Assembly (NCBI GenBank): GCA_018003315.1
Contig: JAGNEJ010000024.1
Span: 1-55,591, forward strand
DNA length: 55,591 nucleotides
Reading direction: 5' to 3'
Origin: Verrucomicrobiales bacterium
GTDB lineage: Bacteria; Verrucomicrobiota; Verrucomicrobiia; Verrucomicrobiales; V1-33
The translations under genes were made by a program, and so were the position numbers. Each line of letters begins with the position of its first letter. The stretch's first letter is position 1. The notes under the pieces were generated by a model, which was given only the letters and a program-made list of their open reading frames with translations, had not been told where the DNA came from and ran no database searches. Below are positions 1-55,591 of this stretch, piece after piece.

Positions 1-349
1 AGTCGGCAGCACTTCCTCCACCGCGGCCTGATAGGCGGGGCTGCGATCCATCGTTTCGCCGCTCGTGGGATTGCGCGCCCGAGGACCCCTGGCAGATGTC
101 GCCAAATGCGCTCCTGCCCCCCCCCCGTAGAGGTGCAGCGCTACGCCGGTGGCGGGATCGGCCCATGTTGTCGCCGCACACTCCCCACGCAACCGCACCG
201 TGCGGGCCTCATGGCCCATCACCAAAGAAGTAACCTACCAAGCTTCCACCAGGCCCAGCATCTGTTCGAGGTCTTTCGCAGTCATCCCCCAATCTCCTCA
301 AAAAAGCCCGATTCGCAGACTTTTTCCCACACGAATCCGGGAAGGGCCC
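1..349 (-). pseudogene. ISL3-family IS remnant: 5' end of transposase gene, decayed
   Basis: Reading leftward from a terminal repeat at 324-349 there is a GGAG-containing leader, an ATG at 285-283 and a start MTAKDLEQMLGLVEAW, followed by an in-frame TAG (235-237) at codon 17. The frame then continues with VTSLVMGHEARTVRLRGEC, WADPATG and an ERIWRHL stretch, which matches the expected N-terminal zinc-binding/'WRHLD' region of ISL3-family transposases (recalled from family knowledge). After WRHL the frame shifts: the expected 'ARVPRVRNPT' part is present only in another frame, so an internal deletion is likely. A run of ten C at 118-127 may add a further frameshift. The element runs off the left edge. 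A second, inverted copy of this segment lies at 5696-6048. Non-functional; family assignment fairly sure. Confidence 0.7.
324..349. repeat. Terminal inverted repeat of ISL3-like element (left copy)
   Basis: The 22 bp at 324-345 (TTCCCACACGAATCCGGGAA then GG) recur exactly at 6052-6073. Here they lie about 40 bp upstream of the transposase start on the minus strand; at 6052 they lie just after the transposase stop on the plus strand. This is how the two ends of an IS with terminal inverted repeats should appear. Read from outside, the end begins GGGCCCTTCCCGG, and many ISL3 elements begin GGC/GGG. Confidence 0.7.
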
Positions 350-852
350 TTTGTCTTCGGGTAAAAGGGCGGCACTGACGGTGAATTCACCCCAGCCGGC
401 CCACGTTGTCGGATCGCAAGTTACAGGTGCAGTCATGGCAGCCTGCACTGGACTTTCGAGTGGCAATGGTGCATCTCGAAGTCTCAAACCCCTGACTCAC
501 AGCGCCCCGCCGCGGGACGGGCAGAAACCCTGGATGGCCAGCCAGAGCCGCAACGCGCTGATTGACTCAAGCAGACTAACCTGCAAAATTAGGCTATGGC
601 TTGGCAGCCTGGCATGACACAGGCAGGCACTCATCATCATGTGGCCGTGGTGTGCTGTGCACGGCTCCTGTGGCGCGTGAAGAGCGGTTTGAAACCTTTG
701 AGAGCTGGCCGCTTGCGGGGTCACAGTGGAATGACTGATGCCGTACGGATTCAATCACCCTGTTCCGTCGAACCACGCCGGATTTTTTTCCCCAGCACAC
801 GATTTCCGGCAATTCCACACGGCATCGGTCATCTACCTGAAAGCAAAGGACC
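350..852 (+). other. Intergenic leader before the beta-strand-repeat gene
   Basis: About 500 bases between the IS end and the start codon at 853. I see no credible coding region; the open frames in it read as unrelated residues on both strands. A possible sigma-70 promoter lies at 562-590. An AAAGGA stretch sits two bases before the ATG at 853. No tRNA or clear riboswitch motif was recognised. Confidence 0.5.
562..590 (+). promoter_or_regulatory. Possible sigma-70 promoter for the repeat-protein gene
   Basis: TTGACT (562-567, five of six consensus bases) is followed after 17 bp by AAAATT (585-590, only three of six). The leader to the ATG at 853 would be about 255 nt. The weak -10 keeps confidence low. 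Confidence 0.25.
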
Positions 853-3800
853 ATGAACTCAAGCCGCATGAGCGCCGCAGCGGGAGGTGGCTTCACCCTC
901 CGCATGGCTGTTATCGTCGCAACGGCATGGCTGGTCGGCTCCAATGACGCCCGCGCGGATAGCGGGCAGTGGACGGGGGCGACGAATGCCAACTGGGCCA
1001 CGCTGACAAACTGGAGCTCGAACCCAAATCCGGTGCCGGGCACGGGCAACACGGCGACTTTCGGCAGCACGAACAACGGCAACACGACGATCTCGCTCGG
1101 CGCGGGCGTGACGATTGGCACACTCAATTTCACCTCGACCCCATCCTACACAATCGGCGCGGGTGCTGTCGGCAGTGAAACCCTGAGATTTGATCACGGT
1201 GGGAACATGGGGTTGGGGGGAACCAATGATCAATGGATCAACGCCGCCGTCGTGCTCGGTCCGAATGCGAACACGGCGAGTTACCTCTTCGGCAGTTTTT
1301 CTTCCGGGAGCACGTTGACCTTTGCGGGGCCGATCACCGGCGGCACTGGCGGCGTCGCAGGCACGAAGACGCTCACTTTGATGACATCGACGGGTGCGAC
1401 GACCGTTTTCAACGGCGCGGTCGGCGGCGGTGGCGGGAGCATCGCGGTGACGAAGAGCAACGGCACGGGCACGCTCGCGCTCAACGGCACGAACACCTTC
1501 ACCGGCGCGCTGACCATCGACGAGGGGAAGCTTGTGGTGCCGACGGTGAACAACGCCAGCACCGCAGGCCCGCTGGGCAACAGCGCGACGCCGGTTGCGC
1601 TAGGCGGCAGCTTCGACGCCACGCTGCAATACACGGGCGCGACGGCGAGCAGCACCAAGCGCTTTACTGTGCAGCGCATCGCCACGTTCCAGATCGACTC
1701 GGCGGCGACGGACCTGACGCTGAGCGGGATCATCGATGGCACGGGCGGCATCTTGAGAAAGACCGGTTCCGGCACGCTGACGCTCACGGGAAATAACACC
1801 TATTCCGGCCAGACGATTGTCTCCGCGGGAACGCTCAAGCTATCGGGTGCGGGCGATCTCGGCGCGACGACTGCCTTCCTGGAGGTCAATGCCACGCTCG
1901 ATCTCGGCGGCACTTCGCAGACGGTCGGTGGGCTGTTCGGCTTCGGCAGCGGCCTCATCGTGAACAACAGCGGCGGCGGCACCTCGCTCCTCACGAGCAG
2001 TCCCACCTCGTTCGGCAACGACTTTTTCGGCGTGATCGCCGATAACAACAACGCCACGGCGGGCACCGTTGCTTTCACCAAAGGCGGGGTTGGCTCGGCC
2101 GCGCTCACCGGCGCGAATACTTATAGCGGGGCGACGACGGTGTCCGATGGCGTCCTCACGATCTCGGGCAATGGCACGCTCGGAAATACCGTTGGGGGCA
2201 CGACGGTCGCCAGCGGCGCGACTTTGCGACTCGCGGTGTATTCGAGCGCCGAGGCGATCACGATTTCCGGCGTGGGATTCAACACCGAGGGCGGCGCGCT
2301 GGAAGGCTACGACACGACCTTGTCCGGCCTGCTCACGCTCGGCGCATCCGCGACCGTTTATGTTGTCGCTGGCGGCCCGTTCGCGATCACGAACCCCGGT
2401 ACCATCACCGCCCCCGGCGCGACAAAGACGCTCACGCTGGACGGCTTCGGTGAGGGCAGCATCGCGAGTATCATCGGCACGGGGACCGGCGGCGTCACCG
2501 TCACAGGCGGCAAGTGGACGCTCACCGGCGCGAACACCTTCAGCGGCGCACTCAATGTCAGCGGCAACAGCAGGCTTGTCGTGCCGACCGTCAACAACGC
2601 CAGCACCGCCGGCCCCTTGGGCAAGAGCGCCACGGCGGTGACGCTCAACAACAGCGCACTGGAATACACCGGCGGGACGGCTTCGAGCACGAAGCCGTTC
2701 GCGCTCTCGGCCACCGGGGTCTTTCAAATCAACTCCGCGGCGACGGACCTCACGCTCAGCGGCGTCATCAGCGGCACTGGCGGTGGCATAAGAAAAACCG
2801 GTCCGGGCACGCTCACGCTCACCGCCGTGAATACTTACACCGCCGGCACGGAGATCCAGGAAGGTTTGCTGAAACTCTCCGGCTCGGGGCGACTCGGCAC
2901 AACTGCCGGCTTTCTCCTGGTGAGTGCAGGGGCGACGCTCGATCTTGGCGGAACCTCGCAGACGGTCACTGGCTTAGGCGGCGGCGGCACGATTTTGAAC
3001 AACGGCGGCGGCGCGTCGGTGCTCACGAGCATTCGGAATGCGAGCTTCGATGGGTTCTCCGGCGTCATCGCCGATGGCGCCGGCACGGTTGCCTTCACGA
3101 AGAGCGGTACGGGATACTTCACCATCTCCGGTCCGAACACCTACAGCGGCCTGACCACCATCACCGACGGCACACTGGTCATCGAGCACGCGATGGCGCT
3201 AGGCAGTTCCGCGAATGGCACTTCCATCACCTCGGGCGGGACGCTGGGGATTCAAGGCGGCATCACCGTGGGCGCCGAGGCGCTGACGATTCGCGGCGCT
3301 GGCGATGCGGCAAATGGTGCGACGGGTGCCTTGGAGAATGTGAGCGGCACGAACAACTACGGCGGCTTGATCACCCTCGGTGCCGCGAGCACCATTTCCT
3401 CCGACGCCGGATTGCTGAACATCACCAACCCCGGCACCATCACCGGCCCGACCTTCGATCTCACGCTCACCGGCCCGGGCGAGGGCTCCATCGCCAGCAT
3501 CATCGGGACGACCAGCGGCGATCTCATCAAGAACGGCACCGGCAAATGGACGCTGACCGGCGCGAACACCTACACCGGCACCACCACCATCAATGCCGGC
3601 ATCCTGAACATCCAATACGCCAACGCGCTCGGCGCCGACACGTCGAACGACACCACCATCACCGCTGGAGCGACCCTGCAGATCGAGGGCGGCATTTCCA
3701 CACCGCTGGCCGAAGGCCTGACCCTCCGCGGGAATGGCGCCGCTGGCACGACGGGAGCGCTGCAAAGTGTTTCCGGCTTCAATTCCTGGAACGGCATCGT

Positions 3801-5532
3801 GACCCTCGGTGCGAACAGCACCATCTCCGTTGACGCCGGCGTTCTGCTCATCGCCAGCACCGGCAACCTTACCGGTGCCTTTGACCTCACCCTGACCGGC
3901 GCTGGCGAAGGCTACCTCAGTGACATCATCGCGACCGGTGCGAACACCGTGACGAAAACCGGCACCGGCATCTGGAGGCTGACCGAGGCGAACACGTTCT
4001 CCGCCGCGCTCACGGTGGCAAATGGCACGCTGATCGTTCCCGCGGTCAACGACGCGGGCGACCCTGGGCCGCTCGGCGACAGCGCCCTCGCGGTAACCCT
4101 CGGCGCCGCCGGCGGCCTGACCGGCACGCTGCGCTACAACGGCTGGGCCACGGAAACGAGCAACAAGCCCTTCATCCTGGCGGCCGGCGGCACCGGGCGG
4201 ATGCTCTCTGACGCCTTCCCGCTCAGCCTCACTGGCGTGATCAGCGGAAGCGGCGGACTGGTGATCGGCAACAGCGACATCACGCTCACGGGCGTAAACA
4301 CCTTCACCGGCACGCTCACGATCACGGGCGAGCTCAGCGTTCCCACTTTCAACAATGCCAGCACCAACGGCCCGCTCGGCAACAGCGCCAGCGCCGTCGT
4401 CCTCGGCCCGCCCGACTCCGGCAGTTCGGTCACGCTCGCCTACACCGGCGGCACCACGACCACGAATAAGCCGCTGTTTCTAGCAGCCCAAGGCTTCGTC
4501 GATGTGACAAACGCTGCCACCGAGCTCACTCTCAGCGCCAGCATCAGCGGCGTCGCCAATTTGGGCGCCAGCCTCGCCAAGTCCGGTCCCGGCAAACTCA
4601 TCCTCCCGGTCGCCAACAGCTATCTGGGCACCACGTTCGTTTACGACGGCACGCTCGTCGTCGCCGCCGCGGGAGCGATCAGCGGCACCGCCGTCAGCTT
4701 TCAAGGCGGCACGCTGCAACTCGCCGGTGCGCCTGGGATCAATCGCATCACCGACACGTGCGACCTCAATTTCCAAGGCGGCACCCTCAGCATGGCAGGA
4801 CTGAGCAATGCATCCGAGTCCGTCGATCTTCTGCGCCTCTCCGCCCACTCCGGCATCGACTTCGGCACCGGCACCGGCAACTCGCTCCTTTTCTCCGGCA
4901 TCTCCACCCACACAGCCGGGACGAAGCTGGCCATCACCAACTGGACCGGCACCCCGGGCGTCCTCGGCACCGCCTCCACCGACCGTCTCATCTTCACTGG
5001 CAGCGCCAGCGCCTTCACCGCCGCTTACACGCAGTCCGACGTTTCCTTCAACGGCGTGGCCGGCTACATGGCGATTCAGGACGGCGGGCAATACGAGATC
5101 GTCGCCATGCCGGCGTCTTCGTATCCTTCATGGATCGCCGGCTTCGGCATCACCGGCCCGGACAGCAACTTCGATGCCGATCCAGACAAGGACGGCGTTG
5201 TCAACGGCCTCGAATGGATCCTCGGCGGCAGTCCGCTCACCAGCAGCGTCGGTTTGCTGCCGCAGATCACCAGCGATGCGACGAATATCTTTCTGACCTT
5301 CACCCGCAGCGATGCCAGCGAGACCTCCGCACTCAGCCTCGAATGGGGCACGGATCTCTCTGCATGGACGAATGTGCCCATCGGCGCCACCTCCTCCGGG
5401 CCGAATCCACAGGGCATCAGCGTCACCGTCACGGAGAATGGTGCCGCAGCCGATACGATCGTCTTGACCATTCCGCGAGCCAATGATCCGCCGGGCATGC
5501 GCTTCGTGCGCCTGAAGGCGACACTGCCGTGA
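853..5532 (+). CDS. Secreted giant protein of autotransporter-associated beta-strand repeats
   Basis: 1,559 aa. An N-terminal signal (hydrophobic MAVIVATAWLVGS followed by ARADSGQW) leads into a 'W...NW' opening typical of these Verrucomicrobia/Planctomycetes proteins. The body is a long run of Gly/Thr/Asn/Ser-rich repeats of the form GxGxLxKxGxGTLTLTGxNTYSGxTT, the autotransporter-associated beta-strand (PATR, TIGR02601) signature, predicted to fold as a beta-solenoid. A longer internal unit containing VPTVNNASTAGPLG recurs in four versions near residues 225, 573, 1058 and 1159, the first two nearly identical. The C-terminus has a calcium-type segment, DSNFDADPDKDG, near residue 1437, then a 'SLEWGTDLSAWT' beta-domain common at the ends of Verrucomicrobia secreted proteins. 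No autotransporter beta-barrel and no PEP-CTERM motif is visible, so the export and anchoring route is unclear. Probably a surface or adhesive protein; role inferred. Confidence 0.85.
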   Translation: MNSSRMSAAAGGGFTLRMAVIVATAWLVGSNDARADSGQWTGATNANWATLTNWSSNPNPVPGTGNTATFGSTNNGNTTISLGAGVTIGTLNFTSTPSYTIGAGAVGSETLRFDHGGNMGLGGTNDQWINAAVVLGPNANTASYLFGSFSSGSTLTFAGPITGGTGGVAGTKTLTLMTSTGATTVFNGAVGGGGGSIAVTKSNGTGTLALNGTNTFTGALTIDEGKLVVPTVNNASTAGPLGNSATPVALGGSFDATLQYTGATASSTKRFTVQRIATFQIDSAATDLTLSGIIDGTGGILRKTGSGTLTLTGNNTYSGQTIVSAGTLKLSGAGDLGATTAFLEVNATLDLGGTSQTVGGLFGFGSGLIVNNSGGGTSLLTSSPTSFGNDFFGVIADNNNATAGTVAFTKGGVGSAALTGANTYSGATTVSDGVLTISGNGTLGNTVGGTTVASGATLRLAVYSSAEAITISGVGFNTEGGALEGYDTTLSGLLTLGASATVYVVAGGPFAITNPGTITAPGATKTLTLDGFGEGSIASIIGTGTGGVTVTGGKWTLTGANTFSGALNVSGNSRLVVPTVNNASTAGPLGKSATAVTLNNSALEYTGGTASSTKPFALSATGVFQINSAATDLTLSGVISGTGGGIRKTGPGTLTLTAVNTYTAGTEIQEGLLKLSGSGRLGTTAGFLLVSAGATLDLGGTSQTVTGLGGGGTILNNGGGASVLTSIRNASFDGFSGVIADGAGTVAFTKSGTGYFTISGPNTYSGLTTITDGTLVIEHAMALGSSANGTSITSGGTLGIQGGITVGAEALTIRGAGDAANGATGALENVSGTNNYGGLITLGAASTISSDAGLLNITNPGTITGPTFDLTLTGPGEGSIASIIGTTSGDLIKNGTGKWTLTGANTYTGTTTINAGILNIQYANALGADTSNDTTITAGATLQIEGGISTPLAEGLTLRGNGAAGTTGALQSVSGFNSWNGIVTLGANSTISVDAGVLLIASTGNLTGAFDLTLTGAGEGYLSDIIATGANTVTKTGTGIWRLTEANTFSAALTVANGTLIVPAVNDAGDPGPLGDSALAVTLGAAGGLTGTLRYNGWATETSNKPFILAAGGTGRMLSDAFPLSLTGVISGSGGLVIGNSDITLTGVNTFTGTLTITGELSVPTFNNASTNGPLGNSASAVVLGPPDSGSSVTLAYTGGTTTTNKPLFLAAQGFVDVTNAATELTLSASISGVANLGASLAKSGPGKLILPVANSYLGTTFVYDGTLVVAAAGAISGTAVSFQGGTLQLAGAPGINRITDTCDLNFQGGTLSMAGLSNASESVDLLRLSAHSGIDFGTGTGNSLLFSGISTHTAGTKLAITNWTGTPGVLGTASTDRLIFTGSASAFTAAYTQSDVSFNGVAGYMAIQDGGQYEIVAMPASSYPSWIAGFGITGPDSNFDADPDKDGVVNGLEWILGGSPLTSSVGLLPQITSDATNIFLTFTRSDASETSALSLEWGTDLSAWTNVPIGATSSGPNPQGISVTVTENGAAADTIVLTIPRANDPPGMRFVRLKATLP

Positions 5533-5534
5533 AC

Positions 5535-5696
5535 TCATGGCGTCAGCAAACCGAGGCTGGGGAGAATGCCTTCGGCGGTCTCCTGTTGAAGGCGGAGCTG
5601 GCCTCAGGCGGCGTCGATGTCATGGCCTTTCTCCAAGCGGATGGTGGCGGGGATGCCGACAGCGTTGAGGATGTCACAAAAGGCCGTCTGCCGTGC
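5535..5696 (-). pseudogene. rlmN: 3' fragment of rlmN (23S rRNA/tRNA adenine-C2 methyltransferase), UGA at catalytic Cys
   Basis: The minus strand reads RPARQTAFCDILNAVGIPAT, then IRLEKGHDIDAA, UGA, GQLRLQQETAEGILPSL and a stop at 5535-5537. This matches the RlmN C-terminal motif '(K/R)GxDIDAACGQL', in which the Cys (Cys355 in E. coli) is the residue methylated during catalysis. Here that codon is TGA (5604-5606). Only about 50 codons remain; upstream sequence is replaced at about 5696 by the inverted IS remnant, so radical-SAM and CxxxCxxC parts are missing. The simplest reading is a dead fragment with TGC/TGT mutated to TGA. Because this genome seems to decode UGA as Sec (see 44214), a Sec-containing ancestor is a more remote alternative. 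Confidence 0.75.
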
Positions 5697-6048
5697 GGGC
5701 CGCATGGCGCGGCTGCGTGAGGAGTGTGCGGCGACAAGGTGGGCTGATCCCGCCACCGGCGAAGCGCGGCACATCAACGGATGGCAGGAGCGCACTTGGC
5801 GGCATCTGCCAGGGTTCCCCGGGTGCGCAATCCCACGAACGGCGAAACGATGGATCGCAGCCCCGCCTATCAGGCTGCGGTGGAAGAAGCTCGGGCGCAG
5901 TTTCAAAGCCAGCCTGCCGCGATGACTCGACTGGTTTGCCCACCCCATCAGCAACGCCTTGGCCGAAGGCTTCAACCGCGTGATCCGAGCCATCAAATCC
6001 GCCGCCCGAGGGTTCCGCAACTTCGCACACGACCTCTCGCTGCCGTGA
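5696..6048 (+). pseudogene. ISL3-family transposase remnant with large internal deletion
   Basis: The first part (5696-5905) repeats, in inverted orientation, the segment at 1-215: ARLREECAATRWADPATG, NGWQERTWRHL and, in another frame, ARVPRVRNPTNGETM. It then jumps to a transposase 3' end from 5932: WFAHPISNALAEGFNRVIRA, then IKSAARGFRNFAHDLSLP and a stop at 6046-6048. 'N(A/G).AEG.N..I..IK..ARGFRNF' is the conserved C-terminal block of ISL3 DDE transposases. Nearly all of the catalytic core is gone and the reading frame is broken, so the element cannot transpose by itself. Confidence 0.75.
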
Positions 6049-6051
6049 AAA

Positions 6052-6075
6052 TTCCCACACGAATCCGGGAAGGAC
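6052..6075. repeat. Terminal inverted repeat of ISL3-like element (right copy)
   Basis: 6052-6073 is identical over 22 bp to 324-345 and lies four bases after the transposase stop codon, marking the right end of the deleted IS. Unique chromosomal sequence leading to pntB begins after it. Confidence 0.65.
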
Positions 6076-6124
6076 CGGAATCAATGGAGGCACCGTGCCG
6101 GGGTTCCAGGCGAGGGAGTGCCGC

Positions 6125-7513
6125 CTACGTGTGGTTCACGCCGGTGAGGAGCAGTTGCAGCGAGGCTTTGGCATCGCCAAAGAGCATGCGGCAGTTGTCC
6201 TTGAAGAACAGGTGGTTTTCAATGCCGGCAAAGCCTTTGCCCATGGAGCGCTTGAGGACGATGACGGTTTTTGCCTTGTCTGCGTCGATGATGGGCATGC
6301 CGAAGATGGGACTGGATTTGTCCTCGCGTGCGGCGGGATTGACGACGTCATTGGCTCCGATGATGAGGCAGACGTCCACGCGGTCCATCGATGGATTGAT
6401 GGCATCCATTTCGACCAGTTGATCGTAGGGCACGTTGGCCTCGGCCAGCAGGACGTTCATGTGTCCAGGCATGCGTCCGGCGACCGGGTGGATGCCAAAG
6501 CGAACCTCGACGCCGTGCCGGGCGAGTTCGTCCGACAGTTCCCTGACCTGGTGCTGCGCCTGGGCGACGGCGAGGCCGTAACCGGGGACGATGACCACCT
6601 GCTGGGCATAGCTCAGAAGCACTGCTGCTTCATCCGCCTGGATCGGCTTCACGGTGCCGGCAGTTTCTCCCTGTCCGCCCGCAGCGGCAGCATTTCCGCC
6701 GCCGAAGGCCCCAAACAAAACATTGGTGACTGGACGGTTCATGGCCTTGCACATGAAAAGGGTGAGCAGCGTGCCGGAGGACCCAACCAGTGTTCCGGCG
6801 ACGATCATGGAAACATTGTCGATGGCGAATCCATCCGCCGCCACGGCGAGACCGGTGAAGGAGTTGAGCAGGGAAATGACCACGGGCATGTCTGCGCCGC
6901 CGATGGGCAGGACCATGAAAACACCGAGGGCCAGCGCGAGTGCCAGCAGAATCAGGAAAAGGGAAACGCTCTGTCCGCCGCGGCAGAGGATCACGGCCAG
7001 AACCACGGTTCCGAGCAGGATGGCGGCATTGGCAATCTGCTGGCCGGGATAGGTGAGGGGTTTTTCGAATTTCCCCTGGAGTTTTAGATAGGCGATGATG
7101 CTGCCGGAGAAGGAGACCGCCCCGATGATGGCGGCGGCGACCATGGCCAGGATGAATCCGAGACCGGGCGGGGAGGCATGTTTTCCAGAATACTCCAGGA
7201 CGGAGACCAGGGCGGCGGCACCTCCGCCGACGCCATTGAACAGCGCCACCATCTGCGGCATGGCCGTCATCTTCACCGAATATGCACCCCAGGCGCCGGC
7301 ACCGAGTCCGATGCCGATGGCGGCCAGCATGAGCAGCAGGTTGGCGATGGGGATGCCGCGCAAAAAGGGCGCGGAACCGGCCAGAGCGAGGAGCATTCCG
7401 CCAGCGGCCACCAGATTGCCCAGCCGTGCGGATTTCGGCGAGCTGAGCATCCGGATGCCCACGATGAACAGCACCGATGCCGCGAGATGAAGGAGCGGGA
7501 CGAAATGGTTCAT
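6125..7513 (-). CDS. pntB: NAD(P) transhydrogenase subunit beta
   Basis: 462 aa, normal length for PntB. The first ~260 residues form about nine membrane helices (domain dII, part of the proton channel). The C-terminal third is the NADP(H)-binding dIII, recognisable from IVPGYGLAVAQAQHQV, HPVAGRMPGHMNVLLAEA, CLIIGANDVVNPAA and RSMGKGFAGIEN. Together with the two alpha chains upstream it couples proton entry to hydride transfer from NADH to NADP+, supplying NADPH. Its ATG overlaps the stop of the preceding gene by 4 nt (ATGA, 7510-7513), so translation is probably coupled. Last gene of the pnt operon. Confidence 0.95.
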   Translation of the reverse strand: MNHFVPLLHLAASVLFIVGIRMLSSPKSARLGNLVAAGGMLLALAGSAPFLRGIPIANLLLMLAAIGIGLGAGAWGAYSVKMTAMPQMVALFNGVGGGAAALVSVLEYSGKHASPPGLGFILAMVAAAIIGAVSFSGSIIAYLKLQGKFEKPLTYPGQQIANAAILLGTVVLAVILCRGGQSVSLFLILLALALALGVFMVLPIGGADMPVVISLLNSFTGLAVAADGFAIDNVSMIVAGTLVGSSGTLLTLFMCKAMNRPVTNVLFGAFGGGNAAAAGGQGETAGTVKPIQADEAAVLLSYAQQVVIVPGYGLAVAQAQHQVRELSDELARHGVEVRFGIHPVAGRMPGHMNVLLAEANVPYDQLVEMDAINPSMDRVDVCLIIGANDVVNPAAREDKSSPIFGMPIIDADKAKTVIVLKRSMGKGFAGIENHLFFKDNCRMLFGDAKASLQLLLTGVNHT

Positions 7514-7791
7514 TTTTTGCGCTTGAACATTTGCAGCATGCGGTCGGTGACCATGAACCCGCCAAAGACATTTGCCGCTCCAAAGACCACGGCGATGAAG
7601 CCCACCGCCTGGGAGGGAATGTCCTCTGCCTTGGCCAGGACCATCATGCCACCGAGGAGAATGATGCCGTGGATGGCATTGGTTCCTGACATGAGCGGCG
7701 TGTGGAGCATCGACGGAACTTTGGTGATCAACTCCAGGCCGAGGAAGATCGAGAGGACGAGGATGAAGAGGGAAAGGTATTCAGGACTCAT
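7510..7791 (-). CDS. pntAB: NAD(P) transhydrogenase subunit alpha, membrane part (alpha-2)
   Basis: 93 aa from the ATG at 7791 (MSPEYLSLFILVLSIFLG); the longer open frame upstream is charged, unlike the family, and was not used. Three to four hydrophobic helices with the typical THTPLMSGTNAIHG-like stretch (here MLHTPLMSGTNAIHGIILLG) identify the dII part of the alpha chain. It is a separate gene, as in Rhodospirillum rubrum-type three-subunit transhydrogenases, rather than fused to dI as in E. coli. It lies eight bases after pntAA and overlaps pntB by 4 nt. Confidence 0.95.
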   Translation of the reverse strand: MSPEYLSLFILVLSIFLGLELITKVPSMLHTPLMSGTNAIHGIILLGGMMVLAKAEDIPSQAVGFIAVVFGAANVFGGFMVTDRMLQMFKRKK

Positions 7792-7799
7792 GGTGCGGG

Positions 7800-8927
7800 T
7801 CAGTTGGCAGCGAGCTTTTCGTTGACGATTTTTCCACCGTGGGTCACGAGGCATCCGCGGATGATTTCATCCTCCAGTTGAAGCTGAAACGCCTTGGTTT
7901 CCTTGTTCCAGAACTCCTCGATGAGGCCGCAGAGATTGGCGGAATACACCTGGCTGGCATGGGCGGGCACGCGACCGGGAAGGTTGGCATGGCCGACAAT
8001 TTTCACGCCGTTGCGCACGGTGACCTGGTCCGGGACGGCTCCCTCGACGTTCCCTCCGCCTTCGATTGCCAGGTCCACCACTACGCTGCCGGGCTTCATG
8101 CCGTCGAGCATGTCCGCAGTCACCAGAATCGGTGCCCGCCGTCCGAAGACCTGCGCAGTGGTGAGAACGATGTCGCTTTCCGCGCAGATTTTCTTCATCG
8201 CCTCACGCTGCATTTTTAATTGTTCCTCCGTCAGCGGCCTGGCATAGCCGTCCTTGGTCTGTCCGGTTTCACCGACATCGATTTTCACGAACTTTGCGCC
8301 GAGGGATTTGACCTGTTCCTCGACGACCGGACGGGTGTCATACGCCTCCACTTTGGCTCCGAGGCGTCGGGCGGTAGCAATCGCCTGCAGTCCTGCGACG
8401 CCCGCACCAATAATGAAAACCCTGGCCGGCAGGATGGTGCCCGCGGCCGTCATCATCATGGGGAACACCTTGTTGGACTCCGCTGCGCCGAGCACCACGC
8501 CGACGTAGCCGGCGAGGTTGGCCTGCGAGGAGAGCACATCCATTTTCTGCGCCCGGGTGGTGCGCGGAATCAGCTCCATGCTGATGGCGCTCACGTTGGC
8601 TTCGGCCAGGCTGGCAACGCAGTCCCGTGCCTGAAAGGGATCGAGAAAACTGGCATGAATGGCGCCGGGGCGGAGCAGGGAAATCTCCGCGGCATCCGGT
8701 CGGCGCACCCGCAAGACCATGTCTGCGGTGGAAAGCAGTGCGGCCCGGTCGGCAATCACCGCGGCCCCGGCATTTGCATAGGCAGCATCCGCATGGCCGC
8801 TGGCCAGTCCCAGCCCGGACTCCACCTCGACCTGCGCTCCCATTCTGACCAGCTTTGCAACGTGTTCCGGCACCAGGGCCGCACGGGTTTCACCGGGATG
8901 GGTTTCTTTGGGGGCGGAAAGCTTCAT
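7800..8927 (-). CDS. pntAA: NAD(P) transhydrogenase subunit alpha, NAD-binding part (alpha-1)
   Basis: 375 aa from MKLSAPKETHPGETRAALVP; the open frame continues 63 codons upstream but the alanine dehydrogenase/PNT N-terminal motif (KE..PGE.R.A..P) fixes the start here. The Rossmann segment IIGAGVAGLQAIATARRLGA, then the 'YDTRP' acidic turn, binds NAD(H); QVFGRRAPILVT and SVVVDLAIEGGGNVEG are further family signatures. This soluble dI domain delivers hydride from NADH to NADP+ bound on PntB. First gene of the operon, followed at 8 nt by pntAB. Confidence 0.95.
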   Translation of the reverse strand: MKLSAPKETHPGETRAALVPEHVAKLVRMGAQVEVESGLGLASGHADAAYANAGAAVIADRAALLSTADMVLRVRRPDAAEISLLRPGAIHASFLDPFQARDCVASLAEANVSAISMELIPRTTRAQKMDVLSSQANLAGYVGVVLGAAESNKVFPMMMTAAGTILPARVFIIGAGVAGLQAIATARRLGAKVEAYDTRPVVEEQVKSLGAKFVKIDVGETGQTKDGYARPLTEEQLKMQREAMKKICAESDIVLTTAQVFGRRAPILVTADMLDGMKPGSVVVDLAIEGGGNVEGAVPDQVTVRNGVKIVGHANLPGRVPAHASQVYSANLCGLIEEFWNKETKAFQLQLEDEIIRGCLVTHGGKIVNEKLAAN

Positions 8928-8945
8928 GCGCTGGTTGGCTTGGCT

Positions 8946-8972
8946 ATCATAGACACTTCCAGAAATATTCAA
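8946..8972 (-). promoter_or_regulatory. Possible sigma-70 promoter of the pnt operon
   Basis: On the minus strand TTGAAT (8972-8967) and TATGAT (8951-8946) are separated by 15 bp. The -10 matches five of six consensus bases but the spacer is short. It lies about 20 bp before the chosen pntAA start, so any leader would be very short. Confidence 0.3.
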
Positions 8973-9069
8973 TCCGGAATAGCCTGACACATTGCCTCCT
9001 GTCAATATCCTGCCAGATTCTGCGGCGCTCACCCATTGGCAGCGGCGCGTGACTGCCCGCGGTGCCGCA

Positions 9070-10191
9070 CTACCGTGCCAGAATCGCTTCGTCCCAGTCC
9101 TTCCAGACGGGGTCAAAACCCCGGCTGCGCAGCATCTCTGCGATGCCGGCGGCGCTGCGCTCGTCGGAAATGGTGAACTGGCCCTCGGCTTTGTCGCCGG
9201 ACTGCTGGCAGGCGCGTTCCACCCGGCGGCCTTTGACCGTGAGATGCAGGTCTTGGCCTCCCTGACCGGTGTAGCCGCCGGGTTCCGTGTGGCTGCCTGC
9301 GCTCATCGATGTAATGCCCAGCGGCAGAAGGCCGTCGCGCAGGGCTGCGGGCTCCCGGGTGCTCAGGACAATGCCAGTTTCCGGAAACGTGACACGGAAG
9401 GCGCAGATCAACTGGACAAAGTCCCGGTCGGTCACCGGATGCCGGGGGTGGAAGCCCCCTGCGGCCGGGCGCAGGCGGGGCAGCGAAATGGTGAAGCCAG
9501 CCTTCCAGCAGTGTTTTTGCAGCCATTCCAGATGGGCCGCCAGCGCCAGCGCCTCGCGTTTCCAGTCGGCCAGGCCCAGCAGGGCACCAATGCCGATGCG
9601 GCGAAAGCCCCCGGCATATCCCCGCTCCGGACATTCCAGCCGCCAGTCGAAATTCTTTTTTGGTCCCGCGGTGTGCATTTCCGCGTAGGCCTGCCGGTCA
9701 TAAGTTTCCTGATAAACAGTGAGCCCTTCCGCGCCGGCTTCCACCATCCGGGCATAATCGGGCGTTTCCATGGGGCCGACTTCGATGCCGAGCGTGGGGA
9801 TGAGGTGTTTCAGGGTCCGGAGGCATTCCTCCAGGTAGCCTTCACTGACAAAGCGCGGGTGTTCGCCCGCCACCAGGAGAATGTTGCGAAATCCCTGGGC
9901 GGCGAGGTGCTGCGCCTCCCTGACCACCTGAGGGATGTCCAGCGTAACGCGCAGAATGGGATTGTCCCGCGAGAAGCCGCAGTATTTGCAGTTGTTGATG
10001 CATTCATTGGAAAGATACAGCGGCGCAAACAGGCGCATGGTGTGGCCGAAGTGTCGGCGCGTGACGGCGGCGGCCTGGTGGCAGAGCGCTTCGAAATCCT
10101 CCCGCGGCAGTGGTTGCAGCAGATTTTGAAAACGGCGCAGGCTCGGGCTGATCTGACCAGGAAACTCCTTGAATTGGGAGGCAAACGACAT
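9070..10191 (-). CDS. thiH: 2-iminoacetate synthase (radical SAM), ThiH
   Basis: 373 aa, full length. The SAM-radical cluster motif ECINNCKYCGF is at residues 63-73 (Cys64, Cys68, Cys71), followed by RDNPILRVTL and the ThiH/biotin-synthase-like C-terminal domain with LSTREPAALRDGLLPLGIT. ThiH cleaves tyrosine to dehydroglycine (2-iminoacetate) and p-cresol, feeding thiazole synthesis with ThiG and ThiS. No thiG, thiS, thiF or other thiamine gene is within the window, so it is unlinked here; no TPP-riboswitch motif is visible upstream. Stands alone between the pnt operon and a glycosidase gene, both on the same strand. Confidence 0.92.
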   Translation of the reverse strand: MSFASQFKEFPGQISPSLRRFQNLLQPLPREDFEALCHQAAAVTRRHFGHTMRLFAPLYLSNECINNCKYCGFSRDNPILRVTLDIPQVVREAQHLAAQGFRNILLVAGEHPRFVSEGYLEECLRTLKHLIPTLGIEVGPMETPDYARMVEAGAEGLTVYQETYDRQAYAEMHTAGPKKNFDWRLECPERGYAGGFRRIGIGALLGLADWKREALALAAHLEWLQKHCWKAGFTISLPRLRPAAGGFHPRHPVTDRDFVQLICAFRVTFPETGIVLSTREPAALRDGLLPLGITSMSAGSHTEPGGYTGQGGQDLHLTVKGRRVERACQQSGDKAEGQFTISDERSAAGIAEMLRSRGFDPVWKDWDEAILAR

Positions 10192-10290
10192 GCAATGAAT
10201 GGGCGGGGAGCCTGATTCATCCCCCCTCCGGCACGCCTTGCAATCGCAAAATTCCCGTGCCGCCTGCCGGTGCGGATTCCTCGCAGCGGC

Positions 10291-11430
10291 TTACTTTTTT
10301 CCCGTGACCGAGCGGATGAACTCCACCTCCTCCCTGCGGTAGGGAGTGCCGTCGCGGCGGAAGATGTCGTGGAACCAGACTGGCGGTTCCTTGGTGTAGG
10401 GTTTCTGCCAGGAATCCCAGGGGTAAATCGTCTGGGATTTCCCGTCCACAAACCCCCAGTTGTAGGCGGCGACGTGGTTTTCCTGCATCCATTTCAGATG
10501 GGGATCGAAAGTGCTTTTCACCGGGCGGGCCATGTATTCGGTGCAGAGCAGCGGGCGTCCGAAGCGTTTGAGCGATGCGGTGCGTTCCTGCAGCCGGGGC
10601 AGGGGGTCGTAGGAATGGAAGCTGATGACATCACTCTGGTTGAGCTGCAGTTTCTGCATCGGGGAAAGGTTTTCGTCCTTTCCCCAGTCCGGACCGGCCC
10701 AGACGCCGGAGGTCAGCGGCTGCACCGGATCACACGACCGCGCCCAGGCGAAGGTTTTTTCCAGCAGTCGGTGCACCCGTTGCGGTTTGTCGGGGAGTTC
10801 CTGCCGACTGCCGTTCTGTCCGTAGGAATTGCCGTTGGTGTTGTCCGGTTCGTTGTAGAGGTCCCAGCATTGAATGCGCCGGTCGTTTTTGAAATGGCCA
10901 ATCACTCCCGTGATGTAGGCCTCCAGCCGGCCCCACTGCTGTTCGTCCTTGAGTATGGCGGCGCCGGGACTTTGCATCCAACCGGAATTGTGCAGGCCGG
11001 GCTTGGGTTCGCGCTGTTTGCCGAGGGCCGGATGCGGGTCCCACACCGCATCGAAGGGAACAAACATGACGCCGATCCGGTGTTTGGCGGCGATGTCCAG
11101 AAACTGTTCCATGCGCTGCAGCAGACCTTTGGGATCCTGCTCCCACAGCAGGTCGTGAAGAAAGACCCGCACGCTGTTGAATCCAAGCGACTCTGCCCAG
11201 CCCAGTTCCCGGTCGATCGTCTTCGGGTCGAAACTTTCCGCCTGCCACATTTCAAGCTGGTTGATGGCACTGCTGGGAATGAAATTGCAGCCGACCAGCC
11301 AGCCGTGCTGCGTCTGCCAGTGGCTGGCCTGTTCCGGAGTGAACCGTTCACGAGCCTGAAGCGGAAGGACCGGCAGCGCGGTGGTCAGCGCCAGCAGGAG
11401 AACCATCGGAGAAATCAGCATCGCACGCAT
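10291..11430 (-). CDS. Secreted GH5-like glycoside hydrolase (cellulase family)
   Basis: 379 aa with a signal peptide (MLISPMVLLLALTTALP, cleavage near Gln-Ala-Arg at residue ~26). A TIM-barrel of clan GH-A is indicated by NSVRVFLHDLLWEQDP, the acid/base DLYNEPDN (Glu194) and the nucleophile region PLLCTEYMA (Glu298). Both catalytic glutamates sit on the expected strands 4 and 7. The substrate cannot be told from sequence; related Verrucomicrobia proteins are annotated only as cellulase-family or beta-mannanase-like. It probably acts in the periplasm or outside the cell. Not operonic with thiH (99-bp gap). Confidence 0.8.
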   Translation of the reverse strand: MRAMLISPMVLLLALTTALPVLPLQARERFTPEQASHWQTQHGWLVGCNFIPSSAINQLEMWQAESFDPKTIDRELGWAESLGFNSVRVFLHDLLWEQDPKGLLQRMEQFLDIAAKHRIGVMFVPFDAVWDPHPALGKQREPKPGLHNSGWMQSPGAAILKDEQQWGRLEAYITGVIGHFKNDRRIQCWDLYNEPDNTNGNSYGQNGSRQELPDKPQRVHRLLEKTFAWARSCDPVQPLTSGVWAGPDWGKDENLSPMQKLQLNQSDVISFHSYDPLPRLQERTASLKRFGRPLLCTEYMARPVKSTFDPHLKWMQENHVAAYNWGFVDGKSQTIYPWDSWQKPYTKEPPVWFHDIFRRDGTPYRREEVEFIRSVTGKK

Positions 11431-11627
11431 GGCACGTTTTGAACTCCAAATCCTTCATTCGGTCAACACCGGTGTTTGAGCGTGTCGGCGTGAACGGTCC
11501 GCTTGTTTCCCTGAAGAACGCGGTGCGGATGCAGGGAAAAATGCGCGGACGGTGGTTCGCTTTGCACGCCAGCCCATTGCTGACAAATGGGGCGCGGCCA
11601 TGATCTCCACTGTGCGTTTCCTGCAAA

Positions 11628-12335
11628 TCACGGACACTGCTCCCATTGGAGCGTGCCTTGGTGCAGGCGGCCCACCCACTGGAGGCGGCGGGCCAACTCT
11701 GGATTGTGCGTGACCATGACGATGGCCACTCCGGTTTCCTGGTTGAGTTCCACCAGCAGATCGACTAGTCCGGAAGCATTGGCCTCATCCAGAGCACCGG
11801 TCGGTTCATCCGCCAGCAGCAGCTTGGGACGGTTGATGAGCGCCCGCACCACGGCCACCCGCTGGCGCTCCCCGCCGGAAAGCTGCGCCGGACGCTTGTC
11901 CATGCTTTGCGCCAGGCCGACGCGCTGCAGCAGCCGCCGGGCGCGATCCTCCGGGGGTTCGGCGTCCGTGTGGCCGGGTGCCACGGCAAGGGTGGGCACC
12001 AGCACGTTTTCCAATGCGGAAAGCTGCGGCAGGAGGTGGTGGAGCTGGAAAATAAACCCGATGGTTTCCGCCCGCTGGGCCGCCAGTTCCCGTTCCGAAA
12101 GCCCCTGCACGGCACGCCCAAAGAGCACCACAGTCCCGGTGGTCGGCTGGTCCAGCGTGCCCAACAGGTTCAGGAGAGTGCTTTTCCCACTGCCGCTGGC
12201 GCCGATGATGGAAAACGTGTCCCCCGGAGCGATGGCAAGGTCCACTCCCGCCAGCACCGCGTGCGCTTTGCCGGTGTCAAGGCCGTAAAGCTTGGTGACT
12301 TGGTGCAGTTCGGCAATCTTGGGGTGGAAACTCAC
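11628..12335 (-). CDS. ABC transporter ATP-binding protein, LolD/MacB type
   Basis: 235 aa. Walker A GASGSGKS at 45-52, Q-loop FIFQLHHLLPQLSALENV, signature LSGGERQRVAVVRAL from 152, Walker B LLLADEPTGALD from 172, and H-loop VTHN (His210) are all present. The GASGSGKSTLLNLLGTLDxPT pattern is that of LolD/MacB/FtsE-like ATPases that drive FtsX-fold permeases. No permease is next to it; the only large FtsX-type permease in the window is at 38605. Its start overlaps the stop of the ligase gene by 4 nt (12332-12335), so the two are co-translated, an unusual pairing. Confidence 0.88.
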   Translation of the reverse strand: MSFHPKIAELHQVTKLYGLDTGKAHAVLAGVDLAIAPGDTFSIIGASGSGKSTLLNLLGTLDQPTTGTVVLFGRAVQGLSERELAAQRAETIGFIFQLHHLLPQLSALENVLVPTLAVAPGHTDAEPPEDRARRLLQRVGLAQSMDKRPAQLSGGERQRVAVVRALINRPKLLLADEPTGALDEANASGLVDLLVELNQETGVAIVMVTHNPELARRLQWVGRLHQGTLQWEQCP

Positions 12336-13648
12336 GGGGAAAAGTCTGTGGTGGGTGGTTTGGCGGCCTCCTTGATCCAGCGGCGGGCCTTGAATTCAAA
12401 ACGGGGCAGCGCCCCAGGTCGCAGCACCTCCACCGGAATGCGCATGGAAAAGGTGTCGCGCAAAACCTGTTCGATCTGTTTTTTCAGCGCTGCCGTCTGG
12501 ATCGGACGCAGTTGGGCGGACAGCTCGACAAACACCCGCAGCTCCAGCAGTTCGCCGCGGCGCTCTTCCCGTACCTGATATTCCTCCACCTGTGCATAGC
12601 GCCGCAGGACCGCATCCACGGCGGATGGATACACGTTGACACCGCGAACCACCACCATGTCATCCAGCCGTCCCAGCACGCCCCCTTCCAGGGTCAGACG
12701 GCCGGTTCGGGTGTAGCCTTTCCTAACCAAATCTCCGGTTTTGTAGCGCAACAGCGGGCACCCCAGCCGGCGCAGCGTGGTCACCACCAGTTCCCCCTCC
12801 GCACCGGGCAATACTTCGCGTCCACTTGCCGGGTCGATGATTTCCACCAAATAGGTATCCTCCACCACCTGCAGGCGGTCGGGCGCCTTCGGATCCTGAA
12901 AGCTCATCGGACCCACTTCCGTCAGCCCGTGGTGGTCGAAAACGCGCACTCCGGGCCAGTAACCTGCAATGCGGTCGCGAATCTCCTGAAGGCTCCCTCC
13001 GGGTTCGCCGGCCACGATGAAGGTCTTGAGCGCCCACGGAGCGCGGTCCAGCAGGGGATCCGCACGGCGCACCTCACCCATGTGCAGCGCATAGGTGGGC
13101 GTGCAGCACACCACGGTGCACGCATGGTGGTGCATGAGCTGAAGCCGTGCGGAGGTGGTGAGTCCGCCGCCGGGAATGACCAGGCAGCCCATGCGGGCCG
13201 CAGCTTCGAAGGCCGTCCAGAATCCCAGAAACGGTCCGAACGAAAACGGAAAAAACATCCGGTCGTCGCCCGCTTCCACTCCAGCCTTGCGGAAAATGTG
13301 TTCCCAGCAGTCGAGCATGGCCCGCCAGTCGTCGCGGCTGTCCAGCCATGCCAGCGGCTGTCCGCTGCTCCCGCTGGTCTGGCAGAATCGGGTGTAGTTT
13401 TCGATCGGGTACGTCAGGTTGCTCCCGTAGGGCGGAAAGGCTTCGCGGTCCTCCACCAGCGCTTTTTTCGCCAGATAGGGACAATGCTGCAAAAATTCCT
13501 CCAGCGTGTCGAGCGGCAGGCCGTCCAGCCGCTTCGACCAGAACCGGTTCATGGGGAGCACCGTTTTGAGCAATCCCTGCAGGCGCTCCCACTGGCGGTG
13601 CCGGATGGGGCGGCGGCGTGTTTCGATGTCGGACGGAACCGGAGGCAT
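12332..13648 (-). CDS. Phenylacetate-CoA ligase family (PaaK-like) adenylate-forming enzyme
   Basis: 438 aa, the PaaK length. Seen are the P-loop-like YCQTSGSSGQPLAW region (here FCQTSGSSGQP), the HHGLTEVGPMSF motif, LLRYKTGDLVRKGY and the C-terminal GVNVYPSAVDAVLRRY hinge with a conserved Lys late in the mini-domain. These proteins activate an aryl or alkyl carboxylate as an acyl-adenylate and pass it to CoA. No phenylacetate catabolic genes (paaABCDE and so on) are nearby, so the substrate is unknown. Followed with a 4-nt overlap by the LolD-like ATPase; together they could activate and move a lipid-like acid, but that is speculation. Confidence 0.8.
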   Translation of the reverse strand: MPPVPSDIETRRRPIRHRQWERLQGLLKTVLPMNRFWSKRLDGLPLDTLEEFLQHCPYLAKKALVEDREAFPPYGSNLTYPIENYTRFCQTSGSSGQPLAWLDSRDDWRAMLDCWEHIFRKAGVEAGDDRMFFPFSFGPFLGFWTAFEAAARMGCLVIPGGGLTTSARLQLMHHHACTVVCCTPTYALHMGEVRRADPLLDRAPWALKTFIVAGEPGGSLQEIRDRIAGYWPGVRVFDHHGLTEVGPMSFQDPKAPDRLQVVEDTYLVEIIDPASGREVLPGAEGELVVTTLRRLGCPLLRYKTGDLVRKGYTRTGRLTLEGGVLGRLDDMVVVRGVNVYPSAVDAVLRRYAQVEEYQVREERRGELLELRVFVELSAQLRPIQTAALKKQIEQVLRDTFSMRIPVEVLRPGALPRFEFKARRWIKEAAKPPTTDFSP

Positions 13649-13670
13649 GAGGCTCTGCGGAGAATCCGCG

Positions 13671-14273
13671 TCAGGTAATGTGATAGACGCGGGTCGTTAC
13701 GTCCTGGTAGCCGGGTGCCACCTGCGCGTGCTTTTTCCCAGGTGGCGGACCCGCCTTGGGACCGTTCATCAGCGCGAGGACCATGCCCGCCGTCGCCAGC
13801 ACCACCCCCACCCAGAACAGCGGCGGTATCCGCCCGAAAAGGTTTTTCGCCGCCGCTGTGACCAGCACATTGACGATGGGTGCGCCGGCAAAAACGATCG
13901 TGGGCACCATCAGCGCCAGATAGGGAATCCGCGTCCTGTCACCGCCAGTGGCGCTCAGCGCCACCAGCAGGAAAAACGCCCCAATGGCCCCCGCGATTCC
14001 CGCACCCAAGCTCCATGTCCAGCCCTGCCGGGGCATTTCCCACTGCGCTCCACGCAGCTTCAGGACGACGATGGGACCCACCACCGCCACCAGCACATAG
14101 GCAATCCCCACTAGCAGAAAGGCTTTCATGCGGGCATTGGTCAGGTCTTTCTCCGTGGAGTATTCCATGAAGTGTTCGCTGCCGGTGCGGAGGACAAAAC
14201 TGTAAAGTCCCCAGCTCAGGACAACGCCGAGGGCGAAGATCAATGCGGTCCAGGTCATTTTTGATTTGCTCAT
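13671..14273 (-). CDS. DMT/EamA-like small membrane protein
   Basis: 200 aa from MSKSKMTWTAL; an in-frame ATG at 14294 would add seven residues (AAGGGA abuts that ATG, too close to be a convincing ribosome site). Five to six hydrophobic helices are visible, including FALGVVLSWGLYSFVL, KAFLLVGIAYVLVAVVGPIVVLKL, GAGIAGAIGAFFLLVAL and PPLFWVGVVLATAGMVLALM. The 'FALGxVLSWGxY' opening and terminal helix resemble one half of drug/metabolite transporters, but only one repeat is present. The cytoplasmic tail is rich in Gly/Pro/Lys. Lies between the PaaK-like and thioesterase genes on the same strand. Substrate unknown. Confidence 0.65.
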   Translation of the reverse strand: MSKSKMTWTALIFALGVVLSWGLYSFVLRTGSEHFMEYSTEKDLTNARMKAFLLVGIAYVLVAVVGPIVVLKLRGAQWEMPRQGWTWSLGAGIAGAIGAFFLLVALSATGGDRTRIPYLALMVPTIVFAGAPIVNVLVTAAAKNLFGRIPPLFWVGVVLATAGMVLALMNGPKAGPPPGKKHAQVAPGYQDVTTRVYHIT

Positions 14274-14309
14274 GGGTTGAAGGTTGATGGGCATTCCCTT
14301 GAAATCATG

Positions 14310-14771
14310 TCAGGGCAGGGTCGGAAGCATTCCGGGAGGAGCCGTGGTAATGCGGCTGCGGAAGGCATCGGGGATGGGAACCGCTTTCATTTCACGGGTT
14401 CCGGGAGCCGCACCCACTGCCACGACGGTGACGTCTCCCGTCGCCGCCACCGTGCGGGCGGCATCGCCCTTGCGGATGCAAAAACGGTAGCGAATCGCCT
14501 TGGTCCGCATTTCGGCGACGAAGAGTTCCACCTCCGCCTCCTCCTCGAACAGCAGCGGAGCATGGAAATCGCACCGCACGCTGACCCGCGGCCAGCCCAC
14601 CTGGATTTCCGCCCCGCCATGCTGGGATGGATGCACGGAAAGCCCCAGCGACCGGTAAAATGCGTGCTCCGTTTCCTCCATCCATCGAAAGAAATTCGCA
14701 AAATGCATGATCCCTGCCAAGTCGGTTTCCGCAAAGTTTACGCGGCGGCGCTGCACAAAATTCCAAGCCAT
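14310..14771 (-). CDS. Acyl-CoA thioesterase, YbgC/4HBT hot-dog family
   Basis: 153 aa. The N-terminal motif FAETDLAGIMHFANFFRWMEE carries the YbgC-type catalytic Asp17 and nearby His23. The rest follows the single hot-dog fold (HAPLLFEEEAEVELFVAEM, then RYRFCIRKGDAARTVA). Members hydrolyse short- or medium-chain acyl-CoA or 4-hydroxybenzoyl-CoA. No tol-pal genes are adjacent, unlike the ybgC neighbourhood in proteobacteria. It could hydrolyse the product of the neighbouring PaaK-like ligase, but no evidence shows this. Confidence 0.85.
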   Translation of the reverse strand: MAWNFVQRRRVNFAETDLAGIMHFANFFRWMEETEHAFYRSLGLSVHPSQHGGAEIQVGWPRVSVRCDFHAPLLFEEEAEVELFVAEMRTKAIRYRFCIRKGDAARTVAATGDVTVVAVGAAPGTREMKAVPIPDAFRSRITTAPPGMLPTLP

Positions 14772-14843
14772 ATACGGCGGGGAATCTGGCGGGGGCCGGG
14801 CGCTTGTCCACTACGCAAAAGGCGGTGCGCCACGCGGGTGCAA

Positions 14844-15521
14844 TCAATCACCGGTTTCCAGAATGGTCAGGTTGCGAAACCACACTTCGTTGCCGTGGTC
14901 CTGCAGCAGAATTTTTCCTTTCCGATTTTGCGCCCAGTCCGGTTGCTTCCGAAACTTGCTTTTGGCCACCGCGTCTTTCCACGCGGCGTCGGAGGTGTCG
15001 CATTCCGCCACTTTGGCCCCATTCAACCAGTGTTCAAAATGGGACCCTCGGACCACCACCTTGCTCCGGTTCCATTCACCCACCGGCTTCACCGGTTTGT
15101 CCGCCGCTGCCGCAAACAGGTCATAGATGGAGGCTGTCCGGTGGGTGGCCGATTTCCCGTCCGCATGTTTTGCATCATCCAGCAGTTGGTATTCGATCCC
15201 CAGCAGGGCGTTTCCATACCTGGTGACCCGGTATTTCACGCCGCTGTTGCCGCCGGGACTGATTTTCCATTCCCACTCCAGGACAAAATCACCGTATTCC
15301 TTCGCCGTGTAAAGATCTCCGCCCGCTCCTTTTCGGTGCAGGATCCCATCCGCCACTTCCCAGCCGGAACCAGCCTGTGCCGGTGTTCCGTCCGCCTTCA
15401 CCCAGCCAGCCAGCGATTTGCCGTCAAACAGCGGCGCGGGAACCGAAGGTCGCACCGCATCATCGGCGGCACAAATCTGCAGGGACAACACAACCGCACC
15501 GCAACGTGGAAAAATGTTCAT
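14844..15521 (-). CDS. Secreted DUF1080 (3-keto-disaccharide hydrolase fold) protein
   Basis: 225 aa from MNIFPRCGAVVLSLQICAADD, chosen because it gives a signal-like start; an upstream in-frame start (15593) adds 24 unlikely residues. The motifs PLFDGKSLAGW, WEVADGILHRKG, GDLYTAKEYGDFVLEWEW, GGNSGVKYR and GKILLQDHGNEVWFRNL are diagnostic of DUF1080 (concanavalin-like beta sandwich). This family is greatly expanded in Verrucomicrobia and Planctomycetes; some members hydrolyse 3-keto-glycosides. The protein probably acts in the periplasm. The Gfo/Idh/MocA oxidoreductase at 20105 belongs to a family often linked to such 3-keto sugar chemistry, but it is not in the same operon. Confidence 0.88.
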   Translation of the reverse strand: MNIFPRCGAVVLSLQICAADDAVRPSVPAPLFDGKSLAGWVKADGTPAQAGSGWEVADGILHRKGAGGDLYTAKEYGDFVLEWEWKISPGGNSGVKYRVTRYGNALLGIEYQLLDDAKHADGKSATHRTASIYDLFAAAADKPVKPVGEWNRSKVVVRGSHFEHWLNGAKVAECDTSDAAWKDAVAKSKFRKQPDWAQNRKGKILLQDHGNEVWFRNLTILETGD

Positions 15522-15595
15522 GCTCCCCGAGCATCTCCACCGGCCCGCCGCTGTCAAAGCCGCAGAACCGGAAGGCCAACCGCACTCGGCCACCC

Positions 15596-16411
15596 TCAGC
15601 GCGACAGCACCGTTGTCGGCAGATTCAATGCTTGCAGGTGTTCCTTCAGGGTCGGGAGAAACCTCTCACACTCCGCCAGCACCCGGCGGGCGTCCGTCTC
15701 CGCAGCAAACAGTCCCAGCTTCGGCAGATCCGCCGCGGCCAGTCCGCTACTGGTCACATAGGCATGCCGCCAGTGATCCCCCACCAGCGCTGCCGCAATC
15801 AGCCCGGGGGTTGTTTCCGATGGAGAACTTGGAAAGGAACGCAGCGTCAGGTCGATCCCCTCCTTCGGCACCGTGCACTGGGGATTGAGCCGGATGTCCA
15901 TCTCCATCGTCATGCCCGGGAAAACCGACTGCGCCTTTTCCTTCAAACGTTCGCGCAGCACCTCATTCGCCACTTCCCCCCGCAGATACACCGTGCCTCC
16001 GGCGCAAAGCATTGCCATGTGCCCGTGGGAATGCGGTGGCAGCGGAGGAAGATCGGGGACCGATGCGGGCGCCTCCACCGGCGGGGGCGGTTCCACTGCC
16101 GGCGCTTCCAGCACCGCCACCGGCGATGATTCTGCCAACGCCACCAACGGAAATTCCAACGGAGACAGCGCTCCCACTGCATCCGCTGTGATGAAAGGAA
16201 GCCCCTGCTCTGATGCTGCCGCGGGCTCCATTCCTGATCCCGTGGCGGGTGCCGCACCGGGCTGTGCCGCAAGCACCGACGGCACGGACGCCGCCGCAAC
16301 GTGGGGCATTGCCGCCTGCGCCCGATGTTGGTTCCGCACATGCCCCAGATAGCCAATGCCAGCAATGGGACAAAGCAGCAGCAAAAACTGGAAGAGATTC
16401 CGTTTCGTCAT
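15596..16411 (-). CDS. Membrane-anchored hypothetical protein with BON-like segment
   Basis: 271 aa. One N-terminal membrane anchor (NLFQFLLLLCPIAGIGYLGH), then a ~120-residue Ala/Pro-rich linker ending in PPPPVEAPASVPDLPPLPP. The C-terminal part contains GGTVYLRGEVANEVLRERLKE followed by KAQSVFPGMTMEMDIRLNP, resembling a BON or OmpA-adjacent 'hyperosmotic' repeat (a predicted lipid-binding fold). I do not recognise the rest. It is the second of a minus-strand series with the DUF1080 gene, which starts 74 bases downstream. Likely an envelope protein; function unknown. Confidence 0.6.
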   Translation of the reverse strand: MTKRNLFQFLLLLCPIAGIGYLGHVRNQHRAQAAMPHVAAASVPSVLAAQPGAAPATGSGMEPAAASEQGLPFITADAVGALSPLEFPLVALAESSPVAVLEAPAVEPPPPVEAPASVPDLPPLPPHSHGHMAMLCAGGTVYLRGEVANEVLRERLKEKAQSVFPGMTMEMDIRLNPQCTVPKEGIDLTLRSFPSSPSETTPGLIAAALVGDHWRHAYVTSSGLAAADLPKLGLFAAETDARRVLAECERFLPTLKEHLQALNLPTTVLSR

Positions 16412-16772
16412 TTCGTGTTGAGAGGGTCACCCAAGATGAAACACCTCCACCCTTTTTCCAGTGGCTTCTGCAAAAGTTTGCTATGGAAAATGCAGCTATT
16501 TTGTCAGGTTGATATTCTGCACGGTTTCATTGTCCGACCACCAACGCAGCCTGCGATTTGTTGCCTCGGCGAGCCGGAAATTCCCGTTCGGCTTCCTGAT
16601 CGGCATCGCCCCAAAGATCGGTCGGCAAACTTGCGGAAAGCCTCCCCAAACCCGCCGTCTCGAGCAGGGAATCAACCACGCTTCATGCGAACCAATTGGA
16701 CGGCAGAATGGGTATGGTTGCCGAACCCGCGACCGGCACAACCGGAAACGGAACGCCGCGCCGGAAGCCGGG
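16412..16772 (-). other. Intergenic stretch, possibly with a short ORF
   Basis: 361 bases between two minus-strand genes. An 81-codon open frame at 16496-16741 (minus) ends in RLRWWSDNETVQNINLTK, but it has no recognisable family and a basic, low-quality N-terminus, so I do not call it as a gene. Its base composition is more AT-rich in the part nearest 16412-16520. No terminator with a U-run was found. Confidence 0.35.
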
Positions 16773-17522
16773 TCATTTCCCGCTGGTCACCTGTTTCGCA
16801 GAGCGCTCCAGGTGTTCCAGGCGGACACGAATTTCCTGAGGAGCGGCGGCACGGTCCTGTTCGGAATTCCAAGGGCCCTCAAAAAGCGTTGCTCCCGCCT
16901 TGTTTTTCACGATGGCGGTGCGCCGTCCGCCGGACTGGCGGATTTCCAGTGTGCCTTCGGCGTCAAGCATCATCTGGGATGCTGCGGAAGTTCTCGACTC
17001 CTGGCCGGTGCCGTCCTTGAGCCGCTGCAGGATCTCCGGCAGCAGCCGCGAGGCATCCGGATGCGTGCGCAGCAGCTCCATCATTTGCCCGATGGCTTCA
17101 TCGCCGGATTTCAGCGCCATCCCCTGGGCGGCGGCGCTGGCTTCGCACGTTCCCAGCAGGACTTTGACGCTTTCACTTTTTCCCCTGCGCAGAGTTTGCA
17201 GCATGACCTCCTGGCCGGGTTTCGCGTTCTTCACCAGCGCTTCAAACTGCACCGCGGACAGCAGCCTCTGGTCGCCAAACGCAACCAGAATGTCATGCAT
17301 TTTCAATCCGGCGGCGTCAGCGGGTGAGGCGGGCTGAACGAAGTCGATGAGCAGTCCCGCTCCTTCTTCCAACAATGTCTGGGCGCGCACTTCCGGCGGA
17401 ACGCCGCGCACATGAACGCCCAGAAACGGACGTTCCTGTGCAGTGGACCATTGCGGCTGGCACAGCATAGCCACGCCGCACAATACCGGCAGGAAAAAGG
17501 ATAATGGGAAGGTGGAGGGCAT
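16773..17522 (-). CDS. Secreted PDZ-domain protein
   Basis: 249 aa from MPSTFPLSFFLPVLCGVAML, a good signal peptide with cleavage near STAQE; an in-frame ATG at 17558 is the alternative start. The mature N-terminus is a PDZ domain: RPFLGVHVRGVP, GLLIDFVQPASPADAAGLKMHD, ILVAFGDQRLLSAVQFEALV and a closing EVMLQTLRRGKSESVKVLLG. The remaining ~130 residues contain an amphipathic helical part (QMMELLRTHPDASRLLPEIL) and a C-terminal beta-like part with GTLEIRQSGGRRTAIVKN. No protease domain. Third in line after the ECF sigma factor and anti-sigma-like gene; PDZ proteins sense misfolded outer-membrane proteins in some envelope-stress systems, so a sensor role is a reasonable inference. Confidence 0.75.
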   Translation of the reverse strand: MPSTFPLSFFLPVLCGVAMLCQPQWSTAQERPFLGVHVRGVPPEVRAQTLLEEGAGLLIDFVQPASPADAAGLKMHDILVAFGDQRLLSAVQFEALVKNAKPGQEVMLQTLRRGKSESVKVLLGTCEASAAAQGMALKSGDEAIGQMMELLRTHPDASRLLPEILQRLKDGTGQESRTSAASQMMLDAEGTLEIRQSGGRRTAIVKNKAGATLFEGPWNSEQDRAAAPQEIRVRLEHLERSAKQVTSGK

Positions 17523-17618
17523 TCGGTTGAATGAAAGGATGGGCCAGGCAAACGGCATCCCCGACTGCCGGCGGTCCGGCAGAAGAAAAAACGCGATGCA
17601 GAACGGCGTTCGGGAAAC

Positions 17619-18182
17619 CTACTGAACGCCGGCAGGAACCTCGATGACATCCTGCACCGGGAACTGGATGCGCAGCACGGATCCGGAGGAGGGGTCCTGG
17701 AATTCCTGCTGTTCACTGAAATTCACGCGGTAGCGGCGGACCGGACCGCGCACCGGATCCAGAACAATTGCTTCCTGCTGGAGGCCGGCAAATTCGCGAT
17801 CCAGCCGCACCGGCTGAAAGTTCAGGCGTTCCTGCTGGCCGGTTGGACGCACCGCTGGAGTCGTGGCGAAAGATCCTTTTGCCGGTTCGTTTGCCGAAAC
17901 CGCATCCGATGGTCGGCGCAACACCTGTGGAACAGTCACGGCGGCGACGACGGCAGCGGCGGCGGCCCACGGAATCCACTGGTGCCTGGCAATGGCAGCC
18001 GGGAAATGCACGACGTTCGGCGATTCCCGCCGGCTCTGCTGCGGCCGCGCGGGCACCGCCTCTGCCGCGGTGTTCATGCGCCGCTCCAGTTGGGCGCACA
18101 GCAGCGGGTCTGGAGCCAGTGGTTTCAAACTCTGAAGTTCGCGCTCCAGCTGGGCGATCATCATGTTTTCGTTCTCGTTCAT
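17619..18182 (-). CDS. Anti-sigma-factor-like membrane protein
   Basis: 187 aa. Residues 1-65 are a soluble acidic N-terminus (MNENENMMIAQLERELQSL) suited to binding a sigma factor; one membrane helix follows (QWIPWAAAAAVVAAVTVPQVL), then a ~100-residue periplasmic domain rich in Gln, Arg and Val that ends in QFPVQDVIEVPAGVQ. It lacks a recognisable ZAS zinc motif (HxxxCxxC). The start overlaps the sigma gene stop by 4 nt (18179-18182), the usual arrangement for an ECF sigma/anti-sigma pair. The role is inferred from position and topology, not from a family match. Confidence 0.6.
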   Translation of the reverse strand: MNENENMMIAQLERELQSLKPLAPDPLLCAQLERRMNTAAEAVPARPQQSRRESPNVVHFPAAIARHQWIPWAAAAAVVAAVTVPQVLRRPSDAVSANEPAKGSFATTPAVRPTGQQERLNFQPVRLDREFAGLQQEAIVLDPVRGPVRRYRVNFSEQQEFQDPSSGSVLRIQFPVQDVIEVPAGVQ

Positions 18183-18736
18183 GACAGTTTCGATGGCGTA
18201 AGGGTTCGGCGGAGTTTCTCCAACGCGTAGCGGTAGCGCGAGGCGGCGGTGTTCATTGGAATGTCCAGCGTTTCGGCGATTTCTTCAAAAGTCAGTTCGC
18301 CCCAGATTTTGAGAATCACGACTTCCTTGTTGAAATCCGGCAGGGTTTTCAGGGCCTTTTCGATCTGTGCGGCGCGTTCATCCTGCTCCAGCGTGCTGTC
18401 AAACCAGACACTGGCATCCTCCATTTCCACGGCTCGCTCTTCCCGGTTGGCACGGCGGATGTTTTTGCGGGCCTGGTCGATCGCGGCACGCCGGACCTGG
18501 GTAAAGGCGGCGGCCAGGCTTGGCTCGACCACTCCGTTTTCCTTCGATTCAACCAGTCCGGATTTCCACAGGCGCACCATCGCGTCCTGCAGCACATCTT
18601 CGGCATCCAATTCGGTGCGGGTTTGCTGCCGGGCGAACATGAGCAGCCGGGAGCCATTCCGGACAAACCAGTCTTTCCAGACTTCGCTCGATGGGTGGTT
18701 GGGCGTTGGGTTGGGCGTTGGGTTGGAGGATTCCAT
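18179..18736 (-). CDS. ECF-family RNA polymerase sigma factor
   Basis: 185 aa from MESSNPTPNPTPN; the open frame extends to 18835 and an ATG at 18781 is also possible, but residues upstream look non-coding. Sigma region 2 is seen in RLLMFARQQTRTELDAEDVLQDAMVRLWKS and region 4 in DFNKEVVILKIWGELTFEEIAETL, followed by the helix-turn-helix DIPMNTAASRYRYALEKLR. No region 3, hence ECF type. It probably directs its own operon with the anti-sigma-like and PDZ genes downstream. A Pro/Asn-rich linker (NPTPNPTPNHP) precedes region 2. Confidence 0.88.
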   Translation of the reverse strand: MESSNPTPNPTPNHPSSEVWKDWFVRNGSRLLMFARQQTRTELDAEDVLQDAMVRLWKSGLVESKENGVVEPSLAAAFTQVRRAAIDQARKNIRRANREERAVEMEDASVWFDSTLEQDERAAQIEKALKTLPDFNKEVVILKIWGELTFEEIAETLDIPMNTAASRYRYALEKLRRTLTPSKLS

Positions 18737-18853
18737 GGGTTTCTCGCTTTTCACCCCATTGAGCGTCGGCCGGGCCTCCATTTGTCTAAGGAGGTGACAT
18801 CCCGGGAAATTTTTGCCTCCTGCCGCCGGAGTCAAGAGGCGATTGTTCCGGGA

Positions 18854-19789
18854 TCAGCCCTCGCGCTGGGTGAGTTCCACAAACACATCTTCCAGGGTCA
18901 GGCCCCGCAGGGAAAGTTCCCGCAACAGCCATTGGTTCGCGGCAGCCAGTCGGAAAATTTCCTCCCGCACGTCGGCTCCGGGATCCGTTTTCACCAGAAA
19001 CTGCGTCCATCCGTCCGGCAGGGCTTCCCGGACGACTCGACGCACGCCGGCAAGCTGCTGGAGCTTGTTTTGCACGGTTTCTCCGTCTGCCTTGGCTTCC
19101 ACCCGCAAGGCACCGCTGGCCCGGATTTGCTGGATGAGATTGTCTGGCGTGTCATCCGCCTTGATCCGGCCCTTGTCGAGAATCACCACCCGGCGGCAGA
19201 TCATTTCCACCTCGCTCAGCAGGTGGGTGGAAAGCAGAATGGTGTGTTCGCTACCCAGTTGGCCGATGAGGTTGCGCACCTGGCGGGTCTGGTTTGGGTC
19301 CAGTCCGTTGGTGGGCTCGTCCAGGATCAGCAGGGCCGGTTTGTGCACCAGGGCGTCGGCCAGTCCCAGCCGCTGGCGGAATCCCTTCGACAGCACGGAA
19401 ACCAGCTTGTTGCGCACCTCGCCCAGTCCGCACAGGTCCATGACCCGGTTGACATTTTCGGTCACTCCTGCGCGTTTCAGCCCTTTGAGTTTGGCCCGGA
19501 ACACCAGGTATTCCTTCACCCGCATGTCATCGTAGAGCGGGACGGATTCCGGCATGTAGCCGATCTCCCGCCGCGCCTTCAGCGAATCGTTGAAAATGTC
19601 GAATCCCGCCACCTTGACGCTTCCGCTGGTCGCCGGCAGATAGCCGGTGAGCATCCGCATCGTGGTCGATTTTCCGGCCCCGTTCGGTCCCAGAAATCCC
19701 ACGATTTCCCCCCGCTCCAGGCTGAAGGAGAGAGCATCCACTGCGGTGCGTCCCGCAAAGCGTTTGGTCAGGTTTTTGGTTTCGATCAT
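18854..19789 (-). CDS. ABC transporter ATP-binding protein (GldA/NatA-like)
   Basis: 311 aa from MIETKNLTKRFAGRTAVDAL; a 62-codon in-frame upstream extension is Arg-rich and not family-like. Walker A GPNGAGKST at 34-42, signature LSKGFRQRLGLADAL from 133, Walker B LLILDEPTNGLD from 153, and H-loop STHLLSEV are intact. The LSKGFRQR signature and C-terminal ~90-residue extension (DGWTQFLVKTDPGADVREEI and on) are typical of ABC-2-type exporters such as gliding-motility GldA and NosF. The usual ABC-2 permease is not adjacent; the gene is followed by the sigma-factor operon. An ABC-2-like membrane protein is at 44484. Substrate unknown. Confidence 0.88.
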   Translation of the reverse strand: MIETKNLTKRFAGRTAVDALSFSLERGEIVGFLGPNGAGKSTTMRMLTGYLPATSGSVKVAGFDIFNDSLKARREIGYMPESVPLYDDMRVKEYLVFRAKLKGLKRAGVTENVNRVMDLCGLGEVRNKLVSVLSKGFRQRLGLADALVHKPALLILDEPTNGLDPNQTRQVRNLIGQLGSEHTILLSTHLLSEVEMICRRVVILDKGRIKADDTPDNLIQQIRASGALRVEAKADGETVQNKLQQLAGVRRVVREALPDGWTQFLVKTDPGADVREEIFRLAAANQWLLRELSLRGLTLEDVFVELTQREG

Positions 19790-20104
19790 AAAAACTCTCC
19801 GGACGGGTTTCGCCAGCCGCCGGGCTGCGCTGCCGCGGCTCGTCCCCATCCGGCGCTCACGGTGATAACCGCGCCTGCGGTGTTTGACAAGGCGCAAGCG
19901 GCTGAAGCCGCGAAATGCTTGCGGACTTGGATTGCGAGCTGCGTTGTTCACTGAATGAAGTTCAGCCTTTTTCACGTCCGCATTTTCGCGACAGGATCAA
20001 ACCTTGGAAAAACCTGTGCCATTTCGCATCCGCACTTGTCATCCACTGCGGCTTCGCTACGCTCGCTGGCATCTACAGCACTCCGCGCATTCACCCACCA
20101 CATC
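19790..20104. other. Divergent intergenic region
   Basis: 315 bases between the minus-strand ABC ATPase and the plus-strand oxidoreductase, so it should hold both promoters. Open frames extending either gene into it encode Arg- and Ser-rich, unconserved-looking peptides. I see no strong -35/-10 pair, repeat or RNA structure. Confidence 0.4.
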
Positions 20105-21181
20105 ATGAGCAAGAACGTTCGCATTCTCGTCGTCGGCTGCGGCCACATGGGCATCTCCCACGCCAGGGCCTATCACCAACTGGACGGGTTTGAAATCTGC
20201 GGCCTGGTGAGCCGCCGCCCGGAAAGCCGCGGCAAGCTCAACCAGGAATTCGGGGGAGTTTATCCGGAGTTCAGCGACTACGCGACGGCGATTCGGGAGG
20301 CGAAGCCGGATGCGGTGTCCATCAACACCTATCCGGACACGCATGTGGAAATTGCACGGAGCGCATTCGAGGCGGGCTGCCATGTATTCATGGAAAAACC
20401 CATCGCGGAATCGGTGGCCGAAGCACAGGAAATCGTCAGCATGGCACGGCAGCACGGGAAAAAACTCGTCATCGGCTACATTCTGCGCCACCACCCTTCG
20501 TGGATCAAATTCATCGAAGTGGCCAAAACCATGGGCAAGCCGCTGGTGATGCGGATGAACCTCAACCAGCAGAGCGACGGGGAGATGTGGGCCTTCCACA
20601 AGGAACTGATGCGCAGCATGTCCCCCATTGTGGACTGCGGGGTTCATTACGTGGATGTGATGTGCCAGATGGTCGGCTCCAAGCCCGTCCGCGTCAGCGC
20701 GGTCGGAGCCCGGCTGAGCGAGGAACTGGTGCCGGGAATGTACAATTACGGGAATCTTCAAGTCACCTTTGCCGACGGCTCCGTGGGCTGGTATGAAGCC
20801 GGCTGGGGACCCATGGCCAGTGAGAATGCCTTCTTTGTGAAGGACGTCTGGGGGCCCAAAGGGTGTGTGAGCATTCAGGCCCGAACGGGAGCCTCCGAAG
20901 GGCAGAGCGGCAACATCGAGGCCCACTGCAAGGCGGAAAGCCTCAAGGTCCATTCCTCCGATCGCGGTCCCGACGGCAAATTCGTCAACAAGGACGAGTG
21001 GATCGACCTGAGCGACGAACCGGACCACGACGGACTTTGCTTCCGCGAGCAACAGTATTTCCTGAAGGCCATCCAGGAGGACCTCGACCTCACCAGCCAC
21101 ATGGAAGACGCCATCAGCAGCCTGGCCATCGTCCTGGCTGCCGACAAGGCCTTCAAGGAAGGCCGGACGGTCGATCTTTGA
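20105..21181 (+). CDS. Gfo/Idh/MocA family NAD(P)-dependent oxidoreductase
   Basis: 358 aa from MSKNVRILVVGCGHMG. The Rossmann motif GCGHMG (11-16), the conserved YPDTH and the catalytic-loop EKP (97-99: HVFMEKPIAESV) identify the family; the C-terminal alpha/beta domain includes the substrate-side HxxD-like DCGVHYVDVM. These enzymes oxidise or reduce hydroxyls on sugars, inositols and their derivatives. Only plus-strand gene between 6 and 29 kb, and apparently monocistronic. The true substrate is unknown; family members are very numerous in Verrucomicrobia. Confidence 0.9.
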   Translation: MSKNVRILVVGCGHMGISHARAYHQLDGFEICGLVSRRPESRGKLNQEFGGVYPEFSDYATAIREAKPDAVSINTYPDTHVEIARSAFEAGCHVFMEKPIAESVAEAQEIVSMARQHGKKLVIGYILRHHPSWIKFIEVAKTMGKPLVMRMNLNQQSDGEMWAFHKELMRSMSPIVDCGVHYVDVMCQMVGSKPVRVSAVGARLSEELVPGMYNYGNLQVTFADGSVGWYEAGWGPMASENAFFVKDVWGPKGCVSIQARTGASEGQSGNIEAHCKAESLKVHSSDRGPDGKFVNKDEWIDLSDEPDHDGLCFREQQYFLKAIQEDLDLTSHMEDAISSLAIVLAADKAFKEGRTVDL

Positions 21182-21225
21182 TCGCCGCAGCCTCCGGAAC
21201 TGCCGCGCCGACACCCAGCCGGTGA

Positions 21226-21702
21226 CTACCGGCTCTGCGGCGACTCCACGTCCAAATCCGGCACCGCTTCGGGGCCTGGAGGCGTCTGGGCAGCGGCTGG
21301 CTGCGACCAGACCCAGCGTCGGTTTTTCATGGCGTGCAGGCCGTAGAAAATGGCGGCCAGTGAGCAGAGAGCCAGAACCACACGAAACCGCCCAAAGCCA
21401 TGCCCCTCGAACAGCGACCGTTTCGTGCTGTTCCTTCGCTGGCGGTGCGGCCAGCTTGCAGACCTGCCAACTCCCATTTCCTTCCAGTCTGACCCCATTT
21501 CCCTTTCTGCTGCATTTCCTGACAAGTGGGCTGGCGGCAAACTCCGCTCAGCTTCCTTTCGGACAAGGGGAGCCTGAATGATTTGTCCACAGCTCGGACA
21601 GGGACCGCTCACCCCAGCCAAGGCCGCAGGCACAAGCAACCCAGCCTGGCAATGCAGGCAGCTAAAGCTCAACTGGTCCTCAGAAACTGGAGCAGCGGTC
21701 AT
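21226..21702 (-). CDS. Zinc-ribbon membrane protein
   Basis: 158 aa from MTAAPVSEDQ. The N-terminus has two CxxC pairs (SCLHCQ at 15/18 and PCPSCG at 35/38) separated by VPAALAGVSG, the small zinc-ribbon opening many Verrucomicrobia/Planctomycetes hypothetical proteins share. A low-complexity linker follows, then one membrane helix (RVVLALCSLAAIFYGLHAM) and a short Pro-rich tail. Its open frame continues upstream to 21873 without conserved-looking sequence. Unknown function; the ribbon probably faces the cytoplasm. Confidence 0.65.
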   Translation of the reverse strand: MTAAPVSEDQLSFSCLHCQAGLLVPAALAGVSGPCPSCGQIIQAPLVRKEAERSLPPAHLSGNAAEREMGSDWKEMGVGRSASWPHRQRRNSTKRSLFEGHGFGRFRVVLALCSLAAIFYGLHAMKNRRWVWSQPAAAQTPPGPEAVPDLDVESPQSR

Positions 21703-21867
21703 CGTGGAAAATTGTTTATCACGCCATAAAGTTAAAGTCCATGAAATAGTTGGTCGCTGGAATTCTGGGATGTCGGCCTCCCATGCTGCCTCGTTTGGGC
21801 TGAATAACGTGCGGCTCGTAAGCGGCGTAGTGAGATTGGGCAGTCCTCCAGTGTGTGCATGGGTGTG

Positions 21868-21911
21868 CCGCACAGGGGACTGTGCGGACCACTCTCTGTG
21901 CGGACCACTCT
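21868..21911. repeat. Hairpin plus 15-bp direct repeat downstream of the L,D-transpeptidase gene
   Basis: CCGCACAG (21868-21875) pairs perfectly with CTGTGCGG (21880-21887) across a GGGA loop. TGTGCGGACCACTCT at 21881-21895 is repeated exactly at 21897-21911. The element lies 20 bp past the stop of the minus-strand transpeptidase gene and could end its transcript, but no U-run follows the stem on that strand. Confidence 0.5.
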
Positions 21912-21930
21912 TTTGCAGCGATGCCCCAGC

Positions 21931-22785
21931 CTACTGGCCTTGCGGGACCGGACCGAGAGTGCCGCCGGGTGGGGGCGTCTCCCCTTCCGCCGGAGGAGTG
22001 GGAGGCGACGGTGGGACAGTTCCCGCCTCACTGGCTGGCGGGGGCGACTCCGGTTTCGGTGCGGCGGGTTCCTTCAGCGAGGAATGCACTTTCTTCGAGC
22101 GCTTGGGGGGCTTTTGCCGGGTGCCCAGGGGCACTCCGTTTTTTTCCCCGTTGATGAAAACGGGCACTCCGGCGGGAACATTTTCGAAAAACCATTTTGC
22201 CATTGATTCCGGCAGGCGCACGCAGCCGTGGGAGGCTGGACTGCCCGGCAGCACGCCCGCATGGAATCCCATGGCAGTGGAGCCGCCACCGGCTTTGTCG
22301 AAACGCTGGAAGTAGCGCATCAGGGAGCCTTGGAATCTCGCTCCGGGAGGTTTGGGATCGAATCCGCTGGTCACATCCTTCACCATCATGGAACCGGACC
22401 CGGTGGCGACGTAATCGCCGTAGATATTGGACCGGTGGTTCAGTTCCCGCTGGCCGATCAAAAATTCACCCGTTTCGGTGCGGTAATTGGGACGTCCGCT
22501 CGAAATTTTGCTGAAGGCCACGAGCTGCGGACCGCTGTAGAGATAAACGCGCTGCTGGTCGAGTTCGATGACATACCCCGCCTGGTCGCGTGTCAGGGAG
22601 GGTCGCTCCGGTCCGGATGCGGGGACCATGCCGCGGGACTTGGACGAAGAAAAAAACGCATCCGCTGCGGCAATGTCCTCCGGACGGGCCTGCCTGGGCA
22701 GGGCGGTGGAGCCAGGAGTCGGCGCTGTGGAACAGGCAGACAGCAGGACGGAGGCGGCGGTGGAAATGAGAATCAGCAGGCGCAT
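21931..22785 (-). CDS. L,D-transpeptidase (YkuD) lipoprotein
   Basis: 284 aa from MRLLILISTAASVLLSACST; the lipobox LLSAC (Cys18) decides the start over an in-frame upstream one at 22866. The YkuD domain has the catalytic SHGCVRLP motif (His186, Cys188), plus YVIELDQQRVYLYSGPQLVA and the substrate-loop PNYRTETGEF. It would link peptidoglycan 3-3 bonds or attach a lipoprotein to the wall from the outer membrane. The last ~60 residues are Pro/Ser/Lys-rich (PPKRSKKVHSSLKEP, then repeated PP). The longer open frame upstream overlaps the 3' end of the transferase gene, but the chosen start is 61 bp beyond it. Confidence 0.9.
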   Translation of the reverse strand: MRLLILISTAASVLLSACSTAPTPGSTALPRQARPEDIAAADAFFSSSKSRGMVPASGPERPSLTRDQAGYVIELDQQRVYLYSGPQLVAFSKISSGRPNYRTETGEFLIGQRELNHRSNIYGDYVATGSGSMMVKDVTSGFDPKPPGARFQGSLMRYFQRFDKAGGGSTAMGFHAGVLPGSPASHGCVRLPESMAKWFFENVPAGVPVFINGEKNGVPLGTRQKPPKRSKKVHSSLKEPAAPKPESPPPASEAGTVPPSPPTPPAEGETPPPGGTLGPVPQGQ

Positions 22786-22846
22786 TCGCGGGCCAAGATA
22801 TGGAAAATCTACGGGATGCAATCGCAGAATGGTTGCCGAAGCACAG

Positions 22847-23542
22847 TCAATCCGGCGCGGTCGCACGCTTCAGAGGCAGCCACGTTTCGCTTAGCCAATC
22901 GTAGTAGGAGAGTGCGGAAAACTGTTTTTTGTAGTCGTAATGGCTGGATTCCCGCGTGGCATAGCCGGGGTAGTAATAGCGGTATCCGCGCTGTCTGGCC
23001 CAGTTGATTTCCGCCAGCATGGTAAAAATGCCCAGACTGCGATGGGATTCCTCCGGTTCAAACAAGGCGTAAACCGAGGACACCGATTCCTTCCCGGCAT
23101 CCAGGAAACTGACGGCGATGAGGGCATCCTGGCAATGCACCTGGAATTCAAAACAGTCGATGACCCGTCCGGGTTCCGCACCGAGGAAAACCGCCAAGTT
23201 TTCCGGAACATTCGAGGTGAAGCGTTGCTTGTGCCGCTGGAACATGCGGCAGACCTCCGGCTCCAATTGGACAGGGCGAATTTGCACCACCGCATCCACG
23301 TTTTTCCGCAACACCCTGCGCTGGCTTCGGCTGGGCTGAAATGCAGCGAGATCCATCCGCAGTGGCTGAATGACCCTCAGTTCGTCACCGCCCAGACTAA
23401 TGCTGTAGCGGAAGAATTCCGGACCGAAATGACGCCAGCCTTCGGCCCACAGGCGGTCCATTGCTTCCGGTTGCACCGCGTCGAAGTGGGCTTCGTCCAT
23501 GACCATGGGCGGCAGGTCCATGCAGCAAGTATGGTGTTCCAA
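22847..23542 (-). CDS. Aspartate/glutamate leucyl- or arginyl-transferase (ATE/Bpt family)
   Basis: 231 aa from a TTG at 23542, the first plausible start; the frame stays open without ATG for 20 more codons up to the upstream gene's stop. Residues such as RSQRRVLRKNVDAVV, FEFQVHCQDALIAVSFLDAG, SSVYALFEPEESHRSLGIFT and YRYYYPGYATRESSHYDYKKQF form the GNAT-fold C-terminal domain of ATE enzymes, and an HTCCMDLPPM segment sits where the N-terminal cysteine motif is expected. Bacterial Bpt adds leucine to N-terminal Asp/Glu as an N-end-rule degradation tag; clpS and clpA are not seen here. Lies only 61 bases after the macroglobulin gene, so probably co-transcribed. Confidence 0.8.
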   Translation of the reverse strand: MEHHTCCMDLPPMVMDEAHFDAVQPEAMDRLWAEGWRHFGPEFFRYSISLGGDELRVIQPLRMDLAAFQPSRSQRRVLRKNVDAVVQIRPVQLEPEVCRMFQRHKQRFTSNVPENLAVFLGAEPGRVIDCFEFQVHCQDALIAVSFLDAGKESVSSVYALFEPEESHRSLGIFTMLAEINWARQRGYRYYYPGYATRESSHYDYKKQFSALSYYDWLSETWLPLKRATAPD

Positions 23543-23602
23543 CCAGCGGGACCTGCAACTCCAGTCGGGCCGCAGGTCGGGATGCCGCCGGAAGGCTTCC
23601 GT

Positions 23603-26600
23603 TCAGCGGGTGGCCATTTCCAGTTCGTCGCCCGGCAGGGTGGTGAGTTTTTCCTGCGGACAAAGTCCGAACTTCGCCGGATCATACATGGCCTCGATCT
23701 TCGCAGCGGGAGCAGTGACGGTGCCGGCACTCACCACGCGGGCCAGGTATTGGAGATTGAAGCGCCCATTGCCTGAGAACTGATCGCGGAAGAACAGCAC
23801 CCGGTCACGGCGCATTTCCTGGTGGTCGTAAACCCACCAGTTCATCGGCTGCACACCGGCGCGCGGATTGGCCGCCATGCTTTTGAATTCCGGATTCACC
23901 CCTTCCAGCGTCGCCGGCAGGGGATCGTCGATGGCCAGATACTCGCTGTCTCCCGGTACATCCAGGGTGAGATTTACCAGCACCAGATCCCCCACTTTCA
24001 AATCGCCCGGCTGGGGGGCGCCCTTGGGATCGAGTTTTTGATAGGTCCGCGCAATGGCGAATCCGGCGGCGCGTTCCCTGTCCAGTCCCTTGGTGGCGCG
24101 GGCCTTGGCCTCGACCCTGACGTAGAGCTTGCGTCCTGCGGGCACGGACACATTGAGCGCCGGCAGTTTCCCGCCGCCCTGCGTGCTGTAGGCAAGCTTC
24201 TGACCGAGCGGAGACGGTCCGAAAACCAGTTTTTGTTCCTTTCCGTTGAAGGCAACCAGCGCCGGGTCCTCGGCCTTCCAGGGCGTCTGGTCTTTCGAAT
24301 ACTCCGCCAGGGCGAGCAGCACCCAGGCGTTGTTGAACGTATTCTGCCAGTCTCCGCGGGCGCTGCGTCGGCGCAGCAGATGGTCCATGGCAGCCTCCGT
24401 TTTCGCAGCGTCCTTGAGCTTCAGATAAACCAGCACGTGCACCGCCTCCTCGCTCGCGTCGCCAAGCCAGTCCCACTGGCTGGCCGCAGGCCCGGGCTCC
24501 AGCAGTTTGCGGATCATTTCAGCCGGACCGCCGCTCTGCGCAATGGCCAGCGCCAGCAAGGACCGGGCGGAGGAAGGGAGTTCCGCGCGCTTCTGGAAGA
24601 GCACTTCGTGATAGGCAGGCTCCGCTTTCCCGGCCAGGGCCAGCGTGTAGGCCGCAAGCGTGCGTTCCATCGTGTTCCATTCGTTATTCCCGGCGGCGGT
24701 CTTTCGCAGGGATTTGCTGAGGTACTTCAGCAGGGAATCGAGTCGCGGCTGCGGGATGTTGGCGCCGGACTTCTGGGCCAGCACCAGGCCCATGCCGCCA
24801 TGAGCCGAGGCCCAAAGGCTGGGCTCGGAACTGCGCGGCCAGTAGCCGAGTCCGCCGCTGCGGGTCTGCATGGCGAGCAGGTGGTCCACGCTTTTCTGGG
24901 TAACCGCGGCAATCTGCGCATCGGTCCGGTCCAATTGCGGGATGGCCTTGCGCAGGCCTCCGCCCAGCGCCACCCAGGGCAGCATGGCCGAGGTGGTTTG
25001 TTCGGCGCAGCCGTAGGGGTATTCCAGAAGCTGATCGATCGCCTCCGCCGCTTCCAGCAGGCGGGAGTTGGAAAGTTCGATGTCCAGGCTGCCCTCTGCA
25101 TCCAGCAGTTCGGGCCGCAGGTTTTCCAGAAGGTTGCGTCCCTTGGCATCCTCGGAAACGGTTACGAAATGGACATCGCGCAGCATTGGCTCGGTGGTGC
25201 CGATGGTGACGGTGTTCTGCACGGCATCGGCCAGAGCGGCTGCTCCGCCCTTGCCTGTGGCGGACCATTTGAGCATACCGGAACCCATCTTGACAAAGCG
25301 CACCGGGAAAAAGACCGCACGGCTCTGGCCGCCGGCGATGCTGGCGGTTTTGACCAGTCCGTTGCCCGCCGGTGCGGCGGCTCCCGGTTCCTGGGCGAAT
25401 TCCAGATGTTCATTGAGCTGGAGTTTGATCTCGAATTCTCCGGCCTGCTGCGTGGTGTTGTGCAGCACTGCCTTGAGCAGCACCTCATCGCCCACGTTGG
25501 CAAAGCGCGGCAGCGCCGGCTCCAGCATGAGCGGCTTGTTGACCTTGAATTTGCCCTCGGCCACGCCAAAGCGGCTGGTCCCTTCATTCACCACGGCCAG
25601 CAGGCGGAATTTCGTCAGGTTGTCAGGAGCCGTGAATTTCACGGAAACCCTGCCATCCGGTCCGGTGCGCAGGCTGGATTCCCAAAATGCCAGCGGCTTG
25701 AAATTTTTCCGCAGATCCTGGCCGAGTTCCCCCACCCCGTCGCCGCCGCCGCCGATGACAAAGCCCTTGTTTGAATAGTCGCGCTGTTCGGGATTTTCCG
25801 GAAGCAGATTCGACAGGGAGACTCCCGTCGTCACCGACAGACTTTCGCGATAGTGGAAAGCCTGGTCAGGATTGGGCGCTTCGTAGGTCACCAGGCTCAG
25901 AATCCCCTCATCCACGGCCCACACCGCCACTTCCGCATTGGCGAGCGGCTTGCCGGCACTGTCCTTGACCAGCACGGACGCGCTGGATTCGCTGCCCGGC
26001 AGGATTTCCGGCTGCACCGGCTGCAACTCGACCGTCAGGGTGTTCTTCTGACTCTCCACTTCCAGCTCGCAGAAACCCACTTTGTAATCCGGCTCCTTGA
26101 ACTCGCGCGGGTCCTCCGCTCCGCCGCGAACCTGCAGCACGGAAACATAGCAGTTCGGCGCAAAACTCTCCTCCACCGGCACCTCCACGACGCCGCCGTT
26201 GCCATCCACCTCCGCAAGCCAGGTTTTGAGGACACGGTCGCGTTCCACCGAAATGAGCGCCTGTCCCTTGAAGGGGGACTTCACGATGATTTTGGCGGTG
26301 TCTCCGGCCTTGTAGCTGTCCTGGTCCGGCTGCAGTTCGATCTTCACGCCGTCCTGCTGCGCCCAGGTGCCGGCATCCCCGCCATAGACATCGAAGCTGA
26401 TGATGGTTTTGACCTCCCTGCCCTCGGCATCTCTTGCGATGGCGGTCACATTGTAGGTGCCTGCGGCCCTGGGTTTGAACGTGGCGGCCAGTTCCTGCCC
26501 GATGGCTGGATTCAAGGCCACATCCGATTCCATTTCCTTCAGGGAGGAAAGATCGTGGCGGATTTCGGTGCCGCCGCCAGCCGTCTGAATCTTGACGGCA

Positions 26601-29575
26601 TTCCATTGCAGCCGCTCGACCAGCAACTTCACCGCCACGGCCTGGTCATGGCGCTTTCCATTGGGCTGCACTGCCACCATCTGAATCGGAATCTCCGTTC
26701 CGGCATGATAGGCGTGGCGGCCCTTCCCGTGCTTGATTCCCAAATAAAAGTCAGAGGTGTGCTCGACACGGTTGTAGGTTTCCGAAATCGTCTGCTGGTT
26801 CAGATCGGTGATTTCAGCCTGGACAGACACCTCTTTCGGGCCGGGCACCCCAAAGGTGGCGGGGACCTTGGCCGGGACCACCGCTTCCCCTTTCGGACTG
26901 AGCTTGATTTCTCCCTGGCCGGTCGCCAGCGGCACCTGCCATTCCTCACGGCTCAGCTGTCGCCATTCATCGCCATCGTAGGCGTGGTAGCTCTTGGCGT
27001 GGCAGAATTCGTAATCGCCAAACTTCTCGGGATAAAAGCGCTGCTGGGAAATGCTACTGTTCCACTTCAGGGTCGCCTCGCTCAGCGCCTTGCCCATGAA
27101 ATAAGCGGCCCTGACGGGTACGTTCAGGGTTTCACCGTCCTTTCGGGCTGCGGTTCCGTCGAACGTGATGCGGAACGAGTTCGGCTGGTATTCCTGGACC
27201 AGAACGTAATGATAGACCGTGGATTCGACGCTGATGTCCTCCGCTTCTTCCTCGTCGGACGATTCCTCTTCACTGCCTGCGTCGTCTGCGGCCGCTGCTT
27301 CCTCGCTGCCTTCCGCATCTGCGTCCCCATTTCCTGCCTCTGCTCCAAGGGCCGCACCGGCCGCTGCGCCTTCACCGGCCCCTTCCTCCTCGATCGCTTC
27401 CCCGTTTTCCTCTGCCTCGCGACGGCGCTGTTCCTTCTCCGCCTTGATCTGTTCCGGTGACTTGAAAAACTGCAGCCGGATATGATAGGCTCCGACGCCA
27501 TTTTCAGGAAGTTTGATTTGGTCCGCAAACGATCCCGTCTCATTCACCACGACATCCTTTGTCAGGAACATCCGGTGCTGCGGGTCGGTGGCGATGAGCC
27601 GGGCCTTGCGGTTCGGGTGCAGAGCCAGCCCGTCGGGGCCGTGCTGGCGGGTGATCGCCTTGAGGAACACCGTCTCTCCGGGCTGATAGACCGGACGGTC
27701 CGTGAAGATCAGCGTATTCCGCTTGGCGGAGCCGCCATTCTCCTCGAAGGCCACATCCATGTCCCACATGTCCAGGCGGTCCATGCTTTCTGAAAACTCA
27801 ATGCCGTGCCAGTCACCGGCTCCGGCCGCCATGAGCCAGCGGGCGCTCTTCGTCATCTTGAGCACCGCGAGTCCCTGGGCATTGGTGGTGGCATTTTCCA
27901 GAGGATTGCTGTCATCGTCGAAGCTCGTCAGCCGCACCTCGCCCAACGGCTTGCCCGTCGTGTGGCTGAAGGCATACACCGTGGCTTCCCGCGCCGTAAA
28001 TTTCCATGCCAGCCCGATGTCCGTCAGCTGAATGAGCGATTGGGCTCCGATTTTTTTGCCGTTTTCCACCCCTTCCTTGGGCGTGCCTTCGACACTGACA
28101 AAATACATGCCCGGCGTTTTGCCGCCGAGCGCTTCCTCCCAGGTGAATTTGAAGTGCTCCGTGTGGTCGATGTCCGCCTCGCTTTTGAAGCGCTTTTCCC
28201 AAACGGCTTTGCCCGGCACCGCCGGGAAGGGAATGCGCGTGAAGCCGCCTTCGCCGCTTTCGTCGTGCTGGTAGGCTTGGTAACCCCGCAGGGCATACAC
28301 CATGTTCTGCGGGTCCACCCGCTTGATTTGAACACGCACCGGATCACAGTTGCCGGCGATGACCTCGAATTCGCGGCGCCCTCCGACCCATTGGATGTGG
28401 TCGAATGCGCCCAGCGCCAGCGCAGGTGCCGCAGGCAGGAAGCGCAGGGTTTGTTCACCGCCCTTGTCCAGCAGCAGGCCGTCCATGGATGCCAGCCCGG
28501 GCCGCACCTCCACATGATAGTCCGTCTCCGTCTCCCAGCTTCCGGAAATGGTCACGGCATGGCCTGCCACTTCCCACACCGCATCCTCGGGCAGCGGCGT
28601 GATGCTGACAAACCGCTGCACGGCGGCGACCGGAGCACCCTTCGGCAGCGCTTTTGAAAAGGAAATGGTAAGCACCCGGTCGGTGTCCATGGGACTTTCC
28701 GCCGTGATGTCCCGCAGGCTCATGGCAAGGATGTTGCCATAATTGAGGGCAAACGGAGTGGCCAGCACCGCCCTCCCCGCCGCATTGGCAACGCCAGCCT
28801 CAATGACAAGACGCCAGTTTTCTCCTGGCGGCAGCGGCTGCTGCGGGGTGATCCGTGCCACGGAGGGCAGCGGCTTCCCGGCCTGCCGCGGCTTGGTGTC
28901 GTTCATTGCCTGCTCCAGATAGGTTCCCACCGGCACCGCTCCGGATGGCAGTTCCTTTGGCAGGGGCGAGGTGACCGCCACCGGCACTTTTCGCCCGCTC
29001 TTGTCCACGAATCCGGCCAGGGCGGCCAGCTTTTTCACATCCACATGGTCGTTGAAATAAACCAGGATGGCCGGCGTGCGGTTGATTTCCGAAAACCACC
29101 GCGGGAAACTCTCGCGAATCACGAAGCCGGGCGCGGACGCCTTGACTGGATCGGCAGAGACCGGTGTGCCTTCCCCGTCCTTCAGCCCGCTGGCCAGCGA
29201 AAGCAGGTAGTGCGCCCCCAGGGCCGGAACCTCCGCGGGCAGAAAGGCCCCGCTGTAGCGGCTGCGCCACTGGAACGTCCCTTTCAGCGGAGGTGCAATC
29301 GAAAGCACGCTGGCCGCATCGACCGAGCCTCCCACCGAGCCATCCGGGACCATCGGATGCTGGAATCGAATCTCCACCGGAGCCAGCCGGGAAAGCCCCA
29401 CCTGGGGCACCAGGATCTGGGCGCTCGGTTTCACGGCATCGGCTGGTTTCCCCGCAGTGACTTTGACAGATTGCTGCCGGGGCGTTGCCGCTGGACCCTG
29501 CGGTGCCTGGGCTGGGGCGCTGGCTGGAAGAAAAGCTCCGGCCAGCAGGCTGGAAAAAAACAGTCGGGTTTTCAT
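23603..29575 (-). CDS. Bacterial alpha-2-macroglobulin
   Basis: 1,990 aa from MKTRLFFSSLLAGAFLPASA, a signal peptide; the open frame extends 79 codons further but is not signal-like. It has many MG beta-domains, a conserved KPGETVxxKAITR-type bait-side segment (VYQPGETVFLKAITRQ), the alpha-2-macroglobulin core YSNKGFVIGGGGDGVGELG...FWESSLRTG, and the thioester motif YGCAEQTTS (Cys1523-Gln1526). The (alpha/alpha) thioester domain and C-terminal receptor-like domain (PLPATLEGVNPEF) follow. CxEQ with Gln is thioester-competent, so it could trap attacking proteases in the periplasm. An acidic/Ala low-complexity insert (~715-782) interrupts an N-terminal MG domain. The peptidoglycan glycosyltransferase pbpC that often accompanies it is absent. 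Confidence 0.92.
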   Translation of the reverse strand: MKTRLFFSSLLAGAFLPASAPAQAPQGPAATPRQQSVKVTAGKPADAVKPSAQILVPQVGLSRLAPVEIRFQHPMVPDGSVGGSVDAASVLSIAPPLKGTFQWRSRYSGAFLPAEVPALGAHYLLSLASGLKDGEGTPVSADPVKASAPGFVIRESFPRWFSEINRTPAILVYFNDHVDVKKLAALAGFVDKSGRKVPVAVTSPLPKELPSGAVPVGTYLEQAMNDTKPRQAGKPLPSVARITPQQPLPPGENWRLVIEAGVANAAGRAVLATPFALNYGNILAMSLRDITAESPMDTDRVLTISFSKALPKGAPVAAVQRFVSITPLPEDAVWEVAGHAVTISGSWETETDYHVEVRPGLASMDGLLLDKGGEQTLRFLPAAPALALGAFDHIQWVGGRREFEVIAGNCDPVRVQIKRVDPQNMVYALRGYQAYQHDESGEGGFTRIPFPAVPGKAVWEKRFKSEADIDHTEHFKFTWEEALGGKTPGMYFVSVEGTPKEGVENGKKIGAQSLIQLTDIGLAWKFTAREATVYAFSHTTGKPLGEVRLTSFDDDSNPLENATTNAQGLAVLKMTKSARWLMAAGAGDWHGIEFSESMDRLDMWDMDVAFEENGGSAKRNTLIFTDRPVYQPGETVFLKAITRQHGPDGLALHPNRKARLIATDPQHRMFLTKDVVVNETGSFADQIKLPENGVGAYHIRLQFFKSPEQIKAEKEQRRREAEENGEAIEEEGAGEGAAAGAALGAEAGNGDADAEGSEEAAAADDAGSEEESSDEEEAEDISVESTVYHYVLVQEYQPNSFRITFDGTAARKDGETLNVPVRAAYFMGKALSEATLKWNSSISQQRFYPEKFGDYEFCHAKSYHAYDGDEWRQLSREEWQVPLATGQGEIKLSPKGEAVVPAKVPATFGVPGPKEVSVQAEITDLNQQTISETYNRVEHTSDFYLGIKHGKGRHAYHAGTEIPIQMVAVQPNGKRHDQAVAVKLLVERLQWNAVKIQTAGGGTEIRHDLSSLKEMESDVALNPAIGQELAATFKPRAAGTYNVTAIARDAEGREVKTIISFDVYGGDAGTWAQQDGVKIELQPDQDSYKAGDTAKIIVKSPFKGQALISVERDRVLKTWLAEVDGNGGVVEVPVEESFAPNCYVSVLQVRGGAEDPREFKEPDYKVGFCELEVESQKNTLTVELQPVQPEILPGSESSASVLVKDSAGKPLANAEVAVWAVDEGILSLVTYEAPNPDQAFHYRESLSVTTGVSLSNLLPENPEQRDYSNKGFVIGGGGDGVGELGQDLRKNFKPLAFWESSLRTGPDGRVSVKFTAPDNLTKFRLLAVVNEGTSRFGVAEGKFKVNKPLMLEPALPRFANVGDEVLLKAVLHNTTQQAGEFEIKLQLNEHLEFAQEPGAAAPAGNGLVKTASIAGGQSRAVFFPVRFVKMGSGMLKWSATGKGGAAALADAVQNTVTIGTTEPMLRDVHFVTVSEDAKGRNLLENLRPELLDAEGSLDIELSNSRLLEAAEAIDQLLEYPYGCAEQTTSAMLPWVALGGGLRKAIPQLDRTDAQIAAVTQKSVDHLLAMQTRSGGLGYWPRSSEPSLWASAHGGMGLVLAQKSGANIPQPRLDSLLKYLSKSLRKTAAGNNEWNTMERTLAAYTLALAGKAEPAYHEVLFQKRAELPSSARSLLALAIAQSGGPAEMIRKLLEPGPAASQWDWLGDASEEAVHVLVYLKLKDAAKTEAAMDHLLRRRSARGDWQNTFNNAWVLLALAEYSKDQTPWKAEDPALVAFNGKEQKLVFGPSPLGQKLAYSTQGGGKLPALNVSVPAGRKLYVRVEAKARATKGLDRERAAGFAIARTYQKLDPKGAPQPGDLKVGDLVLVNLTLDVPGDSEYLAIDDPLPATLEGVNPEFKSMAANPRAGVQPMNWWVYDHQEMRRDRVLFFRDQFSGNGRFNLQYLARVVSAGTVTAPAAKIEAMYDPAKFGLCPQEKLTTLPGDELEMATR

Positions 29576-29714
29576 GAAACGGGAGTAGGAGGTGGAAGCA
29601 AACGAGGGTGACAGCCCATGCGCCGAGGGCATGGACAAGTCTAAACCCAAATACGCGACGCCGCACGCAGTCGTTTCACCGAAATGGATGATTTTTCCCA
29701 TTTCGCATTCTACG

Positions 29715-30026
29715 ATGTCCGCCGTGAACCTCTCCGCCATCCGCTTCCTTCTGCCGCTCTGCATCCTCGCAGGCATCCTCACCGGCTGCGTCCATGCGCC
29801 CCAACCCCGCAACGCGGCACCCCACGACTCCGCTGCTTTGCCGCATCCCCCAAACCATGACTACCACGGCGGACGCGGACGGATTTATGACGCAGGCTTT
29901 GCCTTGGGAAAACGCGACCGCGAGCATTCCCTGAACGCCGACTACACACGGCACTCCGGTGAATACGCCGTACGCTCCGAGTCTGAATTTGCCGCCGGCT
30001 ACGCTGCGGGCTATTCGGGCAGATAG
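29715..30026 (+). CDS. Small lipoprotein
   Basis: 103 aa from MSAVNLSAIRFLLPLCILAG; lipobox ILTGC (Cys at residue 25). The mature part has HDYHGGRGRIYDAGFALGKRD and SESEFAAGYAAGYSG, i.e. paired 'YDAGFxxGxxD' and 'FAAGYxxGY' motifs like the Gly-rich YxxGxxxG repeats of small outer-membrane lipoproteins. Divergent from the macroglobulin gene with a 139-bp shared upstream region. Function unknown. Confidence 0.7.
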   Translation: MSAVNLSAIRFLLPLCILAGILTGCVHAPQPRNAAPHDSAALPHPPNHDYHGGRGRIYDAGFALGKRDREHSLNADYTRHSGEYAVRSESEFAAGYAAGYSGR

Positions 30027-30054
30027 CGCCGCTGGTGCGCGGCGCTTTGCGGTC

Positions 30055-31842
30055 TCAATGCCCCGCCGCCTGGTGTTCCTGAATGTATTCCTGCTTGAGC
30101 CCCAGGGATTCCGGGGCGTGCAGCACCAGCATTTTCATGCGGATGTCCTGCGGAACCGAGGCGGCGGTCGCCTTGGAAACGAAATACATCAGCAGCAGAG
30201 AAAGCGGCAGCCCCCAGATGGCCGGCTGCTCGGCCAGGGTGCGCAGCAGCGGGTGTTCGGCATACCATTTGGAAAGCGCCAGTCCCAGCTCCATGGGTTC
30301 GCGGTTTTCCTTGACGGCAAGGACGGCCAGGTCCGCCATCATGGTGCTCACCACCGTCCCCAGACTGCACAGCCCGCCCACCAGCATGCCGGTGGCAGCG
30401 CCCCGCATGGTGATGCCGCGCCACCAGGTGCTCAGAAACAGCAGCGGAAAATAGCTGGTGGCGGCAATGGCAAATGCCCAGCCCACCAGCTTGTTGATTT
30501 CGAATTTCTCCACCACCAGGCCCAGACCGATGGCGGCTGCTCCGCAGAGCACCGCGCAAAGCTTGAACATCTGCATCCGCTCGGACGGGGTGCTGGAAGG
30601 ACGGAGGATGCGCCCGTAAACGTCATGCGCCAGCGCCCCGGTGATGGACACTAACAGGCCGCTGAACGTGCTCATGAACGCGGCGAAGGCTCCGGCACAG
30701 GTCACCCCGCTCAGCACTGATCCCCAGACGCCGGCGACCGCCTTCTGCGGGAGTTTGAGGACGAGTCCGTCGGTGCCTTTCACCCCAGTGAGGCCGTTGT
30801 AGAGTTCCGGCATCCAGTTGCGCCCCAGTGCCCCGATCAGCGGCGGAAACAGATAGAAAATGCCGATGAGAATCATGACCCACATCGTCGTCCGCTTGGC
30901 AGCGGCTCCGTCGGGATTGGTGTAAAAGCGAACCAGAATGTGCGGCAGCCCCGCCGTGCCGCACACCAGCGCCACGATCAGCGAATACGTGTAGAGCAAT
31001 GCATACGGCTTGGCCTCGGGACCGGTGATTTTGGCGGCGGCTGCCGGTTTTGTGGTCATGGGACCAAACGGGGAAATCCACGTTTCATCCTTCGGGGCCT
31101 TTTCCGGAAGCACCCGTTCCGCCACCACCGCCGGTGCAGCCGCTTCGCCCGGCGCCCGGTTCATTTCCATCTGCTTCCCGTAGCCGCCATACACCGCCAG
31201 CAGGACGAAGACGGGAACGGAAATCGCAAACATCTTCAGCCAGTATTGGAATGCCTGGACCAGCGTGATCCCTTTCATGCCTCCCAGCACCACATTCAGC
31301 GTGATGACCGCCCCCACCACCGCCACGCCCACCCAGTAGGGCAGGCCCGGAAAGATGTAGGCGAGCGTGGTTCCGGCGCCCTTCATCTGGGGCATGGTGT
31401 AAAAGAAGCCGATGAAGAGCACGAAGATGACCGCGATCTTCCGGAACAGCGGTGAATCAAACCGCCCTTCCGCAAAATCCGGGATGGTATAGGCCCCGAA
31501 CCGCCGCAGCGGTCCGGCGATGAACAGCAGCAGGAACAGATAGCCGCAGGCATAACAAACCGGATACCAGATGGCGTCGTAGCCGGAACTCATCACCATG
31601 CCGGCCACGCCCATGAACGAAGCCGCGCTGAGATACTCGCCGGAAATGGCGGCGGAATTCCAGCCCACCGACACGGACCGTCCGGCCACGAAGAAGTCCG
31701 AGGCGGTTTTGGAAGTCCGCGCGGAGCGGAATCCCATCCAGATGGTCACCGCCACCGTGATCAGGGAAAACCCGACAATCCAGGGATCGATGCGCCCTTG
31801 CACCGCCGCTGCCAGGAGAAATGGAAAATGAGCCATGAGCAT
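30055..31842 (-). CDS. Sodium:solute symporter (SSS family, ActP-like)
   Basis: 595 aa (an in-frame ATG two codons later is equally possible). About 13 membrane helices; the SSS signature appears as FFVAGRSVSVGWNSAAISGEYLSAASFMG and GLPHILVRFYTNPDGAAAKRTTMW. An ~80-residue hydrophilic loop (APAVVAERVLPEKAPKDETW) is longer than in E. coli ActP. Together with the DUF485 gene just upstream (11-bp gap) it forms the actP-yjcH pair, so a monocarboxylate such as acetate or pyruvate is the likeliest substrate. No acs gene is near. Substrate assignment is inference from the pairing. Confidence 0.88.
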   Translation of the reverse strand: MLMAHFPFLLAAAVQGRIDPWIVGFSLITVAVTIWMGFRSARTSKTASDFFVAGRSVSVGWNSAAISGEYLSAASFMGVAGMVMSSGYDAIWYPVCYACGYLFLLLFIAGPLRRFGAYTIPDFAEGRFDSPLFRKIAVIFVLFIGFFYTMPQMKGAGTTLAYIFPGLPYWVGVAVVGAVITLNVVLGGMKGITLVQAFQYWLKMFAISVPVFVLLAVYGGYGKQMEMNRAPGEAAAPAVVAERVLPEKAPKDETWISPFGPMTTKPAAAAKITGPEAKPYALLYTYSLIVALVCGTAGLPHILVRFYTNPDGAAAKRTTMWVMILIGIFYLFPPLIGALGRNWMPELYNGLTGVKGTDGLVLKLPQKAVAGVWGSVLSGVTCAGAFAAFMSTFSGLLVSITGALAHDVYGRILRPSSTPSERMQMFKLCAVLCGAAAIGLGLVVEKFEINKLVGWAFAIAATSYFPLLFLSTWWRGITMRGAATGMLVGGLCSLGTVVSTMMADLAVLAVKENREPMELGLALSKWYAEHPLLRTLAEQPAIWGLPLSLLLMYFVSKATAASVPQDIRMKMLVLHAPESLGLKQEYIQEHQAAGH

Positions 31843-31853
31843 GCAAATGCAGG

Positions 31854-32186
31854 TTATTTCCCGGCCGCCTCCGTGCGTCCTTCACGGACTTCCTCGCTCT
31901 CCATGCGCAGTGAGCGCTTGATGAAAATCCATGAGATGACCCACACCGCCGGAAAAAAGAGCACTCCCAGAATCAGCCAAGTCAGGGTGAATCCACCCAC
32001 CCGCGCCGCCATCGCTTCCGGCGCAAAATAGTTCGCCAGCGGCAGCCCGAGCAGTACCACCAGAAAGGCCGCCGCACACGCGATGCTCAGCCGGAGTTGT
32101 CGTCGCATCAGAGAATGCAGAAACGCCTCGCTGTGCATGAAATCGTCAGGCGCGGGGGCGTTGGTCGGATCATTGGATTCATTCAT
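31854..32186 (-). CDS. DUF485-like membrane protein (YjcH-type)
   Basis: 110 aa from MNESNDPTNAPAPDD; the open frame upstream to 32225 is not conserved-looking. Two membrane helices (IACAAAFLVVLLGLPLANYF and FTLTWLILGVLFFPAVWVIS) end in the DUF485-type WIFIKRSLRMESEE. Such proteins are encoded directly before actP-type symporters and may help assembly or activity of the carrier. Same order here, 11 bp from the symporter start. Confidence 0.75.
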   Translation of the reverse strand: MNESNDPTNAPAPDDFMHSEAFLHSLMRRQLRLSIACAAAFLVVLLGLPLANYFAPEAMAARVGGFTLTWLILGVLFFPAVWVISWIFIKRSLRMESEEVREGRTEAAGK

Positions 32187-32280
32187 GGCCGCCAGCCAGT
32201 AGCAGAGGCATCCGCCGGTTGCCAAGCGGCAAATCGAGTGATTTGCACCCGGGCCCTGATGCAGGGGTCCGCTTCAATGC

Positions 32281-32985
32281 TCAACTGACTACCCCCAGAC
32301 GCCGCATGAGATCATCGCGGTAGGACTCGCCAATCGGAATCTTGTGGTGCCCAATGACTGCATTTCCATCTTCGATGCGGCTGATGCGCCGCCGGTTGAT
32401 GATGTAGGACCGGTGCACCCTCAGAAAGGGATCCGGGAGCAGTTCCTCCAGGCGCTTCAGGCTCATCAGGCTGAGGAACGACCCCTCGTCACTGACGAAG
32501 TCCGCATAATTCGCCTCCGCCTTCACAAAGAGCAGGCGGCTCAAATCCACCCGCTGAATGCGCGTTCCATCTTTGACAAAAACCTCCCCGCCCTCAATGG
32601 AGGCGGTTCCAGGGGTTCCGGAAGCCGCGGAACGGCTGCGTGCCTTGACCTTCTGCAGGGCTTGGAGGAACCGGGGGAACTCCAGGGGCTTCACCAGATA
32701 GTCCGCCACATTGAATTCGTAGGATTTCGCCCCGAATGAGGAACTCGCGGAAACCACCACGACCGGCAAATCTCTCGGCAGCGCCCGCAGCAGGGATTCG
32801 CCGTCCAGTTCCGGCATCTGCAGGTCCAGAAAGACGACATCGAAACTGCCAGTGGAAAGCAGATTCAGCGCAGTCAGGCCATCGGTGGCCTTGATGCAGT
32901 ATTCCACGCCTCCCGCACGCGAGAGAAAGCTTTCCACCGTCTCACAAACCAGAGGGTCGTCATCGACAACAAGGCATTTCATCAT
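32281..32985 (-). CDS. LytTR-type response regulator
   Basis: 234 aa (start could be the second Met). Receiver domain: acidic pocket VVDDDP (8-10), phosphoacceptor FLDLQMPELDG (Asp54), then VVVVSASSSF and the conserved Lys in YLVKPLEF. The C-terminal LytTR DNA-binding domain has RIQRVDLSRLLFVKAEANYADF and DPFLRVHRSYIINRRRISRIE. No histidine kinase is adjacent, so it is an orphan in this window. It lies 94 bp upstream of the DUF485-symporter pair in the same orientation and may regulate it, as pyruvate-sensing LytTR systems regulate transporters in E. coli; that link is inference. Confidence 0.9.
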   Translation of the reverse strand: MMKCLVVDDDPLVCETVESFLSRAGGVEYCIKATDGLTALNLLSTGSFDVVFLDLQMPELDGESLLRALPRDLPVVVVSASSSFGAKSYEFNVADYLVKPLEFPRFLQALQKVKARSRSAASGTPGTASIEGGEVFVKDGTRIQRVDLSRLLFVKAEANYADFVSDEGSFLSLMSLKRLEELLPDPFLRVHRSYIINRRRISRIEDGNAVIGHHKIPIGESYRDDLMRRLGVVS

Positions 32986-33092
32986 GCCGGGAGGATAGCG
33001 TGGCCCGCTCCGCTCGGCAATGATTCGCCGCGGCTTTTCGTCCTGCCGCAGGGCAGATTCATGCGGGAAAACCAGCCGTTCGCCAAACGGAA

Positions 33093-33941
33093 TCAGCCCA
33101 CCAGTTTTCGAGACTGGTCGTAGGAGGCATGCACATTGGCCCGGACCTCGGCGAGGCTGACATCGTAGCGTTTCCTGGACAGGAAGTAGCTCAATTTGGT
33201 GAACCCCGCCTCCTCCACCACATCCAGGGCATGCAGAAAATCCGCAGCCACCCGCCGCGGGCTGTGCGCATCGCTCCCGAAGACGATGGGGATGTTCCGC
33301 TGGTGCATCAGCGCCAGCATTTGCGGCCCTGGATTGATTTCCGGAAACTTTTTATGCACACCGGAGGTATTCACCTCCATGGCCACCCCGGTGGCGGCAA
33401 TGCGGTCCAGCGTCACCTCGACGGTATCGCGCAGACGGTCGAATGAATACTCGTCGGGCTGGAGGTTTTTGATCAGATCCGGATGGGAAATCGTGTCGAA
33501 AAGCCCGGTTTCGGCACAGTCCGCCAGATGCTGGAAATACTGCCGTTGAAATGCAGGCAGGTTTCCCTTCCAGAAACGCTGCTTGTATTCCGGACCAAAA
33601 AAATGGACCGACCCCAGCACATGGTGCAGCTCCGCTTGTTCATTCAGCTTCTCCGCCCACCACTCGTAGCCGGGGAAATAGTCCGTCTCCAATCCGAGTC
33701 GGACGTCCAGTTGTCCGGCGTATGCCCGGGTGGTGCGGTCCACCATTTCCACATACTGGTCAAATTCCTCCGGCGCCATCCGCACCGCCGGCCAGAAGTT
33801 GTCCGGCATGGGACTGTGGCAGGTGAACACGATGCCCTTGAGTCCGCGCCGCAGCGCCATCTCCGCGTATTCCTCCGGTGCGCCCTCGGCATGTTTGCAG
33901 AGGGGAGTGTGCATGTGGCTGTCGAAATAGACGGGTTTCAT
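33093..33941 (-). CDS. Histidinol-phosphatase-like PHP hydrolase
   Basis: 282 aa from MKPVYFDSHMHTPLCKHAEG; an in-frame upstream start (34004) precedes a Cys/Pro-rich stretch and was not used. PHP metal ligands: His9, His11 and His17 at the N-terminus, GLETDYFPGYE, HHVLGSVHFF, TISHPDLIKN and the C-terminal FGSDAHSPRRV. The closest match is HisK/HisJ-type histidinol-phosphate phosphatase of the PHP superfamily, catalysing the penultimate step of histidine synthesis. No other his gene is here, so another phosphoester is possible. Confidence 0.85.
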   Translation of the reverse strand: MKPVYFDSHMHTPLCKHAEGAPEEYAEMALRRGLKGIVFTCHSPMPDNFWPAVRMAPEEFDQYVEMVDRTTRAYAGQLDVRLGLETDYFPGYEWWAEKLNEQAELHHVLGSVHFFGPEYKQRFWKGNLPAFQRQYFQHLADCAETGLFDTISHPDLIKNLQPDEYSFDRLRDTVEVTLDRIAATGVAMEVNTSGVHKKFPEINPGPQMLALMHQRNIPIVFGSDAHSPRRVAADFLHALDVVEEAGFTKLSYFLSRKRYDVSLAEVRANVHASYDQSRKLVG

Positions 33942-34137
33942 GAGGAAGCATTCGGGGAAATTGACCGACCGGTCAGGTTCAACGCAGTTCCCTGCGTATT
34001 CCAATTTTGCGAAATAGCAACCCGGGAGTCGCCCCCGGAATTTTGACCGCAGAGGGCATCGCCACCAGGTCCAACGGTTTCCACCGCGGGCTTGGGCGTG
34101 TTCCTTGCCCCGCGGATCTGGCTTGCCGAATGGCCGC

Positions 34138-35082
34138 CTAATCCACTTCCCAGCGCCAAAAGCGTTGCTGTGTGCTCAATGGCAGTTGCCAGAAGCGGAT
34201 GCCACGGGCCTTGTCGGTCTGCTCTGCGGCACTTTCCAGCATCCAGAACTGCAAATTTTGCGAAACGTGCAGCACGGAGGTCGCCTCCGCATGGGCACTC
34301 CAGGGAATCTCCAGCCTCAGTCCGCCCCCCTGGTCCGGCTGCAAATTTAGCAGCGAAGCGGAGGACTTGAGCGGGTTGCTCCCGGCAGCATATTCCGCCT
34401 TGTTGCGAATCCTGTCGCCATCGGGGTCGGCAGAAGGTCCGCTCACGGCATCATTCTGGAAGGCGGCTGGATTGTTGAAAAACTGCCAGCGCCAGCGGGA
34501 GAATTGGATTTTCGGGCCTGCCGCGCCTGTCACCGCCGCTGTTTGCACCGCCTCGGTGGCAGGATTCCCGCTGCCCACCACATAGGTCGAGGCTTTTGCC
34601 ACATTCAATACCACGGGAAATCCCAGGAGGTTGCCGGCATCGGGCATTTTCCAGCTTGCATCCGCAGCCAGCAGCCATTCCGAGGCGGAGTTGCTGATTT
34701 CCTTGCTGACCCACACGTAGAGCGGATTCCCCATTTCAAAGGGTGCCAGATTGTTCTGCACGACAAGGCTTCCACTCATGCCGCCGTAGGTCACTCCACC
34801 CAGTTCCGTGGTTTGGTAGGACCAAACACCCACGGACTGCCAGTTTGCCGCCCACGATGCGACATTGGCGGCAGTGGGGACAAATCCGCCGGTAAACAGA
34901 CCCAACTGCATTTCCGTTCCCACCGGCATCGGCGCTCCATCGCTCAAAGAATGGCCGGCGGCCTGGGGAAGCACGGCCAGTTCCGGGCCGATTTGCGCTG
35001 CCGGGGCGGACGCAATCAAGACGCTGGCGAATCCGGCTGCAGCCGCCGCCCTGTTCCATGCATGCTGAATCATCAAGCTCAT
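34138..35082 (-). CDS. Secreted protein with calcium-type DPDGD motif
   Basis: 314 aa with a signal peptide (AAAAAGFASVLIASAPAAQ). A GLFTGGFVPTAANVASWAANW segment near residue 60 is clearly related to ALGWFNDGFTPTASNWADW in the PEP-CTERM protein at 36357, so the two share a domain I cannot name. Near residue 225 is DPDGDRIRNKAEYAAGSNPL, the thrombospondin-type-3-like calcium segment common in secreted Verrucomicrobia proteins; a beta-rich C-terminus follows. No PEP-CTERM or membrane anchor is visible. Unknown function. Confidence 0.7.
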   Translation of the reverse strand: MSLMIQHAWNRAAAAAGFASVLIASAPAAQIGPELAVLPQAAGHSLSDGAPMPVGTEMQLGLFTGGFVPTAANVASWAANWQSVGVWSYQTTELGGVTYGGMSGSLVVQNNLAPFEMGNPLYVWVSKEISNSASEWLLAADASWKMPDAGNLLGFPVVLNVAKASTYVVGSGNPATEAVQTAAVTGAAGPKIQFSRWRWQFFNNPAAFQNDAVSGPSADPDGDRIRNKAEYAAGSNPLKSSASLLNLQPDQGGGLRLEIPWSAHAEATSVLHVSQNLQFWMLESAAEQTDKARGIRFWQLPLSTQQRFWRWEVD

Positions 35083-35132
35083 CCTTTGGTTATGAATTAT
35101 TCAAATCAACGTCACACTTCCCGCGCCGAATT

Positions 35133-36149
35133 TCACAATGTTTCATCCGTGCCGGTGTCCACGGCATCAATCCTCCGGCTCACCCTGGTTCGCAACGGTT
35201 CGTTGTGGATGCGTTTGACCCACTCGCGGCAGGCGGCGGCATCCACTCGGGCATTTTCCTGGGCCCAGGCGGCGATCATGGAATCGCGCACCCGCCCTGC
35301 CGAAAGACCGCTCAGCCACGCTCCCATCGCTTCCGCAGAATACGCCTCCGCGGCACAAATGGCCGATACCGTGCGCAGGGCGGTGGTCTCCATTGTCTCC
35401 GGGCTCCATTCCCGCTGCTCCAGCCAGGCTGCCAGCCCGGCCCCGTCACCCCGGATATACCAGCGGGCCAATTCCCCGGCCAATACCCGCTCAAGCCCGG
35501 GCAGGTTTTCCTGCGTGCTGAGCCACTCTGCCCTCGCCTGTGAGGCGTTGGGCTCCGCTTGCGCCCATCCTGCCAGCAGTCCATCCATGAGCAACGTTCG
35601 CTCAGAAGTCTTCGGAAGCCCCTGCAGCCATTCGCCGGCCAACCGGGGATTGCCCGCTGCCCACCCTTTCAGCACCGCCACGGAAGCTCCGGTCACACAG
35701 CGCAGATCCTCGCTCCTCGCCGCCTCCCATGCGGCCAGCGGGTCCAGCGCCGCCCATTGCTCAAAAAACTTCGCTCGTTCCTGCCCCCAGCTTCCCTCCT
35801 CCTGCAGTCTCATCCGACGGGCTGCGGGGCTTTCCCCATGCCAATCCCGTGGGATTTTGCCCGTTCTGGCGAATTCCTGCCTGTCTCCCAGCTTCGCCGC
35901 AAAGCCGGTTTGTTTTCCATCCCCCAATGCAGCGGGCTGACTTCCGTCGCCGTGCCCGGGGAGGTTTTCCTTTTGCTCAAGGGTCGATCCCGCAGCTTTC
36001 TCCCCATCATCACGGGATTTGCAGGAGGTGGCGCTGTTGGCAAAGCCTGCAAGCAGTCAGCCAAGAATGAAGGGCTTCCCAGTGAACGCGGGCGGGTTGC
36101 GCCGCTGGTTCCGTGGTGTTTTCCAGAATCGTTGCGATTTCGATTTCAT
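35133..36149 (-). CDS. Secreted alpha-helical hypothetical protein, interrupted by an in-frame UGA (possible pseudogene)
   Basis: The frame runs from an ATG at 36149 (MKSKSQRFWKTPRNQRRNPP) into a hydrophobic segment FTGKPFILG-UGA-LLAGFANSATSC, with the UGA at 36057-36059 as codon 31, and then stays open for 307 codons. TGA most simply replaces TGG (Trp). Downstream of a polar linker, the protein consists of helical repeats rich in Ala and Trp (WAALDPLAAWEAARSEDL, AVLKGWAAGNPRLAGEWLQG, GLLAGWAQAEPNASQARAEWL), the 'WAxxDPxAAxxWxxxLP' repeat architecture found widely in Verrucomicrobia. A start after the UGA would need TTG (such as 35927) or CTG and would lose the export signal. It is either a pseudogene, a readthrough case or a sequence error. 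Confidence 0.55.
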
Positions 36150-36236
36150 GCGCTGCCCGCATTATTCGGCCAAAGAGATCATTCCCATGCATCGCACTTC
36201 GGGACGAATTCTTCGCCCACCCGATGCCAAAATGAT

Positions 36237-36310
36237 CGAGCGGTGAACTCACTGTTGCTCCTGGATGCCCGCAGAACGTTCGATCCAATATGCAGCAAGT
36301 TCACCGCTCG
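36237..36310. repeat. 13-bp perfect inverted repeat between two secreted-protein genes
   Basis: CGAGCGGTGAACT (36237-36249) and AGTTCACCGCTCG (36298-36310) are perfect inverses separated by 48 bp. The pair lies between the stop of the PEP-CTERM gene (36357) and the start of the UGA-interrupted gene (36149), both minus strand. It could be an operator or a weak transcript-end structure; the loop is long for a terminator and no U-run follows. Confidence 0.55.
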
Positions 36311-36356
36311 CGTGATGTTCCCGGAAAGATGTTTCCGGAAACGCAAAAGCGAAGCC

Positions 36357-37076
36357 TTACTTGCGGCGACGGCGCAGCAGCAGGGTGGCTCCGAGAAGCC
36401 CCAGAACGCTCACCGTGGAAGCCTCAGGGATCTGGGCGAAGGTGGCCGTCTGGTATTCCCATTCAACGTTGGTGGCATCCGGCAGCTGATTGTGGATCAG
36501 GCCGCCGCCAGTGGAAACGCCTCCCGGGCCTTCGATGGTCCGGTCAACCTGGCCAAAGATCACCGTGAAGGCGTCGTCCCGGCTGTCATTCGGATTGTTT
36601 GCGATGTCGAACGTCGCCGCCGGGGCATTGACGACCGAGTTGTATTTGAAGTTGTTTTCCGTGAAGAGAATCCCCTCAAAGCACGGCGTTCCGATCAGGC
36701 CCATGTCATTGTAACCAAGAATGTAGGCCTGCTTGTTGTATTCGGGATGGGCTCCGTTGGAATCGGACGTGAAGGTTTCGAAAAACCCATAGACGTTCGC
36801 GCCGAGTCCGGCGTTGAACTGCACGCCTGGATCATGCGTCTGGAGCACATTGAAATTTGCCTGCCAGTCCGCCCAGTTCGATGCGGTTGGGGTGAAGCCA
36901 TCGTTAAACCACCCCAGCGCCAGCGTGAAGCTGGTATTCAGGGCGTTGCCGTGGGAATCATATCCCACCGGGTTCGTCCAGATGGAGGTCCCCCAGTTGT
37001 TTGACTGGGCCTTGGCAGTCCCGGTCAGACCGACCAAGGCAAGTGCCCCTAGTAATTGAGTGATGCGTGTTTTCAT
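36357..37076 (-). CDS. PEP-CTERM protein
   Basis: 239 aa with a signal peptide (MKTRITQLLGALALVGLTGTAKAQ). The C-terminus is a sorting signal: IPEASTVSVLGLLGATLLLRRRRK, i.e. a PEP-like motif (PEA), a membrane helix and an Arg cluster, so an exosortase/EpsH-type enzyme should process it. The body has a domain shared with the protein at 34138 (GWFNDGFTPTASNWADWQAN). Candidate promoter at 37099-37126. Probable envelope or matrix protein; no exosortase gene is within the window. Confidence 0.82.
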   Translation of the reverse strand: MKTRITQLLGALALVGLTGTAKAQSNNWGTSIWTNPVGYDSHGNALNTSFTLALGWFNDGFTPTASNWADWQANFNVLQTHDPGVQFNAGLGANVYGFFETFTSDSNGAHPEYNKQAYILGYNDMGLIGTPCFEGILFTENNFKYNSVVNAPAATFDIANNPNDSRDDAFTVIFGQVDRTIEGPGGVSTGGGLIHNQLPDATNVEWEYQTATFAQIPEASTVSVLGLLGATLLLRRRRK

Positions 37077-37098
37077 AAAATGAGTGTGAACGGGAGGT

Positions 37099-37126
37099 AT
37101 TGTCGTTTTTTTGTTATTCGCGTCAA
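37099..37126 (-). promoter_or_regulatory. Sigma-70-like promoter of the PEP-CTERM gene
   Basis: Minus strand TTGACG (37126-37121) and GACAAT (37104-37099), 16-bp spacer, matching five and four of six consensus bases. The -10 lies 22 bp before the ATG at 37076, giving a leader of about 15 nt with no clear Shine-Dalgarno sequence. Confidence 0.45.
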
Positions 37127-37175
37127 TGGATTTTTTGGAAATTTAGATTTTCTATGGATTTTTTGATGAATTGGC

Positions 37176-37205
37176 TTTTCCCCCGCCATTGCTGGCGGGG
37201 GAAAA
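37176..37205. repeat. Perfect 13-bp hairpin
   Basis: TTTTCCCCCGCCA (37176-37188) pairs with TGGCGGGGGAAAA (37193-37205) over a TTGC loop. T-rich and A-rich arms extend the stem instead of following it, so it is not a normal U-run terminator on either strand. It lies 100 bp upstream of the PEP-CTERM gene and directly beyond the stop of the pseudogene fragment at 37216. Confidence 0.65.
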
Positions 37206-37215
37206 ACCGTTCGAA

Positions 37216-37455
37216 TCAGGGTTGCACCCAGGGATTGGCGTTCCAGGGCATGGCGTGTTTCCAGTCCAGCTTGTTGCTCTGAACCTAGACGAACGTGCCC
37301 CGTCCGGCGCGGAACAACTGGAGGTTGCCGGTAGGCACCTGGGCCGAGTCGATCCGTTGGAGCACCGTGTGGAGCACACTGATGTCGTAGCCGCTGGCGT
37401 TGACCATGTTGTCGCCAACCCAGCCCTGGATCTGACTTGCGGAACCGGCACTAAG
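37216..37455 (-). pseudogene. Unrecognised gene fragment with internal amber codon
   Basis: The minus strand reads SQIQGWVGDNMVNASGYDIS, then VLHTVLQRIDSAQVPTGNLQ, LFRAGRGTFV, TAG (37285-37287), VQSNKLDWKHAMPWNANPW, VQP and a stop at 37216-37218. Protein-like composition continues in one frame across the TAG, so a CAG-to-TAG change is likely. There is no start codon or 5' part; the frame reaches about 37490 but its upper limit is unclear. I do not recognise the family. Likely the tail of a degraded secreted-protein gene. Confidence 0.45.
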
Positions 37456-37523
37456 TGAGGTGGAGAATCGGCTTGCAAGTGTCCGCTCTGGCTGGTTTGT
37501 TTCGGCCTTTTCCCCGCACCACC

Positions 37524-38027
37524 ATGTCCTCCCTGACCCGCGAAGAACTCAGCACCCACTCGCAGTGGGTCCACTCCAACGGAGCAACCGGCACACGCCT
37601 CGACCGCGCAGGGGTGGACTGTTCCGGGGCCGACCTCACCGGGGCGAATCTGGCCCGGGTCAGCCTGCCAGGAGCCCAATTTTCCAAGGCGAAACTCATT
37701 GGCACCACGTTTACCGATGCCGACCTCCCCCGTTTTCAAGCATGCGGAGCGGACGGCAGCGGAGCGAATTTCTCCGGCGCCCGACTTGATCACGCGGATT
37801 TCCGGGAAGCCGATCTGGACGGAGCCCAATTCCAGCGCGCATCCCTGGCTGGCTCCTCATTTGCCGGGGCGGATCTTTCCGGGGCACAATTCGACGGCGC
37901 TGACCTGAGCGGTGCGGATTTCACCAATGCCGACCTGTCAGGGGCCGACTTGACCGGAGCCAGGCAGGAAGGGGCCGTCTTTGCCGGTGCGGACTTGACC
38001 GATACCCGCGGGCTGGTGACTCGTTAG
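37524..38027 (+). CDS. Pentapeptide-repeat protein
   Basis: 167 aa from MSSLTREELSTHSQWVHSNG. Residues ~30-160 are A(D/N)Lxx repeats (GADLTGANLARVSLPGAQF, FAGADLSGAQFDGADLSGAD, LSGADLTGARQEGAVFAGAD), predicted to form a right-handed quadrilateral beta-helix. No signal or membrane segment, so cytoplasmic. Members with a regular square helix can mimic DNA and protect gyrase (Qnr), but nothing here shows that role. The open frame upstream to 37455 overlaps the antisense fragment and is not used. Confidence 0.88.
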   Translation: MSSLTREELSTHSQWVHSNGATGTRLDRAGVDCSGADLTGANLARVSLPGAQFSKAKLIGTTFTDADLPRFQACGADGSGANFSGARLDHADFREADLDGAQFQRASLAGSSFAGADLSGAQFDGADLSGADFTNADLSGADLTGARQEGAVFAGADLTDTRGLVTR

Positions 38028-38055
38028 GGTTTCCCCCGCCCCAACCGGTGCGGCC

Positions 38056-38472
38056 TCACAAATGATAGTCACCGGCCGCTTCCGGCTGGTAAAGCACCTG
38101 TTCGATGCGCAGCAGGCGAACGCCGGATGGCACCGGCCATTCAATGACATCGCCTTCGGTGTAGCCCAGGATCGCCGTGCCCACCGGGGCGAGCACCGAA
38201 ATGCGCCCTTCATTGATGTCCGCCTGATCCGGGAACACCAGCGTGTAGGTCATTTTCTCGTCGGCTTCCATGTCGCGCAGCACCACCTTTGAATTCATCG
38301 TCACCACGTTCGGCGGCACCTCCTTGGACGGCACCACTTCCGCCCGCTCCAGCTCCGCCGCCAGGTCATTCAAGCTCTTCCGGTCGCGCTCATTGAGCCC
38401 GTCAGCCATCGCGATGACTTTCCCCAGCCGTGTTTTGTCGATCTGAGTGATGTATAACTTTCTTTCCGCCAT
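38056..38472 (-). CDS. Rnk/GreA-like transcription factor
   Basis: 138 aa from MAERKLYITQIDKTRLGKVI; the upstream open frame to 38814 runs through another gene's coding strand and is not real. A short N-terminal helical part (LNDLAAELERAEVV) is followed by the GreA/GreB C-terminal FKBP-like domain: VTMNSKVVLRDMEADEKMTY, LVFPDQADINEGRISVLAPV and GTAILGYTEGDVIEWPVPSG. The length and short coiled part match Rnk (regulator of nucleoside diphosphate kinase), which binds RNA polymerase but lacks the acidic loop of GreA. Convergent with the pentapeptide gene (28-bp gap). Confidence 0.82.
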   Translation of the reverse strand: MAERKLYITQIDKTRLGKVIAMADGLNERDRKSLNDLAAELERAEVVPSKEVPPNVVTMNSKVVLRDMEADEKMTYTLVFPDQADINEGRISVLAPVGTAILGYTEGDVIEWPVPSGVRLLRIEQVLYQPEAAGDYHL

Positions 38473-38604
38473 GATGGTGTTCCCATTATGATCCCCCTGC
38501 AGATTTTCAACTTGGTTTTTTGAAAGAATGGCTGGCAGGGAAGGCATCAGCCCGCGGCAGTCCGGCAGTTGCAATCCCGCCGCCAGGCGGTCAAGGTGAC
38601 CGGC

Positions 38605-41600
38605 ATGTCGCTTTCCAGATTCCTGCTCCGCAGCGTGGTCCATTACTGGCGCTGGCACGTCGGCCTGCTGGCAGGGGTGGCGCTGGCGGCGATGGTGATT
38701 GCCGGGTCCATGCTGATCGGGAATGCCGTGAAGGAAACGCTCCGGCATCAATCCCAAGTGCGGCTGGGAAAAATCGACGAGGCCGTGAGCGCTGGAGAGG
38801 GATTTTTCGCCCAACGGGTGGTGGAAAAGATCCGTGCCACGATGCCGCCGGAAACGGTGGCCCCCGTGCTCCTGCTGCGCGGGACGGTGGCGATGCCGGC
38901 AAATTCCCGCCGGGTCAACGGAGTCAATGTGCTGGGCGTCGATGCCGCTTTCTGGGGGCTGGGCCGCACCGCGATGCCGCCGCCGGGAGGCATTGCGGTG
39001 AATGCGGCGCTGGCAGAGGCGCTGCAGGCTGCCGCGGGGGATGAGGTGGTCCTCCGTTTTGAAAAGCCCAGCCTGATTGCGCGGGATGCGCCGCTTTCCG
39101 GCGAATCGGACCAGACGGAGGTTTTGTCAGGCCCCATCGCGGCGGTCGCCGGTGCGGAAACCATGGGGTCGTTCAGCCTGATGGCGGAACAGACGCCTGC
39201 GCTGAACATTTTTGTGCCCTTGCAGCAGCTTCAGCAATCAGCCGGACAAGCAGGAAACGTGAATCTGGCGGTGGCGGACCGGCTGCAGCTTCCTGACAAA
39301 GCACCGCAGGGTCTGCTGCATGCGTTTCGCGATCCCGCCACCTGGAGTCCGCAGGATGTGGGATTGAACATCGATGCCCCGGTTGCCAACGGCCATTTCC
39401 GGATCAGCACCCCGCGGGTCTTCCTGGCGGACTCCGTGGCTGGGAAAATCACCGGAGGGGCCGGGGTGCTCACCTACCTCTGCACGGAAGCCCGCGGGGC
39501 GGCGGAGCACACGGCCTATCCCATGATTTCTGCCGTGGCTCCGGAACTGGGAATCCTGCCGGAAGGATTTCCTGAGGATGGCATCCTGCTCAACCAATGG
39601 ACGGCGGACAGCCTGAAATTGAAAACCGGCGATCCGGTGAAGGTGAATTATTTCACCGTCACCCGGGCCAGACAACTGCAGGAGGCGGAGGCGTCGTTCG
39701 TGGTCCGCGGCATTCTGCCCATGGACCACCCGGCGGTGCATGCGGCGTGGACGCCGGATTTCCCCGGCATCTCCGAAGCGGCCAACTGCCGCGACTGGAA
39801 GCCGGGCATTCCCATGAAGACGAAAGGCTTCATCCGGGAGGCAGACGAAGCTTACTGGCAGCAGTGGAAGGCGACGCCAAAAGCATTCATTTCGCTGAAA
39901 CGCGGACAGCAGCTCTGGACAAACCGCTTTGGCAGCCTGACTTCGCTCTGGCTGCCGAAGTCCGTCTATCGCACCGAGGCCAGCGCGGCCCGGCATGTGC
40001 AGGAATCGGTCACGCTGGAGGATCTGGGAATCGCCCTGGTGGAGCCGGCGAAGCTGGCGCAGGCGGCGGTGGACGGAAGCATGAATTTCGGATCGCTGTT
40101 CCTGTCGATGAGCATTTTTCTCATGGTGACGGCGTTTCTGCTCGCAGTGCTGCTCTTTCTCTTCAACCTCGAATCCCGCGCCGCACAGGTGGGACTGCTG
40201 CGCGCCGTTGGCCTGACCGGCGACCGGGTGCGGCTGGTCTTCCTGCTGGAAAGCGGCATCGGGGCCGCAGCCGGAGTGATGCTCGGCGCCGGGCTGGCCG
40301 TGTGGTATGCGGACTTCACCCTGGACCGGCTGGAGGGAGACTGGGCGGGTGCAGTGGCGGGGATGAAATTTGTCAGGACAGTGGCGGTGGCGTCGCTGGC
40401 CAACGGTGCCGCCATGACGTTCTGCCTGGTGCTGCTGCTGGTCTGGGCGGCCAGCCGCAGACTCTCCAAAGCGGAGCCCCACCGGCTGCTCTCCGGCGCA
40501 TCGTTAGAGGCGGCGGCGGCGCGCGGTTCGCGGCGTCCCCGGCGGCGGGGATTCGGCTTCTGGCTGGCGATGGGCTGTTTGGTGCTGGCGGCGGGCATGG
40601 TTCCGGCAGCCGCTTCCGTGCCCCGCGACCTGCAGCCGGGTGTGTTTTTCGGGGCGGCCACGCTGCTGGTGCTGGGGGGCATCTTTGGTATCAGCGACTG
40701 GCTGCGCAGCCTGGACATGGGCGCACCGTCCGGGCGGATCCGCTCCGCGTGGCATCTGGGAATCAGAAATGCGGTGCGTCGGCGGGGCCGCAGCCTGGCT
40801 GTCTGCGGCATGCTGGCTGCGGGAATTTTCCTGGTGGTGGCATTGAATGCATTTCGCCGGGAGGCGGACACCGTCCGCAGCCGCGGCACCGGAGGCTTCG
40901 CTCTCATGGGCACGGCGGACTCTCCCATTTACGAAGACCTGACCACGGCGTCGGGTGCGGAAGCCTACGGCCTGGAAGCCGCGGACCTGAAGGAGGTGGA
41001 CATCCTGCCGTTCCGTCAGCGCGAGGGCGAGGAGGCCAGTTGCCTGAATCTCAACAAAGCACAGTCGCCCAGCATCCTCGGCGTGAATGTGGCGGACGCG
41101 GTGCGCTTGGCAAAATTCAAATTCGCCGGGGTGGCCGCCGCTGCGCCGAAAGTCGGCAACCCGTGGGAACTGCTGCAGGCGGATGCCTGGGGCCCGGAGA
41201 TTCCAGTCATCGCCGACAAAAACTCCGCGCTGTGGGCGCTGAAGGTGTCGTTGGGCGATGTCATTGAAATCCAGGATGCCCGCGGGCGTCCGGCCAGACT
41301 GCGGCTGGTGGCGTGGCTTTCCGATTCCATCCTCCAGGGGCATCTGGTGCTTTCGGAATCCCACTTCCTGCGCCTCTTTCCCGACACGCCGGGCTACCGT
41401 GTGTTTCTGGTGAATGCCCCGGATGCCCGGCTGGAGGAAACACAAAAGACACTCACCCGGCAACTGCAGAACCGCGGACTGGCGCTGGAGTCGGCATCTG
41501 GCCGGCTGCGCCGGCTGCAGGCAGTGCAGAACGCCTACCTGGGGATTTTTTCCGCCCTGGGCGGGTTCGGACTGCTGCTGTCCACGCTCGGGCTCGGACT

Positions 41601-41913
41601 GCTGGTGGCACGCAATGTCCTGGAGCGCCGGGCGGAATTCGGGCTGTTGCAGGCCTGCGGATTCCGCCGCGGGCAACTTCGCCAGGTCATTCTGGGCGAA
41701 CATCTGCCGCTGTTCCTCGCCGCCTTCCTCGTGGGCACGGCGGCGGCTTTGCTGGCGCTGTGGCCGCACCTGCGCGACGGCTCCGCGGGCCTCCCGCTGG
41801 GGTGGACAGCTTTCCTGTTGACGGCCCTCGCCAGTGGCGGAGTTTTTTTCTGCTGGTTGGCAGCCTGGCTTGCCTTGCGCCAGCCGCTCATTCAATCCCT
41901 GCGCCATGAATAA
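38605..41913 (+). CDS. Very large FtsX-type ABC transporter permease
   Basis: 1,102 aa from MSLSRFLLRSVVHYWRWHVG. Architecture: N-terminal helix and a ~450-residue extracytoplasmic domain, then three helices of a first FtsX unit (SIFLMVTAFLLAVLLFLFNL, the signature AAQVGLLRAVGLTGDRVRL, and later helices to ~640), a second soluble domain, and a final FtsX unit (LGGFGLLLSTLGLGLLVARN, AEFGLLQACGFRRGQLRQVI). This MacB/YbbP/LolC-like topology needs an ATPase of the LolD type; none is adjacent, but one lies at 11628. Typical YbbP-like permeases are ~800 aa. The next gene starts within its last codons. Probable lipoprotein or hydrophobic-molecule exporter. Confidence 0.82.
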   Translation: MSLSRFLLRSVVHYWRWHVGLLAGVALAAMVIAGSMLIGNAVKETLRHQSQVRLGKIDEAVSAGEGFFAQRVVEKIRATMPPETVAPVLLLRGTVAMPANSRRVNGVNVLGVDAAFWGLGRTAMPPPGGIAVNAALAEALQAAAGDEVVLRFEKPSLIARDAPLSGESDQTEVLSGPIAAVAGAETMGSFSLMAEQTPALNIFVPLQQLQQSAGQAGNVNLAVADRLQLPDKAPQGLLHAFRDPATWSPQDVGLNIDAPVANGHFRISTPRVFLADSVAGKITGGAGVLTYLCTEARGAAEHTAYPMISAVAPELGILPEGFPEDGILLNQWTADSLKLKTGDPVKVNYFTVTRARQLQEAEASFVVRGILPMDHPAVHAAWTPDFPGISEAANCRDWKPGIPMKTKGFIREADEAYWQQWKATPKAFISLKRGQQLWTNRFGSLTSLWLPKSVYRTEASAARHVQESVTLEDLGIALVEPAKLAQAAVDGSMNFGSLFLSMSIFLMVTAFLLAVLLFLFNLESRAAQVGLLRAVGLTGDRVRLVFLLESGIGAAAGVMLGAGLAVWYADFTLDRLEGDWAGAVAGMKFVRTVAVASLANGAAMTFCLVLLLVWAASRRLSKAEPHRLLSGASLEAAAARGSRRPRRRGFGFWLAMGCLVLAAGMVPAAASVPRDLQPGVFFGAATLLVLGGIFGISDWLRSLDMGAPSGRIRSAWHLGIRNAVRRRGRSLAVCGMLAAGIFLVVALNAFRREADTVRSRGTGGFALMGTADSPIYEDLTTASGAEAYGLEAADLKEVDILPFRQREGEEASCLNLNKAQSPSILGVNVADAVRLAKFKFAGVAAAAPKVGNPWELLQADAWGPEIPVIADKNSALWALKVSLGDVIEIQDARGRPARLRLVAWLSDSILQGHLVLSESHFLRLFPDTPGYRVFLVNAPDARLEETQKTLTRQLQNRGLALESASGRLRRLQAVQNAYLGIFSALGGFGLLLSTLGLGLLVARNVLERRAEFGLLQACGFRRGQLRQVILGEHLPLFLAAFLVGTAAALLALWPHLRDGSAGLPLGWTAFLLTALASGGVFFCWLAAWLALRQPLIQSLRHE

Positions 41914-42625
41914 ATTCCTCTGCCTGATGCTCGTCGGAATCGCCGCCAGCCTGACAACCTTCAGCCGCGCCGACATTCCTCCGCTGCCTTTCTTCAACCC
42001 GGATGCTCCGAAACCGCCACCGGCGGAGCCGCAGAAAAAACCACAGCCCGCAGGAGCAGTGAGCGTGAAGGAGGATTTCTCCAGCATGGCCGCGGGCGAG
42101 GTGCCTGACGCCTTGATGGTGGTGGACGGGGCCTTTGAAATCGCGGAACTGTCCGGAAACAAATGCCTGCAGCTCAATGCGGAGCCCTTGGTCGATGCCG
42201 GAGTGCTGCTCGGCCGGAGCCTGAAAAACGGAGGCAGCGTGAAGGCAAAAATCCGCGCCACCAGCCGCAAGCGCAGTTTTCCAAAATTCGGGATCGGCAT
42301 CGGCGGCACCAGCGGCTATCGGCTGCTCCTGATCCCGGCGCAAAAACAAATCGAAGTCATCCGCGATGACGAAAACCTGGCCACGGCACCAGCCGCCTGG
42401 AAAAGCGGCGCCTGGTTCTGGATGGAATTTTCCAGCGTGCCGGCCGCGGGTGGCAAAAGCACCCTGGAGGGCCGCATTTGGGAGGACGGACAACCCCGAC
42501 CGGAAAAACCCCTGGTCACCCTCGCCGCGGAGGCGCCGCCTGCCGGAAAATGCTCTGTGTGGGGTGCTCCGTATGCAGGCACTCCGGTGCAGTTCGACGA
42601 CATCGAAATCACCTCCGACAAGTAA
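41906..42625 (+). CDS. Secreted hypothetical protein coupled to the permease
   Basis: 239 aa from MNKFLCLMLVGIAASLTTFS; signal peptide, then a Pro/Lys-rich linker (PDAPKPPPAEPQKKPQPAG) and a beta-sandwich-like domain (VKEDFSSMAAGEVPDALMVV, GSVKAKIRATSRKRSFPKFG, VQFDDIEITSDK) resembling a DUF1080/LamG-type jelly roll with the usual 'V(E/Q)FDDI(E/V)I' end. The ATG overlaps the permease stop by 8 nt, so they are translationally coupled; the protein may be a periplasmic partner. No named family can be given. Confidence 0.7.
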   Translation: MNKFLCLMLVGIAASLTTFSRADIPPLPFFNPDAPKPPPAEPQKKPQPAGAVSVKEDFSSMAAGEVPDALMVVDGAFEIAELSGNKCLQLNAEPLVDAGVLLGRSLKNGGSVKAKIRATSRKRSFPKFGIGIGGTSGYRLLLIPAQKQIEVIRDDENLATAPAAWKSGAWFWMEFSSVPAAGGKSTLEGRIWEDGQPRPEKPLVTLAAEAPPAGKCSVWGAPYAGTPVQFDDIEITSDK

Positions 42626-42807
42626 CTCCACGCCGCGTTAGGCTGCCACCGGCTGCCACCGGCGTCCGGCCAGGCGCAGGAGAACCTCGACGCCGACGAA
42701 TGGTGCCCTCCCGCCGGTTGCCTGGCAAAATTGGGGCAATCATCCATTTTGCATTGACGCAGGCATCATTTTTCGCCAGAGGTCGCGCAGATTTCGCGCC
42801 TCACTTT

Positions 42808-44046
42808 ATGAAAATCCACACCACCGCCTTGTCCCTAGTCTTTCCCCTCAGCCTGTCCGCCTGGGCCGGTCCGACGACGAATATGGGAAGTTCGCTGCTC
42901 GAATATTCCTCCACCCAGGGGACTAATGGCTGGAACTACGGATATTACAACCGCACCACTGACCCTGGCGGCGTGTATTCAGGGACGGAATTTGTGCTGA
43001 TGCCCACCGACGGTGGGGGCGGCTATGCCGTGGGAGGCAATCCCCCGTGGACATCGATTTCCAGCAACCTCGGCGGGCATCCGAACCTGGATGGCACCAA
43101 CGGCGAACACTGGATCATCCGCCGCTACACCGTGGGTGCCGGTGAGGGAGGGGCAGTGGATCTGAACTGGTTGGTCAGCAAGGGCAACGTCGGCTGCGGC
43201 GATGGCGTGACGGGCATGGTCTATCACAATGGCAGCCTGGTGGATTCCGCATCCGTTGCCTTCGATAATGGCACGGGCGTTTATCGCAAAGCAGCCATTC
43301 CCATGGTCAGTCCTGGCGATACCATTGACATGATCGTGTCTCCTGGAACGGGGACGGATTGGTGCGATGGCTCGAATTTCCGCATGGAAATGAACCGGGT
43401 GAATGTGTATTCCGGCTTGACCACCACGCTCATCGCCGACTCGCGCAGCGATTTTGGCCAGAACACCAACGGATGGACCTACGGCATCTACGACATCACT
43501 GCCAATGGCAGCCCTGGGCCGGGGGAATTCCAGCCGTTTGATGGCAGTGCCTGGACGGGCAGCTCGTGGGATTTGCCGGGGGGTGGTGCGCCCTGGACGG
43601 GCATCGATGCGAATGGCGGTCACCCCAACGGCACCAACAATGGTGTCGAACACTGGGCCACCCGCCAATACACCATCGGTGCCGGTGAGGAAGGCCTCAT
43701 CCTCCTGGAGTGGGACCTTTCCAAAGCAAACGCCAGTGGCGGTGGCGGCACCAGCGTCCACATTTTGCACAACGGCACTGAAGTGGCCAGCACCGGCGTG
43801 GAAGGCTGGGACAACCTGGGATTCATGGGGCGGCTCCTCATTCCAGGCGTGGCCGTGGGGGACACGTTGGCAATCGCCCTCGCTCCGCAAGGGCTGGATG
43901 TTGAACTGTTCGGCACCGGGGACATCGGCGATGGGAACGACGGCAGTATCTTCGGCATGAAAATCTACAGCGTGCCGGAGCCAGGCGTGCAGTCGGTGCT
44001 GTTGTTCGTGCTGGGAACGCTCGTCCTGCGCCGCCAGCGCCGGTAA
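42808..44046 (+). CDS. PEP-CTERM protein with duplicated domain
   Basis: 412 aa with a signal peptide (LSLVFPLSLSAWAG). Two ~180-residue copies: NTGWNYGYYN-like TNGWNYGYYNRTTDPGG...GEHWIIRRYTVGAGEGGAVDL (~35-200) and TNGWTYGIYDITANGSPGPG...VEHWATRQYTIGAGEEGLIL (~215-380), each ending in an FGMKIYSV or FRMEMNRVNVY strand. The C-terminus VPEPGVQSVLLFVLGTLVLR followed by RQRR is a PEP-CTERM sorting tail. Cysteines occur only in the first repeat. Likely a secreted surface or extracellular-matrix protein; ligand unknown. Confidence 0.85.
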   Translation: MKIHTTALSLVFPLSLSAWAGPTTNMGSSLLEYSSTQGTNGWNYGYYNRTTDPGGVYSGTEFVLMPTDGGGGYAVGGNPPWTSISSNLGGHPNLDGTNGEHWIIRRYTVGAGEGGAVDLNWLVSKGNVGCGDGVTGMVYHNGSLVDSASVAFDNGTGVYRKAAIPMVSPGDTIDMIVSPGTGTDWCDGSNFRMEMNRVNVYSGLTTTLIADSRSDFGQNTNGWTYGIYDITANGSPGPGEFQPFDGSAWTGSSWDLPGGGAPWTGIDANGGHPNGTNNGVEHWATRQYTIGAGEEGLILLEWDLSKANASGGGGTSVHILHNGTEVASTGVEGWDNLGFMGRLLIPGVAVGDTLAIALAPQGLDVELFGTGDIGDGNDGSIFGMKIYSVPEPGVQSVLLFVLGTLVLRRQRR

Positions 44047-44213
44047 ACCCCGCGCCCAATAGGCACCGCGCTTCCAGCCGGTGCGCAGCCCGGGGCATCC
44101 TGCCCCAAGGGCTCCCGGCCATCCCGGCCGACCACGCGCAAGATGCCGCCACCGCATCGCCACGCCACCACGCCCGGCTTGCACACCCGTGCGAACCCGC
44201 TATTTTTCCGGCC

Positions 44214-44441
44214 ATGCAGATCACCATCGAATACTGCCAGATGTGAAACTACCTCCCCCATGCCACCCGTGCGGCGGCTGAAGTGGAGGCCGGCACCGGA
44301 CACAAGCCGACGCTCATTCCCGGTTCCAAAGGCATCTTCGACGTCAAAGTCGGCCCCCGGCTCGTCTTTTCCAAACACCAGAGCGGACGCCACGCCGAAC
44401 CCGGCGAAGTGGGGAAGCTCGTCCAGGCCGCCCTCGAATGA
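44214..44441 (+). CDS. SelW-like (Rdx family) selenoprotein, Sec at residue 11 (UGA)
   Basis: 75 aa including Sec. ATG 44214, then MQITIEYCQM-UGA (44244-44246)-NYLPHATRAAAEVEAG..., TLIPGSKGIFDVKVGPRLVF, SKHQSGRHAEPGEVGKLVQ and a TGA stop at 44439-44441. The thioredoxin-like fold's CxxC is replaced by CxxU (Cys8-Sec11) and followed by NYxPxA, exactly as in bacterial SelW-related Rdx proteins; the G-x-FDV-x-V and LVFSKxxxGRxxEP parts also fit. Reading through UGA gives a full-length domain, and without it only ten residues remain. A hairpin sits 15-31 nt after the UGA (next entry). Proposed role: thiol redox, as for SelW homologues. Convergent with the ABC membrane gene; standard ORF callers would miss it. 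Confidence 0.85.
44262..44278 (+). promoter_or_regulatory. Candidate bacterial SECIS hairpin
   Basis: GCCACC (44262-44267) pairs with GGCGGC (44273-44278), five pairs with one A-C mismatch, closing the 5-nt apical loop CGTGC. The loop begins 21 nt and its first G 22 nt downstream of the UGA, inside the 16-37-nt window for bacterial SECIS, and G is among the first two loop bases, as SelB recognition prefers. An alternative CCAC/GTGG pairing exists. Fold not computed. Confidence 0.5.
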
Positions 44442-44483
44442 CGGTTTTTGCCGGTGGCGGACAGAAGGGAAATGTCGGCCCGG

Positions 44484-46226
44484 TCAGAGCCGCCCCACCC
44501 GTTCGAGACGGCGGATGCGGCGCAGCGACAGCGCCAGGGGAATGCTGGTGGCCAAAGCGGTGAGCAGCGCGCCTCCGCCCAGGCTCGCCCAGTGGATCCA
44601 TCCGGGACCCGCCGGACCATCGCGCTCCGGACTGCCCATGTGGAGGGCACCGGGAATGATGAAGACTCCCAGGAACAGCAGCACGTAGCCGAAATTCAAT
44701 ATCAGGCAAAGCGTGCCGCCGAATCCGGAAACAATTTTCGACGGATTGGTTTCCTGATAGTTCGGGAACAGCACTCCGAGGCTGAGGGAGAGCGCCGTGA
44801 GTCCAAAGCTGAGCAGGCAGATGGCGGCAATGAAGCGTCCGATGGTTTCCCAGGGCAACAGCAGCCTGGCACCGCTCAGGAGCATGAGTCCGGAGGTGGC
44901 CAGGGCGATGGCGGTGCAGAAGAAGACCAGTTTGACAAAAAACACCCGGCGCAGCGGAAAGGGTGCCAGCCCGAGAATCCACAGGCGGCGTCCTTCCAGG
45001 CTGAACAGCGGGAAGATGAACCGGGTGCTCAGGGTGGACACGGCCAGGGAACAGACACCGAAATTCAGATAGCTGATGAGGGTGATCCAGAAGCGGCTCT
45101 TTGGATCCACCGCAAACCGGTCCAGATTCAGCGAATACAGAAACAGCAGGCCGAACATGATGGAGGAGGGAATCCACTGGGTGGGATCGCGGGTGAATTC
45201 ACGGGCCTCCTTGCGTACCAGAGCGGTGTTGACGCGTCCAAGACCGAACCATTTCCAGAATGGCAGCCCCCGTTCGCCCGGCAGGACGGGCAGACCGTCT
45301 GAAGCGAGCCGCAGCCGCCCTCCGGAGTGGTTCGCCACGCGGGCCGCACGACGCCGGTGGCTCAGCGTCCAGCACGGATAGGTGAACCGGCTGAACAGTT
45401 CGACGCAAAGCCACCCGCAGAACAGCGCCTGGGCCAGCAGCAGCAGGCTGTAAAAGACCTGGCGGGAGGCATCGCTGCGCACCCAGTGGAGAATGAGTTC
45501 ACTCATCCAGGAGCTGGGCAACAGGGGATGTGCGGCCAGTTCCGTGTGGCCGAGCACCTGGCGGATGGCCTGGCTGGCGCTGGCGGAATTTTCGTCAATG
45601 ATGCGGCGGGCGAAGAAATAACTGTCCGCGGCTTTCCAGAGCAGGGCGGCGATTCCCAGCCAGAACAGCGTCCTGGCGATGCGGCCCCAGAGGCGCACCA
45701 GGATAATGACCAGCGCGGCTCCCACCGCTGCCGGGAGCACGAGATACGGAATGAACAGCACGATGCTTTTAACGTAAAACCACGCATCCGCCTGGAACAC
45801 CCTGCCAAAAGCCAGCAGGAGCGGCGCACTGAGAATGGTCACGCCCCAACTGGAAACGGTTAGGGATTCCACCGCCTTCCAGCAGAAGATGGCCCGCGGA
45901 CTGACCGGCAGCGTGAGCAGCCATGCCATTTCCCGCCCGCGGAACAGCCCGCTGTAGAGCAGCACCGCATTGGAAAACACCAGCATGATGAAGAAAAAAA
46001 AGTAGAGCATGTAGAGGGTGCGCTCCACGAGGAGTCCGCCGACCCCCGGCAGCTCAAAGAGATAGCGCAGTCCCCAGGAAAAAAGCAGGTAGCCGGTGAC
46101 CAAATAGCCCAACAGGAACAGGCCCAGGGTGGCCATGAGCAGTTTGGACTCCCGGACGTTTTTCCCGGTCCTGACGCGAAAGACGCGGAGGCTGGTTCTG
46201 GCCAGGATGCAGAAGTGGCTGAACAC
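44484..46226 (-). CDS. ABC exporter-like multi-helix membrane protein
   Basis: 580 aa with about 12 hydrophobic helices (ATLGLFLLGYLVTGYLLFSW, MLYFFFFIMLVFSNAVLLYS, AIALATSGLMLLSGARLLLP, FGYVLLFLGVFIIPGALHMG). The halves 1-310 and 330-580 are each followed by loops with REMAWLLTLPVSPRAIFCWK and EGRRLWILGLAPFPLRRVFF, the 'L..LP.S......K' pattern typical of ABC-2-type permeases acting as membrane exporters. An ATPase is not adjacent; the ABC ATPase at 18854 is of the right type but distant. A basic linker (RRRAARVANHSGGRLRLASDG) separates the halves. Ends 42 bp from the convergent selenoprotein gene. Confidence 0.65.
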   Translation of the reverse strand: MFSHFCILARTSLRVFRVRTGKNVRESKLLMATLGLFLLGYLVTGYLLFSWGLRYLFELPGVGGLLVERTLYMLYFFFFIMLVFSNAVLLYSGLFRGREMAWLLTLPVSPRAIFCWKAVESLTVSSWGVTILSAPLLLAFGRVFQADAWFYVKSIVLFIPYLVLPAAVGAALVIILVRLWGRIARTLFWLGIAALLWKAADSYFFARRIIDENSASASQAIRQVLGHTELAAHPLLPSSWMSELILHWVRSDASRQVFYSLLLLAQALFCGWLCVELFSRFTYPCWTLSHRRRAARVANHSGGRLRLASDGLPVLPGERGLPFWKWFGLGRVNTALVRKEAREFTRDPTQWIPSSIMFGLLFLYSLNLDRFAVDPKSRFWITLISYLNFGVCSLAVSTLSTRFIFPLFSLEGRRLWILGLAPFPLRRVFFVKLVFFCTAIALATSGLMLLSGARLLLPWETIGRFIAAICLLSFGLTALSLSLGVLFPNYQETNPSKIVSGFGGTLCLILNFGYVLLFLGVFIIPGALHMGSPERDGPAGPGWIHWASLGGGALLTALATSIPLALSLRRIRRLERVGRL

Positions 46227-46240
46227 CGGCGCAAGGATCC

Positions 46241-47902
46241 TTACGGAGTTTCAGCCAGCAGACTCCTGGCATGGGCCCGGGCGGAGGCGGCCTTCCCGCC
46301 CAGCATTCGGGCGATTTCCTCCACCCGGTCTTCGGCGCGAACCTGTGTCAGACGGCTGAAGGTGCGGTCCTTTTCCACCTCCTTGCTGACCACGCAGTGA
46401 CAGGTGGCCAGAGCCGCCACCTGCGGCAGGTGGGTGATGCTGATGACCTGGTGGGTGGCCCCCAAGGACTGCATTTTCCGCCCCACGGCGGCCGCAATTT
46501 CCCCGCCGACGTTGGCGTCGATTTCATCGAAGACCAGCAGCGGAATGGCATCCTCCCTGGCCAAGGCGCTCTTCACCGCCAGCATCACCCGGCTCATCTC
46601 CCCGCTGGAGGCAATCTGCCGCAGCGGCTTGGCAGGTTCGCCGGGATTCGGCGCGATCATGAACTCGACTTCCTCCATTCCCGATGCAGCCGGCTGGCTG
46701 AGCGCGGCCAGTTCCACGGAAAACCGGCTCTGGCGGAAACCCAGATCGCCCAGGTGCCGGGAAACTTCACGGGCAAGGCGCGGTGCGGCTCTGCGCCGGA
46801 GCTGACTGAGCTTCGACGCCGCGGCATCGAGGACTTCCCTGGCCGCCGCCAGAGCCTGCTGCAGCCGCAGCAGTTCCTCCGTGCGGCCTTCGCTTTTACC
46901 CAGCCGGGCAGCGGCGGCCTCCCGGTGCTCCAGCACCCGCTGCAGGGTGCCGCCGTATTTCCGCTTCAACGACTCCAGGGTGTTGATGCGTTCCTCCAGA
47001 CTGGAAATTTCCCTGGGATCAAATTCCAGACCTTCGCTGTAATGTCGCAGACTGCGCTCGATTTCCTCCAACTCCACGACAGCGGTTTCGAATCCGCCGG
47101 TCCATTGTGCCGCACCGCTGTCCGTTTTTTCCAGATCCCGCAGCAATCGCCGGATTTCCCCCAGGCGGTTGAGCACGGAATCATCCGCATCGCTCAGTTC
47201 GCCCAACACCTGCCCTGCGAGTTCCGCGAGGCGGGTGGCATTGCTGGCCATTTTGTAGCGTTGCAGCAGCGCTTCCTCCTCCTCGGGCCGAAGGGCGGCA
47301 GCATCGATTTCCTCCACCTGAAAACGCAGCAGGTCGAGTTCCTGTTCGGAGGTTTTCTCCGCGTGGGTCAGGTCGTCCAGCTCCGTGGCGATTCCCCGCC
47401 ATTTCCGGAAGGCATCGCGGCAGGCGTCCGCCTCCTGCGCGGCATCCGCCGCCGCATCCAGCATGGCCAGTTGGCGGTCACGGGAGAGCAGACTCTGGTG
47501 GTCATGCGGCCCGTGCAGGTCCACCAGAAACTGCCCCAGCACCTTGAGCACGTGGAGCGTGGCCGGTGCACAATTCACAAACTGCCGGTTTTGTCCCCCC
47601 GTGGCAATGACCCGCTTGAGAATGAGCGCCGCCCCCTCGCACGGCTCCAGTCCCGCCTCCTCCAGCGCAGCGTTTACCTCCGCCGGTTTTTCCAGGTGAA
47701 ACACCGCCTCCACGCTGCACGTGTCCGTGCCGGTGCGGATCAAATCCCGGTCCGCACGCTCCCCGAGAATCAGCTTCAGCGCACCGACGATGATGGATTT
47801 TCCAGCCCCCGTCTCCCCAGTCACGCACACCAGGCCGGGACCCACCTCCCAGGTCAGGGATTCGACAAGCGCCAGGTTTTTGATGGTCAGGGTCGTCAGC
47901 AT
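46241..47902 (-). CDS. recN: DNA repair protein RecN
   Basis: 553 aa, usual RecN length. Walker A GETGAGKS (29-36) with the opening MLTTLTIKNLALVESLTWEV, coiled-coil middle part (EEIERSLRHYSEGLEFDPRE, SLEERINTLESLKRKYGGTL), C-terminal signature QIASSGEMSRVMLAVKSAL, Walker B LLVFDEIDANVGGEIAAAVG and ISITHLPQVAALA. This SMC-like ATPase tethers DNA ends and helps RecA-dependent double-strand-break repair. Ends 14 bp before the ABC membrane gene's start region on the same strand. Last clearly conserved chromosomal gene before the island. Confidence 0.95.
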   Translation of the reverse strand: MLTTLTIKNLALVESLTWEVGPGLVCVTGETGAGKSIIVGALKLILGERADRDLIRTGTDTCSVEAVFHLEKPAEVNAALEEAGLEPCEGAALILKRVIATGGQNRQFVNCAPATLHVLKVLGQFLVDLHGPHDHQSLLSRDRQLAMLDAAADAAQEADACRDAFRKWRGIATELDDLTHAEKTSEQELDLLRFQVEEIDAAALRPEEEEALLQRYKMASNATRLAELAGQVLGELSDADDSVLNRLGEIRRLLRDLEKTDSGAAQWTGGFETAVVELEEIERSLRHYSEGLEFDPREISSLEERINTLESLKRKYGGTLQRVLEHREAAAARLGKSEGRTEELLRLQQALAAAREVLDAAASKLSQLRRRAAPRLAREVSRHLGDLGFRQSRFSVELAALSQPAASGMEEVEFMIAPNPGEPAKPLRQIASSGEMSRVMLAVKSALAREDAIPLLVFDEIDANVGGEIAAAVGRKMQSLGATHQVISITHLPQVAALATCHCVVSKEVEKDRTFSRLTQVRAEDRVEEIARMLGGKAASARAHARSLLAETP

Positions 47903-48084
47903 GTGCAGAGAAAAATCCGGGTGCCGCGACTATGCCAAGCCGCCCGCAAAGTGCAAATGGCCGACGCCGCCACAAGCCAGCCACTGCACCTGCCCCTGGT
48001 GACTCCCCAGGGAAATGCCATCCGCATCCTGACTTGCGGTCGGTGCGTCCACTTCGCGATGCGGCTCCTGCCACCGTCCGCGAC

Positions 48085-48160
48085 GCCGGCTTCGCTCAGT
48101 TGGTGGAGCAACTGATTTGCCATCCGCAGGTCAACGGTGCGAGTCCGTTAGCCGGCTCCA
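48085..48160 (+). tRNA. Degenerate tRNA (Thr-type body), island boundary
   Basis: 76 nt including CCA. Acceptor GCCGGCT (48085-48091) pairs perfectly with AGCCGGC (48150-48156); T-stem AACGG/CCGTT is perfect; D-stem GCTC/GAGC is perfect. The anticodon stem ACTGA/TCCGC has two mismatches, the anticodon position reads TGC (formally Ala), and the T-loop is TGCGAGT where TTCGAGT is expected, losing the conserved T55. The body resembles bacterial tRNA-Thr (GCCGGCTTAGCTCAG...AACTGATTTG), differing at several bases. It is thus a decaying or diverged tRNA. Its last 13 nt overlap the 3' end of the HNH gene. It is a typical integration site. Confidence 0.65.
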
Positions 48161-48945
48161 GGGAGATCAAGGGATTGAGAAGGTCCCGTATCCGGCTTGA
48201 AGAAGCGCAGCCGGTGATGCATCAGGTGCTCACGGTGCAAGTCCGTCAGCGGCAGGGGCGCTGACCAATGCAGCGCTTGTTGGGCCGCCTCACTGAGTTT
48301 CGCGGAAAACAAGGGAGTGCCGTCGTCGTTGAAAGTGACTAGGGCGCGGTCGAAGGCGGCGTCCCAGAGGGCGGAGAGCATCAGACCGTTGTGGACGTCG
48401 AGGCGTTGCGCGTCGTCGGCGCACTCACTCCATGGCACGATGTGTGAGGCGCGGAGGAGGGCGGGATCGGTGATGCCGGTGAGCGGGCAGCGGCCCTGCC
48501 AGTAGTCCATCAGGCTGGCGCGGAAAATGTCTTGGCCGATGCGCTGGACGACGAGGCGCTCGGCTTCGGTGGTCTTGGGGAGTTTGGCCGTGCGGGAATG
48601 AAAGACATGCAACGGCACATCGGGCAGGCTGGCGGAAAGCTGATAGAGGCGCGGCAGGACGGCGTAGAGCGCGGCAAGCGTCGGGAACGCGTAGCGGACG
48701 GTGCCCGGACCGGCGATCTCTTCGGGCGTGGCGTGCAGCTCCTTGATCACGCCAAGGTGATCGATGGCGAGGAACCACGGGCCTTGTGCCGATTCCGCCG
48801 CCAGCCAGATGGTGCCTTGGGCCGTGGTGGAGCCAAAGGCCGCCCAGCCATCCACCTCGCCGAGCACCCGGCGGAAGCCGTGCTGCCAAGTGGCTTTGTG
48901 GCATTCCTCGCGAATGATGAAGGGCTGAGGACTGCTCAGAATCAT
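48148..48945 (-). CDS. HNH endonuclease (HNH_2 type)
   Basis: 265 aa. The C-terminal HNH motif is CPLTGITDPALLRASHIVPW (Cys153, His168), then DVHNGLMLSALWDAAFDRALVTF (His185, Asn186), the HNH_2 pattern of type-IIS-like restriction endonucleases and McrA-like enzymes. The N-terminal ~140 residues (WQHGFRRVLGEVDGWAAFGST, LAIDHLGVIKELHAT) form an unidentified domain, perhaps DNA-binding. Its ATG overlaps the ParA-like stop by 4 nt, and its C-terminal codons read into the tRNA 3' end, so the island joint lies at or inside this gene's end. Likely DNA-cleaving effector. Confidence 0.82.
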   Translation of the reverse strand: MILSSPQPFIIREECHKATWQHGFRRVLGEVDGWAAFGSTTAQGTIWLAAESAQGPWFLAIDHLGVIKELHATPEEIAGPGTVRYAFPTLAALYAVLPRLYQLSASLPDVPLHVFHSRTAKLPKTTEAERLVVQRIGQDIFRASLMDYWQGRCPLTGITDPALLRASHIVPWSECADDAQRLDVHNGLMLSALWDAAFDRALVTFNDDGTPLFSAKLSEAAQQALHWSAPLPLTDLHREHLMHHRLRFFKPDTGPSQSLDLPGAG

Positions 48946-49943
48946 GGGACGGTTGCGACGGGAGCCGGGAGACCTGCCGCGATCCTGCCCGCCAACTCCT
49001 TGAAGTCATTCTCGCAGGATTTGACCGCGGAAGTGTGGGCACCGATCGCGCCATCGGCGGATTTCAGGTGGAAAATCGGCTTTCTGGCTTCCATGGCCAT
49101 CGGCATGAGACTGCGGTAATGTTTCAGCAACCCCAGGCAGTTGGGATCGCTCTCGGGCGAGGGTGTTCCGTCGGCGGGCAGTTCAAGAACCTTTTCCCGG
49201 AAGGTGGCGGGAATCCTCTTTGCCCACTGATCGTAGGCTGCGACAGGGCGGCTGTCGCGGATGCCGAACTGAAGCACCACGTAACCGAGAGGCTTCATGG
49301 TGGCTGATGGCAATGGCAGATCGGAGGCGGGATTCTCTACCAGCCGCTTGTTCCATTCTGTGCGCCACTTCTTCAAGGTGGGCCCAAGGTTCCGCAGGCC
49401 TTGGATGGAGAAGAGGTCAGGCGCGACTGGAATGACCACCGTATCGGCGCAGATGAGAGCGGCGCGGTTGATGGCACCGAAGTTGGGACCGACATCGATC
49501 AGGACGAGGTCCGCACCGAACTCGTCCGCGGCTTGTTTGATGATGCGGTAGAGCGAACTCGTGACGCGGAAGGCTGGTTCCTTGCCGTCCAGGCAATCGC
49601 CCCATGCGTCCGAGAGGTTGGACTCGAAGTTGGACAGGTTGAGGTCTCCGGGAATGAGCCGGAGATTGCGGGATATCTTCTGAGTGGGAGTGGGGCCGAT
49701 GTCCCCCATGCCGCGGATGATCGGCGTCAGGGGCGCGATGATGCTTTCTTCCTGGGCATGGTCTGGATTCCAGAGGGCTTCCAGTGTTGGTTCCGGGAGA
49801 AACATCGACGTGACGTTTGCCTGGGGATCGAGGTCCGCGACGAGAATGCGCTTGCCGAGGTCCGCATACATCCACGCGAGGTGATAGAGCAGCGTGGTTT
49901 TCCCGACGCCGCCCTTGTTGTTGAAAAATGCGACGATGCTCAT
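48942..49943 (-). CDS. ParA/Soj-family ATPase
   Basis: 333 aa. Deviant Walker A NNKGGVGKTTLLYHLAWMYA (KGGVGKTT at 10-17), switch region LVADLDPQANVTSMF and VLIDVGPNFGAINRAALICADTVVIPVAPDLFSIQG. The C-terminal 100 residues (GYVVLQFGIRDSRPVAAYDQWAKRIPATF) are longer than in plasmid ParA and recall AAA_31 proteins in accessory regions. No ParB or parS is seen. The gene is coupled by 4-nt overlaps to both neighbours (HNH 48942-48945, AlbA_2 49940-49943), so it likely works in the operon's system rather than in plasmid partition. Confidence 0.88.
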   Translation of the reverse strand: MSIVAFFNNKGGVGKTTLLYHLAWMYADLGKRILVADLDPQANVTSMFLPEPTLEALWNPDHAQEESIIAPLTPIIRGMGDIGPTPTQKISRNLRLIPGDLNLSNFESNLSDAWGDCLDGKEPAFRVTSSLYRIIKQAADEFGADLVLIDVGPNFGAINRAALICADTVVIPVAPDLFSIQGLRNLGPTLKKWRTEWNKRLVENPASDLPLPSATMKPLGYVVLQFGIRDSRPVAAYDQWAKRIPATFREKVLELPADGTPSPESDPNCLGLLKHYRSLMPMAMEARKPIFHLKSADGAIGAHTSAVKSCENDFKELAGRIAAGLPAPVATVP

Positions 49944-51133
49944 CGGAGGGGATGTTTGGGGATGATGGCGAGGAAATGGCTGGTGTGATAGTCGAATCGC
50001 GGCTCTGGGCTGCCGTTGTCGGCGAGTGCGCGCTTGGCGCGGGCGATGCCGCGGCCGAAGCGGTTCACGTAGCCGAGCGTGTGCATGGCCTCGGCGACGA
50101 CAGGATTCCGGTAAGCGTTGACGCGGGGAAAATTTTCCGGCGAGGCCTCGCCATAGAGCCCTCCGGGATTCTGGATCTCGATGCGATCGCTGAACTGGTA
50201 TAAGCGGAGCGGCCCCGTGGACTGGTAATCCCGGTGCAGGATGGCGTTCATCAGCAACTCGCGAACCGCTTCGATCGGGTAGTCGAACACCGCCTGCTCC
50301 CGGAGTTCCGACACGGGCACCGGCTTCTGGGTGAAGCGGCCTTTGAGAAAGCTGTCCAACTCGGCGAGAATGGTGATCAGGTTTCCGGTGAAGGTTTTCT
50401 CCGCAAGGACATCCGCATCGAGTTCCGGCCCGTCAAATTGCACGAACTGCACCTTGGCACCGGGGAACAAATCCAGCGGATCGAAGGCGAAGACCAACAT
50501 TCCGGCATTCGTGGGACAGGCGCGTTTGAGATGGTAGAAACGCAGTGCGGCGAGCTGTTCCTCCACGGATCGGTGGTTTTCCGCGATGACCTCCGCAGCC
50601 ACGGCGTGCGGGCGGTAGCTTTGGCGGAAGGTTTCCAGATCGAGCCGGGACAAATCCCCCTCCGGGCAGGGCGTGGCATCGAAGGTGGGGAAACGGGACG
50701 AGCGGCGCTCGATCAGAACCCGCTCCTCCGCCTCCGTGGCGGCATCCTTGCGCGGGCCGATGCGGATGCAGACGCGGCCTTTGTAGCGGACCGGAGGCAG
50801 GTCGTGGGGATGGACCTCCACCACGATGACATCGCCTCCGCCTGCGGGGTGCGGATGGGCGGCCACATTCATGACGGGCAGGGGCATCACCTGACCGTCG
50901 GAGCGGTAGGCGGCGAACTGCTGGAGCAAGGCATCCGTGGCTTGCAGGCGAAACGACGGATCCTTCTCGTCCACGCCGATGAGCAGGTAGCCTGGAAGCC
51001 CCTTGCCGCCCATATCGTTGGAAAACGAGCAGATCGCCTCGCGGAACTTGTCCGTATCCGTGGTGGAGCGTGTTTTCTCGACACGATCCGTCTCGGTGTT
51101 GGCAAGCAGGTTTGGGAGGTCTTCCGCAGTCAT
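49940..51133 (-). CDS. AlbA_2/Schlafen-type ATP-binding protein
   Basis: 397 aa from MTAEDLPNLLANTETDRVEK; a TTG at 51139 is the alternative. Residues ~10-130 form the AlbA_2 (Schlafen-like) domain: KFREAICSFSNDMGGKGLPGY, LLIGVDEKD, RYKGRVCIRIGPRKDAATEAEE. The C-terminal third is a HATPase_c_4 fold with the N-box AVRELLMNAILHRDY and RIEIQNPGGLYG. Such proteins are often annotated as DNA-binding regulators, but the AlbA_2 domain is the tRNA-cleaving-type fold of Schlafen proteins. It overlaps the ParA-like gene by 4 nt and lies 36 nt after the RNA ligase gene. Confidence 0.85.
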   Translation of the reverse strand: MTAEDLPNLLANTETDRVEKTRSTTDTDKFREAICSFSNDMGGKGLPGYLLIGVDEKDPSFRLQATDALLQQFAAYRSDGQVMPLPVMNVAAHPHPAGGGDVIVVEVHPHDLPPVRYKGRVCIRIGPRKDAATEAEERVLIERRSSRFPTFDATPCPEGDLSRLDLETFRQSYRPHAVAAEVIAENHRSVEEQLAALRFYHLKRACPTNAGMLVFAFDPLDLFPGAKVQFVQFDGPELDADVLAEKTFTGNLITILAELDSFLKGRFTQKPVPVSELREQAVFDYPIEAVRELLMNAILHRDYQSTGPLRLYQFSDRIEIQNPGGLYGEASPENFPRVNAYRNPVVAEAMHTLGYVNRFGRGIARAKRALADNGSPEPRFDYHTSHFLAIIPKHPLR

Positions 51134-51169
51134 GGGCAAGCAATGGGATAATAAGGAAACGGAAGCGGA

Positions 51170-51895
51170 TCAATCAGGATCGGGAGCCATCTCCACGGAA
51201 GAGGCAAATGTCCCGTCCGCCCCCAACCGATTCCATTCGATTCCCCTCCGGATCCAGTGTTGGGTGATGGCTTGGGTGAAATCCGCGCGGACGAGTTTTG
51301 CGCGGGCGGCCAGCCATTCTTGGTCTTCCTTTCGGACGACGAGACCTTCCATCGGTCCGTTCTGAAACAGGCTGCGTTCTTGTTCGAGTAGCCGCTTCAG
51401 ATCGTTGAGTTGGGTTTTGCCCTGAAATCGTTTGGGCACGCAGGTGATGCCGATACTGCGGAACAACGCATCCCTTCGCCCCGTGCTCCAAAAGCGGCCA
51501 AGTTTACGGTCGTAAACGTCGAATCCGAGAAACCAATCGGGAAGGCTGGTGTAGCCCAGCGAATGCCGGGCGGCACACCACTCGCCAAAAACCATCAGGT
51601 CGGGAAACAACGCGGACTCCAGGCGTTCCCGGTGCGCGGCCAGCCAGGAACCGAGACGGGAAAACTGACCGTGAAAGGGAGATTCCAGATACTGTCCCCG
51701 GTTTTGGACGCGCAGATTGCCATCGGGGCCGACGGAGATCCCTAGGTTCGCACCGTCCAATTTTTCCTCCACGACCACCTCACCACACAGAAGAACTTCC
51801 GCTTCCGCAGGCGAGAGCACCTTGTCGTCACGTGGACTTCCTTGTCCGAGCCAGGCAAGGTGCGGGGTGTGCTGGAAACGGAAGAAGTCGCTCAT
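51170..51895 (-). CDS. ATP-dependent RNA ligase (Rnl2-like)
   Basis: 241 aa. The nucleotidyltransferase motif I EEKLDGANLG has the adenylated Lys45; motif Ia/III is LRVQNRGQYL and FLGFDVYDR; motif IV GPMEGLVVRKED and motif V ARAKLVRADF complete the ligase set, with FGEWCAARHS (motif III-like GEWCAARHSLGY) between. The set matches T4 Rnl2-like RNA ligases, which seal nicked RNA through an AMP intermediate. It is the odd enzyme in a defence-like operon, between the AlbA_2 protein and an ABC-type ATPase, suggesting RNA repair or self-protection after tRNA cleavage; that is inference. Confidence 0.85.
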   Translation of the reverse strand: MSDFFRFQHTPHLAWLGQGSPRDDKVLSPAEAEVLLCGEVVVEEKLDGANLGISVGPDGNLRVQNRGQYLESPFHGQFSRLGSWLAAHRERLESALFPDLMVFGEWCAARHSLGYTSLPDWFLGFDVYDRKLGRFWSTGRRDALFRSIGITCVPKRFQGKTQLNDLKRLLEQERSLFQNGPMEGLVVRKEDQEWLAARAKLVRADFTQAITQHWIRRGIEWNRLGADGTFASSVEMAPDPD

Positions 51896-51925
51896 GGGAA
51901 GCTCCAGTGGTTGATAAATATATCG

Positions 51926-54139
51926 CTAATTTCCCGCGATGGTTTTGATTCGATCAAACAAATGGATCAGGTGATCCAAGGATAAGTCCAGAAGAGGCTC
52001 ATACATGAAGGAATTGAGGTGGATGTTAGAACTTACGGTGACGCCAATGCACTCCAATACTTCCAAGTTTGCGTTGGAAGCATCCAATGTTTTCAGTTCG
52101 CCCAAAAGGTTTCCAAACGGAGGGTTTTTTTGGCACCAATAACCGGGATCGAATTTGAGCGCTCGTAGTTGCTCTGTCATGTATCGCTCCGCAAGAATTC
52201 GGGCGGCAATGGAAAGAACGATTTTTTTCTCCAATTCCAACTCGTTGCGATCTCCTGCCGCGCTGATGCTTTCCGCTCTCTCTATGAGGAGATCGTAAAC
52301 GGGCTTTGTGTTCTGCGTGTGAACGTGCTGCGTTCCAAAAAACGCGTTGTAGATATTCAAGTAGTCTTTAATCGAAATACCAGTGCTATCGCTCTTCCAG
52401 TGAAGCAGTGAGGTGAGTTTGATGTATTCGCTGTCTCCTTCTCCCCGTGTGTATTCAATTAGATTTCTGATGAATGGTATTGTCGCGATGAGAATATCAT
52501 CGGACTCCATGATTCGGGGCTTCCAAACTCCGGTGAAGATATTGTTTACGCCTTCCATTTTGTGGAGTTCGATGGAATCCCCACCGCATCGGACTGCGGC
52601 AAGGCAATGGTCTCGGTGAACAAAGCGCACCAATGTCCGAAACAAGTCAAAGTTGTGAGTGAGGATAATCTGGCGAAAATGATCCTCGTTGGCGAGGTCT
52701 TCCAGATATTGGACAATCGCGTGTTTGTTCTTGTAATCGAAAGAGTCTGCCGGGTCGTCGGCAATGAACAGCGTGCTTCTTCCTGATTTCTTTCGGGACT
52801 CGACTTCAAAAATAAAGGTCAACAAATGCAGGGCGCGACGTTCGCCACGACTGAGAGTCTTCATCGCCTCCTCTTTTCCCCCTTCGATGGAACCGCCATT
52901 TTCGTTGCTGAATGCGAAGAGCAATTTGGCCGGAGACTTGCCAAGGGAGGCGTCCACTTCGTTCGCAATACGAAGGGTAAAGGGCATGTTGATGAAGCGC
53001 TGATTGAATTTATCGATGGCTTGATGCCATTCGGGAACCAGACTCGCCGCCCGTCCTTCGATGTCTGCGATTTCTCCTGAAATGCGGTCGTATTCCTCAA
53101 GATAAGCTTCCGCCTCCGTCTTCTCGGACAGATAGAATCGCCAGAGTTCACGCCGGAATTCCTGTTGATTCTCCGGTTTCATCATGGAGGCCAAATACTC
53201 GAACTGATGAGCGTTCAGTGATTCCAGCAATTCGTTGAGTTCGCGCGTCTCCGCCGTTTTGGCCAAGTCATCGCGGATTTTTTTCAGCGACGCGTCACCG
53301 TCGATCCGGGCATGGAGAGAATCCAATCGTTCATTCAATTGTGTTTGATCGAGGGCTTGGGCGTCACCCTCCAAGTGAACCTTGTGACCCGCTTCAAAGA
53401 AACGCTCTTTCTGGAGTGATCCAAAAGCGTTACTCGCGCGAGCGGGATTGAATACGCCTTTCTTGTAGATCGTTTGATCCAATTGGAAGAGTTCGTCGTA
53501 GCGCTGGTTGAATTCCGCTGCTCTGCTCTGGAAGTCCCTGCTTCGAATGACATCGAGAGCCTTGGGCGCGAAGAGGATCGAATAGGGAAAAGGGGCTAGA
53601 TTTTGCTGAGGCGCGGTTTCCAGTCCTGTTCTGACACCTTCGACAAAGGTGGGGACTCCGAAATCATCGGCCAGTTGTTTCTCGATTTCCGCCTTTTTGA
53701 TTCCCGAAATTTTTTGAAGCGCATTGATCGCCTTTTGCTTCTGTTTCTCCAAATCCACCACCAAGGCGTCGTATTGGGCTTTTTCTTCCGGCTGGACCAA
53801 AAGGTTGGTGACGGCGGGAATTTCGCCTTTGGTGTCGATTTCGTCTTTGAGGACAAAGATGAATTCCTGTTCAATAGGCTGGCCGTCAACTGTAACCGTG
53901 CAGGCGGGTGTCGTGTTGAAGCGGGGCTCCTCCGGTTGCTGGCCGTTGCTTAGCCGCTCAAAAGTCTTGGCGAAAGACGATTTCATCAGGCCGTTTGGAG
54001 CGTAGATCGCATAGGATCGGCGGTTTTTAGCGGTGGCGAATGAAAAGGTATGCGATAGACTTTTGATGCCGTAACAATTTGTAAAATGGATTTCCAATGG
54101 ATTCATTGCGGGTTTGAAAAGTTGAGCTGTAACTGACAT
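51926..54139 (-). CDS. ABC/SMC-type ATPase with atypical Walker A
   Basis: 737 aa from ATG 54139; an ATG at 54106 (MNPLEIHFTNCYGIKSL) may be the real start. The Walker A region reads YAPNGLMKSSFAKTF (APNGLMKSS, 47-55): the usual third Gly before Lys is Met. The signature LSRGERRALHLL (~429), Walker B STLFIADDPADSFDYKNKHA (~455) and H-loop ILTHNFDLF are intact, with a coiled-coil middle (KAEIEKQLADD, EAYLEEYDRISGEIADIEGR). The gene is much less GC-rich than the rest of the window. This type occurs in phage-defence ATPases (RloC, PrrC, Septu and similar) but has no recognised nuclease motif. The C-terminal ~180 residues are unassigned. Confidence 0.8.
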   Translation of the reverse strand: MSVTAQLFKPAMNPLEIHFTNCYGIKSLSHTFSFATAKNRRSYAIYAPNGLMKSSFAKTFERLSNGQQPEEPRFNTTPACTVTVDGQPIEQEFIFVLKDEIDTKGEIPAVTNLLVQPEEKAQYDALVVDLEKQKQKAINALQKISGIKKAEIEKQLADDFGVPTFVEGVRTGLETAPQQNLAPFPYSILFAPKALDVIRSRDFQSRAAEFNQRYDELFQLDQTIYKKGVFNPARASNAFGSLQKERFFEAGHKVHLEGDAQALDQTQLNERLDSLHARIDGDASLKKIRDDLAKTAETRELNELLESLNAHQFEYLASMMKPENQQEFRRELWRFYLSEKTEAEAYLEEYDRISGEIADIEGRAASLVPEWHQAIDKFNQRFINMPFTLRIANEVDASLGKSPAKLLFAFSNENGGSIEGGKEEAMKTLSRGERRALHLLTFIFEVESRKKSGRSTLFIADDPADSFDYKNKHAIVQYLEDLANEDHFRQIILTHNFDLFRTLVRFVHRDHCLAAVRCGGDSIELHKMEGVNNIFTGVWKPRIMESDDILIATIPFIRNLIEYTRGEGDSEYIKLTSLLHWKSDSTGISIKDYLNIYNAFFGTQHVHTQNTKPVYDLLIERAESISAAGDRNELELEKKIVLSIAARILAERYMTEQLRALKFDPGYWCQKNPPFGNLLGELKTLDASNANLEVLECIGVTVSSNIHLNSFMYEPLLDLSLDHLIHLFDRIKTIAGN

Positions 54140-54145
54140 TGGGAG

Positions 54146-55591
54146 CTACATCGCCATTTGAGCAAACGTTCCCTCCGCCTGCATCCGGTCCCAGGCTTCG
54201 AGGACGAGGCGTTGGGTGCGGTATTCGCCGTGGTGGCTGAGTTCTTTTTCCTTGAGGACGCGGAAGGTTTCGGAGGGGTAGGCGGGGCCTTTGACGGCGG
54301 CGGGGTCGAGGAGGTAGCGAAGTTCGTCGCGGTCGAGGCCGTAGGCGCGGGCGTAGAAGGCGTCCAGCTCGGAACGAAGCAGCGCTCTGCGCTCTTCGTT
54401 CCAGGCAAAGGGGGAAGGTTGAAGGATGAAGGATGAAGAAGAGGCGCTTTGCCAGTCTGCCATCACCTCCTCGTAGAAGGGGCGCAGCGCATGCGAGGTG
54501 TAGGTGAGTTCCAGCACCCGGGGAACGATGAAGTCGAGGCGGGCGGCGGTGTAGAAGGCGGGTGGGAGGATGGGGAGTTGTTGATAGATGAAGAAATTCA
54601 AGTGTGTTCCACCAACTTTGAAACGGGCGGCGTAATCGAGGGTGATTGATGAAAGGCAGCCACTTAATGCGACAAGTTGCGCTGGTCCCACACCTTTGGG
54701 AAAGACCATCAGCGGCAATTGATTTCCCACCGCACTGCGCGGAAACACCGTCGCAATCACCGTCCGCTCGTTGGTTGCGTTGGTGATGTCGCGCCAGCCC
54801 ATGAGCCATTGGCGTTGCCAGTTTTTGGCGGCGAGGCGGGTGTCCACTTCGGATTGGGGAACCCAGTAGCGGGGGGCGGGTTCGAAGGCGGGGTTTTGCT
54901 TTTCCTCGATCGTGACATCCCGGCTGGAGTGCCCTTCCTCCTTCATCATTTCTCCTTCATCCTTTCCCCCATACGTCGCCCAGCGGTGGTCGAACTGGTG
55001 GATCATCTTCGCCTCGTAGAGTGGGACGTAGCGGACCGTGTCCTTCACCCAGTCGCTGCCGTCGCGCTGCCAGCCGTCGGCGCTGAGCTGGGAGACGGTG
55101 CGGAAGAGGTGGGAGTCCGAGGTCATGTTGAAGAGACCTTGGCGGAAATCGACCCCCCACGGGTTGCCGGCATTGCCTTTGCCTTCCTCGATGAGGACGG
55201 GGGCGTTGCGGTAGATTTTGGCGGTGAGTTCGGCATCGGCGCGGGAGCGGAAGACGGGAGCGGTTTTGGTGTTCGGGTTGAGGCGGGCGATGGTTTCCGG
55301 CGTGAGGGTGAAATTGCGCTCCGGCTCGGCGAGTTGGGCGGGATCGGTGAGGAAGAAGGCGAAGCGGGCTTCGCGTTCCTCCCGGCCCAGGGTGAGCAGG
55401 CTGAACTTGAAGCTGCGGTGGACTCCGGGGAAGAGCGGTGCCGAGTTCTCGAAATCGACGAGGCGGGCGAGGCGCTGGGTTTCCACCAAATGGGCGAAGA
55501 AGGGCGCGGTGGTGGCGTCGGTAGCGATGCCGGTGGGGACGATGACGCCGGCGCGATCGCGGGCGAGGTGGGCGAAGAGTTCGGCGAAGAG
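54146..55591 (-). CDS. Eco57I-type restriction-modification methylase, C-terminal part (runs off window)
   Basis: 482 codons, open to the right edge, so the N-terminal and catalytic parts (NPPY) lie outside. The visible end has AGVIVPTGIATDATTAPFFA, LVDFENSAPLFPGVHRSFKF, then YWVPQSEVDTRLAAKNW and WLMGWRDITNATNERTVIAT, a TaqI-type specificity region typical of large Eco57I-like N6-adenine methylases. Those occur as stand-alone type IIG enzymes, in BREX (PglX-like) and in DISARM (DrmMI); I cannot choose from the C-terminus. The stop is 7 bases before the ATPase start, so it is the most upstream gene seen in this operon. Confidence 0.75.
   Translation of the reverse strand, partial: LFAELFAHLARDRAGVIVPTGIATDATTAPFFAHLVETQRLARLVDFENSAPLFPGVHRSFKFSLLTLGREEREARFAFFLTDPAQLAEPERNFTLTPETIARLNPNTKTAPVFRSRADAELTAKIYRNAPVLIEEGKGNAGNPWGVDFRQGLFNMTSDSHLFRTVSQLSADGWQRDGSDWVKDTVRYVPLYEAKMIHQFDHRWATYGGKDEGEMMKEEGHSSRDVTIEEKQNPAFEPAPRYWVPQSEVDTRLAAKNWQRQWLMGWRDITNATNERTVIATVFPRSAVGNQLPLMVFPKGVGPAQLVALSGCLSSITLDYAARFKVGGTHLNFFIYQQLPILPPAFYTAARLDFIVPRVLELTYTSHALRPFYEEVMADWQSASSSSFILQPSPFAWNEERRALLRSELDAFYARAYGLDRDELRYLLDPAAVKGPAYPSETFRVLKEKELSHHGEYRTQRLVLEAWDRMQAEGTFAQMAM

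Follow-up and report, generated by a model that had tools for sequence, protein, structure and literature searches.

A predicted SelW-like selenoprotein with a CxxU motif in a Verrucomicrobiales genome

We found, in a contig of a Verrucomicrobiales bacterium (assembly GCA_018003315.1, contig JAGNEJ010000024.1), a complete gene whose in-frame UGA is very probably read as selenocysteine (Sec), giving a 75-residue SelW-like selenoprotein (probability about 0.96, judged from sequence; the window hereafter is the whole stretch of DNA analyzed, 55,591 nucleotides long). The UGA would be decoded by SelB and tRNA-Sec(UCA) under the direction of a hairpin starting 16 nt past it, and the thioredoxin-fold product would carry a Cys8-Sec11 redox pair after its first beta strand. 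We infer that Sec is inserted in the source cell itself. By its motif and family the product is probably a small thiol/selenol oxidoreductase; its redox partner and physiological role we infer with less confidence. The gene and its motif are placed as follows:

44214-44441, + strand: gene of a predicted 75-aa SelW-like selenoprotein (Rdx family), Sec at residue 11 (translation, profiles, homologues, model)
44235-44246, + strand: redox motif C8-Q9-M10-U11 (CxxU), with the Sec codon UGA at 44244-44246 (alignment to CxxC homologues, 3dex and 2fa8)

The gene consists of an ATG at 44214, 10 codons, the TGA at 44244-44246, 64 in-frame sense codons, and a TGA stop at 44439-44441. With UGA taken as Sec, the translation of 44214-44441 runs MQITIEYCQM-U-NYLPHATRAAAEVE...LVQAALE, in which C8-Q-M-U11 is followed by NYLPHA. 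Its complete sequence is MQITIEYCQMUNYLPHATRAAAEVEAGTGHKPTLIPGSKGIFDVKVGPRLVFSKHQSGRHAEPGEVGKLVQAALE. A preliminary description of this DNA had reported the same succession of ATG, 10 codons, UGA, and 64 codons, with the UGA at the second-Cys site of a CxxC motif in an NYxPxA context, and both points are borne out by the sequence and its translation. There is no obvious Shine-Dalgarno-like sequence 5′ of the ATG. Just 5′ of the gene, at 42478-44046 (+), lies the gene of a secreted-looking protein with a PEP-CTERM-like C-terminal end (VPEPGVQSVLLFVLGTLVLRRQRR), for which there is no Pfam match.

We dropped the openness of the frame as evidence for the gene: the window has a G+C content of 63%, and 21% of its TGAs precede at least 64 open codons. 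Since such a frame is not rare in the window, the protein match bears the weight, and what stands above chance is a full-length Rdx match on both sides of the UGA together with the comparative evidence. We give next to no credence to the frame being fortuitous and the true gene being one of three overlapping open reading frames (44143-44688 on the + strand, 43965-44393 or 44249-44650 on the − strand). These are open and longer, as expected at this G+C content, but none of the three has a Pfam match, and identity to the nearest relative is ∼60% in the Sec frame versus 26%-50% in the other five readings.

The Sec translation matches the Pfam family PF10262 (Rdx) over residues 2-71 with 54.8 bits (cut-off 22.6; E = 1.1e-14). 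It also scores above the cut-off of TIGR02174 (CXXU_selWTH; 37.7, cut-off 34.2) and below that of NF041051 (77.5, cut-off 88). An AlphaFold model built on 21 homologues has a pLDDT of 93.5 and places the CxxU motif (residues 8-11) after strand 1 (residues 3-8), with a helix starting at residue 14. The top Foldseek match is the SelW-related structure 2fa8 (TM 0.90), and the top solved structures are all bacterial SelW-related proteins (2fa8, 3dex, 2oka, and 2obk; TM 0.84-0.90), followed by human MIEN1 (2ljk) and mouse SelW (2npb). The Rdx/SelW fold proposed in the preliminary description is thus recovered by both profile and model. At residue 11, the Sec site, the alignment has Cys in the CxxC homologues and paralogues as well as in 3dex and 2fa8, which is the pattern that had been looked for among Cys homologues.

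Just downstream of the UGA, two elements of RNA structure are predicted:

44262-44278, + strand: SECIS apical hairpin GCCACC-CGUGC-GGCGGC, five of six pairs formed, with one A.C mismatch (fold; covariation in relatives)
44252-44289, + strand: possible lower helix of the SECIS, pairing 44252-44257 with 44283-44289 (fold prediction)

The published model for bacterial SECIS elements has a loop of 3-9 nt with a G among its first two bases, located 16-37 nt from the UGA, a stem of at least 4 bp, and a minimum free energy of −7.5 kcal/mol or lower (PMC13188914). The window hairpin fits this geometry: its 5-nt loop CGUGC (44268-44272) begins 21 nt past the UGA with G as the second base, and its stem has 5 bp and an internal mismatch (columns 19-29, columns being counted from the base after the UGA). 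Its energy is −5.8 kcal/mol for the 17 nt alone, short of the threshold, which is reached only if the lower helix is counted (−15.8 kcal/mol). The fold of a 57-nt segment of the window is no better in energy than that of shuffled sequences (z = −0.02). Of the preliminary description's hairpin, with its loop 21-22 nt past the UGA, the position and geometry therefore stand, and covariation in about 50 relatives adds to them, whereas the folding energy lends nothing. Since that energy alone is not significant, the SECIS assignment rests on the relatives.

A free search for the best hairpin in each sequence chose differing hairpins in G+C-rich sequences, the window's included, and was dropped; pairs were instead counted in a fixed register, the main family being gapless just past the UGA. 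Across the 50 distinct sequences counted, columns 16-21 and 27-32 make up a stem, and the five-base loop that it encloses has G as its second base without exception. Pairs 21-27 and 20-28 are formed in all 50 (38.3 and 23.9 expected under independence) and pair 18-30 in 46 (34.2 expected), and all three are kept through changes on both sides. Both columns of pair 18-30 and both of pair 21-27 fall on the third base of a codon. When synonymous codons are shuffled within each residue, pair 21-27 is expected in 38.6 sequences and seen in 50 of 50 (z = 7.7), and pair 18-30 in 35.8 and seen in 46 of 50 (z ∼ 5.2). The shuffles ignore relatedness; the control for it is a set of 20 further codon pairs with identical spacings, all of which give z < 2.8. 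Residues 18 and 21 also covary (Asp-Ser, Ala-Ala, Val-Thr, and Ser-Glu), because their codons pair through the first and second bases, at columns 19-20 and 28-29. The conservation of wobble-wobble pairs beyond synonymous expectation identifies the hairpin, by covariation in relatives, as a functional bacterial SECIS. In the Acidimicrobiia-type relatives (CIPUDYSSDAVRV; L052-L058, L062, and L063) the best hairpin mostly lies ∼4 bases nearer the UGA, at a spacing of 17-18; the SECIS register is therefore not fixed across the family.

The source genome (5.09 Mb in 155 contigs, 96% complete) carries a tRNA-Sec with anticodon UCA (TCA) and matches to SelA (497 bits), SelB (287 bits), and SelD (374 bits), and thus encodes the decoding of UGA as Sec. 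The preliminary description had supposed selA, selB, selC, and selD to be present and had named a lack of selB or selC as an outcome that would count against it; all four were located, and all the computational checks it suggested turned out favorably. Reading of the UGA as Trp or Cys through recoding, or by leaky readthrough, is extremely improbable: we found no specific support for it, the gene's own stop is TGA, and the complete set of Sec genes, the location of the UGA at a site where a known Sec family has Cys, and the covarying SECIS hairpin all argue for Sec. Two further genes of the same genome have in-frame TGAs:

L068 1531-1533 (G000:C124): in-frame TGA of SelD, the Sec codon of its CAGU motif
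L120:152-916 (G000:C142), − strand: redoxin/TlpA-like protein with WGRSUGPC (PF08534, 3e-10)

The TGA of SelD occupies the usual CAGU site, and SelD is a probable second selenoprotein. In the redoxin/TlpA-like (thioredoxin-like) protein the UGA takes the first Cys position of a CGPC motif, and this UGPC protein is a probable third. For the Molybdopterin and CMD families there was either no match in the source genome or no in-frame UGA.

Across the order Verrucomicrobiales, 55 of 289 genomes have an Rdx match, in every case including a form with an in-frame TGA; G003, where this form is a decayed remnant, counts among them, and three of the 55 have a CxxC paralogue as well. SelA is found in 53 of the 55 genomes with Rdx versus 40 of the 234 without it (P = 9e-30, uncorrected for shared ancestry); the two Rdx-bearing genomes without SelA are drafts, ∼53% and ∼90% complete. 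Among 57 relatives searched for SelB, all 10 with Rdx have a match, either whole or as a contig-end fragment (G008 and G010). A congener, G001, lacks Rdx, SelA, SelD, and any SelB match above cut-off. The window sequence itself sits on a rather long branch of the homologue tree. A phage origin of the gene was considered and rejected, there being no match in the phage collection.

About 60 homologues, distributed over several phyla, carry a UGA at the identical codon; TGA-bearing forms occur in Verrucomicrobiales, Planctomycetota, Gammaproteobacteria, Acidimicrobiia, and Sphaerobacter (L066 was left out of the set, not being a relative). Intact relatives without a residue at position 11, which the preliminary description had held would refute it, were not seen. 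One relative, G003, has only a remnant of the gene and still has SelA and SelB:

L074:9319-9513 (G003:C26), − strand: decayed SelW-like gene, interrupted by several additional stop codons

This remnant shows that the SelW-like gene does decay in this group of organisms and how such a loss looks, and it is the one observation in favor of the window copy being a pseudogene, that is, a CxxC Rdx gene in which a Cys codon (TGT or TGC) mutated to TGA while the rest decays. The window copy, however, has no such lesions: its 64 codons after the TGA contain no second one. The identical-codon UGA in ∼60 homologues, the full Sec pathway of the source genome, and the maintenance of the downstream hairpin by compensatory synonymous changes in relatives likewise make decay most unlikely, and favor a selenoprotein gene.

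A more useful lead than the window gene itself is a second form of the motif among its relatives. Within the order, 13 SelW-like relatives have two in-frame UGAs, in the context YUxxUNY (L022-L028, L030, L031, L032, L047, L088, and L095; for example, L024:1498-1580). The two UGA codons are 9 nt apart, and the first, 12 nt farther 5′ at a spacing of 33, is still inside the 37-nt limit from the loop. The tree of homologues requires at least three changes between the CxxU and UxxU labels; on this reading bacteria would have exchanged Cys and Sec repeatedly at the first position. UxxU forms of SELENOW are reported from amphioxus and Ostreococcus (PMC7539508), and for prokaryotic SELENOW-like proteins two reviews give CxxU only (PMC9312934, PMC13188914); we found no report of a bacterial UxxU form in the largely open-access literature searched. 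On balance we lean toward the order having a two-Sec SelW-like form, with one SECIS serving two UGAs and a recurrent first-position exchange.

Of the selenoprotein families in the Sargasso Sea, that of the SelW-like CxxU proteins was the most abundant (PMC1088965), and the Global Ocean Sampling data rank it among the most widespread (PMC2398784); bacterial members are covered in the 2022 and 2026 reviews (PMC9312934, PMC13188914). The remark in the preliminary description that such proteins occur in some bacteria agrees with their being among the commonest bacterial selenoproteins. Because they are so common, the window protein is not surprising: it is a new but ordinary CxxU member of the family. 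Its description gives a correct annotation to a gene of which standard gene-calling programs are prone to lose all or part, and places the Sec trait in a verrucomicrobial genus with a congener that lacks Sec. The family alignment also illustrates a coding-region RNA element that constrains synonymous and amino-acid choice alike.

With the known bacterial SelW-like proteins (PF10262), which have been described both from marine metagenomes and from sequenced bacteria, the window protein shares the Rdx fold, the CxxU motif with its UGA at the second position, a SECIS just downstream, and a length of ∼75 residues; it differs in being a divergent verrucomicrobial sequence with one mismatch in the SECIS stem, and there is no substantial difference. 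The Agrobacterium protein Atu0228 (2fa8) and the Streptomyces protein SAV_2001 (3dex) have the same fold (TM 0.84-0.90) with CxxC at the same place, and so carry Cys where the window protein has Sec, at 25%-32% identity. Mammalian selenoprotein W has a CxxU motif, as does the window protein, and the eukaryotic SECIS sits in the 3′ UTR. Mouse SelW (2npb) also has the Rdx fold and is a weaker structural match, with a TM of 0.63.
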